A stretch of 47,322 bases of DNA from an uncultured Bacillota bacterium (GTDB taxonomy: Bacteria; Bacillota_I; Bacilli_A; Erysipelotrichales; Coprobacillaceae): positions 1 to 47,322 of the forward strand of contig CASETM010000107.1 of the NCBI GenBank assembly GCA_949290865.1, given 5' to 3'. The translations under genes were made by a program, and so were the position numbers. Under the pieces are notes generated by a model that saw nothing but the letters and a program-made list of their open reading frames with translations, did no database searches and had not been told where the DNA came from. This document shows, piece by piece, positions 1-47,322 of the stretch. Position 1 is the first letter of the stretch. The number at the start of each line of letters is the position of its first letter.

Positions 1-27
1 AAGGAGGCAAAAAATAAAAGCCCTTAA
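1..27 (+). CDS. Possible C-terminal tail of a TnpB-like protein (partial)
   Basis: Frame 1 reads eight codons (KEAKNKSP) and then TAA at 25-27. Its place directly before IS605-type right-end hairpins is where a tnpB gene normally ends. The rest of the gene is outside the window, so this rests on context only and the tail itself is not diagnostic. Confidence 0.35.
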   Translation, partial: KEAKNKSP

Positions 28-150
28 AGGGCTAGCCAGAAAAGGCGTTGCGGCTGTCAGGCTTCAGAGTGTGAAACACAGCGCAACAGAATGCCCTTCT
101 AGGGCGCGTACATACCACGTCTTTTAGGCGTGGTTATGATACTTTTATGA
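15..150 (+). mobile_element. Right end of an IS200/IS605-type element with reRNA-like hairpins
   Basis: A run of compact hairpins lies here: AGCCCTT-A-AAGGGCT at 19-33, a GTTGCG/CGCAAC pair enclosing about 30 bases, GCCCT-TCT-AGGGC, and a terminal hairpin ACCACGTC-TTTTA-GGCGTGGT at about 114-134. A subterminal imperfect hairpin at the right end is typical of IS200/IS605 elements. In TnpB-coding members, the transcript over the gene's 3' end and right end forms the guide RNA (reRNA/omegaRNA). No transposase is visible because the window starts here. The exact right cleavage site cannot be fixed without a second copy of the element. The family call is inference from structure. Confidence 0.6.
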
Positions 151-192
151 GAAAGAAACTTCTGTTACAATAAGAAACAATGGAGGGAGAAA

Positions 193-1533
193 ATGGAAAA
201 TAAAATTACTCATGGGATTATCTGGAAACAGCTGCTGTTTTTCTTTTTTCCTATCGTGCTTGGTTCACTGTTTCAGCAGATTTATGGTTTGGCGGATACG
301 ATGATCGTTGGACGTTTTATTGGTAAAACTGCTTTGGCCGCCGTTGGCGGATCATCCAGCAGAATTGTCGATTTACTGGTTGGCTTTTTTGTTGGGTTGT
401 CTTCTGGAGCGGCGGTTATCGTAGCGCAGTATCATGGCGCCAATGATACAAAAAAAGTGACAGCTACCATCCAGAGTGCGCTGCTTTTTTGCGTGATATC
501 TGGTTTGCTGGTAACAGTCGCAGGTATTGCTTTGACCAGAAATATGCTGACTTTACTGGCAACACCACTGGATACCATGCCTCAGGCAATGACATATCTG
601 ACGATTTATTTTATGGGAACCGTCTTTAATCTTTTATATAACATGGCCGCTGCGTTACTAAGAGCACTTGGTGATTCGCGAAGACCATTATATGTTTTGA
701 TCATGACCTGTATCCTGAACATCGCTCTGGATCTGTTTTTTGTCGTGACGCTGGATCTGGGAGTTGCAGGAGCAGCTTTGGCAACAATCTTATGTCAGGC
801 TGTCAGCGCGATACTGGTTTTATTGATGCTTTTTAAGACCATTCAGGAGAAATGGAATTTTAGAGCTTGTGAAACAGGATATTTAAAAGATATTTTAAGA
901 TTAGGAATTCCAGTAGCGATGGAATCATTGACATACAGTATGACGAACTCTTTTATTCAGATCTATATCAATATTCTGGGAACCGGTACGATTGCAGCAT
1001 GGTCAGTTGCGGGGAAAATCGATGCTTTCTTTTGGATGTTTATGAATGCTTTCAGTATTGCGGCGACAACTTTTGTTGCGCAAAACTATGGCGCAGGGTT
1101 TATAGATCGAGTTCGCAAAAGTGTTAAGGTGTGTCTGATCATGACTTATATATCCAGTATCGTGATTGCGGGGCTGATTTTGACGTTTATTCAGCCGATT
1201 TTCAGTTTGTTTACAACTGATCAGGAAGTCTTTCAGTATGGTATACAGATAGAGTATTATCTAATGCCTACTTATTTGATTTTTATTATCATTTCCATTA
1301 TTTCAGGTGCGTTTCGCGGGGTTGGAAAGGTCATGGTGCCAATGCTGCTTTCCTGTGGTGGCGTTTGTCTTATTAGGATTGTTTGGCTGACTGTTGCTTT
1401 TCCTGAACATTCAACTTTAAAAACTGTGATGTTCAGCTATCCGCTTTCTTATGTTATTACAGCACTTTTATTTGTGATTTATTACTGGCTGCGTTTTCCT
1501 AAAAATAAGGAGTTGCCAGGCAACTCCTTATAA
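193..1533 (+). CDS. MATE family multidrug/cation efflux transporter
   Basis: This is a 446-residue polytopic membrane protein, the usual MATE length, with about twelve hydrophobic segments. The N-terminal region carries the family pattern of a charged lead into helix 1, then Q-x-x-Y-x-x-A-D-T-x-x-V-G-R near residues 28-41, and GDSRRP after the first half. Such proteins export drugs or metabolites using Na+ or H+ gradients. ATG at 193 follows GGAGGGA at good spacing. It stands alone just inside the IS605-type end, and it converges with the VWA gene: the two stop codons are adjacent, and a terminator for the opposite strand lies within its last codons. The substrate cannot be told from sequence; it resembles the MepA/DinF-like branch. 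Confidence 0.93.
   Translation: MENKITHGIIWKQLLFFFFPIVLGSLFQQIYGLADTMIVGRFIGKTALAAVGGSSSRIVDLLVGFFVGLSSGAAVIVAQYHGANDTKKVTATIQSALLFCVISGLLVTVAGIALTRNMLTLLATPLDTMPQAMTYLTIYFMGTVFNLLYNMAAALLRALGDSRRPLYVLIMTCILNIALDLFFVVTLDLGVAGAALATILCQAVSAILVLLMLFKTIQEKWNFRACETGYLKDILRLGIPVAMESLTYSMTNSFIQIYINILGTGTIAAWSVAGKIDAFFWMFMNAFSIAATTFVAQNYGAGFIDRVRKSVKVCLIMTYISSIVIAGLILTFIQPIFSLFTTDQEVFQYGIQIEYYLMPTYLIFIIISIISGAFRGVGKVMVPMLLSCGGVCLIRIVWLTVAFPEHSTLKTVMFSYPLSYVITALLFVIYYWLRFPKNKELPGNSL
1507..1529 (-). terminator. Rho-independent terminator of the AAA/VWA operon
   Basis: A perfect 11-bp inverted repeat (AAGGAGTTGCC / GGCAACTCCTT) has a one-base centre. Read on the minus strand it is followed by ATTTTT. 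It starts inside the VWA stop region and lies wholly within the 3' coding end of the convergent MATE gene. On the plus strand there is no U-tract behind it. Confidence 0.85.
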
Positions 1534-3381
1534 CGCGATTTCTCTTAATTTTGCAACCAGCTGAGCTGGTAAAGTATTGATATCCTGAATATAAAGTCCA
1601 TGAGGATATGTTTCTTCGATTTTTTTACCAGTCTGGATACCGATGCCAATAACATCGATATCTTTTTCTTTTTTATAAATATGGATCAGCTCATGGATAC
1701 GGTCTACACCATGGGTTTCACCATCTGATAAAACAAAGACAAAACCTTTTCTGTGCCTTTTGAATTGAGAGAGATCTTTGAGTGCTTTTTCTAGTGCGAT
1801 TTCTTCATGCGTTCCTCCAGAAACATGCATATAAAAAATACGTTCTAAAAGTTCACGGCGCAGACATTGCTGGAAGGGAATGATCTCACTCATTTGAACA
1901 CTGTCACCAACAGCCTTGTGGCTTGAAATACAGAATGGAATTTTGAGCGTCTGTAAAACTCTGGCAACTTCATAGCAGCCACGCATCGTATAAATGATTT
2001 TGTCGCCTGACATGGATTCACTGTTATCAACGAGAATGTAAATAAAAAGATCTTTTTTATTACCTTGAATTCTTTCAAAGAAAACACGACCGTCGATCTG
2101 TGCCCGATATAAATTTCGCTGATCTAATTTTCGACCATATTCTTGTTTGTTTTTGGTTCGGTTTTTAGAAGCATACATGATTTCTCTTTTCAGCATTCGT
2201 GCCATTTTGTTGCTACGCTGGATACTTTGATTCAATGAACGCAGGGCAATCTGTCCATAGTCGGTTGGACTTGTTCGCTGCAAGGGAAAAAGAACGATGC
2301 GCTGATCGATCTGACTGTTTTTTATTGATGCACTTAATTTCTTTTCTTTTTGTGCTGCTCGATTCTGTTCTCTTCTGGTCATCTCCTGAAGAGCGCGATA
2401 CTGCTGCTGTTTTTCTTCCTGATTTTCCATCTGTTCGATGCGCTGAAATTCTTCATCAGAAAGATCCAGAGCATATTTGCTGGTTGTTTTTTCACCAGGT
2501 GTCGCATCAGGTGAGCTTTGCATATTGACGGCAATCTCACTTTGCATCGCAGAAAAAAGTGAACTGCCGCTTAGACCTTGAAAATTCTGACTTTGACGAA
2601 TGGTATCCAATATTTCCAGCACGGTTTCATTCATGATGGGTTGACAAAGGTTCAGTATTTCCTGGGCAATTTTCAGACGATCGGCAGTTGTTGGACTTTG
2701 CAGACGTCCTTGAATAGCCAGTTTTCTTATCGCAGGAAAATCCGGATCAAGATAAACAGGTAAATAGATAATACTGTTATGGAGATGATGACGATAGCCA
2801 TAAGTACATATTAGCATGATTTCTTTGATGATCTTATCCATCAGATTGCGCGTGTCATTAACATCTTCTCTTTTTTGAACAAATGAATCCGAGATATGAT
2901 TTCTGGCAAACATCAAAGCAGTCCATGTTTCTGGATGTTCCATTCCAATAGCATTTTCAACGGCACCATCCTCAATAGCTTTAAGCACTAATGGCAAATT
3001 GACATGATAGACATACTGATCAAGCAGATCTTTCAGTTCTTTGGCAGTACGTTCTTTATTTAAAAATTGTCGAGCTGTTTCATTGACCTGTGACAGTAGG
3101 GTTGCCGCTTTGTCGAAACATTGTTTCATCAAAGCGAAATCTGTATATTTGAGTTGGGCAATAGAATGAAAGTTCAATCCCTCCATAAACAGGTCATAGC
3201 CATCCTGGTGCAGCGAGCGAACATAGCGATAGGGAGCTTTACGACCCAGGTGAATCTTAGCATTATGTTGGACCATATCACAAAAATATTGATCATCATC
3301 GCTGAAAATGACTTGAACTGGAAAAGGACAGTAAACACTGGCCTGTTTCTGTAATTTTAAAGCCAGATCAGTTTTATCCAT
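1528..3381 (-). CDS. VWA-domain protein, partner of MoxR-type AAA+ ATPase
   Basis: The protein is about 617 residues. A von Willebrand factor A domain fills the C-terminal third, with a complete MIDAS start (DNSESMSG, first Asp near residue 452), a later Thr in GGTHEE, and SDGETHG. The first ~300 residues are helical and unfamiliar, followed by a charged EQMENQEEKQQQ-type linker. MoxR/VWA pairs act as metal-dependent ATP-driven chaperones that mature or insert cofactors in other complexes; the client here is unknown. A TTG at 3399 could extend the frame, but ATG 3381 sits behind AAGGA and overlaps the upstream stop in ATGGATAA, so translation is coupled to the ATPase gene. The CobT-like layout is inferred from arrangement only. 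Confidence 0.88.
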   Translation of the reverse strand: MDKTDLALKLQKQASVYCPFPVQVIFSDDDQYFCDMVQHNAKIHLGRKAPYRYVRSLHQDGYDLFMEGLNFHSIAQLKYTDFALMKQCFDKAATLLSQVNETARQFLNKERTAKELKDLLDQYVYHVNLPLVLKAIEDGAVENAIGMEHPETWTALMFARNHISDSFVQKREDVNDTRNLMDKIIKEIMLICTYGYRHHLHNSIIYLPVYLDPDFPAIRKLAIQGRLQSPTTADRLKIAQEILNLCQPIMNETVLEILDTIRQSQNFQGLSGSSLFSAMQSEIAVNMQSSPDATPGEKTTSKYALDLSDEEFQRIEQMENQEEKQQQYRALQEMTRREQNRAAQKEKKLSASIKNSQIDQRIVLFPLQRTSPTDYGQIALRSLNQSIQRSNKMARMLKREIMYASKNRTKNKQEYGRKLDQRNLYRAQIDGRVFFERIQGNKKDLFIYILVDNSESMSGDKIIYTMRGCYEVARVLQTLKIPFCISSHKAVGDSVQMSEIIPFQQCLRRELLERIFYMHVSGGTHEEIALEKALKDLSQFKRHRKGFVFVLSDGETHGVDRIHELIHIYKKEKDIDVIGIGIQTGKKIEETYPHGLYIQDINTLPAQLVAKLREIAL

Positions 3382-4990
3382 GACTGAATTCCTTGACAAT
3401 CAGCTCCATGACGGCTGCTGCTGAACCCGTAGTTGCCATGATCTGTTCAATATCTTCCAGATTTTCAATATCATCATCTTCTTCAGCCAGTTCAGAAATG
3501 ATCGTTACTAGGGAAGCGCGAATGACATCGCCATCGAGGTCGACGGTTTTGTTGGCCCAGTTGATCAGTGTTCGCAAATCGATACGCTGTGTTGTTTCGT
3601 TACCAATAGTAGCAATGATATTTTGAAACGCATCAAGCAAAGATGCCATTTTTTCAGCTGTGACAAAATCGACATCGGTTTCTTTAACGATGATCTGTGT
3701 CATTTTTTCAACTGGCAGTCGTGATATTTTGATTTTATTCTGAATGCGTGATTTATGGGAAAGATTCATTTCGTTGGTGCCAGCATAGCCAATGTTCATT
3801 GATTCGGCAAAACGAAAGTTGCGATGAGCATGGATGATTTCTCCATTATCAAGGATCTTTTGTTTGGTTCCATCAAGAACATCATTTAAAGAAGCGATGA
3901 TATCACTGTCAACCATATTGATTTCATCGAAAATAAACATGCCACCGTATTTCATCATTAAAGCCAAAGGACCATATTCAAATACGGTTTCACCATTTCT
4001 TAAGACATATTTTCCAAACAGCGAAGCTTCATCAATGGCCCGGCTGCCAACCATCTTTAAAGAAGGTAAACCAAGGGCACCGGCAACACATAATGTTTTG
4101 GTCGTTTTACCGGTTCCCGAAGGTCCATAGTAAAGACATGACCAGGTTTTGCCACGGTGGAAGGAACGAATCAGATCAAAGTCGTTCATATCCAGATAGT
4201 CACGATTCTGCATATAAAGTTTTTGATTATCAGCAATCGACAGCTGCAGGAAATAAGGCAGTTCTTTGATTTCCTCAGCAGTAAATAAAGGCTGAATATC
4301 TAAAACGGAATAATTTTTGTTAAGCAGCTGCGATAAGGCTGTCTTGTCTTTGACGGTTCTTAGATCATTGCCTTGATGAAAATAATAGCGGTCCATGATT
4401 GCATCAGACATCGTCATGTGTTTATGTTCTAGCAGTTCTACAACCGAATCATAATGCAGAGCCAGATAGCTGTTGTGTTCTAACAGCTGTTTAAGAATGG
4501 CAGTCAGTTGATCAGAGATGCTGTTGATGGCCTGATATTCATTGGCATCCCAGTCTGTTCCCTCTAAATGTTCATTCATGTTTAACTGATACCATAGCTG
4601 ATAAAGCTCTTCATACTGATCTTTTTTATATTCGTTATAAAGAAAGTTAAAGACACATAGCAGCAAAGGATAAATACTGCCGCTGGTTTCGATTCCGGCA
4701 ATCAGCATTTCATCATCAGGAAGATGATATTCTAAATAAAATTCGGTTTTCTGTTGAAAAGAAATAGCGAATAAAATTGTATTCTGATATTTAGTCATGG
4801 TTATCTGGTACTGTTTTTGATGACAGGAAACCAGTCCGGTCATGGCTTTGCTGTTTTCTTTTTTTGCGACATAAGTCGTTCCTTTAATGATATCACCATC
4901 GGTTGGTGAGAAGCCGTATACAATCTGCTGGGCGTTGTAGCCTGGAGAAAGGGAATACGGTTTATACTGTTTTAGTTCATTTAATAACAT
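3374..4990 (-). CDS. MoxR/CobS-like AAA+ ATPase
   Basis: The protein has 538 residues. The AAA+ core occupies about 275-480: Walker A GPSGTGKT near 289, Walker B MFIFDEIN with Asp near 355, then a sensor-like N in GYAGTNEM. The first ~270 residues form a domain I do not recognise. It overlaps the downstream VWA gene by 8 bases, so the two are an operon and probably one complex. ATG 4990 follows AAAGGAGAT. It lacks the short length of classical MoxR (~330 aa) because of the extra N-terminal domain, which may bind the client. A role as ATP-driven remodelling partner of the VWA protein is family knowledge; the actual process is unknown. Confidence 0.88.
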   Translation of the reverse strand: MLLNELKQYKPYSLSPGYNAQQIVYGFSPTDGDIIKGTTYVAKKENSKAMTGLVSCHQKQYQITMTKYQNTILFAISFQQKTEFYLEYHLPDDEMLIAGIETSGSIYPLLLCVFNFLYNEYKKDQYEELYQLWYQLNMNEHLEGTDWDANEYQAINSISDQLTAILKQLLEHNSYLALHYDSVVELLEHKHMTMSDAIMDRYYFHQGNDLRTVKDKTALSQLLNKNYSVLDIQPLFTAEEIKELPYFLQLSIADNQKLYMQNRDYLDMNDFDLIRSFHRGKTWSCLYYGPSGTGKTTKTLCVAGALGLPSLKMVGSRAIDEASLFGKYVLRNGETVFEYGPLALMMKYGGMFIFDEINMVDSDIIASLNDVLDGTKQKILDNGEIIHAHRNFRFAESMNIGYAGTNEMNLSHKSRIQNKIKISRLPVEKMTQIIVKETDVDFVTAEKMASLLDAFQNIIATIGNETTQRIDLRTLINWANKTVDLDGDVIRASLVTIISELAEEDDDIENLEDIEQIMATTGSAAAVMELIVKEFSHG

Positions 4991-5037
4991 TGTCAGATCT
5001 CCTTTGTTTCATTCTATCATGATTAAAGGCGAAAAGA

Positions 5038-5066
5038 AAACAAATCGCACTTAGGACGATTTGTTT
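5038..5066 (-). terminator. Terminator of the Gfo/Idh/MocA gene
   Basis: A ten-pair stem AAACAAATCG / CGATTTGTTT with a nine-base loop is followed on the minus strand by TTCTTTTC. It begins inside the last codons of the oxidoreductase gene. Confidence 0.8.
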
Positions 5067-6019
5067 GATTGCCACTGTTGATAGAACTGGTTAACAAGTT
5101 CTACCGTTTTCAATGTTTTTTTCTCATTCATAATCGGACTTTGCAGCAGTCTCTGTTCAATACAATGGTTGGCATGATTGATTTCATAGACAAATTCACT
5201 GTTATAAGGGAAATTGAAATGATAGTTTTGACCATCATTCATAACGATATCAAACTGATTTGATTTCCAAAAGTTAGGAACGACGATATAGCCATGTTCA
5301 CCATAGAAAACCGCTTCATTCTTTGTCGCAACATTCATCGCAATTGTTGAAGAAACCAGGATCTCCTGATTGAGGACGAGTTGAAAACTGCATATTTCAT
5401 CAGCACCGGTTGGACAGGCAACAGCAGTGCCGCTGATGATCATTTCAGGATCATTAAATAAGTACTGCAGCAGTTCGATCGTGTAGGTTGCACTGCCATA
5501 AAGGGCACCCCCACCCATGTTTAGATCATACATCCAGTGATCATAGTTAAAGCGTCCTGGGAAACTGGCTTTGAATTCAATATATTTAACTTTGCCAATC
5601 ATCTGATTATTAAGGACTTCGCTTATTTTTCTGGTTGTTGGCAGGAAAACAGATTTTTGTCCTTCCATTAAAAAACAGTGATTGCGTTTTGCCAGAGCAA
5701 ACAGTTCTTTGACCTGCTCTGGCTTTAATACAAATGGTTTTTCAACGATGACGTGTTTATGATGTTCCAGGGCGTTTTTGCAGTCGCGGTAATGCCGGCT
5801 GTTAACCGTAGGAACGTAGATGACATCGATATTGTCATCTTCATAGAGTTCTTCGTAGCTACCATAATATTGACTGATATTCAGTTTCTTTGCATGTTCT
5901 CTGGCTTTTTCTAAAGAACGGGAAGCAATAGCAATCACTTCGCCATCATGACTTTCTCTAATACCATTGACAAATCTTTCTACGATGGAAGCGGTACTGA
6001 GTATTCCGTATTTTATCAT
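5051..6019 (-). CDS. Gfo/Idh/MocA family NAD(P)-dependent oxidoreductase
   Basis: The protein has 322 residues, typical for the family. The N-terminal Rossmann fold opens with KYGILSTASI, and the conserved EKP motif, whose Lys is catalytic, lies at 93-95. The C-terminal half is an alpha/beta sheet domain with GGGALYG. Members oxidise or reduce sugars, inositols or related compounds; the substrate is not evident here. The gene stands alone on the minus strand. Its promoter region carries overlapping outward -10 boxes (TTATTATATAATA near 6036-6046) shared with the plus-strand gene at 6087. The start has a weak GGTGAT site. Confidence 0.88.
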   Translation of the reverse strand: MIKYGILSTASIVERFVNGIRESHDGEVIAIASRSLEKAREHAKKLNISQYYGSYEELYEDDNIDVIYVPTVNSRHYRDCKNALEHHKHVIVEKPFVLKPEQVKELFALAKRNHCFLMEGQKSVFLPTTRKISEVLNNQMIGKVKYIEFKASFPGRFNYDHWMYDLNMGGGALYGSATYTIELLQYLFNDPEMIISGTAVACPTGADEICSFQLVLNQEILVSSTIAMNVATKNEAVFYGEHGYIVVPNFWKSNQFDIVMNDGQNYHFNFPYNSEFVYEINHANHCIEQRLLQSPIMNEKKTLKTVELVNQFYQQWQSNKSS

Positions 6020-6086
6020 TTTTTATCACCATTTTTATTATATAATAGAAATAGTGAGATGTAAAAATAAAGTAATGAGGTAATAT

Positions 6087-6290
6087 ATGATAAAATCTAT
6101 TCATGATTCTTCACAAGAAGAAAGACAGAAGCTCATCGATGCATTATTTCAATGTCAAAATGGCAATTGTGACAGCTGTGGCATCTGTCAAGTTTTTAAA
6201 GGAACTTCTCCACAGGCTGTTTATAAAGAGTATATCGAAGGAAAAAAAGAATTTGCTGAAATCACGCAGGAAATGAATCGAAAAAAATGA
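6087..6290 (+). CDS. Small Cys-cluster protein of unknown function
   Basis: This is a 67-residue protein preceded by GAGGTAATAT. Its middle holds four cysteines in a C-x4-C-x2-C-x2-C pattern (CQNGNCDSCGIC), with charged helical flanks, which could bind a metal or an Fe-S cluster. A nitroreductase gene starts 36 bases downstream on the same strand, so the two are likely co-transcribed. I do not recognise the family. It is not a complete ferredoxin, because it lacks the second cluster motif and the fold length. Confidence 0.65.
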   Translation: MIKSIHDSSQEERQKLIDALFQCQNGNCDSCGICQVFKGTSPQAVYKEYIEGKKEFAEITQEMNRKK

Positions 6291-6326
6291 TATGATCGAT
6301 ATGGATAAAGAAAAGAGGACAAAACA

Positions 6327-6821
6327 ATGAAAGAAATATTTCATAGAACAAGTATCAGAAAGTATACAAATCAGGATATCAAAGAAGAAGATATCAGAAC
6401 ACTTTTAAAAGCTGCAATGGCGGCACCATCAGCAGGAAATCAGCAGCCATGGTATTTCTGTGTTGTGACTAATAAAGAACAGATTGAACAGCTAAGTCAA
6501 TGTTCACCATATGCAAACTGTTTAAAACATGCTAAAATAGCGCTTGTAACATGTTATCGACAGGATGTCAAATTTCCTGAGTACTGTCAGATTGATTTAA
6601 GTGCCAGCAATGAAAATATCCTGCTAGCTGCTGACAGCTTAGGTTTGGGAGCGGTCTGGTTAGGGATCGCACCACTGGCAGAAAGGATGACAGCTGTCAA
6701 AAAGGTGTTAAATTTAGAAGATGAACTGTCTGTTTTTTCAATCATTTCTATTGGCTATCCAGCTGAAAGTAAGGTACAGCAGGATAGATACGATGTAAAG
6801 AAAACTCGCTTTTACCGATAG
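6327..6821 (+). CDS. Nitroreductase family FMN-dependent oxidoreductase
   Basis: The protein has 164 residues. The N-terminus carries the FMN phosphate-binding pattern RTSIRKYTNQDI, followed by AAMAAPSAGNQQPWYF, and later LGAVWLGIAP and the usual IGYPAE. It belongs to the short single-domain nitroreductases that use NAD(P)H to reduce quinones, flavins or nitro compounds. AGAGGA precedes ATG 6327. It sits between the Cys-cluster protein and a HAD phosphatase, and all three probably share a transcript. The physiological substrate is unknown. Confidence 0.9.
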   Translation: MKEIFHRTSIRKYTNQDIKEEDIRTLLKAAMAAPSAGNQQPWYFCVVTNKEQIEQLSQCSPYANCLKHAKIALVTCYRQDVKFPEYCQIDLSASNENILLAADSLGLGAVWLGIAPLAERMTAVKKVLNLEDELSVFSIISIGYPAESKVQQDRYDVKKTRFYR

Positions 6822-6857
6822 GATGATACCTGAAAAGGCAGAACAAAGGAGATGGAC

Positions 6858-7520
6858 ATGATAAAAATAGTTTTGATAGACGTTGATGATACTTTACTTG
6901 ATTTTCAGAAATGTTCCTACACATCATTGAGTGAAGCGTTTCGTGTATGCGGGATTGAATTTGAAGATCGCTATCAGGATGTTTTTGTAGAAATTAATGC
7001 AGAATTATGGAAACAGTTTGAAAGGAAAGAGATTACTGAAGAAAGGCTTTTTGAAATCCGATTTCAGTTGATCTTTGCAGCTTTGGGGATTGGAGGAGAT
7101 AGTGCCCTGGCGGAAAAGACTTTCAGAAAACAGCTGGGACTCAGTCATGAAGTTATGGCAGGTGCAGAAGATATGCTCGAATATTTATCTAAAAAATATG
7201 ATCTGTATATCGTCAGCAATTCTCAGTATCAAAGACAAGTCAATCGTTTAAAGCTGGCTAAACTGGATCATTATTTCAAGGATATCTTTACTTCAGGAAA
7301 GATGAATGCGGTGAAACCGGAATATGATTTTTTTGAAGCGTGTTTCCAGGCTATGGGCTATCCGCAAAAAGAGGAGGTTGCTTTGATTGGTGATTCTTTC
7401 ACGGCTGATATTCAGGGGGCATTGAACTATGGTATCATGCCTGTCTGGCTGCATCAGGGGAAAGAGGATATTGATGTCATTCAGGTGCAGACGTTAGCAG
7501 AAGTGAAAAATTATTTATAA
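6858..7520 (+). CDS. HAD-superfamily hydrolase (YjjG/YfnB-like)
   Basis: The protein has 220 residues. HAD motif I is DVDDT with the nucleophile Asp at 8 and the acid Asp at 10, motif II is near IVSNSQ, and motif IV is GDSFTADI close to the C-terminus. The helical cap between motifs I and II resembles the YjjG/YfnB group of non-canonical nucleotide or noncanonical-base phosphatases. An ATG at 6852 lies one base behind AGGAG, too close to be used, while ATG 6858 has proper spacing and gives MIKIVLID. It is the last gene of a short run ending in a terminator. Confidence 0.87.
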   Translation: MIKIVLIDVDDTLLDFQKCSYTSLSEAFRVCGIEFEDRYQDVFVEINAELWKQFERKEITEERLFEIRFQLIFAALGIGGDSALAEKTFRKQLGLSHEVMAGAEDMLEYLSKKYDLYIVSNSQYQRQVNRLKLAKLDHYFKDIFTSGKMNAVKPEYDFFEACFQAMGYPQKEEVALIGDSFTADIQGALNYGIMPVWLHQGKEDIDVIQVQTLAEVKNYL

Positions 7521-7526
7521 AATGAG

Positions 7527-7553
7527 ATCGAAATGACTTCGGTCTTTTTTTGT
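7527..7553 (+). terminator. Terminator after the HAD hydrolase gene
   Basis: AGATCGAA and TTCGGTCT pair, with one G-T pair, around a five-base loop and are followed by a run of T. Confidence 0.8.
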
Positions 7554-7638
7554 TGAAAAGTAGAGAAACGGTTGTAGGGATTGCTTTTTATTTTGTGATT
7601 TATTTATAATATAAATATCAGTAAGGGAGTTGAAGGAA

Positions 7639-8988
7639 TTGAAAATAGAAACATTAAACATTCCGTTACCAGAGGATCTAATGAAATTAAAATGGAATGG
7701 ACAGTTTGATCTAATGAAAGAAATGATTGATTTAAGAATGAAGAAAGATATCCCTTTGCCATTAAAAGAAAGGCTGTTACTTGAAAAAGAAATCATTGAA
7801 CGTCTGCCTCAGGGATTTATTTACACACGGAGTGAGGCAATCAGCATTTGTCAGGAACATCTTGAAAATTTTACGGAAGAAGAATTTGATCAGCTGTTTA
7901 AAGATAATGCATTTGAATTTTTATTTGTTGAAGGTGTGATGAAATTCAAAGATGATTTCTATGATAATCTTATCAAGACAAGACCAGTTTATCTGAAACG
8001 TTTAAAAAAACCGACAGCAGAAAAAGAAAACAGAGATGAAATTATTCGTCATATTATGACAAAAAAAGATGTTAAATACAAGCTACGTGTTAAAGTAGCT
8101 ATGAAAATCAAACCTGAATATGAAGAAATTGGAAAAACGGTCAGGGTATGGCTGCCTGTACCTATTGCCTATGCACAGGCAGAAGACGTTAAAATAATAA
8201 AAAGCACGCCGCAGTATCAGCAGATAAATGGCAATGAGGCACCCCAGAGAAGTGTTTATTTTGAACAGAAACTGCAGCCAGATCAGGAGTTTTCTGTTGA
8301 ATATGAATTTGTTAATCATGTTGTTTATCAGGAATTGGATGAAAAAGTGGTTAAAAACAGTCAGATGAATGATTTTCTTGAGGAATGTCCCCCTCATATT
8401 GTTTTTACGCCATATTTAAGACAGCTGACAATGGATATTATTCAAAATGAAACCAATCCATTGTTAAAAGCAAAAAAGATTTATGACTATATCACAACAC
8501 ATATTCCTTATTCTTATGTAAGATCATATATTACTTTGCCTTGTTTAAGTGAGTATATGGCGACGGGATGGAAAGGTGACTGTGGAATCTATGCGACCCT
8601 GTTTATCACATTATGCCGCATTGCTGGGATACCAGCTACCTGGCAGTCTGGTTTATACTGTACACCGGATTTTATCGGCAATCATGACTGGGCTAGATTT
8701 TATATCGAACCCTATGGCTTTTTGTTCTGTGACTGCAGTTTTGGTGGCAGTGGATTCAGAAATCATAGTGAACTGCAAAGGCAGTTCTATTTTGGACATA
8801 TCGATCCCTTCCGAATTCCATCAGCACAGCAGTTTCAGACTGATCTGATTCCTGCCAAGACGTTTATAAGAAGAGATCCTTATGATCATCAGACAGGAGA
8901 AATAGAATATGAACATCGTGCGATTCATGATTATGAATATGATATGTATCAGGAAATTATAGAAGTCAAAGAAATTAATGAAAAATAA
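7639..8988 (+). CDS. Transglutaminase-like domain protein
   Basis: The protein is about 449 residues. The C-terminal half has the complete papain-like triad of the transglutaminase-like fold: Cys315 in GDCGIYA, His349 in NHDWARFY and Asp365 in FCDCSFGG. The first ~140 residues are helical and charged with no family I know. A beta-rich segment (residues ~140-240) with VRVWLPVP resembles the N-terminal domain common in bacterial transglutaminase-like proteins. There is no signal peptide, so it is probably cytosolic. No ATG fits: AAGGGAG at 7623-7629 points to TTG 7639, though TTG 7630 is in frame. Likely a peptidase or amidase; the substrate is unknown. Confidence 0.85.
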   Translation: MKIETLNIPLPEDLMKLKWNGQFDLMKEMIDLRMKKDIPLPLKERLLLEKEIIERLPQGFIYTRSEAISICQEHLENFTEEEFDQLFKDNAFEFLFVEGVMKFKDDFYDNLIKTRPVYLKRLKKPTAEKENRDEIIRHIMTKKDVKYKLRVKVAMKIKPEYEEIGKTVRVWLPVPIAYAQAEDVKIIKSTPQYQQINGNEAPQRSVYFEQKLQPDQEFSVEYEFVNHVVYQELDEKVVKNSQMNDFLEECPPHIVFTPYLRQLTMDIIQNETNPLLKAKKIYDYITTHIPYSYVRSYITLPCLSEYMATGWKGDCGIYATLFITLCRIAGIPATWQSGLYCTPDFIGNHDWARFYIEPYGFLFCDCSFGGSGFRNHSELQRQFYFGHIDPFRIPSAQQFQTDLIPAKTFIRRDPYDHQTGEIEYEHRAIHDYEYDMYQEIIEVKEINEK

Positions 8989-9017
8989 GACCCAGGACTG
9001 TTCTTGGGTCTTATTCA
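8987..9017. terminator. Bidirectional terminator between convergent genes
   Basis: AATAAGACCCA and TGGGTCTTATT form an eleven-pair stem around a ten-base loop. It begins at the stop of the transglutaminase-like gene and covers the stop of the minus-strand gene, serving both directions. Confidence 0.8.
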
Positions 9018-9301
9018 TATGCAAGCTGCAACGGGTGAGTTGTTTTTGCTGGAGTTCCTTTTTTTATTTTCTTTGTATAGGGAATCACTTTATATAGTGG
9101 ACAAAGATACATAAAAGGAGAATAGCGTAATTCTTGGGTTAAAACGGAAATAATGGTATCTTCTTTTAATGATGAATAAACTTCAAAAACAAGATCAAAA
9201 TCAGACTGATGGACGTTATCTAACTGAAAACGCTGATCTTTATGATTTTTGATCATTAATAGAAAAATATGATAATTACCATTCGTAATACAGAATTTCA
9301 T
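9011..9301 (-). CDS. Small protein of unknown function
   Basis: The frame has 96 codons. An excellent AGGAGGTG stands eight bases before the ATG at 9301, which is the main support that this is a gene. The product is beta-rich looking (MKFCITNGNYHIFLLM), slightly basic, with no signal peptide, membrane segment or motif that I recognise. Two cysteines are far apart. It lies downstream of the amidotransferase-like hydrolase on the same strand with a 57-base gap and shares a bidirectional terminator with the convergent gene. No function is proposed. Confidence 0.7.
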   Translation of the reverse strand: MKFCITNGNYHIFLLMIKNHKDQRFQLDNVHQSDFDLVFEVYSSLKEDTIISVLTQELRYSPFMYLCPLYKVIPYTKKIKKGTPAKTTHPLQLAYE

Positions 9302-9358
9302 AAATGCACCTCCTGATTTAGTTTTGGCACATTTTGAAAATTTATGAGGAAAAAATTT

Positions 9359-10063
9359 TTATTTTTGAGCGTGATCCACTAAAGCTTTAAAAATCTTTTG
9401 TGAATGCATATCATTTAAGAAAAATTCCGGATGCCACTGTACAGCTAAAACAAAATGACGCTGAGGCATATATACACTTTCAATCAGTCCATCTTCACTA
9501 ATAGCAGCAACTTCCAGGTCTTGACCGATTGTTTTGACTGCCTGGTGATGACAGCTATTGACACCAAACTGGTCAACCGCAAGAATATCATCTAAAAGTG
9601 AATTTTTGACAACATCGACCAAATGAGCTGCACGATCATAAGGAGCCTTCATGCGGTGAGAAGTAGATGAAGGATGATCCTGTGGAAGATCCTGATAAAG
9701 AGTACCGCCTTGAATTGAATTCAGCATCTGAATTCCACGACAGATGCCCAGGACGGGTTTATCAAGAGCGATGACTTCTTTTAATAAAAGGCTTTCCATT
9801 TGATCTCTTTCTAAACACAGTTCTTCACATTTTTCTCTGTCTGTAGCGTTATAAAGTTCAGGTGAGACATCTTGACCACCAGTAAAAAGATAACCATCGA
9901 AAGCTGATGCCAGCTGCCTGATTGTCTCTTCATCGTGAGTTAATGGCAACATAACGCCGATGCCACCAGCTTCTTCAATTCCTTTCATATAGCCTGGTAA
10001 CATCCAGTAGCTGTTTTTTTCTCTATCATAAAGTGGAATAATTGCAATTATTGGTTTTTTCAT
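9359..10063 (-). CDS. Gamma-glutamyl-GABA hydrolase family class I amidotransferase-like protein
   Basis: The protein has 234 residues. The nucleophile elbow GICRG has Cys108, and the His-Glu pair is in QWHPEF near residue 216. The TGGQDVSPELY stretch near 61-71 is typical of the PuuD/peptidase C26 subgroup, which hydrolyses gamma-glutamyl amides such as gamma-glutamyl-GABA. ATG 10063 follows AAAGGAG; the longer in-frame extension to 10117 is not supported by any ribosome site and would cross the gene's own extended -10 (TGCTATAAT on the minus strand, 10088-10096). It is divergent from the thiamin operon. No putrescine-pathway partners are visible nearby, so the substrate is open. Confidence 0.88.
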   Translation of the reverse strand: MKKPIIAIIPLYDREKNSYWMLPGYMKGIEEAGGIGVMLPLTHDEETIRQLASAFDGYLFTGGQDVSPELYNATDREKCEELCLERDQMESLLLKEVIALDKPVLGICRGIQMLNSIQGGTLYQDLPQDHPSSTSHRMKAPYDRAAHLVDVVKNSLLDDILAVDQFGVNSCHHQAVKTIGQDLEVAAISEDGLIESVYMPQRHFVLAVQWHPEFFLNDMHSQKIFKALVDHAQK

Positions 10064-10110
10064 TTTCGTACTCCTTTTTTTTGAAGTATTATAGCATAAA
10101 ACATGATGTT

Positions 10111-10139
10111 TTGACATTTAACTGCTGGAAATTTATAAT
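10111..10139 (+). promoter_or_regulatory. Consensus promoter of the thi operon
   Basis: TTGACA at 10111-10116 and TATAAT at 10134-10139 match both consensus hexamers perfectly with a 17-base spacer. The riboswitch starts about ten bases downstream. Confidence 0.88.
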
Positions 10140-10149
10140 AGAGTTAACA

Positions 10150-10235
10150 AAAGAAACGGGGAGCATTCGCTGAGAGTAAGCTTTAGACTTAGACCCATAA
10201 CCTGATTTGGATAATGCCAACGTAGGGAAACAGTA
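10150..10235 (+). promoter_or_regulatory. TPP riboswitch (THI element)
   Basis: The conserved blocks are all present in order: ACGGGGAGC, GCTGAGAG, ACCC-ATAACCTGA, TTTGGATAATGCCA and CGTAGGGAA. This is the thiamin pyrophosphate aptamer. It is followed at once by a terminator hairpin, so control is probably by transcription termination when TPP is bound. The genes behind it (thiM, thiE-thiD) fit. Confidence 0.95.
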
Positions 10236-10240
10236 AAGGT

Positions 10241-10276
10241 AAGCAGAAGATTCTTTCAGGACTTCTGCTTTTTTGT
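10241..10276 (+). terminator. Riboswitch expression-platform terminator
   Basis: AAGCAGAAG and CTTCTGCTT pair around a 12-base loop, followed by TTTTT. It lies between the TPP aptamer and the thiM ribosome binding site (AAAAGGAGG), the place expected of a riboswitch-controlled terminator. Confidence 0.88.
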
Positions 10277-10291
10277 TGAAAAGGAGGAAAT

Positions 10292-11110
10292 ATGGAAGAA
10301 ATATTAACACGTTTACGTCAGTGCAGACCACTGATTCATAATATAACAAATTATGTGACTGTTAACGATGTAGCCAATATTGTATTAGCCTGTGGCGCCA
10401 GTCCGATCATGGCAGATGACCAGGAAGAAGTTGAAGAGGTCACTGCCAGCTGTAACGGACTGAATATTAATATTGGGACACTGAATTCAAGAACAGTCAT
10501 TGCCATGGAAAGAGCAGGGATTAAGGCTAATCAGCTTCATCATCCTGTGGTTTTTGATCCTGTAGGGGTCGGAGCCAGTCAGTTCAGAACAAGAACAGCT
10601 TTTGAACTTTTGAAATGTATCGATTTTGAGGTTATTAGAGGAAATCTGTCAGAAATTAAGATGCTGGCTTTGCAGCAGGGACATATTCGAGGTGTTGATG
10701 TCGATGATGAAGATATAATGACTGAGGGTAATCTGGAACAGTGGATTGGTTTTGTGAAAAATTATGCCAGAAAAATGAAAACTGTGATTGCGGTAACAGG
10801 AGCGATTGATTTGGTCAGTGATGGTCAGCGATGTTATGTCATCTACAATGGAACAGCAGACATGGCGAAAGTAACGGGTACAGGTTGTCAGCTTTCTGGA
10901 CTAATTGCGGCATTTGTTGCAGCAAATCCTGGGCAGATATTGAAAGCGACAGCTACAGCTGTCTGTGCCATGGGACTGGCTGGAGAGATTGCTAAAACAC
11001 ATATGGCCGATCATGAAGGAAATGCGACGTATAGAAATCGTATAATTGATGCTATCAGTCAAATGGATGGAAAAACATTGGAAAGAGGGGCTAAATATGA
11101 AATTCGATAA
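10292..11110 (+). CDS. thiM: Hydroxyethylthiazole kinase
   Basis: The protein has 272 residues, the usual ThiM size. It opens with the family signature RPLIHNITNYVTVNDVAN, followed by MADDQEEVEE, VFDPVGVGAS, and the anion-hole/catalytic region KVTGTGCQLSGL near residues 192-203. It phosphorylates 4-methyl-5-(2-hydroxyethyl)thiazole in thiamin salvage. It is the first gene behind the TPP riboswitch and overlaps the next gene by 14 bases. No thiazole biosynthesis genes are present in this operon, which suggests thiazole moiety scavenging. Confidence 0.95.
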   Translation: MEEILTRLRQCRPLIHNITNYVTVNDVANIVLACGASPIMADDQEEVEEVTASCNGLNINIGTLNSRTVIAMERAGIKANQLHHPVVFDPVGVGASQFRTRTAFELLKCIDFEVIRGNLSEIKMLALQQGHIRGVDVDDEDIMTEGNLEQWIGFVKNYARKMKTVIAVTGAIDLVSDGQRCYVIYNGTADMAKVTGTGCQLSGLIAAFVAANPGQILKATATAVCAMGLAGEIAKTHMADHEGNATYRNRIIDAISQMDGKTLERGAKYEIR

Positions 11111-12524
11111 AAAACAGTTGCTTGTTTATGCTGTAACGGACCGTCGCTGGTTAAAAGGGAAAACTTTATTTAGTCAGGTTGAAGCTGCTTTAAAGGGTGG
11201 CGTGACCATGCTGCAGTTAAGAGAGAAAAACCTGGATTATGATACATTTTATCAGGAAGCACTGGAAATCAAAGAACTGTGTCATCAGTATCATGTACCA
11301 CTGATTATCAATGATGATGTGAAACTGGCTAAAGCTATCGATGCCGATGGCGTTCATCTTGGTCAGGATGACTGCGAACTTACTAAAGCCAGAAAGCTGC
11401 TGGGAGCAGATAAGATCATTGGTGTTTCTGCACATAACCTTGAAGAAGCCAGACAGGCTTATGAAAATGGTGCTGACTATCTTGGCGTCGGTGCGGTATT
11501 TTCCACTGCTACAAAGGATGATGCGACAGCTGTGTCTTTCCAGACATTAAAAGCTATCTGCCAGGATATCAATTTACCAGTGATTGCTATTGGTGGCATC
11601 ACTTTGGATAATCTGATTCAGTTAACAGGCAGCGGGATTGATGGGATTGCGGTTGTCAGTGCTGTTTTTGCGAGCGAGAATGTTTGTGAAAGTGCCAGGC
11701 AGCTGAAAATTAAAATGGAACGGCTAATACATCAGAAAATGCCTGTGGCTTTGACCATAGCTGGAAGTGACTGCAGTGGTGGAGCCGGAATTCAGGCAGA
11801 TATCAAGACAATGCTGGCAAATCGTGTTTATGCTATGTCAGTCATTACTGCCTTAACGGCACAAAATACAACAGGAGTCAGTGATATCATGGAAGTGACA
11901 CCGCAGTTCCTGCAGGCTCAGATGGACAGTGTTTTTCAGGATATTTATCCAGAAAGTGTAAAAATAGGAATGGTATCCAGCCGTGATTTGATCATCGCAA
12001 TTGCTGAAAAGCTTAAAGAATATCATGCACGTTATATCGTTGTGGATCCGGTCATGATGGCTACCAGTGGAGCAAAACTGATTAGCGATGAAGCAATTGC
12101 AGCTTTAAAGGAATATTTGCTGCCTTTGGCAACAGTGCTCACACCTAATATTCCAGAAGCTCAGGTTTTATCTGATATGCAGATCAAAAATGAAAATGAC
12201 ATGATTATGGCCGCCAGAATCATTTATCAGCGTTATGGCTGTGCAGTTCTGGTTAAAGGAGGACATCAAATTAATGACGCTAATGATCTGCTGTATCAGA
12301 AAAATGGCTATCAGTGGTTTAAAGGAAAACGTATCAGTAATGACAATACGCATGGAACAGGATGTACTCTGTCCAGTGCGATTGCATCATATCTGGCGAA
12401 AGGTGAAACCTTGGAAGAAGCTGTTTTTCAAGCCAAAGACTATATTTCTGGAGCATTGGCAGCGATGCTTGATCTAGGCAGTGGTTCAGGTCCGATGGAT
12501 CATGGCTATGTTTTAGATAAATAA
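11097..12524 (+). CDS. thiED: Fused thiamin-phosphate synthase / HMP(-P) kinase
   Basis: The protein has 475 residues with two complete enzymes. Residues 1-~210 are ThiE: LLVYAVTDRRW, QLREKN, DGVHLGQDD, GVSAHN and AIGGI. Residues ~215-475 are ThiD: VALTIAGSDCSGGAGIQAD, KIGMVSS, VVDPVMMATSG and HGTGCTLSSAIA. ThiD phosphorylates hydroxymethylpyrimidine twice, and ThiE joins it to the thiazole phosphate made by ThiM. The start at ATG 11097 has an AGAGGGG site and lies inside the thiM 3' end; a longer frame upstream is not supported. The two fused halves plus ThiM cover the whole salvage route to thiamin phosphate. Confidence 0.94.
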   Translation: MKFDKKQLLVYAVTDRRWLKGKTLFSQVEAALKGGVTMLQLREKNLDYDTFYQEALEIKELCHQYHVPLIINDDVKLAKAIDADGVHLGQDDCELTKARKLLGADKIIGVSAHNLEEARQAYENGADYLGVGAVFSTATKDDATAVSFQTLKAICQDINLPVIAIGGITLDNLIQLTGSGIDGIAVVSAVFASENVCESARQLKIKMERLIHQKMPVALTIAGSDCSGGAGIQADIKTMLANRVYAMSVITALTAQNTTGVSDIMEVTPQFLQAQMDSVFQDIYPESVKIGMVSSRDLIIAIAEKLKEYHARYIVVDPVMMATSGAKLISDEAIAALKEYLLPLATVLTPNIPEAQVLSDMQIKNENDMIMAARIIYQRYGCAVLVKGGHQINDANDLLYQKNGYQWFKGKRISNDNTHGTGCTLSSAIASYLAKGETLEEAVFQAKDYISGALAAMLDLGSGSGPMDHGYVLDK

Positions 12525-12575
12525 TTCTATATTCTCAAGAAGAATATGTGTATAATAATAAGCGGGTGATAAAAA

Positions 12576-13727
12576 ATGAGTTATTATGATGAAGCGTTAA
12601 AATTACATGAAAAATATCATGGAAAAATTCATATGGAATTAAACTGTGATATCGAAACAATGGATGATATGTCTGTCGTTTATACACCAGGAGTGGCACA
12701 GCCATGTCGTCAAATTGCAGAAAATGAAGAAGAAGTCTATCGTTATACGACAAAAGCCAACACGATTGCTGTTGTTTCAAATGGAACTGCAGTTCTGGGA
12801 CTGGGAAATATTGGTGCCAAGGCATCGATTCCTGTTATGGAAGGGAAAGCAGCATTGTTTAAAAAATTCGGTAATGTCAATGCAGTTCCAATCTGTCTTG
12901 ATACTCAGGACAAAGAAGAGCTGATTACAACAATCAGAAATCTTGCCCCTTGTTTTGGTGGTATCAATCTGGAGGATATTGCTTCTCCAGACTGTTTTGA
13001 AATCGAAGAAAGACTGGATGCTATGCTGGATATCCCGGTTTTCCATGATGATCAGCATGGAACGGCTGTTGTTGTTCTGGCAGCGTTATACAATGCTTTA
13101 AGGGTCATTAAAAAAGATATTAAGGATATTACTGTTGTTTTAAATGGTCCTGGTGCAGCGGGAACTGCCATTATCAAGATGCTCCATACAGCGGGTGCAG
13201 GTAAGATCATTGCGGTTGATGAATTTGGAATCTTACATAAAGATCGTCAGGAAGGACTGATTCCTCACAAAAAGGCATTATGTGAAATAACCAACCCTGA
13301 TGGACTGTCAGGAACATTAGCAGATGCACTTAAAGGAGCAGACGTATTTATCGGTGTTTCTAAACCTAATCTGGTCAGTGAAGAAATGGTGAAATCAATG
13401 AACAGCGATCCTGTTATTTTTGCGATGGCTAATCCTGAACCAGAAATTACGTATGAAAAAGCCAAAGCGGCAGGAGTAAGAGTCGTAGGAACAGGACGTT
13501 CTGATTTTCCTAATCAGATCAATAATGTTCTGGCTTTTCCAGGAATCTTTAAAGGGGCTTTACAAGCCAGGGTTCCTTCAATTACTCCAGAAATGAAAGT
13601 GGCCGCTGCTAAAGCGATTGCTCATACGATCAGTGATGAAGATTTAAGTGAAGATTATATCATGCCAAAAATTTTTGATAAACAGGTTACGGAAGCAGTA
13701 GCACAGGCCATTATCAACTGTCAATAA
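12576..13727 (+). CDS. Malic enzyme (oxaloacetate-decarboxylating, short form)
   Basis: The protein has 383 residues, the short bacterial form without the phosphotransacetylase tail. The catalytic Tyr lies in [10 protein letters not shown] (Tyr36) and the Lys in [11 protein letters not shown] (Lys91). The metal site [10 protein letters not shown] and HDDQHGTA follow, and the NAD(P) fold starts at [10 protein letters not shown] near 190. It converts malate to pyruvate and CO2 with reduction of NAD(P). A -10-like TATAAT near 12551 and GGGTGAT precede it, so it probably has its own promoter behind the thi operon. It ends in a strong terminator. Coenzyme preference cannot be read with confidence. 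Confidence 0.93.
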
Positions 13728-13738
13728 TCATAAAAACA

Positions 13739-13783
13739 AGAGAGAGTTTCATAAAAGCGACTATGAAAAAATCTCTCTTTTTT
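13739..13783 (+). terminator. Terminator of the malic enzyme gene
   Basis: AAGAGAGAG-TTTCATA pairs with TATGAAAAAA-TCTCTCT with a small internal mismatch, followed by TTTTT. Confidence 0.85.
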
Positions 13784-13883
13784 GTTGATTTTGTTTATCG
13801 TGATCATAACTGTTAATTTCTTTTTTTATCGCATATTAAAGAATATTTCGTATAGAGTGCTGCGAATGATCATAACGAACATC

Positions 13884-13914
13884 AAAAAAAACATATCCGA
13901 TGATATGTTTTTTT
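13884..13914. terminator. Bidirectional terminator next to the O-antigen ligase-like gene
   Basis: AAAAAACATATC and GATATGTTTTTT pair around a three-base centre. A-tract and T-tract flank the stem on both strands, so it can end the minus-strand gene at 13913 and any read-through on the plus strand. Confidence 0.8.
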
Positions 13915-15082
13915 AATGTGTATTTTTAAACATTGAAAAGCTTGATAAGACCAGTAAGAAAAATAGCAGTGTATGAATCCACAAGATCGTATAATCGAAA
14001 ATACCGTGCAGCAGAACAACAACGATAAAACTGATAACTAAAGCAACATAGCTTTTATGTTCCTTTTCCTTAAAAAGTTGCCATAGTCTTTGACAGTTGT
14101 CGACAACATAAGGAATCAATGTCGATAGACCAACAAATCCAAATGATAATATTGGATCAAGATACACACTGTGTGCATGCTGAGTCAGATGACCATTATA
14201 AATATCTCTGATCATGACATAAGTAAAAGGTCCCTGACCAAATAAAGGATGATGTTTGATGCCTTCAATAGCGCATTTCCATATTTTCATTCTGACATCA
14301 AAGTTTGAAACGATTCGTTCAATACGTGGGAATTTTTCTGGATTCACGATAAAGAAAGCCAGGATGGCTAATAAACCGGTACCGATTACAGCACATATTT
14401 TATAGTTTCTGTTAACAATCAGAAAAATAACCATGGCACCAGCAATAGCAATCAAAGCAGTTCGACATCCTGTCATATACAGCATGAATAAATTCAGCAA
14501 GCCAACCAGAATGTAGAAAATGATTTTTTTAATATTTTTTGTAGTCATGACCTTATAGAAAATGGTCATGATCAGAAATTCGATCATCATTGCATAATAA
14601 TTGGCATTGAAAAAGACGCTGTTCAATCTGTTTTCTCTGCGGCTGTAGACTTTCAATGTGAAATGATCAACACCTAAACGCTGCAGGATCTGGATCTGTT
14701 CATAAAGACCATAAATAGCCCAGAAAATAGAAAAAACAACTAACATATCTAAAACGAGTTCAAAAATATCTACAGTGATATGCTGGCGATAATAGACCAT
14801 AAGGGTTGCTGCGATAAACAAGGCAGCGACAGTACCAACTCCGACCCAGTTTTGATAGATCAGGGAAACAAGAGCAGATATACCTAAAAAAATAAAAATA
14901 AATATCACTTTTGGCGTATTTTGAAAAGCGGATACCGCCTTTTTTGTGTACAATAGATATATGAATTCTATAATCAGTATTGGACAGCATATATAAAACG
15001 GAAAGAACATACTGACAAAGATCAGAATGATCAGTAACTGATCACGACTGTACTTTTCTTTTAATTGATGGAATACACTCAT
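13913..15082 (-). CDS. O-antigen ligase / Wzy-like polytopic membrane protein
   Basis: The protein has 389 residues with about ten to twelve hydrophobic segments and few loops. The larger loop in the last third contains GPFTYVMIR, followed by QHAHSVYLDPILSFG, the pattern of the Wzy_C (O-antigen ligase/polymerase) domain, where the H-x-H and Arg residues matter for glycan transfer. In Gram-positives such proteins act in capsule, wall glycopolymer or polysaccharide polymerisation. It stands alone with no glycosyltransferase nearby, so its pathway cannot be named. ATG 15082 follows GAGGTGAT. Confidence 0.82.
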   Translation of the reverse strand: MSVFHQLKEKYSRDQLLIILIFVSMFFPFYICCPILIIEFIYLLYTKKAVSAFQNTPKVIFIFIFLGISALVSLIYQNWVGVGTVAALFIAATLMVYYRQHITVDIFELVLDMLVVFSIFWAIYGLYEQIQILQRLGVDHFTLKVYSRRENRLNSVFFNANYYAMMIEFLIMTIFYKVMTTKNIKKIIFYILVGLLNLFMLYMTGCRTALIAIAGAMVIFLIVNRNYKICAVIGTGLLAILAFFIVNPEKFPRIERIVSNFDVRMKIWKCAIEGIKHHPLFGQGPFTYVMIRDIYNGHLTQHAHSVYLDPILSFGFVGLSTLIPYVVDNCQRLWQLFKEKEHKSYVALVISFIVVVLLHGIFDYTILWIHTLLFFLLVLSSFSMFKNTH

Positions 15083-15129
15083 TTAATCACCTCTAGAATA
15101 ATATAACACATTTAGAAAAGGGAAACATT

Positions 15130-16062
15130 ATGAAAGAATATTTTTACTTGTTTAATTATCCGCCAGAAGATCAGCAACTATGCCTTCTGGAATACAAATA
15201 TCTGTTTCATCAGGAGTTTCAGCAATGTCTGGTTACAAATCAGGATATTGACGTTGATACCAGTGTCTTTATTAAAGGAAAGATTGATATCTGGGCCAAG
15301 GCCAATGATTTTGATAAGCTACTGAAAAAACTAAGTCAGCAGCATCATGACTATCAGGATTTCAAGATCATCTATCTGAAAAATCCAACGACTCATGTTG
15401 ACTACCAGGATAGTCTAAAAAAATGTCTGGATATTTCATGGTATGTAGATGGCAGTGTCGATATGGTTCATCCGCGTCATGTCATTGCCTTAAGCAAGGT
15501 CAACGATCTGTGGCTGGTGGGGGATTATCATCATGGTGTACCTTCTTGGCAAAAACATGATAGCAAGCCCAATACATTTTCCAATTCGCTGGATATCAGA
15601 CTGGCTAGAACGCTGATCAATATTGCTGGAGAAAATGATAAGACCAGGACAATCGTTGATCCCTGCTGTGGCATGGGGACGGTTGTTCTGGAAGGGTTGG
15701 CCTTAGGATACAATATCTGTGGTTTTGATATTTCCCGAGAAATATCATGGAAGGCCAGAAATAATCTGATTTACTTTGGTTATGATGGCATGCTCATTAC
15801 AAGAGGTGACATCAATCAGTGTCATCACCATTATGATGTGGCAATCATCGATATTCCTTATAATCTCTATACTCCCATCACTTATCATGAGCAATGTTCG
15901 ATCATTCGTTCAGCACGAAAAATATGTAATAAACTGGTTCTGGTCAGCTATGAAGAAATGGACAGCGAATTACGGGCAGCACATTTTCAGATTAAAGACA
16001 AGATTCTCAGAAAGAAAACGGAATATGTCAGATTTGGTCGGTATGTTTATGTCTGTTTCTAA
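15130..16062 (+). CDS. TRM11-like SAM-dependent methyltransferase
   Basis: The protein has 310 residues. The N-terminal ~150 residues lack a clear motif but match the size of the THUMP-like substrate-binding part in TRM11-type enzymes. The catalytic domain starts at IVDPCCGMGTVVLEGL (motif I) near 175, followed by GFDIS (motif II), and IDIPYN in place of the usual DPPY. That motif places the methyl transfer on an exocyclic amino group, so an N2-guanine RNA methyltransferase is the best guess. It is divergent from the O-antigen ligase gene and has its own AAAGGGAA site. The odd first position of the DPPY motif deserves attention. Confidence 0.75.
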   Translation: MKEYFYLFNYPPEDQQLCLLEYKYLFHQEFQQCLVTNQDIDVDTSVFIKGKIDIWAKANDFDKLLKKLSQQHHDYQDFKIIYLKNPTTHVDYQDSLKKCLDISWYVDGSVDMVHPRHVIALSKVNDLWLVGDYHHGVPSWQKHDSKPNTFSNSLDIRLARTLINIAGENDKTRTIVDPCCGMGTVVLEGLALGYNICGFDISREISWKARNNLIYFGYDGMLITRGDINQCHHHYDVAIIDIPYNLYTPITYHEQCSIIRSARKICNKLVLVSYEEMDSELRAAHFQIKDKILRKKTEYVRFGRYVYVCF

Positions 16063-16108
16063 AATGGTATAAAAAGTCAATATGTGGATAGAATTGAAAA
16101 TGAGGATG

Positions 16109-16132
16109 ATGGTCTGCCTGCGGGCAGACCAT
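16109..16132. terminator. Strong hairpin between convergent genes
   Basis: ATGGTCTGCC and GGCAGACCAT pair perfectly around TGCG. It lies between the convergent methyltransferase and LysR genes. No T-tract follows on either strand, so it is only a probable terminator. Confidence 0.55.
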
Positions 16133-16149
16133 AAGTATGTCAAAGCGGG

Positions 16150-16995
16150 TCACTGAAACTGAGCAATAAACTGAGTAAGTGAAGTACTCAGTTTTTCGTT
16201 TTTGCGGGTTATTAAGGCAATACCGGTATACAGGGCTTCATCTTTTAAAGGAACAGCAATCAATGAAGGATCATGTTCCAGAGAGAGACTGCTCATTGGA
16301 ACAATGGCAACACCGATTCCAGTTGCTGCCCAGATATGAGAAGTGCGGCTGTCATCACAGCACACTTTAAGATTGATCTGATACTGCTGATTGAGACAAT
16401 AGTCGGTAATTAGCTGCAGATAGCGACGATGGATGATCAGGGGCACGTCTTTAAAATCACTCATGCTGTTTTTTTCTGTAAGAAAGTAATCTTTATTACC
16501 AATGGCAGCCATTGGCTCTTTTTCCAGATAAACAGCATTGACGAGAGAAGAATCAAATGGGGTTCTGACGATTCCCAGATCAATATTATGAGACAACAGT
16601 AAATCAAGCATTTCATAAGTGGAGCCTTCGTGGATAGTGTAGCTGATATGATGCTGGCTGGTAATAAAAGCTTTAATTTTTGGCTGTTGGATCAAAGCCA
16701 CATTTGAAGATGTAATGCCAATTCTCAGAACTTCATGATAAGACTGTCTGATTTCGTTTCTGGCGATTTCGGTCAGATCAAGGATCTGCAGACAGCGTTT
16801 ATAAAACAGCTGACCGGCCTGGGTCAGTTCGATCTGACGATTGTTTCTTTTGATCAGGGTCACTTCCAGTTCGTTTTCAAGCTGCTTAAGCTGCATGGAC
16901 AGTGGCGGCTGAGCCATATGCAGTACTTTGGCAGCTTTTGATATCGTTCCCTGTTCAACGATGGTTTTAAAATAGGTCATTTGTCTGATATCCAT
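16150..16995 (-). CDS. LysR family transcriptional regulator
   Basis: The protein has 281 residues. The winged HTH is at residues 1-60 (MDIRQMTYFKTIVEQGTIS, AAKVLHMAQPPLSMQLKQLE) and the substrate-binding domain fills the rest. ATG 16995 follows AGGAGGAT. It is divergent from the ABC exporter operon at 17106 with a 110-base A+T-rich gap, the classical arrangement for a LysR regulator and its target, so it may control that exporter. The inducer is unknown. Confidence 0.92.
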   Translation of the reverse strand: MDIRQMTYFKTIVEQGTISKAAKVLHMAQPPLSMQLKQLENELEVTLIKRNNRQIELTQAGQLFYKRCLQILDLTEIARNEIRQSYHEVLRIGITSSNVALIQQPKIKAFITSQHHISYTIHEGSTYEMLDLLLSHNIDLGIVRTPFDSSLVNAVYLEKEPMAAIGNKDYFLTEKNSMSDFKDVPLIIHRRYLQLITDYCLNQQYQINLKVCCDDSRTSHIWAATGIGVAIVPMSSLSLEHDPSLIAVPLKDEALYTGIALITRKNEKLSTSLTQFIAQFQ

Positions 16996-17105
16996 GTTTA
17001 TCCTCCTGAATATATTTCATTATATCATAAAGATATGAATATTATATATTATATATATTTTACATATATAGTGATTTTTTTTATAATAAAGCCGAGGTGA
17101 AATTC

Positions 17106-18824
17106 ATGAAATTGTTGAAATATATCAAAGACTATAAATGGAGCGCAACTGCGGGATTTATGTTTAAGATATTTGAAGCTGTTCTGGAACTGTGTGTGCC
17201 TTTGGTAATGGCTTCAGTTATTGATCAAGGTATCAAAAATCAGGACAGACATTATATCATTATCTGTGGAGTGATTTTGCTGGCTCTGGCAGGTTTTGGA
17301 TATTTGTTTGCTTTGGTGTGTCAGTGGTATGCTTCAAAAACATCACAAAGTGTTGGAACGGCACTAAGAAAGGATATGTATCATCAGATTAACTGTTATG
17401 ATGATGCCAATCTGGATGCACTGACGGCACCTTCACTGGTGACCAGACTGATCAATGATGTTGTACAGATTCAGCTGGCGGTAGCTTTTACGATCCGTTT
17501 GACATCAAGAGCGCCTTTTTTGATGATGGGGTCGTTATTTATGGCTTTTATGATCAGTGGGGTATTATCTTCGATCTTTGTTTTTGGTGCGATTATTCTA
17601 GCTGTAGCGATGCTGTCGATTACAATTATTTCGATGCCTTATTTTTCAAGGATCCAGAAGCTGCTTGATAAGATTGCTTTGATTGCTCGTGAAAATCTCA
17701 AAGGTGTTCGTGTCATCAGAGCGTTCTCCAATCAGGATCATGAAGTTGACAGGTTTCAAAAGGAAACTCAGATGCAAAAAGATGAACAGGTCAAAGTCGG
17801 AAAGATCCAGGCTTTGTTGAATCCATTTACCTATCTGATCGTTAATTTTGCGATTATCATCATCATCTATGCCAGTGGCTACCAGGTGTATGATGGCTTG
17901 CTGAGTCAGGGAGAAGTTATTGCACTGGTCAATTATATGAACAGCATTCTGCAGGCTCTGATCGTTTTTGCTAATGTGCTGTCAATCTATAATCGCGCAA
18001 CGGCCAGTTATCAAAGAATTTTCGAGGTGCTGGAAACAAATCCTCATGTGGTAGATCAGGGTCATCTTGAGCAGCTTGATATGCAGCAGGAATGTATTCG
18101 TTTTGAAAATGTCAGTTTTGCCTATCATCATAAAAATGTATTACAGAATCTGAATTTTACAATCTATCAGGGAGAAACAATAGGAATCATTGGAGGAACT
18201 GGAGCTGGAAAAAGTACCCTGGTCAATCTGATTGGCCGTAACTATGATGTCAGCAGTGGAGAAATTCAGCTTTTTGGAAAAAATATCAAAGATTACCGTT
18301 TGTCATTTTTAAGAAAACAGATCAGTTATGTATTGCAGAATACCTCTTTGATTTCGGGAACAGTGAGAGATAATCTGTGTATGGCGGATGATTATCATCA
18401 GGATGTTGTCGAACAGGCTCTGGAAATATCCCAGGCTCGTGAATTCGTTGATAATCTGGAAGATGGTTTAGACAGTCCGGTCGTTCAGGGCGGAAAGAAT
18501 TTCTCTGGTGGGCAAAGGCAAAGACTGACCATTGCCCGTGCCCTGGTCAAGCGTTCACCAGTGCTGATTCTGGATGACTGTTCCAGTGCTCTGGATTATG
18601 CTACTGATGCTGCTTTACAGAAAGGTTTGCAGTCTTTGAAAAATATGACAAAGATCATTATTTCACAACGGGCATCATCTTTGAAAAAATGTGAAAGAAT
18701 CATGGTTCTTTATCATGGTGAAATTGTCGGTTTTGACAGCCATGATCAGCTTTTAAAGAACTGTACGGTCTATAAAGAAATATATGAATCACAAAACAGA
18801 CAGGATGGTGATCTTCATGGATAA
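17106..18824 (+). CDS. ABC exporter subunit with degenerate ATP site
   Basis: The protein has 572 residues: a six-helix transmembrane domain (1-~300) and an ATPase domain. Walker A is GGTGAGKST near 363 and the signature FSGGQRQRL is intact. The Walker B end is LILDDCSS (near 489), so the catalytic Glu is Asp, and the switch His is Gln in ISQRASS (near 520). It is therefore the non-canonical half of a heterodimer. A GTG at 17097 overlaps the GAGGTGA site; ATG 17106 has the right spacing. It overlaps the partner gene in ATGGATAA. Such pairs (LmrCD, BmrCD type) export drugs or lipids. Confidence 0.93.
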   Translation: MKLLKYIKDYKWSATAGFMFKIFEAVLELCVPLVMASVIDQGIKNQDRHYIIICGVILLALAGFGYLFALVCQWYASKTSQSVGTALRKDMYHQINCYDDANLDALTAPSLVTRLINDVVQIQLAVAFTIRLTSRAPFLMMGSLFMAFMISGVLSSIFVFGAIILAVAMLSITIISMPYFSRIQKLLDKIALIARENLKGVRVIRAFSNQDHEVDRFQKETQMQKDEQVKVGKIQALLNPFTYLIVNFAIIIIIYASGYQVYDGLLSQGEVIALVNYMNSILQALIVFANVLSIYNRATASYQRIFEVLETNPHVVDQGHLEQLDMQQECIRFENVSFAYHHKNVLQNLNFTIYQGETIGIIGGTGAGKSTLVNLIGRNYDVSSGEIQLFGKNIKDYRLSFLRKQISYVLQNTSLISGTVRDNLCMADDYHQDVVEQALEISQAREFVDNLEDGLDSPVVQGGKNFSGGQRQRLTIARALVKRSPVLILDDCSSALDYATDAALQKGLQSLKNMTKIIISQRASSLKKCERIMVLYHGEIVGFDSHDQLLKNCTVYKEIYESQNRQDGDLHG

Positions 18825-20562
18825 TATAACGATAAAAAGACTGTTGAGCTATTGTCGTCCATATATGAAACTGATTGTTTTACTGATGGTATTGTCAATT
18901 GCTTCAGTTGTTTTGACGCTGGTTACGCCAGTTCTGTTAGGACAGGCTATTGATATTCTTGTTGGTAAAGGAGCGGTTGATTTTGACCGTCTTGTGCAGA
19001 AACTGATCGTAATCGCTGTTATCATTTTAATGGGAGCAGTCATTCAGTGGATCATGGGACAGCTGACCAATACGGTTACCTATCAGATTACCAACGATCT
19101 AAGAAACAGGGTTTTTGATAAGATCCAGGTTTTACCTTTAAAATATATTGACGGTACCGGCCATGGAGATATTTTAGGCCGTCTGATCAATGATATAGAT
19201 TTGATTGGTCAGGGACTGCTGCAAAGTTTTACGTCTTTGCTGACAGGAATTGCAACCATTGTTGGTACTATTTTGATTATGGCATTTATCAATCTGTTTG
19301 TTGCGATGATTGTTATTGTTTTAACACCACTGTCTTTACTGGTAGCTTCGATTATCGTGAAAAGAACGCATCGTTATTTTCAGGAACAGCTGGCTATCAG
19401 AGGGGAAATGAACGCTTTTTCAGAAGAAATGATCGGCAATCAGAAAATTATCAATATATTTGATTATCAGCAGATCAATGAAGAAAAGTTTGATGAAATT
19501 AATCAAAGAATGCATCAAAGTGGGGTTATCTCACAGTTTTATGGGGCTTTGATCAATCCAACAACAAGACTGGTCAACAGTATCGTTTATGCTGCTGTTG
19601 GTGTGTTCGGAGCAATGCAGGTTTTAAATGGTGCATTCAGTGTTGGTATTTTATCTAGCTTTTTGACTTATGCCAATCAGTATACAAAGCCATTTAATGA
19701 GATTTCATCGGTCATGTCAGAAATGCAGACTGCTCTGGCAGCCAGTCAAAGGGTATTTGACCTGCTTGATGAAAAAGATATTCAGGAAGTTGAAGATCCG
19801 CAGTTTCCTGACAAGGTTGAAGGACATGTGGTCATCAAAGGACTGGATTTTCGCTATGTAGAACATAAACCGCTGATTCAGAATTTCCATTTTGAAGCGC
19901 AGTCTGGACAGACTGTTGCCATCGTTGGAAAGACCGGTTGTGGCAAGACGACATTGATCAATATTCTAATGCGTTTTTACGATCAGCAGCATGGTCATAT
20001 TTATGTCGACGGGGTTGATACTTTGCGGATGAACAGAAATGACTTAAGAAAGCTTTATGGCATGGTTTTACAAGACAGCTGGCTGTTTAAAGGAACCGTT
20101 CGCGAAAATATTGCCTATGGGAAACCAGAAGCCAGTGATGAAGAAATTATTCAGGCTGCCAAAAAAGCCAGGGTTCATAAATTTATCATGTCGTTACCGC
20201 AAGGTTATGATACGCTGGTTGAAGAAGACGGCGGAAATATGTCACAGGGACAGAAACAGCTGATTTCGATTGCCCGTATCATGCTGACACACCCACCAAT
20301 GCTGATCCTTGACGAAGCGACAAGTTCGATTGATACCCGTACCGAACTGCAGATTCAAAGAGCGTTTGATGAAATGATGAAAGGGAGAACAACATTTATT
20401 GTTGCGCATCGTTTATCGACCATTGTTAATGCAGATGCCATCATTGTAATGGATAATGGTCATATTCTTGAAGTGGGAAATCATCAGGAACTGTTAAAGA
20501 AAAGAGGATATTATCATCAGCTGTATTACAGCCAGTTTGATCCTAATGAAAAAGCAGCTTAG
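18817..20562 (+). CDS. ABC exporter subunit with canonical catalytic residues
   Basis: The protein has 581 residues with a six-helix transmembrane domain followed by the ATPase domain. Walker A GKTGCGKTT is near 370, Walker B with the catalytic Glu is LILDEATSS (Glu near 500), and the switch His is AHRLST (near 531). The signature is MSQGQKQL (near 474), changed from SGGQ. This complements the partner: its SQGQ faces the partner's degenerate Walker B, and the partner's SGGQ completes the active site here. Translation starts inside the end of the first gene; the longer in-frame start at 18784 has no ribosome site. Confidence 0.94.
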   Translation: MDNITIKRLLSYCRPYMKLIVLLMVLSIASVVLTLVTPVLLGQAIDILVGKGAVDFDRLVQKLIVIAVIILMGAVIQWIMGQLTNTVTYQITNDLRNRVFDKIQVLPLKYIDGTGHGDILGRLINDIDLIGQGLLQSFTSLLTGIATIVGTILIMAFINLFVAMIVIVLTPLSLLVASIIVKRTHRYFQEQLAIRGEMNAFSEEMIGNQKIINIFDYQQINEEKFDEINQRMHQSGVISQFYGALINPTTRLVNSIVYAAVGVFGAMQVLNGAFSVGILSSFLTYANQYTKPFNEISSVMSEMQTALAASQRVFDLLDEKDIQEVEDPQFPDKVEGHVVIKGLDFRYVEHKPLIQNFHFEAQSGQTVAIVGKTGCGKTTLINILMRFYDQQHGHIYVDGVDTLRMNRNDLRKLYGMVLQDSWLFKGTVRENIAYGKPEASDEEIIQAAKKARVHKFIMSLPQGYDTLVEEDGGNMSQGQKQLISIARIMLTHPPMLILDEATSSIDTRTELQIQRAFDEMMKGRTTFIVAHRLSTIVNADAIIVMDNGHILEVGNHQELLKKRGYYHQLYYSQFDPNEKAA

Positions 20563-20578
20563 ATCAAAGCTGCTTTTA
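20548..20578. terminator. Terminator of the ABC exporter operon
   Basis: AAAAGCAGCTT and AAGCTGCTTTT pair around six bases and run into TTATCTTG. The stem covers the stop codon of the exporter gene, and its A-rich left side can serve the convergent minus-strand gene. Confidence 0.8.
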
Positions 20579-21067
20579 TCTTGTTCTTTGCAAAGATTTT
20601 TTTAGTAGAGAATCATCGATAAATCTGATATTTGTTTCCAATGTTCTTTGCCCATAAGCAAATCTTAATTTTGTTGCTTTAGGATAAGTAACTCTTTTTA
20701 TTTTCCTGTAATCAAAAATCACTCTGCCAATAAGGATCTGTCTTTGTCCAAAGAAGATGATGAACTGCAGCAGATAGTTATAGGCAAGTGTTGAAATTGT
20801 TAAGATATTGAGGGGCAGATAGACGTCATCGATGCCGTTTTTCAGATAACCGCTGATCATCAGATAAATCATACCGATCATTACAGCAAGATAGATCACA
20901 GTGATCACGGAATAAAAAATTTTTCCCTGTGTATTTAAACCACAAACCATTGTTTTATCTTTTTTTGTTGTTCTGACAATTGTTACGATATAGTTAACGA
21001 TCAAATATAAAAACCATAGTAGAATAATAAAAACCAGAACCGGAACAATTAACAATAAATCATCCAT
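20576..21067 (-). CDS. Small membrane protein of unknown function
   Basis: The protein has 163 residues with hydrophobic segments at about 4-32, 51-75, 84-110 and possibly a fourth. The C-terminal ~50 residues form a soluble basic tail (FDYRKIKRVTYPK) that looks like a small beta domain as in PH-like membrane proteins. AAAAGGAG precedes the ATG at 21067. It converges on the ABC exporter operon. I do not recognise the family. Confidence 0.72.
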   Translation of the reverse strand: MDDLLLIVPVLVFIILLWFLYLIVNYIVTIVRTTKKDKTMVCGLNTQGKIFYSVITVIYLAVMIGMIYLMISGYLKNGIDDVYLPLNILTISTLAYNYLLQFIIFFGQRQILIGRVIFDYRKIKRVTYPKATKLRFAYGQRTLETNIRFIDDSLLKKSLQRTR

Positions 21068-21193
21068 AAGTGACTACTCCTTTTTATTTTTACTATATTA
21101 TACTAAAAAAAAGACAAATAGTATAGAAAAAAATATTATGTCATCTTTTGCTGTTTTTGATAAACTTTATTTTTTCTGATAAATATATTATAG

Positions 21194-21210
21194 TTATTCT
21201 TATAGAATAA
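21194..21210. promoter_or_regulatory. Palindrome upstream of the acyl-ACP thioesterase gene
   Basis: TTATTCT-TAT-AGAATAA has perfect seven-base arms. It lies just downstream of an A+T-rich -10-like stretch and 17 bases before the thioesterase start. It resembles an operator, but it is not the FapR or FabT consensus. Confidence 0.45.
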
Positions 21211-21226
21211 AGCAAAGAGGGATAGA

Positions 21227-21961
21227 ATGAAAAACACACCAACACAAATTACAAGACAGGTCATTTATCAGGAATCTGATTATCTAACAGAATATAAACT
21301 TGCTCATCTTTTATCACTGCTGACCGATTTGGCAACAGTCAATGGAATAGAAATTGGAATGTGGAATGACAGCCTTAAAGGAAAATATGGCTGGATACTT
21401 TCTAAACAGACCTTAAAACTGAAAAGACCAATCATGGTTGAAGAAATCATCACAATCATGACTCGTGCCAAAGGGGCAGGAAGAGTCCAGTTTGAAAGAA
21501 CATATGATATTACCAGTCAGGATGAAGTGATAGGTGGTATTTATTCATTGTGGACATTGATTGACATACATAAAAGAAGAATCGTTAAACCACAGATGGC
21601 AGGGATAACGATACCTGATATCGAACCGTATGAGCCTTTTGTAGAAAGCTATGAACCGGTACGCAAAGATATTCAGACACAGCATGTTTCCAGACGTCAG
21701 GTCCTGTATAATGATATTGATATCAATCAGCATATGAATAATGCCAAGTATATTGAGTGGGCCATGGATCTGATGGATTATGACAAACACCGTCATTTTT
21801 ATGTTGAACAGTTAAGCATGCATTATCAAAAAGAAATTGTTCCATTGACAATGGTTGATCTTTATTATGGAGAAAAAGATGACGGTTTCAAAGTGGAATT
21901 TAAAGTCGATGGCGATCTTTACTTTGAACTGTCAGGACAATTAAAAAGAAGAAACAGTTAA
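21227..21961 (+). CDS. Acyl-ACP thioesterase
   Basis: The protein has 244 residues, the size of the bacterial FatA-like double hot-dog enzymes. The N-terminal hot-dog carries YLTEYKLAHLLSLLTDLA, and the C-terminal one DIDINQHMNNAKYIEWAMD, whose Asn-His belong to the family active site. It releases fatty acids from ACP, setting chain length or recycling acyl chains. AGAGGGAT precedes the ATG. It stands alone, with a palindrome in its leader, and converges on the pseudouridine synthase gene: the sequence TTAA supplies both stop codons. Confidence 0.92.
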   Translation: MKNTPTQITRQVIYQESDYLTEYKLAHLLSLLTDLATVNGIEIGMWNDSLKGKYGWILSKQTLKLKRPIMVEEIITIMTRAKGAGRVQFERTYDITSQDEVIGGIYSLWTLIDIHKRRIVKPQMAGITIPDIEPYEPFVESYEPVRKDIQTQHVSRRQVLYNDIDINQHMNNAKYIEWAMDLMDYDKHRHFYVEQLSMHYQKEIVPLTMVDLYYGEKDDGFKVEFKVDGDLYFELSGQLKRRNS

Positions 21962-21973
21962 AACAGTTTCTTC
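21948..21973. terminator. Hairpin over the overlapping stop codons
   Basis: GAAGAAAC and GTTTCTTC pair around AGTTAAAACA, which contains both stop codons in TTAA. A bidirectional terminator is likely, although no long T-tract follows on either strand. Confidence 0.6.
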
Positions 21974-22845
21974 ATATCATCAGGGATATCGCATATGATA
22001 TCCATTTTTTTATGTGTAAGCGGATGCTCAAACTGCAGTCGCCAGGCATGCAATGCCATGCGGTCAATATAAGGACTTTTGCTGCCATAAAGCTCATCAC
22101 CAAGCAAAGGATGGGAAAGAGAACTTAAATGGACTCTGATCTGATGCTTTCGCCCAGTTTCGATCTGGCATTCAACCAGTGAATAATCTTTTCTGATCAG
22201 TTTCTGGCGAATATGAGTGACAGCTTTTTTGCCAGTTGAAGAAATGATCATCTTCTGCTTATGATGCCGGTCATGACCAATGGGCTTGCTGACAGTGAGT
22301 GCTTTTTTACTGAAATGGCCAGTGACTGCTGCCAGATATGTTTTTCTGATGGCTTTGGAACTGATCATCGAATCAAAGCATGGCTGCAGCAGACTGCATT
22401 TGCTGAACATGACCAGTCCGGTTGTGTCTTTATCAAGACGATGAAGACAGCGTACAGGGTAATATTGTCTGGTCTGCAGATAGTGATAGGCAACATAGTT
22501 GCATAATGTATTGAGCCCATCTTTATGTTCTGGATAAATGATCGTATGCGCTGGTTTATTGACGATGCACAGCAGTTCATCTTCATAGACGATATCTAGA
22601 GGATAGGGCTGGGGCTGATAATCCAGACCAGTTGTGTAAGCTGTGACAGTAAAAAGATCATTCTTGTTGACTGCAGTAGTGACAGGGACATAGCGGCCAT
22701 TTAACTGATAGGCTTTATGCTGCTGGAGAAGATGGATGGTCTTACGGGAAAGATGCAGATTCTGGAATATGTCCAGAATTGTCTGGCCATGATATGTTTC
22801 ATCAATGGTCAGGATCAGTTTCGTATGTTCTTTTTTATAGTGCAT
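21958..22845 (-). CDS. RluA/RluD-family RNA pseudouridine synthase
   Basis: The protein has 295 residues. The catalytic Asp is Asp138 in HRLDKDTTGL, followed by TGRKHQIRVHL near 230. The first ~70 residues resemble an S4-like RNA-binding region. It isomerises uridine to pseudouridine in rRNA or tRNA; which site cannot be told. It begins inside the end of rlmA with an 11-base overlap and has no Shine-Dalgarno sequence, so its translation must be coupled to rlmA. Confidence 0.92.
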   Translation of the reverse strand: MHYKKEHTKLILTIDETYHGQTILDIFQNLHLSRKTIHLLQQHKAYQLNGRYVPVTTAVNKNDLFTVTAYTTGLDYQPQPYPLDIVYEDELLCIVNKPAHTIIYPEHKDGLNTLCNYVAYHYLQTRQYYPVRCLHRLDKDTTGLVMFSKCSLLQPCFDSMISSKAIRKTYLAAVTGHFSKKALTVSKPIGHDRHHKQKMIISSTGKKAVTHIRQKLIRKDYSLVECQIETGRKHQIRVHLSSLSHPLLGDELYGSKSPYIDRMALHAWRLQFEHPLTHKKMDIICDIPDDMKKLF

Positions 22846-23641
22846 AGACAGTTATTTTAATATCGATTGTAATATCATGATCCTGAATTGTATCGAGCAC
22901 GCCTCTTTTTTCTTTTTTGATGTGATAGTAGTGAGGCGTCATTTTTAATAGATTTAAGACATCTTCTCTGTTATCAATATGAACTTTTTTTACAAACTGC
23001 ACGCTTTTTGCTTCAGGAAAACCTAAACGCAGATATTTGTCGCTCTTGATTTTGATTTCGTCATAAATCAGTTCTTTAATTTCAATCAGATGACGGGGAT
23101 TGGCTGTTACATGGATGATATAGCCGCCTTTTTTTAAGATCCTGCTTAATTCTTCGCGATTGACAACGGTAAACAGAGCACAGACAAAGTCCAGGCTGTG
23201 ATCAAGAAGTGGAATATTCTTGGAATTGCCTACGATCCAGGTGATGTCTTTACGATATCTGGTGGCCATGTCGATGGCTGTTTTAGAGATATCTAGACCA
23301 TAGATATCACTGTCAGGGAAATGTTCCTTCAAACCTTTGGTATAATAACCTTCTCCACATCCCAGATCGAGAATAGAAAGCTGATCTTGTTTTCTGTAAT
23401 GTTTGATCAAAGCAGTGACTTGTTCCAGGATCACATCATAATAGCCTTGATTCAGATAGGCTTTTCTGGCCAGCAGCGATTCTTTGCTGTCACCAGGGTT
23501 GTTTGTTGCTTTATCTGGATTCAGCAGCAAATTGATATAGCCGCGCCTGGCAATATCATAACAGTGATGACTGTCACATTTTAAAGTTTTGTTTTCTAAG
23601 TGTAATGGTTTATGACATTTTGGACATGCGAGTTTTTGCAT
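22835..23641 (-). CDS. rlmA: 23S rRNA (guanine-N1)-methyltransferase, RlmA family
   Basis: The protein has 268 residues. An N-terminal zinc ribbon (CPKCHKPL, later CDSHHC) is followed by YDIARRGYINLLL, the diagnostic lead of the family. The SAM-binding motif LDLGCGEGYYTKGL is near 96-109. It methylates N1 of a guanine in helix 35 of 23S rRNA (G745 or G748). The gene has an extremely short predicted leader: its extended -10 at 23659-23667 puts the start site about ten bases before the ATG, just enough for GAGGTGA. It heads a two-gene operon with the pseudouridine synthase. Which guanine is modified is not resolved. Confidence 0.9.
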   Translation of the reverse strand: MQKLACPKCHKPLHLENKTLKCDSHHCYDIARRGYINLLLNPDKATNNPGDSKESLLARKAYLNQGYYDVILEQVTALIKHYRKQDQLSILDLGCGEGYYTKGLKEHFPDSDIYGLDISKTAIDMATRYRKDITWIVGNSKNIPLLDHSLDFVCALFTVVNREELSRILKKGGYIIHVTANPRHLIEIKELIYDEIKIKSDKYLRLGFPEAKSVQFVKKVHIDNREDVLNLLKMTPHYYHIKKEKRGVLDTIQDHDITIDIKITVYAL

Positions 23642-23658
23642 AGTTTCACCTCGAGGCT

Positions 23659-23690
23659 ATTATAGCATAAATTCAGCTGTATGCTATAAT
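23659..23690. promoter_or_regulatory. Palindromic bidirectional promoter
   Basis: ATTATAGCATA at 23659-23669 and TATGCTATAAT at 23680-23690 are perfect inverted copies ten bases apart. Each arm is an extended -10 element (TGC-TATAAT) facing outward: leftward to rlmA, rightward to the leader of the gene at 23944. Neither direction has a good -35. Confidence 0.7.
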
Positions 23691-23943
23691 GTTGAAGAGA
23701 GTTGATGATTTTAGCTGTCGATCTATTTTCATTGGGAAAGCGAATCTGCTACCATCAGAACAGACTTGCGATGATATAAATGATACAGAAAATGGAAAGA
23801 TGATTTTACACGAATCTTTGCTGCTTCGGAAATGAAAGTTTGGAGTTTCACAATAAAAAGTTGGGAAAGGGTGAAATCATTGAAATCAATTTAAAACCCT
23901 CATAAATTGTGATAGTATAATAAACGAAGAGGAGGTCTTGTAT
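23691..23943 (+). other. Gene-poor leader region, possible structured RNA
   Basis: About 250 bases lie between the rightward -10 box and the next start codon. It contains a 24-codon open frame from 23705, without a strong ribosome site, and a GCGAATCTG / CAGACTTGC hairpin (one mismatch) near 23750-23780. A second -10-like TATAAT lies at 23916-23921 close to the next gene. I see no known riboswitch, T-box or tRNA here. Confidence 0.4.
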
Positions 23944-24210
23944 ATGTTTTTTAAAAGAAAACCAAAAGTGGATCTGGATACACAATTTAAAGAACTGTAT
24001 AAAGAAACAAATAAAATTACTGCAGATGCCGGAAATGAACTGGATTTTGTTATTAAATATTCACAGATGCAGCTGGCATGTCGCAATTATGAAAAATTAT
24101 TGAATCTGATTGATCAGGGCGCAAATTTTGATAAAGATCATTTTTTATCTCTTAAAGAGAGTGTAGAAGAAGAAACAAAACGTATTAAAGGAATTATCGA
24201 TGAAGATTAA
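23944..24210 (+). CDS. Small acidic helical protein of unknown function
   Basis: The protein has 88 residues. After a basic start (MFFKRKPKV) it is almost wholly helical and charged, with the feel of a small coiled-coil protein. A strong GAGGAGG lies eight bases before ATG 23944; the in-frame TTG at 23938 is too close to it. It overlaps the SpoU-type methyltransferase gene by 11 bases, so the two are translationally coupled. I do not recognise the family; a helper of the methyltransferase is only a guess from coupling. Confidence 0.75.
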   Translation: MFFKRKPKVDLDTQFKELYKETNKITADAGNELDFVIKYSQMQLACRNYEKLLNLIDQGANFDKDHFLSLKESVEEETKRIKGIIDED

Positions 24211-24940
24211 AGCTTATAAAAAAGATGCTGAGTATACGTATACTTTAGGTGTTTTTGAAACGATCGAGCTGTTGAAGAACAAACCAGAACTGGTATGGAG
24301 GGTTTATATAAAAAGCAATTCCTATAAAAATTCTGGTTTGAAAATTATTGCGCAGATTTGTCAAGAACAGCACATTGAACTGATTGAAAGTGATCATACG
24401 ATAGAAAAACTGTCTAAGAAAGAAAACTGCTTTGCGATAGCAGTTATAAAAAAATATCAAATGACGTTGCAGGAAGGAAATCATGTCGTACTTGTTAATC
24501 CTGGAGATATGGGAAATATGGGAACGATCATGCGAACGATGCTGGGCTTTCATTATCGGAATCTGGCAATCATTCGCCCGGGAGTCGATATTTTTGACCC
24601 ACGGGTACTGCGTTCGTCGATGGGAGCAATCTTTCATTTGCGTGTAGAGTACTTTGACAGTTTTGCGGATTATATTGAAAGATTTCCTGATCATGATATT
24701 TATCCTCTTATGCTAAAAGGAGCAAAAAATATTCATCAGGTTCAGAAAGATCCAAAACGTAATCATTCCTTGATTTTTGGGAATGAAAGCAGTGGTCTGC
24801 CTGATGATTATCTTGATTATGGACAGAGTATTTTTATTCCCCACAGTCATCAGATTGATTCATTGAATCTGTCAATGGCCTTAGGAATTACATTAGCTCA
24901 TTTTTCTAAAGATGAGTTCAAAGACAGAACGGTATTATAA
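24200..24940 (+). CDS. SpoU/TrmH-family RNA 2'-O-methyltransferase
   Basis: The protein has 246 residues. The SPOUT motifs are clear: NPGDMGNMGTIMRT (motif 1, with the conserved N and R), GNESSGLPDDYL (motif 2), and IPHSHQIDSLNLSMALGI (motif 3), forming the trefoil-knot SAM site. The N-terminal ~90 residues form the substrate-binding part. It methylates a ribose 2'-OH in rRNA or tRNA; the target is not told by sequence. It follows the small helical protein with overlapping frames, and the MalY-like gene starts 20 bases later. Confidence 0.9.
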   Translation: MKIKAYKKDAEYTYTLGVFETIELLKNKPELVWRVYIKSNSYKNSGLKIIAQICQEQHIELIESDHTIEKLSKKENCFAIAVIKKYQMTLQEGNHVVLVNPGDMGNMGTIMRTMLGFHYRNLAIIRPGVDIFDPRVLRSSMGAIFHLRVEYFDSFADYIERFPDHDIYPLMLKGAKNIHQVQKDPKRNHSLIFGNESSGLPDDYLDYGQSIFIPHSHQIDSLNLSMALGITLAHFSKDEFKDRTVL

Positions 24941-24960
24941 ATGAAGAAAGGAAGAGAAGA

Positions 24961-26127
24961 ATGTTTGATTTTGATGAAGTAATTGACAGAACCGGAACGA
25001 ACTGTGCCAAGTGGGATTCAATTGAAAGTCAGCATAAACCTCATGGAGTTTTGCCAATGTGGGTTGCTGATATGGATTTTCGTTCACCACAGCCGATTCA
25101 GAACGCGTTGAAAGCAAGAGTAGAACAGGGTGTTTATGGGTATTCTTTTATCGCTGATGAATACTTTGATGCGGTAATCAGCTGGATGGAAAGACGTCAT
25201 GATTTTCTAGTGGAAAAAGAATGGATCGTACCAACACCAGGTGTTGTCAGTGCCATAAAAATATGCGTCAATGCTTTTACGAAAGAAGATGATGCAATCA
25301 TTATTAATAAACCAGTATATTATCCATTTGATTTTTCAATTGAATTGAATCATCGAAAAATTGTTGAAAATCCAATGATTCTGGAAAATGGAAAGTATAA
25401 CATGGATATAGATGCTTTTGAAAAAGCTATCGTTGAAAATAATGTCAAGATGTTTATTCTCTGTAATCCATATAATCCAATTGGGAAGGTGTGGAAGGAA
25501 GAAGAACTGAAAGCAATTGGAGATGTATGTCAAAAGCATCATGTGATCGTCGTCAGTGATGAAATTCATCAGGATTTTGTTTATACAGATCATATTCATT
25601 TACCTTTTTATAATGTCGATCCTGCCTATAAAAATTTTGCAGTTATTTTAACAGCGCCAAGTAAAACATTTAATCTAGCGGGACTACAGACATCGAATAT
25701 TATTATTGCTGATAAGAATTTAAGAGAGAAATATCAGCAGACGATGGAAAGAGTAGGAGTTAATGCCCCTAACTTTTTAGGTGCAATTGCCTGCATGACC
25801 GCATATAATGAATGCGAATTGTGGGTCGATGAACTTGTGGAATATATTTATGATAATTTCATGTATTTTGACGAGTTTCTTAAAACTAATCTGCCTCACA
25901 TCAAACTGATTCAGCCAGAAGGACTGTATCTGGCCTGGGTTGATTTCAGGGAGTGTGGTCTGGATAAAGATGCGTTAGAAAAAAAGATGCTTGAAGAAGC
26001 AGGAATATGGCTGGATGAAGGCTATATTTTTGGAACTGGCGGGGAAGGTTTTGAAAGGTTTAACCTGGCTGTACCACGTTCTGTTCTGGAAGATGCCTGT
26101 CAAAGGCTGCTGAAAGCATTTCAATAA
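24961..26127 (+). CDS. MalY/PatB family PLP-dependent aminotransferase / C-S lyase
   Basis: The protein has 388 residues, a fold-type I enzyme. The opening FDEVIDRTGTNCAKWD, followed by LPMWVADMDFRSP, is the MalY/PatB signature. NPYNPIGKVW and SDEIHQDF follow, and the PLP lysine is Lys235 in APSKTFNLAGLQTS. Such enzymes cleave cystathionine or cysteine (beta-lyase), giving homocysteine or sulfide. AAAGGAAG precedes the ATG. No maltose genes are near, so a role in sulfur amino-acid metabolism is more likely than MalT control. Confidence 0.91.
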   Translation: MFDFDEVIDRTGTNCAKWDSIESQHKPHGVLPMWVADMDFRSPQPIQNALKARVEQGVYGYSFIADEYFDAVISWMERRHDFLVEKEWIVPTPGVVSAIKICVNAFTKEDDAIIINKPVYYPFDFSIELNHRKIVENPMILENGKYNMDIDAFEKAIVENNVKMFILCNPYNPIGKVWKEEELKAIGDVCQKHHVIVVSDEIHQDFVYTDHIHLPFYNVDPAYKNFAVILTAPSKTFNLAGLQTSNIIIADKNLREKYQQTMERVGVNAPNFLGAIACMTAYNECELWVDELVEYIYDNFMYFDEFLKTNLPHIKLIQPEGLYLAWVDFRECGLDKDALEKKMLEEAGIWLDEGYIFGTGGEGFERFNLAVPRSVLEDACQRLLKAFQ

Positions 26128-26159
26128 AAACAGGGGACCTAAATAGGTTCCCTGTTTTA
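26128..26159. terminator. Terminator after the MalY-like gene
   Basis: AAAACAGGG-G-ACCT and AGGT-T-CCCTGTTTT pair around AAAT. Symmetric A and T tracts make it usable from both sides, including the convergent pseudogene. Confidence 0.85.
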
Positions 26160-27073
26160 GATGACACCGTTGTTTTTTTCTTCTAGCACCTTGACCATAT
26201 GATAGAGAATCTCGTTGACAGGTGTAGCAATATGATATTTTTTACCCATTTTGATAACTTCCAGGGCAAACATATCAACTTCTGTTTGTCTTTTGGCGTG
26301 GATATCCTGAACCATCGAACAGTTGTTATGATATGGAATTGTGTTTAAGATGGCTTGTTGTCTGTCAATCCATTCTTGTTTGATGTTTATTCCTTTGGCC
26401 TTGGCAATCAAATACACTTCATTCCCAGCTTTTTCTCTCAGAAAACTGGCGTGATCACTGGCATTCCAGGCGCCAAAGGGGATATCCAGAATGGCACTAA
26501 CCTGGTTTTCACCGACATTGCACATAAATTTAAACCATTTTTCGGCTAACATATCTTCAAGAATCTTATGTCTGATCCCAGTTTTGGTAAACATATCATG
26601 AATTTCCTAAACATCTTCACTGACAGTTGGGTTTTGCGGATGACCAAAATAGTAACATCCTTGATCTTTATAATGAATATGGCCGTTTTCGTTCATGGCT
26701 GCAATACGTGTAAGGCCATAAATGATTTTTTCTTTGCCATATACCTGTGCCAGTTTCTCCTCGGCGGATATGCCATTTAGAAAAGGAATGATCCTGGTGC
26801 CGTCATCGACAAAACTGCAGATATCTTCAATAGCCTGATCTAACTGATTGTATTTTGTACAGAACATGATGAGATCCAGTTTTTTTTGCTGTGGGGAGTT
26901 ATGGTGGTGAAATGATGAAGCTGGTTATTGATTAGAATACCTTTTTGAATTCTTTCTTTTCTTTTGCCTTCGGCAATAAGAAAGAAATGATCCTGATAAC
27001 AGTTGTTAAAAGCAATGGCCAGTGGTGCTCCAATGGCACCTAGACCAATGAGACCAATATTGTTTGTTTTCAT
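26157..27073 (-). pseudogene. panE: Ketopantoate reductase (PanE/ApbA), broken by frameshift and stop
   Basis: Three pieces in order rebuild a full-length 2-dehydropantoate 2-reductase. The N-terminal piece holds the NADP fold (NIGLIGLGAIGAPLA). The middle contains PFLNGISAEEKLAQVYG and the C-terminal piece the helical domain with EKWFKFMCNVGENQVSAI. An A8 run (26880-26887) causes the frame change: with seven A the sequence reads KKLDLIMFCTKYNQL as expected. A TAG at 26607-26609 then interrupts the restored frame after NPTVSEDV. Either event alone would inactivate it, and the two together make simple sequencing error unlikely. PanE makes pantoate for coenzyme A, so the cell may import pantothenate or use another enzyme. 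Confidence 0.85.
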
Positions 27074-27114
27074 ATGAATACCTCCATTTTTATTATATCA
27101 AAGTATCAAACGTA

Positions 27115-27129
27115 ATAAAACGTTATCGA
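27115..27129 (+). promoter_or_regulatory. Weak cre-like site (possible CcpA operator)
   Basis: ATAAAACGTTATCGA matches 13 of 15 cre positions (WTGNAANCGNWNNCW). It lies about 20 bases upstream of a TATAAT at 27148-27153. Confidence 0.35.
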
Positions 27130-27159
27130 TTTAATAAAATATTGATATATAATGCTTTC

Positions 27160-27275
27160 ACAGTTTCTGGTTGCTAACGTTTTAAATATTACAGTTTTTA
27201 TATTGTTCTCCACACGATGTAATTTTAAATAAAAGAGATGGAGCTTTACCAAAGTTGTAACGCTTCCTTTTTTTG
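27160..27275 (+). ncRNA. Candidate small RNA or attenuated leader upstream of fba
   Basis: A -10-like TATAAT at 27148-27153 is followed, after about 115 bases without an open frame, by a terminator-like hairpin GGAGCTTTAC / GTAACGCTTCC (27240-27267, one bulge and one mismatch) and seven T. A transcript of about 115 bases would end before the fba promoter. No known RNA family is recognised, and no expression evidence exists here. Confidence 0.3.
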
Positions 27276-27303
27276 TGAAAGTATGAAAGCGGTATCCTAT
27301 AAT
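27272..27303 (+). promoter_or_regulatory. fba promoter with overlapping cre site
   Basis: TATAAT at 27298-27303 is a full -10, with a TTTGTG-like -35 near 27272. Directly between them, ATGAAAGCGGTATCC (27283-27297) matches 14 of 15 positions of the cre consensus bound by CcpA. CcpA control of aldolase is inferred from the site position. A second possible start, with TATATA near 27340, lies closer to the gene. Confidence 0.6.
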
Positions 27304-27390
27304 TTCGAGGTGTTTTTATATAAAAAGTGTGGAAATTATATATAAAAAATAGTAAAATTAAAAAAGAAAAAGAGAAAAGGAGATTTTTTT

Positions 27391-28257
27391 ATGGGATTAG
27401 TATCAGCAACAGAAATGTTAAAAAAAGCAAAAGCAGGTCACTATGCTGTTGGACAATTCAATATCAACAACTTAGAATGGACTAAATCAATTTTATTGAC
27501 TGCTGAAGAATTAAAAGCACCAGTTATTTTAGGAGTATCTGAAGGAGCTGCTAAATATATGACTGGATTCAAAACTGTATCTGCTATGGTTAGCGCAATG
27601 GTTGATTCTTTAGGGATCACTGTACCAGTAGCATTACATTTAGACCATGGATCATATGATGGAGCAAAAGCAGCATTAGCAGCAGGATTCTCTTCAATCA
27701 TGTTTGATGGTTCTCATTATGGAATCGAAGAAAACATTGAAAAAACAAAAGAAATCGTAGAATTATGTCACTCAAAAGGTGTTTCAGTTGAAGCTGAAGT
27801 TGGTTCTATCGGTGGTGAAGAAGATGGTGTTGTTGGCGCAGGAGAAGTTGCAGATCCTAAAGAATGTAAAATGATTGCAGATTTAGGTGTTGATTTCTTG
27901 GCAGCAGGTATCGGAAATATTCATGGTAAATATCCAGCAAACTGGAAAGGTTTAGATTTTGATGCTTTAGCAGCAATCCAGGAAGAAACAGGAATCTTAC
28001 CATTAGTATTACATGGTGGAACTGGAATTCCAGAAGATATGATCAAAAAAGCTATCAACTTAGGTGTATCAAAAATTAACGTTAACACTGAATGTCAATT
28101 ATATTTCCAAGAAGCTACAAGAAAATACATTGAAGCTGGAAAAGACTTAGAAGGTAAAGGATTCGATCCACGTAAATTATTGGCACCAGGTGCTGAAGCA
28201 ATTAAACAATGTGTTAAAGAAAAAATGGAAATCTTTGGATGCATCGGAAAAGCATAA
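27391..28257 (+). CDS. fba: Class II fructose-1,6-bisphosphate aldolase
   Basis: The protein has 288 residues. The zinc and catalytic residues are in the HLDHGSYDGAKAAL stretch (Asp85, His86), with GFSSIMFDGSH, EAEVGSIGGEEDG, GIGNIHGKYP and LHGGTGIPE following in the normal order. It splits fructose bisphosphate to DHAP and glyceraldehyde phosphate in glycolysis. A strong AAAAGGAG precedes the ATG. Codon choice is strongly biased (TTA for Leu, GCA/GCT for Ala, AAA for Lys), unlike most neighbours, as expected of a highly expressed gene. The gene is monocistronic between its promoter and a perfect terminator. Confidence 0.96.
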   Translation: MGLVSATEMLKKAKAGHYAVGQFNINNLEWTKSILLTAEELKAPVILGVSEGAAKYMTGFKTVSAMVSAMVDSLGITVPVALHLDHGSYDGAKAALAAGFSSIMFDGSHYGIEENIEKTKEIVELCHSKGVSVEAEVGSIGGEEDGVVGAGEVADPKECKMIADLGVDFLAAGIGNIHGKYPANWKGLDFDALAAIQEETGILPLVLHGGTGIPEDMIKKAINLGVSKINVNTECQLYFQEATRKYIEAGKDLEGKGFDPRKLLAPGAEAIKQCVKEKMEIFGCIGKA

Positions 28258-28270
28258 TAAGATAATAATC

Positions 28271-28296
28271 AGGGACTCTAATTAGAGTCCCTTTTT
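28271..28296 (+). terminator. Terminator of fba
   Basis: A perfect palindrome GGGACTCTAATTAGAGTCCC is followed by TTTTT. Confidence 0.92.
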
Positions 28297-28533
28297 CTTG
28301 TTTGTGATATAATAAAAATAAGAAGGGAAGCAAGAGATAAATATATTGACTGATATGACTTTTGTTCTTTTATGGTGATTGCTGTTGTTTCAGCAGCTAT
28401 CAATTATAGGGACCGGGCAGTTGCTTCAACAGTATATTTTTTTGCTGTAATGAGAAATATTCAGCTGATTATATATATCTGTTGTTTCGATGGTTGTAAT
28501 TTTAATAAGTGTTGAAAGGAAGGAGGAGCAGAG

Positions 28534-28845
28534 ATGAATTATTGTTCAAGGTGTTTTCATGTTTTTGAACAGGATCAATGTCCCGTTTGTCGTAACCGCA
28601 AGATAAGAAAAGTTACTGAAGAGGATCTTTGCTTTTTAATTGAAAAACAGCTGATCTGGACAGAAATTATTAAACAGACATTAGAAGAACATGAGATCCC
28701 CTATCAATGCCGTGGGGATAAAGGTGCTGGTTTGGCAATAAAGATGGGACCATATTTGGAAAATTATGAATTTTGTGTGCCTTACTGCTATTTAGAAAAA
28801 GCCAGAATACTGATGAATAAAATATTTCCTGATGATATATCTTAA
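28534..28845 (+). CDS. Zinc-ribbon protein with DUF2007-like domain
   Basis: The protein has 103 residues. The first 20 contain two Cys pairs (YCSRC, QCPVC), a zinc ribbon. The rest, with LIEKQLIWTEIIKQTLEEH, resembles the DUF2007 fold, thought to sense or bind ligands, though its role is unknown. AAGGAGGAG precedes the ATG. It lies 130 bases before murA on the same strand. The 276 bases before it hold a 47-codon frame from 28372 without a ribosome site, which I do not call. Confidence 0.8.
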   Translation: MNYCSRCFHVFEQDQCPVCRNRKIRKVTEEDLCFLIEKQLIWTEIIKQTLEEHEIPYQCRGDKGAGLAIKMGPYLENYEFCVPYCYLEKARILMNKIFPDDIS

Positions 28846-28974
28846 TAATAAGCAGAAAAATCATAATATCACACGATTTATTTTCTTTTGGAATGAGAGG
28901 ATAAGAAGTTGTTTTTTTGAATTATTTATAATATAGTATAAGATGTAAAAATACATGGAAATGGGGATAAGAGG

Positions 28975-30240
28975 ATGAAAGAAATCATAGCTATTGAAGG
29001 TGGACATAAATTAAATGGAACAGTTGAAATTTCAGGAGCAAAGAATGCGACTGTTGCATTAATTCCAGCCATTATTTTATCTGATAGTCCTGTTACGATA
29101 TATGGAGTTCCAGAAATCAGCGATGTCGATGCACTTGCTGTTTTACTGAAAGAATTAAACTGTACGGTACTTAGAAGCAACGATGGACTGATCGTTGATC
29201 CGACATATATGGAAAATGTACCATTGGTATCAGATGCCGTTGATAAGTTAAGGGCGTCTTACTATCTGATGGGAGCGTTATTGGGAAAATGCAAGAAAGT
29301 CATTATGAAAGCACCGGGAGGATGCTTTCTGGGGCCAAGACCGATAGATCTGCATATTAAAGGATTTGAAGCTTTGGGTGCAAAGGTGGAATTTAAAGAT
29401 GGAGCGCATATCATTACGGCTGACAGACTGATTGGAACAAAGATTTATCTGGATTTTGCGTCTGTTGGAGCAACCATCAATATCATACTGGCAGCTGTCA
29501 AAGCAGAAGGAAAGACAATCATTGAAAATGCGGCCAAGGAGCCGGAAATCATCGATGTGGTCAATCTATTGACCAAAATGGGAGCGAAAATTCGTGGTGC
29601 CGGAACCGATACGATAACAATTGAAGGAGTGGAACATCTTAAGGGATGCTATCATGAAATCATTCCTGACAGAATCGAAGCAGGAACATTTCTGATCATG
29701 GCAGCAGCGGCAGGAGAACGTGTGATCATTCAAAATATCATTCCGCAACATTTGGAATCGTTGATATCAAAACTTAAAGAAATAGGGATCAAAATGGAAA
29801 TGGTCGGAGACAGTATTATTGTTTATGGAGATCAGAAATATTTCAAACCGGTAGATGTCAGAACACAGGTGTATCCTGGATTTGCGACTGATCTGCAGCA
29901 GCCTTTAACAACGCTGCTGACCCAGGCGGAAGGACAGTCACAGATTGTTGAAACGATCTATCCGGAAAGATTCAGACACTGTGCACAGCTCAATAAAATG
30001 GGAGCCAACATCGAACTGGAAGAATCAATGTGCTATATCAATGGCAAGACACCGTTAAAAGGAGCTGATGTTGAAGCAACCGATCTACGTTGCGGTGCAG
30101 CCCTGCTGATTGCGGGACTGATTGCTGAAGGAATCACCAGAATCAGCAATGTCTATCATATTGATCGTGGCTATGCTAATATTGATCAGAAGCTTATATC
30201 TTTAGGTGCGGTAATCAGACGTATGAAGGTTGAAGATTAA
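28975..30240 (+). CDS. murA: UDP-N-acetylglucosamine 1-carboxyvinyltransferase
   Basis: The protein has 421 residues, the standard length. Lys22 in GAKNATVAL and the catalytic Cys117 in [14 protein letters not shown] are present, so the enzyme is expected to be fosfomycin-sensitive. DRIEAGTFL and [12 protein letters not shown] follow as in MurA/MurZ. It transfers enolpyruvate to UDP-GlcNAc in the first step of peptidoglycan synthesis. The ribosome site GGGGATAAGAGG is close to the ATG. Which of the two Gram-positive paralogues it is cannot be told without the genome. Confidence 0.95.
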
Positions 30241-30246
30241 AATAAA

Positions 30247-30290
30247 AAAACTTACAGCATTTACTGTTAAAGGCTGTAGGTTTTTTTGAT
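30247..30290 (+). terminator. Terminator of murA
   Basis: AACTTACAGC and GCTGTAGGTT pair with G-T allowance around a 14-base loop, followed by TTTTTT. Confidence 0.8.
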
Positions 30291-30302
30291 AGAGGTGGTA
30301 AT

Positions 30303-30902
30303 ATGAAAGTTATGGTTGTTTATTGTCATCCCAGTCATAACAGTTTTACATATCAGGTCAAAGAACATTTTGTCAAAGGATTGAAAGATGCTGGCCATCA
30401 GGTAGAAGTGGCTGATCTTTATAGAGATGAATTTCAAAGTGATATCACTGAAAATGAGTATTTAAGAGAAGCATTTTATGATGAATCAAAAGATATTCCT
30501 GAAGATGTTGTGAAGTATCAAAAAATGATCGAACGCAATGATGCGATTGTTTTTATTTATCCGGTTTTCTGGAGCGAAGCACCAGCAAAACTGGTGGGCT
30601 GGTTTCAAAGAGTCTGGACCTACGGCTTTGCCTATGGTCAAAAGACTATGAAAACGCTGACCAAATCATTGTTTCTGGTGACGATGGGCGGCGATGCCAA
30701 AGAACCGTTAAGACAGCGCCAGATTGCAGCAATGAAAGAGGTCATGACTGGTGATCGTATGGCCGCGCGGTCGCAGGAACATGAGTTTATTGTCTACGAT
30801 AGAATGAGTCGTGATTACCCTGAACGCGAAGAGAAACTGGCTTTATTTTTAGAAGATGCCTATTTAAGAGGAAAAGAATTTGAAATGAAAAAAAGGGGTT
30901 GA
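30303..30902 (+). CDS. NAD(P)H-dependent flavodoxin-fold oxidoreductase (NQO1/KefF-like)
   Basis: The protein has 199 residues. It opens with MKVMVVYCHPSHNSFT, the FMN-binding lead of the family, and has YPVFWSEAPAKLVGWFQRVW and FAYG near the middle. Members are two-electron quinone reductases, some controlling potassium efflux. GAGGTGG precedes the ATG. The end of the gene carries the -35 of the rpmE promoter. No partner potassium antiporter is visible. Confidence 0.89.
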   Translation: MKVMVVYCHPSHNSFTYQVKEHFVKGLKDAGHQVEVADLYRDEFQSDITENEYLREAFYDESKDIPEDVVKYQKMIERNDAIVFIYPVFWSEAPAKLVGWFQRVWTYGFAYGQKTMKTLTKSLFLVTMGGDAKEPLRQRQIAAMKEVMTGDRMAARSQEHEFIVYDRMSRDYPEREEKLALFLEDAYLRGKEFEMKKRG

Positions 30903-30927
30903 ATTCGTCAATATTTAATGCTATTAT
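30899..30927 (+). promoter_or_regulatory. rpmE promoter
   Basis: TTGAAT at 30899-30904 and TATTAT at 30922-30927 have a 17-base spacer. The -35 overlaps the stop of the upstream oxidoreductase gene. Confidence 0.7.
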
Positions 30928-30933
30928 GTTATA

Positions 30934-30983
30934 GCAACTTACTTTGTAGTGAAGAAAGTCTACAAGGCGGAAGGAGAGAGATT
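30934..30983 (+). promoter_or_regulatory. Possible L31 leader
   Basis: The short leader before rpmE contains CTTTGTAG and CTACAAGG, which pair (one G-T) around TGAAGAAAGT directly before the GGAAGGAGAG ribosome site. Autoregulatory L31 leaders are known in Bacillota; this one is proposed only on position and hairpin. Confidence 0.45.
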
Positions 30984-31187
30984 ATGAAAAAAGGAATTCA
31001 TCCAAATTACAAAAAAGTAAAAGTTATTTGTACATCATGCGGTGCTGAATTCGAAAGCGGTTCTGTATTAGATGAAATTCGTGTTGATACTTGTTCAAAC
31101 TGTCATCCATTCTATACAGGAAAACAAAGATTCGCCAGTGCAGATGGACGTGTTGAAAAATTCAATAAAAAATATGGATTTAAATAA
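30984..31187 (+). CDS. rpmE: Ribosomal protein L31 (zinc-binding form)
   Basis: The protein has 67 residues: MKKGIHPNY start, [23 protein letters not shown] and a basic end. The two Cys pairs are those of the zinc-containing (C+) form of L31. GGAGAGAG precedes ATG 30984; the frame can be read further upstream but that part lies in the leader. The gene is followed by a terminator. The presence of the C+ form suggests zinc-replete expression, with any C- paralogue elsewhere. Confidence 0.95.
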
Positions 31188-31213
31188 AATGAGTACAATG
31201 TACTCATTTTTGT
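31187..31213 (+). terminator. Terminator of rpmE
   Basis: AAAATGAGTAC and GTACTCATTTT pair around AAT and run into TTGTTTT. Confidence 0.85.
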
Positions 31214-31229
31214 TTTAAGGAGTGAAAAT

Positions 31230-31979
31230 ATGGAATATCATGTTTTGGCTAGTGGATCTAAAGGAAACAGTATTTTTGTTTATGATGAAGGAAATGGAAT
31301 TCTGATTGACTGTGGTATTAGCAGGAAACAGCTTTTATATAAGATGAAGCAGGTGGGATTTACTGAAAAGCATATTGATCATGTACTACTGACGCATGAT
31401 CATTATGATCATAATAAAAATATTGCTATTTTTGATAAGCAAATTGTTTACTGCGGAAAAGGATGTATTAAAGATATAGATCACAGTCATGAGTTTGTTG
31501 ATTATCAGACGATTCAGTTAGATCATTTTCAAATTACACCTTTGCCAGTTTCTCACGATGCCACATCCCCTTTTGCGTTTGTGATTGCAGGAAAGTATGA
31601 AAAACTTCTCTATATGACTGATACAGGTTATGTCAGTCAGAAAAACCTGGATTATATGAAAAATCTTGATTATTATATTTTTGAAAGCAATCATGATGTT
31701 GAGATGCTGATGGCTACTAAACGACCATTGTTTTTAAAGAATAGGATCTACGGGGATAAAGGTCATCTTAATAATGAATACAGTGCCAATGTTATGGCAA
31801 GTGTCATAGGTGATAAGACTAAGGAAATCTGTCTTGCACATTTATCACAAGAGGCCAATACTAAAGATAAAGCGTTGGAAACTTATTTCAAGGTCTTTGA
31901 GGAAAGACAGATTGATTTTGATAATATTAAAGTTGCCAGTCAGGTCGATATTGTTTCAGGAGGACACTATGAAGATTAA
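31230..31979 (+). CDS. walJ: MBL-fold metallo-hydrolase, WalJ/YycJ family
   Basis: The protein has 249 residues. The metal-binding motif is THDHYDH (HxHxDH), with later His residues in SHDA and GHLNNEYSA. YycJ/WalJ proteins belong to the walRK regulon neighbourhood and are tied to cell-wall and DNA-replication control; a 5'-exonuclease activity has been reported for this family. Here it is linked directly to rlmH by an 11-base overlap, the same order as in Bacillus, but the walRK genes are not in the window. AAGGAGTG precedes the ATG. Confidence 0.88.
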   Translation: MEYHVLASGSKGNSIFVYDEGNGILIDCGISRKQLLYKMKQVGFTEKHIDHVLLTHDHYDHNKNIAIFDKQIVYCGKGCIKDIDHSHEFVDYQTIQLDHFQITPLPVSHDATSPFAFVIAGKYEKLLYMTDTGYVSQKNLDYMKNLDYYIFESNHDVEMLMATKRPLFLKNRIYGDKGHLNNEYSANVMASVIGDKTKEICLAHLSQEANTKDKALETYFKVFEERQIDFDNIKVASQVDIVSGGHYED

Positions 31980-32448
31980 AATTATTTCTGTTGGAAAACT
32001 GAAAGAAAAGTATCTTGTGGCCGGGATTAAGGAATATGAAAAAAGATTAGGTGGCTACTGTAAAGTGGAAATGATTGAGGTGGCTGATGAATCGATTCCT
32101 GAGCGGATCAGTGCAAATACAGAAATACAGATCAAAGATAAAGAGGCAAAAAGGATATTAGCTAAAGTAAAAAATGGTGAGTATGTTATCGTACTTGATT
32201 TGCATGGTCAGCAGCTCGACAGCGTTGAGTTTTCTCGACATCTGGAAACCTGTATGCTTCAAGGAAAAAGCACAATTGATTTTGTGATTGGAGGGTCTTT
32301 GGGTTTAGGAAATGATTTGGTTAACAGAGCAGATTTTCGCTTATGTTTTTCAAAAATGACTTTTCCTCATCAGCTGATGAAACTGATTTTGATGGAACAG
32401 GTTTATAGATGTTTTAAAATCATGAAAAACGAAACGTATCATAAATAG
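31969..32448 (+). CDS. rlmH: 23S rRNA (pseudouridine1915-N3)-methyltransferase
   Basis: The protein has 159 residues, the full RlmH length. It starts MKIKIISVGKLKEKY, has VIVLDLHGQQLDS, the SPOUT knot residues FVIGGSLGLG, and ends in FPHQLMKLILMEQVYRCFKIM. It methylates pseudouridine 1915 of 23S rRNA. ATG 31969 lies inside the walJ 3' end behind AGGAGG; a longer in-frame reading upstream is not supported. Confidence 0.95.
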   Translation: MKIKIISVGKLKEKYLVAGIKEYEKRLGGYCKVEMIEVADESIPERISANTEIQIKDKEAKRILAKVKNGEYVIVLDLHGQQLDSVEFSRHLETCMLQGKSTIDFVIGGSLGLGNDLVNRADFRLCFSKMTFPHQLMKLILMEQVYRCFKIMKNETYHK

Positions 32449-32540
32449 ATGTAGAAACAGGGGATAAAATCATTGTTTTTATTGATAGGCATGTTGTAGA
32501 ATATCAGGTTAAGACGATTTTAGTGAATGTTTATAGTGTA
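32448..32540 (+). pseudogene. Possible small gene remnant behind rlmH
   Basis: A 31-codon open stretch reads DVETGDKIIVFIDRHVVEYQ and onward without a start codon, then TAG at 32541. It faintly recalls the beta-strand pattern of sortase-like or beta-barrel domains. It may only be chance; the 237 bases from 32449 to 32685 otherwise contain nothing I recognise. Confidence 0.2.
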
Positions 32541-32685
32541 TAGAAGTTAATGAGTTTGTTGGGAGTGTTTTTATCTTTTGGGAAAGGGAAAACCGATTCT
32601 TTATTATAAACTGTTCATGAATGTGAAAATAATGATTAATTCTCTTACTGTTTATGGTAATATAAAAGAAACAGGAGGAGATATT

Positions 32686-32967
32686 ATGGAAGTGCTATTA
32701 ATTGTTGGTTTGTTTGTTGCTTCATCACTGTCATTGAATTTTCTGGTTGGTGGAAAAACGAAATCAGCAGGAGCTATGAATATTGTTAATTTGTGTTTGA
32801 CGGTTGCTGTTGCTTATCAGTTTGACCAGGTAAAAAATATTATTTGGCTGTTTGTCTGTGCGGCAGTTATTGTTGTTGCGTTTTTTGTGTTAAAATTCTA
32901 TATAAATAGAAAACGAAAGAATAAAAATATTATTGATGCAGAATTGATAGAAGAAAAGGATGATTAA
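32686..32967 (+). CDS. Small two-helix membrane protein of unknown function
   Basis: The protein has 93 residues with hydrophobic segments at about 3-22 and 45-70, then a basic stretch (NRKRKNKN) and an acidic tail (LIEEKDD), so the C-terminus faces the cytosol. CAGGAGGAGAT precedes ATG 32686; the longer frame from 32578 is unlikely. It is next to the cyclophilin gene with ATGATTAAG spacing and likely co-transcribed. I do not recognise it. Confidence 0.75.
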   Translation: MEVLLIVGLFVASSLSLNFLVGGKTKSAGAMNIVNLCLTVAVAYQFDQVKNIIWLFVCAAVIVVAFFVLKFYINRKRKNKNIIDAELIEEKDD

Positions 32968-32968
32968 G

Positions 32969-33457
32969 ATGGAAAAGATTTTAATTGCGATAGAAATGGA
33001 AAATGGAGATGTTATGAAAGGAGAACTGTATCCTGAAATTGCACCAATAACCGTAGAGAATTTTGTAAAGCTGATTGATCAGGATTTTTTTGCAGGACTG
33101 ATCTTTCATAGAGTTATTCCAGGATTTATGATCCAGGGTGGTGGATATGATAGAAATCTGAATGAAAAAAGAACTGTGGCAATTAAAGGAGAATTTAATA
33201 GTAATGGGATTCATAATGATCTCAAGCATACAGAGGGAGTACTGTCAATGGCCAGAACAATGGTTAAAGACTCAGCTTCATCACAGTTTTTTATCATGCA
33301 TAAAGATGCACCGCACCTTGATGGGGAATATGCGGCGTTTGGAAAAATTACAGAAGGCCTGGATGTTGTTGACAGAATTGCCAATGTAGCGACAAATTTT
33401 CAGGATATGCCTTTAGAACCGGTAGTTATTAAAACAATCAGGAGGATTGAACAGTAA
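32969..33457 (+). CDS. Cyclophilin-type peptidyl-prolyl isomerase
   Basis: The protein has 162 residues. FHRVIPGFMIQGG contains the active-site Arg and Gln, followed by SSQFFIMH and LDGEYAAFGKI, the regular cyclophilin sites. It lacks a signal peptide, so it acts in the cytosol. ATG 32969 follows AAAGGATG; an ATG at 32960 has no room for a ribosome site. Its stop codon lies within a terminator-like hairpin. Confidence 0.93.
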   Translation: MEKILIAIEMENGDVMKGELYPEIAPITVENFVKLIDQDFFAGLIFHRVIPGFMIQGGGYDRNLNEKRTVAIKGEFNSNGIHNDLKHTEGVLSMARTMVKDSASSQFFIMHKDAPHLDGEYAAFGKITEGLDVVDRIANVATNFQDMPLEPVVIKTIRRIEQ

Positions 33458-33476
33458 ACGTTTGTTTACTGTTTCT
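33450..33476 (+). terminator. Hairpin at the end of the cyclophilin gene
   Basis: AACAGTAAAC and GTTTACTGTT pair perfectly around GTTT and are followed by TCTTAG. It holds the stop codon and ends eleven bases before the next start codon. Confidence 0.65.
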
Positions 33477-33483
33477 TAGTGTT

Positions 33484-34026
33484 ATGAAAATAATGTTTAT
33501 TTCTGATATTCATGGTTCTTATTACTGGGCAAAAAAGGCAATTGATCAGTTTTATCAGGAAAAGGCTGATCGACTGGTGATTTTAGGAGATATTCTATAT
33601 CATGGTCCTAGAAATGATCTTCCTAGAGACTATGATTGTAAAAAGGTTATTGCTTTGCTGAATCCGTTAAAAAATAAAATTACCGCTGTGCGAGGAAATT
33701 GTGACAGTGAAGTGGATCAGATGGTTCTGGATTTTATGATAACCAGTGATTTTGCGACGATGGATGTAGATGGGCATCATTTCTTTTTGACCCATGGTCA
33801 TCTGTTTAATGAAGATCATTTGCCTTTATTAAATGATGGGGATATACTGGTGTACGGGCATTTTCATAAGCCGCTGGCGAAAAAGGAAAAAGGAATTTAT
33901 ATTTTTAATCCATCATCGATATCTTTGCCTAAAGAAGGAGACCACAGTTATGGTATTTATGAGAATCATAAACTGACTGTAAAGGATTTTCATACTAAAA
34001 ATGTAAAGACTGTTATTCTTGAGTAA
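33484..34026 (+). CDS. YfcE-like metallophosphoesterase
   Basis: The protein has 180 residues. The dimetal site residues are in order: SDIHGS, LGDILYHGPRN, RGNCDS, THGH and YGHFHKP. YfcE-type enzymes cleave phosphodiesters; the natural substrate is uncertain. There is no recognisable ribosome site before ATG 33484 because the cyclophilin hairpin ends only eleven bases upstream. Translation may be coupled, or the transcript may be nearly leaderless. The end of the gene contains a terminator. Confidence 0.9.
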   Translation: MKIMFISDIHGSYYWAKKAIDQFYQEKADRLVILGDILYHGPRNDLPRDYDCKKVIALLNPLKNKITAVRGNCDSEVDQMVLDFMITSDFATMDVDGHHFFLTHGHLFNEDHLPLLNDGDILVYGHFHKPLAKKEKGIYIFNPSSISLPKEGDHSYGIYENHKLTVKDFHTKNVKTVILE

Positions 34027-34037
34027 CAGTCTTTTGT
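34006..34037 (+). terminator. Terminator of the YfcE-like gene
   Basis: AAAGACTGTTA and TAACAGTCTTT pair around TTCTTGAG, followed by TGTT. The stop codon is in the loop. Confidence 0.8.
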
Positions 34038-34064
34038 TATGGAAAAAGTCCGTGCAAATTATAT

Positions 34065-34080
34065 AAAAGTATGGTATTTT
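34065..34080. promoter_or_regulatory. Candidate GntR/UTRA operator 1
   Basis: AAAAGTATGGTATTTT lies about 20 bases before the gntR start codon and matches the reverse complement of the site before the PTS gene at 14 or more positions. This suggests autoregulation. Confidence 0.6.
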
Positions 34081-34099
34081 ATAAATGGGAGGGATTGTT

Positions 34100-34816
34100 A
34101 TGGTAAAATATATAGATATCGCTGATGATATTAGAAATAAGATATTTGATAAAAAATATACTTACGGACAAAAACTTCCATATGAATATGTGCTTTGTGT
34201 AGCGTATCATTGTAATAAAGAAACAATGAAAAAAGCTTTAGATATTCTTGTTAAAGAAGGACTGATCGTTCGACGAAGAGGAGCAGGGACTTTTGTTAAA
34301 GATTATGATGCCTCGACGGAACATATTACAAAAGCGAAACAGGCTGGATATGGGTTGACCAGACAGTTAGAGGGAAAAGCGAAGGTCACGAGTGAAATCA
34401 TTGAATTTGAAGTTGTTCCCAGTGATGAACATATTTCTAAAAAGCTGCAGATTGAAGAAGGTTCTTTTGTTTATCATATTATTAGATTACGTAATGTTGA
34501 TGATGAGCCATACTGTATTGAAATTATGTATATGCCAATATCGATTATACCAAATCTGAAAGTGGATCATCTGAAAAATTCGATATATCAGTACATTGAA
34601 AATGAATTGAAATTAAAAATTCAAAGTACTCATAAGACGATCAGGGGTCATTTATCTAGTCAGCTTGAACAGCAGTATCTGGGCTTAAAGGAATATGAGC
34701 CATATTTTGAGGTAGAACAGACAGCTTATTTAAGTTCCGGGGTGATCTTTGAATATTCGTTTTTAAGGTACCGATATGATAAATTTGAATTGCAGACAGT
34801 CATAGTTCAGCAGTAA
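34100..34816 (+). CDS. GntR family regulator with UTRA domain
   Basis: The protein has 238 residues. The winged HTH is at ~1-70 (IADDIRNKIFDKKYTYGQKLP, GLIVRRRGAGTFV), followed by a UTRA effector domain (EVVPSDEHISKKLQIEEGSF, YIEIMYMP-like stretch) that normally binds a sugar phosphate. ATG 34100 follows GGGAGGG; an ATG at 34085 has no ribosome site. The downstream PTS IIC gene and matching palindromes before both genes suggest a local regulator of beta-glucoside uptake. The effector is probably a phosphorylated disaccharide. Confidence 0.9.
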   Translation: MVKYIDIADDIRNKIFDKKYTYGQKLPYEYVLCVAYHCNKETMKKALDILVKEGLIVRRRGAGTFVKDYDASTEHITKAKQAGYGLTRQLEGKAKVTSEIIEFEVVPSDEHISKKLQIEEGSFVYHIIRLRNVDDEPYCIEIMYMPISIIPNLKVDHLKNSIYQYIENELKLKIQSTHKTIRGHLSSQLEQQYLGLKEYEPYFEVEQTAYLSSGVIFEYSFLRYRYDKFELQTVIVQQ

Positions 34817-34817
34817 A

Positions 34818-34832
34818 ATGATAGCGTTTTCG
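34818..34832 (+). promoter_or_regulatory. Cre-like site between gntR and the PTS gene
   Basis: ATGATAGCGTTTTCG matches 13 of 15 cre consensus positions and has the typical core GCGTTTTC. It suggests CcpA control of the PTS gene. Confidence 0.5.
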
Positions 34833-34878
34833 AAAATTTGGAAAAAATTTTTTAATGACAAAAATTTGTATAATTCCT

Positions 34879-34909
34879 AAAAAAGCCTTATATTATAAGG
34901 CTTTTTTTA
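34879..34909 (+). terminator. Terminator between gntR and the PTS gene
   Basis: AAAAAGCCTTATA and TATAAGGCTTTTT pair around a tiny centre and run into a T-tract. It separates gntR from the PTS gene, which therefore needs its own promoter. Confidence 0.85.
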
Positions 34910-34930
34910 TAAAGACACAGTTATTATGTG

Positions 34931-34947
34931 AAAAGTACCATACTTTT
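34931..34947. promoter_or_regulatory. Candidate GntR/UTRA operator 2
   Basis: AAAAGTACCATACTTTT is a near-perfect palindrome, the inverted copy of operator 1 before gntR. It lies 14 bases upstream of the PTS promoter -35. Confidence 0.65.
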
Positions 34948-34961
34948 AATTTTAAAAACCG

Positions 34962-34991
34962 TTGACTTTTATCTATTAAATGATTTATACT
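34962..34991 (+). promoter_or_regulatory. Promoter of the PTS IIC gene
   Basis: TTGACT at 34962-34967 and TATACT at 34986-34991 have an 18-base spacer, about 25 bases before the leader's AAGGGAGG. Confidence 0.7.
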
Positions 34992-35026
34992 AATAGTGTC
35001 AAAAAATATTTAAGGGAGGAAAAAAT

Positions 35027-36397
35027 ATGGACAAGATGGCGGATGTTTTAGGTCGTGCTGGTGCGTGGTGCGGTCAAAACAAATATTTATCTGCAATTAA
35101 AAATGCGTTCCAAAACTTCATGCCTTTAACTATTGCAGGGGCAATTGGGGTTTTATGGTGTAACGTATTAGTTAACGCTGACACAGGTTTAGGTATGTTC
35201 TTTAAACCAATCATGGCTTTAGATTTCTTAAACCCAGCATTTAATGCCGTTAACTTCTGTACTATCAGCTGTATCACAGTTGGTATCACTTTAGGGATTT
35301 CTCAAGAAATCGGTGTTTGGAACATGGGAGCTGAAAGAGCTGGTTATGTTCCAGGTTTAGTTGGTTTAGCAGCTTGGTTATCAGTTACTAACACAGTTCA
35401 AAGCGGTGCTTTGATGAACGTAACTGATGATGCCGGAAAAGTATTAGGAACAGTTTTAGACTTCATTCCAGAAGGAAGTACAGCTGCAACTATTACAGCA
35501 ATCAACGGAAACGAATTAGGAGCTACAGGTTTATTTACTGGTATGATCGTTGGTATCTTAGCAGTTGAAATCTTCTGTGCTTTAGAAAAAGTAGATGCAT
35601 TAAAAATTAAAATGCCTGAACAAGTACCTCCAGGTGTTGCTCGTGCATTCGAAGTTTTAGTTCCAGCTACTTTAGTATTAATCATTACTGCTTGTATTGG
35701 TTCATTCTGCTATGATTTAACTGGATTATATTTGAATGACGTTATCAAAAACTCAATTCAAGGTCCTTTAGGAGCAGTTGGTGCTTCAATTCCAGGTGTA
35801 ATTATCATTTACATCATCATCATGTTATTCTGGTTAGTTGGTATTCATGGTAATAACATGTTATCAGCAGTTAAAGAAGCATTATTTACTCCATTAGCAT
35901 TGGCAAACGTTGAATCATTCAATAAAGGTGAAACTCCTAAAAATGTTATCAATATGTATTTCTTACAAATGACTGGTGAATTTGGTGGTTCTGGGGTTAC
36001 TATTGGTTTAGTTATCTCAATCTTTATCTTTGGTAAACGTGAAGATAACAGAGCTATCGCTACATTATCTATCGTTCCAGGATTATTCAACATCAATGAA
36101 ACTGTTACATTTGGTATCCCAATGGTATTAAACCCAATCTTAGGTATTCCATTTGTAGTTGCTCCAATCATTACAATTTTAGTAGGTTATGTATTAACAC
36201 TTATTGGATTCTGTCCAGTTGCTTGTTTAACAGTACCTTGGACAACTCCACCAATCTTATTCGGTTTCTTAGCAACAGGTGCAAATATCATGGGTGCAGT
36301 TACTCAAGCTATCTTAGTAGTAGTTTCTACAGTAATCTATGCTCCATTCTTATTAGCATACGAAAAATATCAAAACAAACAAGCTGCAGAAGCTTAA
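35027..36397 (+). CDS. PTS cellobiose/lactose-type IIC permease
   Basis: The protein has 456 residues with about ten membrane segments. The IIC sugar-site pattern is present: GIHGNNM near 278 and NINETVTFGIP near 348. It imports and phosphorylates a beta-glucoside or disaccharide with IIA/IIB partners that are not encoded here. It stands alone behind a GntR regulator, and its codon use is strongly biased toward the set seen in fba, so it is probably abundant. AAGGGAGG precedes the ATG. The exact sugar is not told; cellobiose or another beta-glucoside is likely given the GH1 enzyme 3.5 kb away. Confidence 0.9.
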   Translation: MDKMADVLGRAGAWCGQNKYLSAIKNAFQNFMPLTIAGAIGVLWCNVLVNADTGLGMFFKPIMALDFLNPAFNAVNFCTISCITVGITLGISQEIGVWNMGAERAGYVPGLVGLAAWLSVTNTVQSGALMNVTDDAGKVLGTVLDFIPEGSTAATITAINGNELGATGLFTGMIVGILAVEIFCALEKVDALKIKMPEQVPPGVARAFEVLVPATLVLIITACIGSFCYDLTGLYLNDVIKNSIQGPLGAVGASIPGVIIIYIIIMLFWLVGIHGNNMLSAVKEALFTPLALANVESFNKGETPKNVINMYFLQMTGEFGGSGVTIGLVISIFIFGKREDNRAIATLSIVPGLFNINETVTFGIPMVLNPILGIPFVVAPIITILVGYVLTLIGFCPVACLTVPWTTPPILFGFLATGANIMGAVTQAILVVVSTVIYAPFLLAYEKYQNKQAAEA

Positions 36398-36427
36398 TCG
36401 TTGGTATAAATTAATAAGATTAAATAT

Positions 36428-36456
36428 AAGGGCGGATCTCTTCCGTCCTTATTTTT
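36428..36456 (+). terminator. Terminator of the PTS gene
   Basis: AAGGGCGGA and TCCGTCCTT pair, with one G-T, around a short loop, followed by ATTTTT. Confidence 0.85.
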
Positions 36457-36538
36457 AAAAATTTGATAAATATGAATTTTCTAGTATAATAGCTGATTGA
36501 TATTTGTTAAATTAAAAAAGAAAGGATTTATTATAGTA

Positions 36539-37105
36539 ATGGATAAAAAAAATAAAAATGTTGAGACACAGGCTGATTTCACACCGTACGAAAAAGAATT
36601 TAAAGTACAGTTAAATGTACCGGCGTTATATTTTTCAGTTTTCTACTGTTTTTATGTTTTGTTTATGATTTTTACGAAACAGTTTAATGATTTACTGGTT
36701 GTTGTTATTGTAGGTATTTTGGCTATTGGATATTTGTTTGGGTTGAGACCATATAAATATGTCGTAACAAGAAAAACCTTGGAAATACATAAACGCATTG
36801 GAAAAACAAAAGTTATTAATTTGATGGATTGTGAAACAATTACTGATCCAATCTCAAAAATGACAAAACTAATTACGAATGCTCATTCGTATGAAATCTA
36901 TATGATTGGTGGGAAAAGAGTTACAGTTGCACCCAAGCTGCAGATGGAATTTGTCAATGCTGTTTTACATGCCAACAAGAGAATTCATTGTCAAGTTGAA
37001 GAGTATAATCAGACTCATCGTAAATGGGAAAAGAAAAGAAGAAGAGAAGAAAAAAAGGCAAACAAAAAGGCGAATAAAAGAAATAAAAATAAAGTTGAAG
37101 AATAA
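36539..37105 (+). CDS. Membrane protein with PH-like cytosolic domain
   Basis: The protein has 188 residues. Two membrane segments lie at about 30-75, followed by a beta-strand domain (KYVVTRKTLEIHKRIGK, AHSYEIYMIGGKRV) of the bacterial PH-like sort, and a lysine-rich tail. AAAGGATT lies 14 bases before ATG 36539, somewhat far; the frame opens further upstream but without a ribosome site. It may read lipid or wall state, though I do not know the family. Confidence 0.7.
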   Translation: MDKKNKNVETQADFTPYEKEFKVQLNVPALYFSVFYCFYVLFMIFTKQFNDLLVVVIVGILAIGYLFGLRPYKYVVTRKTLEIHKRIGKTKVINLMDCETITDPISKMTKLITNAHSYEIYMIGGKRVTVAPKLQMEFVNAVLHANKRIHCQVEEYNQTHRKWEKKRRREEKKANKKANKRNKNKVEE

Positions 37106-37129
37106 GATAAAATATCTTATTCTTTTTTT
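37101..37129 (+). terminator. Terminator of the PH-like membrane protein gene
   Basis: AATAAGATA and TATCTTATT pair around AAA, followed by CTTTTTTT. Confidence 0.85.
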
Positions 37130-37215
37130 GTTAAAGGGAAAACATTGAAAGAAAGATAGATTTTTATATTATAGATAAATAATTATCAATATGATAAAAA
37201 AATAGCAATAATATA

Positions 37216-37244
37216 TTGACAACGTAAATTTCTGTTTGTATAAT
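37216..37244 (+). promoter_or_regulatory. Perfect consensus promoter of glnN
   Basis: TTGACA and TATAAT with a 17-base spacer, both full matches. A small inverted repeat AGTAT-TGAT-ATACT lies downstream at 37259-37272. I see no GlnR-type operator. Confidence 0.88.
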
Positions 37245-37292
37245 AACGACATAAAGAAAGTATTGATATACTAAATAAGGGGGATCTTTAAG

Positions 37293-39371
37293 ATGGATTT
37301 TAATAAGTTAGTAGAGGATTATGGATGCAAAGCTTTTACTGATGATGTTATGAAAGAACGCATTCCAAAATCAGCATACAAAGCTTTTCATGAATCTTTG
37401 GATAATGGGGAAGAGTTATCAAGAGAATGTGCGACTGTGATTGCTAATGCCATGAAAATCTGGGCTGTAGAACATGGGGCAACACATTTTACACACTGGT
37501 TTACACCAATGACTGGTTTGACTGCAGAAAAGCATGATGCATTTTTAGAACCAGATGGTTCAAAAGCAGTTTTGGAATTTAGTGGGAAAACATTAAGAAA
37601 AGGAGAACCTGATGCTTCATCATTTCCATCTGGAGGGTTAAGAGCAACATTTGAAGCAAGAGGATATACAGCTTGGGACTGTACTTCACCAGCTTTTGTT
37701 AAAGATGGTTCTTTATATATACCAACTTTGTTCTGTTCTTATACAGGGGAAGCATTGGATAAGAAAACACCGTTGTTACGTTCATCAGATGCCTTAAGTG
37801 CTGCAGCTTGTCGACTGCTTCCGCTTATTGGAGTAGATGGTGTGACAAAGGTTTCAGCTTCAGTAGGGGCTGAACAGGAGTATTTTCTGGTTGATGATCA
37901 GTACTATCAAAAACGAATGGATCTCAAGTTGACAGGAAGAACACTTTTTGGGGCAATGGCTCCAAAAGGACAGGAACTTGAAGATCATTATTTTGGATCT
38001 CTCAAACGTAAAGTAGCTGCTTTTATGAAAGATCTTGATAACGAATTGTGGAAGTATGGTATTCCTTCAAAAACAAAACATAACGAAGTAGCACCAGCTC
38101 AGCATGAAGTAGCCTGTGTTTATGCAAAAGTCAATATTACAACAGATAACAATCATTTGCTGATGCAGCTGGCTCAGGATATTGCCAAAAAACATGGTTT
38201 ACGTTGTTTGCTTCATGAAAAACCTTTTGAAGGAGTCAATGGTTCGGGAAAACATAACAATTGGTCAGTTGTAACTAATACAGGAATCAATCTGTTTAAT
38301 CCGGGAAAAAATCCAGCTGAAAATAAACCGTTTATTGCTGCGTTGGCGTGTACGATCAAAGGAATCGACGAATATTCTGAACTTTTACGTATGGCGATTG
38401 CTTCAGCAGGAAATGATCATCGCCTTGGCGCTAATGAAGCACCCCCAGCAATTATTTCAATGTTCTTAGGTGAAGAACTGGATGCGCTGGTTGAAGAAAT
38501 CTGCACTGGAAAGAAATTGAATCTGGAAGATCGTGGACGCTTCGCAACAGGGGTATCAGTAGTACCAACATTCTCTAAAGATAATACTGACAGAAACAGA
38601 ACTTCACCATTTGCTTTTACTGGAAACAAATTTGAATTCCGTGGAGTCGGTTCTTCACAGTCTATTGCCGGACCAAATACAATTTTAAATGCTATTCTGG
38701 CACAGGAAATGATTGAAATGGCTGAAGCCATTGAAAGTGGAAAAACGTTTGAAGAAGTTGTCAAAGAGTTTGTATCCCAGCATCGTCGTATCATTTTTAA
38801 TGGGGATGGATATTCAGCAGAATGGGAAGAAGAAGCAGCAAGAAGAAAACTGCCAAACAATAAGAACACAGTGGACGCTTTAAGATGTCTGAAAGATCCT
38901 AAATTCGTTAATATGCTGGATGATCTAGGTGTTTATTCAAAAGTCGAACTGGCATCCAGATATGAAATTTTATTAGATAACTATATTAAAACAATTCAGG
39001 TTGAAGCATTGACAGCTGTCAAAATGTTCAAAACCCAGATTTATCCAGCTGTCTGTGATTATCTGGCTAAAGTATCTAAAGAAGCATCGGCAGCTAAAAA
39101 AGCAGGTATTCCAGCAGAATTCCTTGTTGATGATGCAAAACAACTGGCAGCAATGATCAATGAAGCCAAAGAAAAAAATGCAACATTGGAAGCAAATATC
39201 ATTAAAGCTCAGGCCAGTGAAAAGGAAATATTTGAAGTGGCATGTATGTGGCGAGATGATGTCTTTGGTTTAATGCAGTCATTAAGAAAGACCGTGGATG
39301 CTATTGAAGAAATCGTTGATGAAGATTACTGGCCTATTCCATCATATATTGATTTATTATTTGGTATTTAA
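37293..39371 (+). CDS. glnN: Glutamine synthetase type III
   Basis: The protein has 692 residues, the length of GSIII (about 700), well above GSI. The GSIII-type features are GGLRATFEARGYTAWD, the ATP/Glu site in VNGSGKHNNWSV, ANEAPPAIISMFLGEEL and FTGNKFEFRGVGSS. It assimilates ammonia into glutamine. AAGGGGG precedes the ATG. The gene is monocistronic between a perfect promoter and a strong terminator, and sits 4 kb from the aconitase-isocitrate dehydrogenase operon that supplies its carbon skeleton. Confidence 0.97.
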   Translation: MDFNKLVEDYGCKAFTDDVMKERIPKSAYKAFHESLDNGEELSRECATVIANAMKIWAVEHGATHFTHWFTPMTGLTAEKHDAFLEPDGSKAVLEFSGKTLRKGEPDASSFPSGGLRATFEARGYTAWDCTSPAFVKDGSLYIPTLFCSYTGEALDKKTPLLRSSDALSAAACRLLPLIGVDGVTKVSASVGAEQEYFLVDDQYYQKRMDLKLTGRTLFGAMAPKGQELEDHYFGSLKRKVAAFMKDLDNELWKYGIPSKTKHNEVAPAQHEVACVYAKVNITTDNNHLLMQLAQDIAKKHGLRCLLHEKPFEGVNGSGKHNNWSVVTNTGINLFNPGKNPAENKPFIAALACTIKGIDEYSELLRMAIASAGNDHRLGANEAPPAIISMFLGEELDALVEEICTGKKLNLEDRGRFATGVSVVPTFSKDNTDRNRTSPFAFTGNKFEFRGVGSSQSIAGPNTILNAILAQEMIEMAEAIESGKTFEEVVKEFVSQHRRIIFNGDGYSAEWEEEAARRKLPNNKNTVDALRCLKDPKFVNMLDDLGVYSKVELASRYEILLDNYIKTIQVEALTAVKMFKTQIYPAVCDYLAKVSKEASAAKKAGIPAEFLVDDAKQLAAMINEAKEKNATLEANIIKAQASEKEIFEVACMWRDDVFGLMQSLRKTVDAIEEIVDEDYWPIPSYIDLLFGI

Positions 39372-39378
39372 AACAAGA

Positions 39379-39407
39379 GGAGACTATTTTGTGATGTAGT
39401 CTCCTTT
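39379..39407 (+). terminator. Terminator of glnN
   Basis: AGGAGACTA and TAGTCTCCT pair around a ten-base loop, followed by TTTT. Confidence 0.85.
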
Positions 39408-39842
39408 TTAAATATCATATTTTCTTTTCAGTTTTCTCTGTTTGATAAAATGGACGATGATCAGGGCAATGATGACACCAATCAGATCGATCAGTATATC
39501 CTGAATCATTCCCGCTCTGCCGGGAACAAACAGCTGGTGAATTTCATCGCTGCATGCATAAAGTAAAGCAATGATAAAAGGAAATGACAAAGAATGAACT
39601 TTATTTTTATAGAACCCATAATAAAGCAGGAAAGTTAAGATCATATATTCACTGATATGGGCACATTTTCTGACCAAAAAAGATAAAAGTTCCTGATATG
39701 CAGCAGGTAAAGACAGTAATGAATAAATATATTGGACAATAATATTGCTTTGTGAAGAGGAAGCATCAGCAACCAACGATGATTCGAAAAATATAAAAAT
39801 CATCCAAATGACTGCAGGAATAAAGTATTTGATTTTCTTCAT
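39408..39842 (-). CDS. VanZ-like membrane protein
   Basis: The protein has 144 residues with four hydrophobic segments. The VanZ family lead residues are present: RKCAHISEY near 58 and SDEIHQLFVPGRAGMIQDILID near 94-115. Such proteins confer low-level resistance to teicoplanin in vancomycin operons, or are of unknown role as here, where no vancomycin genes are nearby. AGAGGTGA precedes the ATG. Confidence 0.9.
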   Translation of the reverse strand: MKKIKYFIPAVIWMIFIFFESSLVADASSSQSNIIVQYIYSLLSLPAAYQELLSFLVRKCAHISEYMILTFLLYYGFYKNKVHSLSFPFIIALLYACSDEIHQLFVPGRAGMIQDILIDLIGVIIALIIVHFIKQRKLKRKYDI

Positions 39843-39865
39843 AGACTCACCTCTTGGACATTATA

Positions 39866-39896
39866 AAAGAACTTGTCGAAATGGACAAGTTCTTTT
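39866..39896 (-). terminator. Terminator of the GH1 gene
   Basis: AGAACTTGTC and GACAAGTTCT form a ten-pair stem around GAAATG. On the minus strand it is followed by TTTATAAT. Confidence 0.8.
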
Positions 39897-39902
39897 CTGT
39901 CA

Positions 39903-41321
39903 TTAGTCAGATAAATCTGCTCCGTTAGAAGCGATAACTTTTTTATACCAGTAGAATGAATCTTTTCTATATCTGTCTAAAGTCTTAAGATCAAATTCTT
40001 CTCTGTCAACGTATACGAAACCATAACGTTTAACCATACCTTCATGAGTTGAAATCAGATCTATAGCAGACCATGGACAGTAACCCATCATTTCACATCC
40101 ATCAGTAATTGCTAACTGTACCTGATGTAAATGATCCTGATAATATTTGATACGGTACTGGTCATGCACTTTACCGTCTTCAGTTAATGTGTCATAAGCA
40201 CCTAATCCGTTTTCGGTAACGATCATAGGCAGTCTGTAACGTGAATACATTTCACGAATAGTGTTTCTGAATCCTTCAGGATCGATTTCCCAACCAAATT
40301 CAGTTGTTGGTAAATGAGGGTTTTTAAATCCTTTGTAAACCCCAGCATCACCACGAGCTGACTGCTGATCAGCACCTGGATCTGCTGTTTCAGTTCCATC
40401 GCTGGCTTCAACAGTTGCTGTATTGTAGTAGTTGAAACCGATAAAGTCAGGATGACCATTCTTTAATGCTTCTTCATCACCTTCACCGAATTCAGGGCAG
40501 GCATCATGTTCTTCTAGGTATGCCCATACCAGATTATTATAAACACCATAAACAGCCATATCCAGATACAACCAGTTTCTGATAGCGTTATAGTTCTGCG
40601 CTGCAGTAATATCTTCAGGTTTGCAGCTTGCTGGATAAACCAAAGAAATATTTGGAGCAGGTCCAATTTTAGCATCAGGCAGCATTTCATGACATAAAGC
40701 CATTGCTTTTGCTTGAGCTACCAGCATATGATGATTCTGCTGATATGTTTCTTTTAGGACATTAGTACATCCTTCAGGGATCATTAAAGTACCGATAACA
40801 GGACCAACCAATGTTAACATGTTTTGTTCATTGATCGTTAACCAGTATTTTACTCTGTCACCAAAGTTTTCAAACATAACTTTCGCAAAATTTAAGAACC
40901 AGTCAATAGATTCTCTGTTACCCCATGAACCACGTTTATCTAATGCTGCAGGCATATCGAAGTGGAACATTGTCACTAATGGTTCGATACCATATTTTAA
41001 ACATTCATCAATCAGATTGTTGTAGTATTCGATTCCTTTAGGGTTAACAGCTCCTGTACCTTCAGGAATGATTCTTGACCATGAAATAGAAAAACGGTAA
41101 GTTTTGAATCCCATTTCCGCAAATAAAGCAATATCTTCTTTATAACGATGATACTGATCAGCACAGACTGTCAGATCTGAAGTACCAGCAGGAACTTCTT
41201 TTACATCCTGACATGATGGTCCTTTACCATCTTCCAGATTCGCACCTTCTACCTGATAGGCAGATGTACTTGCACCCCATAAAAATCCTTCTGGGAAAGG
41301 TTTTAAAGTTTTGTGTAACAT
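39903..41321 (-). CDS. GH1 6-phospho-beta-glucosidase
   Basis: The protein has 472 residues. The acid/base Glu165 is in TINEQN and the nucleophile Glu370 in VTENGLG, with FPEGFLWGASTSAYQVEG at the start and WSAIDLIS near the C-terminus, all typical of GH1. A phospho-specific role is inferred from family and from the PTS gene upstream on the other strand. AGGAGG precedes the ATG. A cre-like site overlaps its promoter. No matching GntR operator is visible before it, which is unexpected. Confidence 0.91.
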   Translation of the reverse strand: MLHKTLKPFPEGFLWGASTSAYQVEGANLEDGKGPSCQDVKEVPAGTSDLTVCADQYHRYKEDIALFAEMGFKTYRFSISWSRIIPEGTGAVNPKGIEYYNNLIDECLKYGIEPLVTMFHFDMPAALDKRGSWGNRESIDWFLNFAKVMFENFGDRVKYWLTINEQNMLTLVGPVIGTLMIPEGCTNVLKETYQQNHHMLVAQAKAMALCHEMLPDAKIGPAPNISLVYPASCKPEDITAAQNYNAIRNWLYLDMAVYGVYNNLVWAYLEEHDACPEFGEGDEEALKNGHPDFIGFNYYNTATVEASDGTETADPGADQQSARGDAGVYKGFKNPHLPTTEFGWEIDPEGFRNTIREMYSRYRLPMIVTENGLGAYDTLTEDGKVHDQYRIKYYQDHLHQVQLAITDGCEMMGYCPWSAIDLISTHEGMVKRYGFVYVDREEFDLKTLDRYRKDSFYWYKKVIASNGADLSD

Positions 41322-41345
41322 ATTTTTTCCTCCTATATATAACTT

Positions 41346-41370
41346 ATTATAATATAATAACCGCTTACAT
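41346..41370 (-). promoter_or_regulatory. Promoter of the GH1 gene with cre site
   Basis: On the minus strand, ATGTAAGCGGTTATT (41356-41370) matches 14 of 15 cre positions and lies directly upstream of TATAAT (41346-41351). CcpA bound there should block RNA polymerase. Confidence 0.6.
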
Positions 41371-41385
41371 TCTAGCGAAAAAGGA

Positions 41386-41408
41386 AAAAACAGTTACACT
41401 TGTAACTG
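41386..41408 (-). terminator. Terminator of the ABC-F gene
   Basis: AACAGTTAC and GTAACTGTT pair around a short centre. On the minus strand a long T-tract (TTTTTTCC) follows. The stem includes the stop codon at 41394. Confidence 0.8.
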
Positions 41409-43247
41409 TTCCCATTTTTCCATAATCTCCATTAATATCATTTCTTTTTCTTCGATAAGATCAGTAATCTGATTATATTGAATATAGTCGTTGATGATTT
41501 CATCAAGATTTAGCTGATCTTTTAAATCTTTAATTTCATTTTCAAGCTGATCGATTGATCGTTCAAGTTTTTTGATTTCATTTTTTGTTTTTTTATCAAT
41601 AATCTGCTGTTGCTTGTTTTTTGTAATCACTGGTATTTCATTGTTTTTAACAGGAGGTATTTTTTGTGTGATATATGTATCATAATTTCCCTGATATGAA
41701 TGAGTTCCGTTTTTTGTTATCTCGATGACACGAGTGGCAATCTTGTTAATAAAATAACGGTCGTGACTGATAAATAGAATGGTTCCTTCAAAAGAATTCA
41801 AAGCGTCTTCAAGAACTTCTTTTGAAGCAATATCCAAATGGTTAGTTGGTTCATCGAGAATCAGCAGATTTGCCTGTTTCAGCAGAACTTCAGTCAAAAC
41901 GACACGACCACGTTCACCACCAGAGAGAATAGCAATATCTTTAAAGACATCATCGCCTTTAAAATTAAACATAGCCAGTGTACTGCGTATTTCATGATTG
42001 GTCATACGGGGAAAAGTATCGCTGATTTCCTTGAAAATGGTCTTGCTGATATCAAGGGATTCATGTTCCTGATCATAATAGGCCATTTCAACATGACTGC
42101 CGAATCTGATTTTACCACGGGTGATGGGTAGTTGACCGACAATCGCTTTGAAAAGAGTCGTTTTACCAACTCCATTTTCCCCAACAATCGCCACTCTTTC
42201 GCCTTTTTTGATATCGAGACAGCAATGTTCGAAAACGATATCATCATATCTCATCGAAAGATCATCAACGCGTAAGACATCATATCCTGATTCGACAGCC
42301 GGATGGAACTGAACCGTAATTGCTGAAGGCAGATTTTCGGGTTTATCGATACGTTCAATTTTTGCCAGCTGTTTTTCTTTTGATTCCGCGCGCTTGATGC
42401 TTTTTTCGCGATTGAATGATTTTAAGGTATCGATGCTTTCCTGGATACGTTTGATTTCTTTTTGCTGGTTGATATAGTGTTTGAGATCAATTGCCCGCTG
42501 TGTTCTTTTTTTGATGGAGTATTCTTCATAATGACAGTTGTATATCGTACTTCTGCCATTTTCAATTTCAATGATCTTGTTAGAAATCGTATCAATGAAA
42601 TAACGGTCATGACTGACAACGATCAAAGCATTTTTATAGCTTTTTAGATAGTTTTCCAGGAATGAAATAGCATAACTGTCCAGATGATTGGTAGGTTCAT
42701 CAAGAATAAGCAGTTTAGGTTCTTCCAGTAATAAACGTGCCAGACACAGTCGCGTTTTCTGTCCACCAGACAGCTCTTTGATTTTCTGTTGGAATTCTTC
42801 TTCCAGAAAACCTAATCCTTTTAAAATACCAGTAATACGGCTAGGATAACTGAAACCGTCCTGATTTTGAAACTGCTGGGTAAGAGCGTCATATTCATTC
42901 ATGATGGTCTGACTGTGATCACTTTGCATCTGTAATTCCAGTTCACGCATACGATCTTCAATTTTGATCAGAGGCAGAAAAACATCTAGTGCACTTTCAT
43001 AGACAGTTTTTTCATTATCGAGATCATGGTGCTGTTTAAGATAGCCAACTGTCAGATCACGGCTTTTAAACAGATCACCGGAATCATAAGACTGCTGATC
43101 AGTTAATATATCAAGAATAGTTGTTTTGCCGGCACCATTGACACCAATGACAGCGACTTTGTCATGATCTTCTATTTTAAAAGTAATATCCTTTAATAGT
43201 AATTCACCTTGAAAAGATTTTGTTATATTTGAACATTCAATTAACAT
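41394..43247 (-). CDS. ABC-F family ATPase (translation factor type)
   Basis: The protein has 617 residues with two ATPase domains and no membrane domain. Walker A motifs are GVNGAGKTT (near 35) and GENGVGKTT (near 355), signatures LSGGQKTRL and LSGGERGRV. The linker between is charged and helical, and the C-terminus has a coiled coil. ABC-F proteins bind ribosomes, rescuing stalls or protecting from antibiotics; the EttA/Uup/YdiF-like group is likely. ATG 43247 with GGTGAT is chosen; the longer frame to 43337 has no ribosome site. Confidence 0.92.
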   Translation of the reverse strand: MLIECSNITKSFQGELLLKDITFKIEDHDKVAVIGVNGAGKTTILDILTDQQSYDSGDLFKSRDLTVGYLKQHHDLDNEKTVYESALDVFLPLIKIEDRMRELELQMQSDHSQTIMNEYDALTQQFQNQDGFSYPSRITGILKGLGFLEEEFQQKIKELSGGQKTRLCLARLLLEEPKLLILDEPTNHLDSYAISFLENYLKSYKNALIVVSHDRYFIDTISNKIIEIENGRSTIYNCHYEEYSIKKRTQRAIDLKHYINQQKEIKRIQESIDTLKSFNREKSIKRAESKEKQLAKIERIDKPENLPSAITVQFHPAVESGYDVLRVDDLSMRYDDIVFEHCCLDIKKGERVAIVGENGVGKTTLFKAIVGQLPITRGKIRFGSHVEMAYYDQEHESLDISKTIFKEISDTFPRMTNHEIRSTLAMFNFKGDDVFKDIAILSGGERGRVVLTEVLLKQANLLILDEPTNHLDIASKEVLEDALNSFEGTILFISHDRYFINKIATRVIEITKNGTHSYQGNYDTYITQKIPPVKNNEIPVITKNKQQQIIDKKTKNEIKKLERSIDQLENEIKDLKDQLNLDEIINDYIQYNQITDLIEEKEMILMEIMEKWEQLQV

Positions 43248-43315
43248 TTTTATCACCGTTTCTATTCTATCAAATATTGAAATAAAAGTATATTGCTTTC
43301 CAAGGCAAAGATATG

Positions 43316-43344
43316 TTGAAAAGGGAAATGTTTTCATGTATAAT
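43316..43344 (+). promoter_or_regulatory. Promoter of the aconitase operon
   Basis: TTGAAA and TATAAT with a 17-base spacer. The -10 overlaps the palindrome at 43342-43355. Confidence 0.85.
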
Positions 43345-43355
43345 TGTATACAATT
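43342..43355. promoter_or_regulatory. Candidate operator for the FCD-type GntR
   Basis: AATTGTATACAATT is a perfect 14-base palindrome. TTGTATACAA-like sites are common targets of FCD-domain GntR proteins. It covers the end of the -10 and the transcription start, ideal for repression. The FCD regulator is the last gene of the same operon. Confidence 0.7.
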
Positions 43356-43380
43356 ACTAAAAAAGAGGGGGATTTTTTAA

Positions 43381-45300
43381 ATGAACTTAGCACATAAAAT
43401 TTTAAGTTCAAAACTTAAAAGTGGAAAATTAGAACCAGGGAATCAAATTGGAATACAGATCGATCAGACTCTGACACAGGATTCAACTGGAACTATGGCT
43501 TATCTGCAATTGGAAGCAATGGGAATTGAACACGTTGCTGTTGAAAAAGCAGTTGCCTACATTGATCATAATATGCTGCAGACAGGATTCGAAAATATGG
43601 ATGATCATGAATTTATTCGCAGTGTAGCGAAAAAACATGGAATCATTTTTTCTAAGCCAGGAAATGGTGTCTGCCATCAGCTGCAGCTGGAAAACTTTGC
43701 TAAACCAGGGAAAACACTGGTTGGATCAGATTCACATACGCCAACATGTGGGGCTATGGGTATGATTGCCATTGGTGCAGGAGGACTGGATGTCGCTGTG
43801 GCGATGGCAACAGGAACATATTATCTGTCTTGTCCAAGTGTTGTCAAAGTGAATCTTACAGGTAAAAAAGCTAAATGGGCTTCAGCTAAAGATGTGATCT
43901 TATATATTTTACAGCAGTTATCTGTTAAAGGTGGTGTGAATAAGATCATTGAATATACAGGAGAAGGGTTAAAAGAACTTTCTCTGACTGATCGTGCGAC
44001 GATCTGTAATATGGGGGCTGAATTAGGGGCAACAACTTCAGTATTCCCAACCGATGAAATTACCAGAGAATACTTGGTTCAACAGGGCAGAGAAGAAGAC
44101 TATATCGAATTGAAAGCAGATGATGATGCAATCTATGATGAAGAAATCACAGTTGATCTTTCTAAGCTGGTTCCATTAACTGCTAAACCTCACAGTCCTG
44201 ATGCTGTTGTTCCAGTCAGTGAATTAAGAGGTATGAAAATCAATCAGGTTGTGATTGGATCATGTACAAACTCATCGCTTCCTGATATGCTTAAGGCTGC
44301 AAAAATCCTAAAAGGGCGACGCGTAGCAACCCATGTATCATTGGTTATTGCTCCTGGGTCTTCAAGTATTCTGGCAATGCTTTCTAAGTGTGGGGCATTG
44401 GCAGATATGATCGCTGCAGGAGCTAGAATTCTGGAATGTGGCTGTGGACCATGTATCGGTATGGGACAGGCACCATTATCAAAAGGTGTTTCATTAAGAA
44501 CGATTAACCGTAATTTCAAGGGACGTTCAGGAACAAATGATGCTCAGGTTTATCTGGTGTCACCGGAAGTAGCAGCATTAAGTGCAATCAAGGGATATAT
44601 GTCAGATGAATTTGAAGATGACATGTATTTAGATGAAATAGAAAATACCAAATTTGTTAAAAATAAAAATTTCTTTATTGATGAATATGATCCTCATAAT
44701 GAAATCTATATGGGACCAAATATCAAACCGGTTCCTCGTGGCGATAAACTGACAGATCAGATTACTGGTAAAGTCTGTCTGAAAGTTGGCGATAATATTT
44801 CTACTGATCATATCGTTCCTTCTGATTCAAAATTACTGCCATTTAGAAGCAATGTACCACATCTGGCAAAATTTTCATTCTGTAAGGTTGATGATCAGTT
44901 CTATAACAGATGTATCGAAAACGGTGGGGGATTCATCGTTGGTGGAGATAACTATGGACAGGGATCATCAAGAGAACATGCTGCTCTGGTACCTAATTAT
45001 TTGAAGATCAAAGCTATTTTTGCAGTTTCTTTTGCCAGAATTCATCGTTCTAATCTCATCAATAATGGTATTCTGCCTTTGGTTATCGATCAGAAAGATT
45101 ATGATTTCTTCAATGATCAGGATGAATATGAACTGGTTGATCTGCTTGACAGTGTTCAAAACGAAAAAGATGTCAAAGTAATCAACAAGACGACAAAAGC
45201 TGAAATTACTGCCAAGTTAAAATTATCACCAAGAGAAAAAACAATGATCTTATATGGTGGTTTATTAAATGCAATCAAAGAATTGGGAGGAGACTTTTAA
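43381..45300 (+). CDS. Aconitate hydratase, short (Aquifex-type) form
   Basis: The protein has 639 residues, shorter than AcnA (about 890). The 4Fe-4S ligands are Cys295 in GSCTNSS and Cys355 and Cys358 in CGCGPCIGMG. SDSHTPTCGAMGM and the swivel-domain motif GGDNYGQGSSREHAA are present. It isomerises citrate to isocitrate; a homoaconitase-like specificity is less likely because of the adjacent dehydrogenase. AGAGGGGG precedes the ATG. It is the first gene of the operon. Confidence 0.93.
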   Translation: MNLAHKILSSKLKSGKLEPGNQIGIQIDQTLTQDSTGTMAYLQLEAMGIEHVAVEKAVAYIDHNMLQTGFENMDDHEFIRSVAKKHGIIFSKPGNGVCHQLQLENFAKPGKTLVGSDSHTPTCGAMGMIAIGAGGLDVAVAMATGTYYLSCPSVVKVNLTGKKAKWASAKDVILYILQQLSVKGGVNKIIEYTGEGLKELSLTDRATICNMGAELGATTSVFPTDEITREYLVQQGREEDYIELKADDDAIYDEEITVDLSKLVPLTAKPHSPDAVVPVSELRGMKINQVVIGSCTNSSLPDMLKAAKILKGRRVATHVSLVIAPGSSSILAMLSKCGALADMIAAGARILECGCGPCIGMGQAPLSKGVSLRTINRNFKGRSGTNDAQVYLVSPEVAALSAIKGYMSDEFEDDMYLDEIENTKFVKNKNFFIDEYDPHNEIYMGPNIKPVPRGDKLTDQITGKVCLKVGDNISTDHIVPSDSKLLPFRSNVPHLAKFSFCKVDDQFYNRCIENGGGFIVGGDNYGQGSSREHAALVPNYLKIKAIFAVSFARIHRSNLINNGILPLVIDQKDYDFFNDQDEYELVDLLDSVQNEKDVKVINKTTKAEITAKLKLSPREKTMILYGGLLNAIKELGGDF

Positions 45301-46292
45301 TGAAAGCTGTATTAATACCAGGAGATGGAATCGGTAAAGAAATTGCCAAAAGTGTTATTGACATAACCAAGGCAATGAATCTGGATATAGAATGGCTGGA
45401 ATATCAGGCCGGTGCTGAGTATGCAGCAACAACTAAAGAAGTGTTTGAACCAGGTCTGGTTGATGCTATCAAAGAATGTAAATGGGCTTTAAAAGGGCCA
45501 ACAGCAACACCTATCGGAACAGGGTTTCGCAGTGTCAATGTTGCTTTAAGACAGCAGTTTGCGACTTATGCCAATGTCAGACCAATTCGTTCATTTAAAG
45601 GGATTGAATCAAAATATGAAAATATCGATCTGGTCATGATCAGAGAAAATACCGAAGATCTGTACAAGGGAATCGAATACATGATCAATGATGATATCGC
45701 TAATGGAGTCAAACTGATTACTCGTGAAGCCAGTGAAAAAATATGCCGTTATGCCTTTGAATATGCAAAACAGAATGGCAGAAAAAAAGTCACTGCCATT
45801 CATAAGGCTAATATCATGAAGTTTACTGATGGCTTATTTTTAGACTGTTTCAGAAAAGTTGGAGAAGATTATCCAGAAATTGAAAAACAGGAAGTCATTA
45901 TTGACAATATGTGCATGCAGCTGGTATTGAGACCAGAAACATTTGATGTTCTGGTTGCACCAAATCTTTATGGTGATATTGTATCAGATTTATGTGCGGG
46001 TCTTGTTGGTGGTTTAGGATTTGCACCTAGTGGCAACATAGGTGATGAATACAGGATCTATGAAGCAGTTCATGGCAGTGCACCAGATATAGCAGGAAAA
46101 GGAATTGCGAATCCCAGTGCCTTACTGTTAGCTTTTGCTTTGATGCTGGAAGCTTTAGGTCAACTGGAAAATGCCAATAAACTGCGTCAGGCATTAGCTG
46201 TAGTTGTCGCAGAAGGAAAAACAGTAACACCTGATATCGGCGGAAAAGCGACAACCGAAGAATTTACGAAAGCAATTATAGACAGGTTATAA
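45300..46292 (+). CDS. NAD-type isocitrate dehydrogenase
   Basis: The protein has 330 residues, of the short isocitrate/isopropylmalate dehydrogenase class. IPGDGIG, RENTEDLYKGIE, APNLYGDIVSDLCAGLVGG and HGSAPDIAGKGIANP give the substrate and NAD sites. It starts within the aconitase stop (TAATG), so translation is coupled. It converts isocitrate to 2-oxoglutarate. The pairing with aconitase makes isocitrate far more likely than isopropylmalate or homoisocitrate. No citrate synthase gene is in view. Confidence 0.93.
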   Translation: MKAVLIPGDGIGKEIAKSVIDITKAMNLDIEWLEYQAGAEYAATTKEVFEPGLVDAIKECKWALKGPTATPIGTGFRSVNVALRQQFATYANVRPIRSFKGIESKYENIDLVMIRENTEDLYKGIEYMINDDIANGVKLITREASEKICRYAFEYAKQNGRKKVTAIHKANIMKFTDGLFLDCFRKVGEDYPEIEKQEVIIDNMCMQLVLRPETFDVLVAPNLYGDIVSDLCAGLVGGLGFAPSGNIGDEYRIYEAVHGSAPDIAGKGIANPSALLLAFALMLEALGQLENANKLRQALAVVVAEGKTVTPDIGGKATTEEFTKAIIDRL

Positions 46293-46293
46293 T

Positions 46294-46983
46294 ATGAGAA
46301 AAGATTTTATCAATCATACAGGACATGGGTCCTTAGGACATCGTATTTTTAATATTCTCAGAGATAAGATCCTGAATGAAGAATATGAAAAGGGCCAGAA
46401 ATTAAATGAAGTTGCTTTATCTAAAGAACTGAACATATCCAGAACCCCAATTAGAGAAGCTTTAAAACAGCTGGAACTAGAAGGTCTGGTAGAGAGCATT
46501 CCCAATAAAGGGGTTTATGTACTGGGATTTTCAGAAAGAGATATCGACGATATGCTGGAAATCAGAGTCGTACTGGAAAGCCTCTCGGTTCAGCTGGCAA
46601 TCGATCGTATCAGCGAAGAAGAACTGGCAAAGATCAGAGAAATTTATGATTTGATGGAGTTTTATGCCAAAAAAGATGATCAGGATAAATTTACAGAAAT
46701 CAATATTGATTTTCATGAGGCAATTTATAAAGCAACGCACTCGCAGTATTTTGAACGACTGCTTTCCGATATTAATTACTATATTCATGTGACATCAAGA
46801 CATTCAATTAGACAGCCTGACCGTTTGATGGAAGCGGCACGAGAACATAGAGAAATTTTAGAAGCAATTGAAAAAAAAGATACTGAACTGGCGAAAGTCA
46901 ATGTTATTAAGCATATCAGAAAAACGCAATCGCTGGTGAGAAATTATTATGAAAGTAAAAAAGCACAAGGTAAAGAAGAATAG
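46294..46983 (+). CDS. GntR family regulator with FCD domain
   Basis: The protein has 229 residues. The winged HTH lies at ~15-80 (KLNEVALSKELNISRTPIREAL), the FCD ligand domain behind it, with IDFHEAIYKATHSQYF and EHREILEAI carrying the usual metal-site His residues. FCD regulators sense organic acids; citrate or isocitrate would fit here. ATG 46294 begins one base after the dehydrogenase stop. Its stop codon is in the loop of the operon terminator. Confidence 0.92.
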   Translation: MRKDFINHTGHGSLGHRIFNILRDKILNEEYEKGQKLNEVALSKELNISRTPIREALKQLELEGLVESIPNKGVYVLGFSERDIDDMLEIRVVLESLSVQLAIDRISEEELAKIREIYDLMEFYAKKDDQDKFTEINIDFHEAIYKATHSQYFERLLSDINYYIHVTSRHSIRQPDRLMEAAREHREILEAIEKKDTELAKVNVIKHIRKTQSLVRNYYESKKAQGKEE

Positions 46984-46999
46984 CCTTGTGCTTCTTTTA
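46961..46999 (+). terminator. Terminator of the aconitase operon
   Basis: AAGCACAAGG and CCTTGTGCTT form ten pairs around a 13-base loop, followed by CTTTT. The intron starts right behind. Confidence 0.88.
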
Positions 47000-47322
47000 G
47001 TGTGCCGGGCATGGCACTAATTCAGTTGGAGACAAACCAACCACAGGTATTTACCGCCAAGTGTAGTGACCCACAAGTCGATAACAGTAATGTTGAGGAT
47101 GAAGGAAGTGGTGTAGCGACTCTTTTGAGCGCACGAACAGAAACTTGATATAAGGCTAAATGGTGGATAAGATTGCTAGACAAATCAAAGTCCTAAAGGT
47201 AAACGTAAAACCAAGACAGTAAATCAAGGCGTTGTGAAAGAGATAGGATTAGTGAATTACCCCGGGAGGTCCCTTAGACGATGAAGTCCAGTAAACTTTA
47301 AAATCAGTGATGGTACCATCGG
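47000..47322 (+). mobile_element. Group II intron, 5' part (domain I)
   Basis: The element starts with GTGTG, the group II GUGYG 5' end, followed by CCGGGCATGG. Further in, stretches such as AGTAACCGCC-like TTTACCGCCAAGTG and CCCGGGAGGTCCC match domain I of bacterial introns. No open frame appears within the 323 bases available, as expected for the RNA-only domain I; the reverse transcriptase would lie beyond the window. It sits directly behind the terminator of the gntR gene, so no gene is interrupted. Class cannot be assigned from this part. Confidence 0.75.

Follow-up and report, generated by a model that had tools for sequence, protein, structure and literature searches.

In the window analysed here (the whole stretch of DNA, 47,322 nucleotides), a perfect inverted repeat lies between rlmA and an operon on the opposite strand, and the question it raises is what such a symmetric element is doing between genes that face away from each other. 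On the minus strand, 22835-23641 encodes an rlmA-like 23S rRNA (guanine) methyltransferase of 268 aa, which matches PF21302 at 46.7 bits (cut-off 27) and scores 236 bits, under the cut-off of 303, against NF008300. The plus-strand operon begins with p90 (23944-24210), which encodes a protein of 89-90 aa that is conserved beside rlmA and spoU in the family and for which no Pfam or NCBIfam match was found. It continues with spoU (24200-24940), whose product belongs to the SpoU/TrmH superfamily of RNA methyltransferases (PF00588, 100.7 bits; its best NCBIfam match, TIGR00186, reaches 63.5 bits, below the cut-off of 160.15). The first-pass annotation had spoken of the "other rRNA methylase operon". 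The PF00588 match upholds the RNA methyltransferase in that label; rRNA as the substrate of this SpoU/TrmH protein is not proven.

Sequence and geometry of the inverted repeat

The repeat occupies 23659-23690, with arms at 23659-23669 and 23680-23690 that are 11 nt long and 100% complementary and a 10-nt spacer between them (23670-23679), exactly as first annotated. Its arms had also been read as two outward extended -10 elements, and this too is borne out: either arm, read outward, is TATGCTATAAT, which fits the Gram-positive extended -10 TRTGnTATAAT at all informative positions, with TRTG one base 5′ of TATAAT in both. The account in PMC2613000 describes the TRTG extension for Gram-positive promoters. 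The minus-strand arm (hexamer 23664-23659) is the putative extended -10 of the rlmA promoter, with a predicted start at about 23652; the plus-strand arm (hexamer 23685-23690) has a predicted start at about 23697 and is probably the old promoter of a gene since lost (below). Starts were placed, by inference, 7 nt past the hexamer, and -35 positions were read with a 17-bp spacer.

Genome-wide, TATGCTATAAT occurs 18 times, against 3 occurrences of a reversed-letter control. Fifteen of the 16 copies outside the repeat were fetched, and 13 of these lie 16–82 nt upstream of an ORF of at least 60 aa that is preceded by a Shine-Dalgarno (SD) sequence; of the remaining two, one is 286 nt from its ORF and one has no ORF. 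The sixteenth copy, at window position 10088, has an SD and an ATG downstream. The excess over the control and the position of so many copies before SD-preceded ORFs together argue that the arms are real promoter-type elements. Judged by its letters, the palindrome is two ordinary bacterial promoters of the housekeeping sigma factor type that face outward, and whose activity we infer. Its symmetry is a by-product of two consensus promoters that have the same free letters. Many of the genes behind the 15 fetched copies have the -10 just 16–20 nt before the start codon, and leaders of about 10 nt that start at the SD seem to be common in this genome.

Perfect 11-nt inverted repeats are frequent in the window (19 with loops of 3–20 nt, nested copies counted separately, against a mean of 0.8 and a range of 0–5 in 20 shuffles). 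By eye, the majority of the remaining repeats resemble terminator hairpins, and the one at 23659-23690 does not. No terminator-like site was found at the palindrome, nor on the plus strand anywhere in 22500-25000, and an Rfam search of 23400-24300 up to an E value of 1, which takes in the 250-nt gap between the plus arm and p90, matched no known RNA. At the window's very end (47081-47255, plus strand) there is a match to group II intron D1-D4-3 (RF02001, 98.7 bits).

The two hexamers are separate and 20 bp apart, and the predicted starts (23652 on the minus and 23697 on the plus strand) are 45 bp apart. The -35 position of either promoter reads ATAGCA and falls within the opposite arm; since it matches TTGACA at three of six positions, both promoters must rely on the extended -10. 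The overlap of polymerase sites that had been proposed follows from this geometry: with this distance between the starts, and with either -35 position falling within the opposite extended -10, the pair should accommodate one polymerase at a time. Polymerase exclusion between the arms is thus geometrically plausible and likely; coupling of expression is unproven, and whether exclusion alters expression depends on promoter strength.

Conservation of the element beside rlmA

The rlmA ATG sits 17 nt past the end of its -10, and the predicted leader is 11 nt long (GAGGTGAAACT, 23642-23652, minus strand), with a complete SD at its 5′ end. The transcript would be short-leadered yet not leaderless, with the full SD retained. 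A search at an E value of 1e-40 found rlmA in 42 of 43 family genomes, and inspection of all 42 loci showed a -10 with a score of 12 or more out of 14 upstream of rlmA in 36 of them; in 35 it ends 12–24 nt before the ATG (at one of these, L142, what reads as a -10 may belong to the coding sequence of the gene upstream). A short rlmA leader therefore appears to be a habit of the family, and the original remark that rlmA has almost no leader is supported by both the prediction and its conservation.

An outward partner (at least 12 of 14, 28–45 bp across the pair) is present at 16 of the 42 rlmA loci, against 0.87 expected from dinucleotide shuffles, and is absent at that threshold from the other 26; as the sequences are related, the 16 loci do not represent 16 independent events. 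The pairs measure 31 bp (8 loci), 32 bp (2), 34 bp (1) or 41 bp (5) across. Their arms are identical at three loci and different at 13, which argues that symmetry itself is not selected, and the exact 11-nt palindrome, with a loop of 4–16 nt, was found in one of 60 genomes searched, the source genome. The first-pass annotation had proposed a search for the same arrangement in related species; what recurs there is the outward pair, and the perfect palindrome is not conserved.

The gene beyond the plus arm

What lies beyond the partner arm differs among genera, being the gene for a membrane metallophosphoesterase (MPE) in Thomasclavelia and p90-spoU or spoU in others. MPE is a membrane protein of roughly 350 aa with a calcineurin-like phosphoesterase domain (PF00149, tested on the proteins of loci L019 and L013). 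At the Thomasclavelia loci the MPE gene has in front of it an arm that stands at the equivalent position with respect to rlmA. In the class with pairs of 31 or 32 bp, the MPE gene starts 69–76 nt from the rlmA ATG at seven of ten loci, and in the six of these seven that were checked it starts 22–25 nt past the plus -10. One 32-bp pair (L122, genome G017) lies directly between rlmA and spoU, and at four of the five 41-bp loci (L112, L117, L132 and L136) the pair lies directly between rlmA and p90; at the fifth (L143) the pair has rlmA on one side and, on the other, a small gene with cds364 behind it. In G008 (L128) MPE is absent at rlmA and the plus arm is kept, 119 nt before a gene that looks GNAT-like from its sequence alone. 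At this locus, where MPE is missing, the outward arm and its flank are tandemly duplicated, with arms at 31 and 74 bp.

Within the genus of the source species, an intact MPE gene stands between rlmA and p90-spoU in one member only, the sister species G004. In the window, the gap of about 250 nt from the plus arm to p90 holds, in frame and at the syntenic place, GNESLEFHNKKLGKGEIIEINLK, which is 52% identical over 23 aa to the end of the G004 MPE; this remnant of the 3′ end of the gene (23828-23905, plus strand) reads GNESLEFHNKKLGKGEIIEINLKPS and then a stop. No shuffle in 1000 attained its alignment score of 50 when the C-terminal 60 aa were the target, and one in 1000 did so when the target was the whole protein. 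The alignment of the remnant DNA with that of G004 also continues across the stop region and on into p90 (73% across 100 aligned columns; E value 3e-10 in a two-sequence comparison and 4.2e-7 against the G004 genome). The last 23 codons of the MPE gene are thus left just upstream of p90, and about 0.9 kb is missing. A 24-codon ORF (23705-23779, plus strand) that starts 14 nt after the plus -10 is a possible N-terminal MPE stub; it is not significant by itself, its score being reached by 75 of 1000 shuffles. Remnants in the other members of the genus are weak to none (scores reached by 22, 387, 178 and 171 of 500 shuffles in G005, G002, G003 and G001, respectively), and these four genomes have neither MPE here nor an arm of that strength at 28–45 bp. 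Elsewhere in the source genome there are more distant MPE-like proteins (34% and 31% identity), so loss of the gene may be buffered.

Because the plus arm points at the MPE remnant and a sister species keeps the gene, the arm is probably the inherited promoter of the lost gene. The main addition of this analysis is that the arm most likely once served a metallophosphoesterase gene, now deleted. G004 has no plus arm at this spacing despite its intact MPE, and the ancestral state in the genus is for this reason reconstructed from Thomasclavelia. We regard it as probable that the element is a compact back-to-back pair whose minus arm, the conserved rlmA promoter, drives rlmA and whose plus arm is the still-present promoter of the deleted gene. 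The plus arm would once have driven a divergent MPE gene, a role for which its Thomasclavelia counterpart is suitably positioned; the gene would then have been deleted in the source species save for its last codons, and its promoter would have stayed. It would now read, if anywhere, through the remnant toward p90-spoU, and one polymerase at a time could bind the pair. Both outward -10 elements of a divergent pair are present, and the gene on the plus side is now a remnant, with just the 24-codon ORF past the arm.

Competing explanations and known systems

The first-pass annotation saw in the pair a link between rlmA and the other methylase operon, and the corresponding explanation makes the plus arm the main working promoter of p90-spoU, with the two RNA methylases co-regulated by polymerase exclusion. 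In related genera comparable pairs, of 32 or 41 bp, do stand directly between rlmA and spoU or p90 as listed above, and in the window nothing resembling a terminator precedes p90 on the plus strand. In the source genome the proposed link is weak, however: about 250 nt, with the MPE remnant among them, separate the arm from the p90 ATG, and p90 has a nearer promoter-like site of its own (TGTGATAGTAT, 23908-23921, plus strand, overlapping a TATAAT at 23916-23921). This nearer site has a similar counterpart in four same-genus genomes and none in G004 by alignment, and those four genomes, which presumably still express p90, do so without a strong plus arm. We consider this explanation unlikely. 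A chance origin, in which the plus arm is a spurious promoter with neither history nor role, seems more improbable again. AT-rich DNA readily yields promoter-like sequences, and five other genomes of the genus are without a strong arm at this spacing; against this, the match is perfect and stands at nearly the same distance as in a neighbouring genus, and at this locus chance would give a match equal to it or weaker with a probability of about 0.02.

An operator bound by a dimeric regulator that acts in both directions would account for the perfect two-fold symmetry across 11-nt arms, and is nevertheless the explanation to which we give least credence. No informative position of the arms departs from the -10 consensus, single copies precede many other genes, and no regulator gene is adjacent. 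The differences between arms in relatives fall, in the 31/32-bp class, mostly at positions where the consensus is free, and we rejected the operator because the symmetry is not kept. Compatible with a deleted MPE gene, and in our estimate about as doubtful as a p90-spoU promoter, is a broader proposal in which the place beside rlmA is, in this family, a fixed promoter seat. An outward -10 31–41 bp across would persist there through exchange or deletion of the gene that it faces (MPE, p90-spoU, spoU, the GNAT-like gene, or a remnant only), either because polymerase exclusion with rlmA is the selected function or because orphaned promoters adopt the next gene. If true in its adoption version, the seat would be a visible example of a promoter inherited after its gene was lost. 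On the preferred reading, that of a promoter left by a deleted MPE gene, a tight divergent promoter can survive its gene and end up facing the operon beyond, and the relatives offer a natural variant series for the question of exclusion (MPE present; MPE deleted and arm kept; MPE deleted and arm lost). As regulation of rlmA the arrangement is ordinary, and the whole element is tidy and mostly ordinary gene regulation.

Searches of the literature on divergent or extended -10 promoters gave no title or abstract opening that names this locus, and no paper was retrieved for Faecalibacillus in combination with transcription start sites. Together, 43 family genomes contain 75 instances of the pattern ATTATANCA-N0-30-TGNTATAAT and 12 of its reversed control; across 60 genomes from the class, which include three from the source family, the counts are 97 and 10, a roughly tenfold difference. 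From this excess, tight outward pairs appear to be common in the class, and most of 21 such loci that were fetched (L065-L085) have short-leader genes on both sides. At three of them (L066-L068) a 40-bp outward -10 pair with a conserved spacer separates a gene that we label HAD-like phosphatase from one that we label small membrane protein; the 40-bp sequence recurs in several other genera. Helical phasing of the spacing was dropped as an idea: in 70 pairs among the matches listed in the class search, all from families other than the window's own, R peaked at 0.30, for a period at the limit of the range tested, and 97 of 2000 uniform sets reach that value. Among those listed matches there was no pair at 25–28 bp.

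The bidirectional promoters with a shared -10 described by Grainger and colleagues resemble the present element in divergent transcription, in DNA symmetry and in mutually exclusive polymerase binding, the last as predicted here from geometry. As reported in PMC12825309 and PMC10268837, starts around one shared -10 are most often 18 bp apart, and also 10 or 23 bp. Membership in that class is ruled out by the separate hexamers and the distance between the predicted starts. At the rlmA locus of G004 (L146), TGTTATTAT (TATTAT) overlaps the rlmA -10 on the opposite strand, before the intact MPE gene and with a predicted start spacing of 18 bp, and this is predicted to be a shared -10 arrangement. 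In the experiments reported in PMC12825309, five shared -10 promoters of E. coli were too weak at basal level to compete, and competition emerged once one direction was strengthened; by analogy, this strength rule should hold for the present element too. Closer to it are divergent back-to-back pairs with non-overlapping -10 elements and TRTGn extensions, which likewise place two outward sigma-A-type promoters within a short intergenic region; unlike ordinary pairs of this kind, the arms here are full consensus and identical, and one of them has probably lost its gene.
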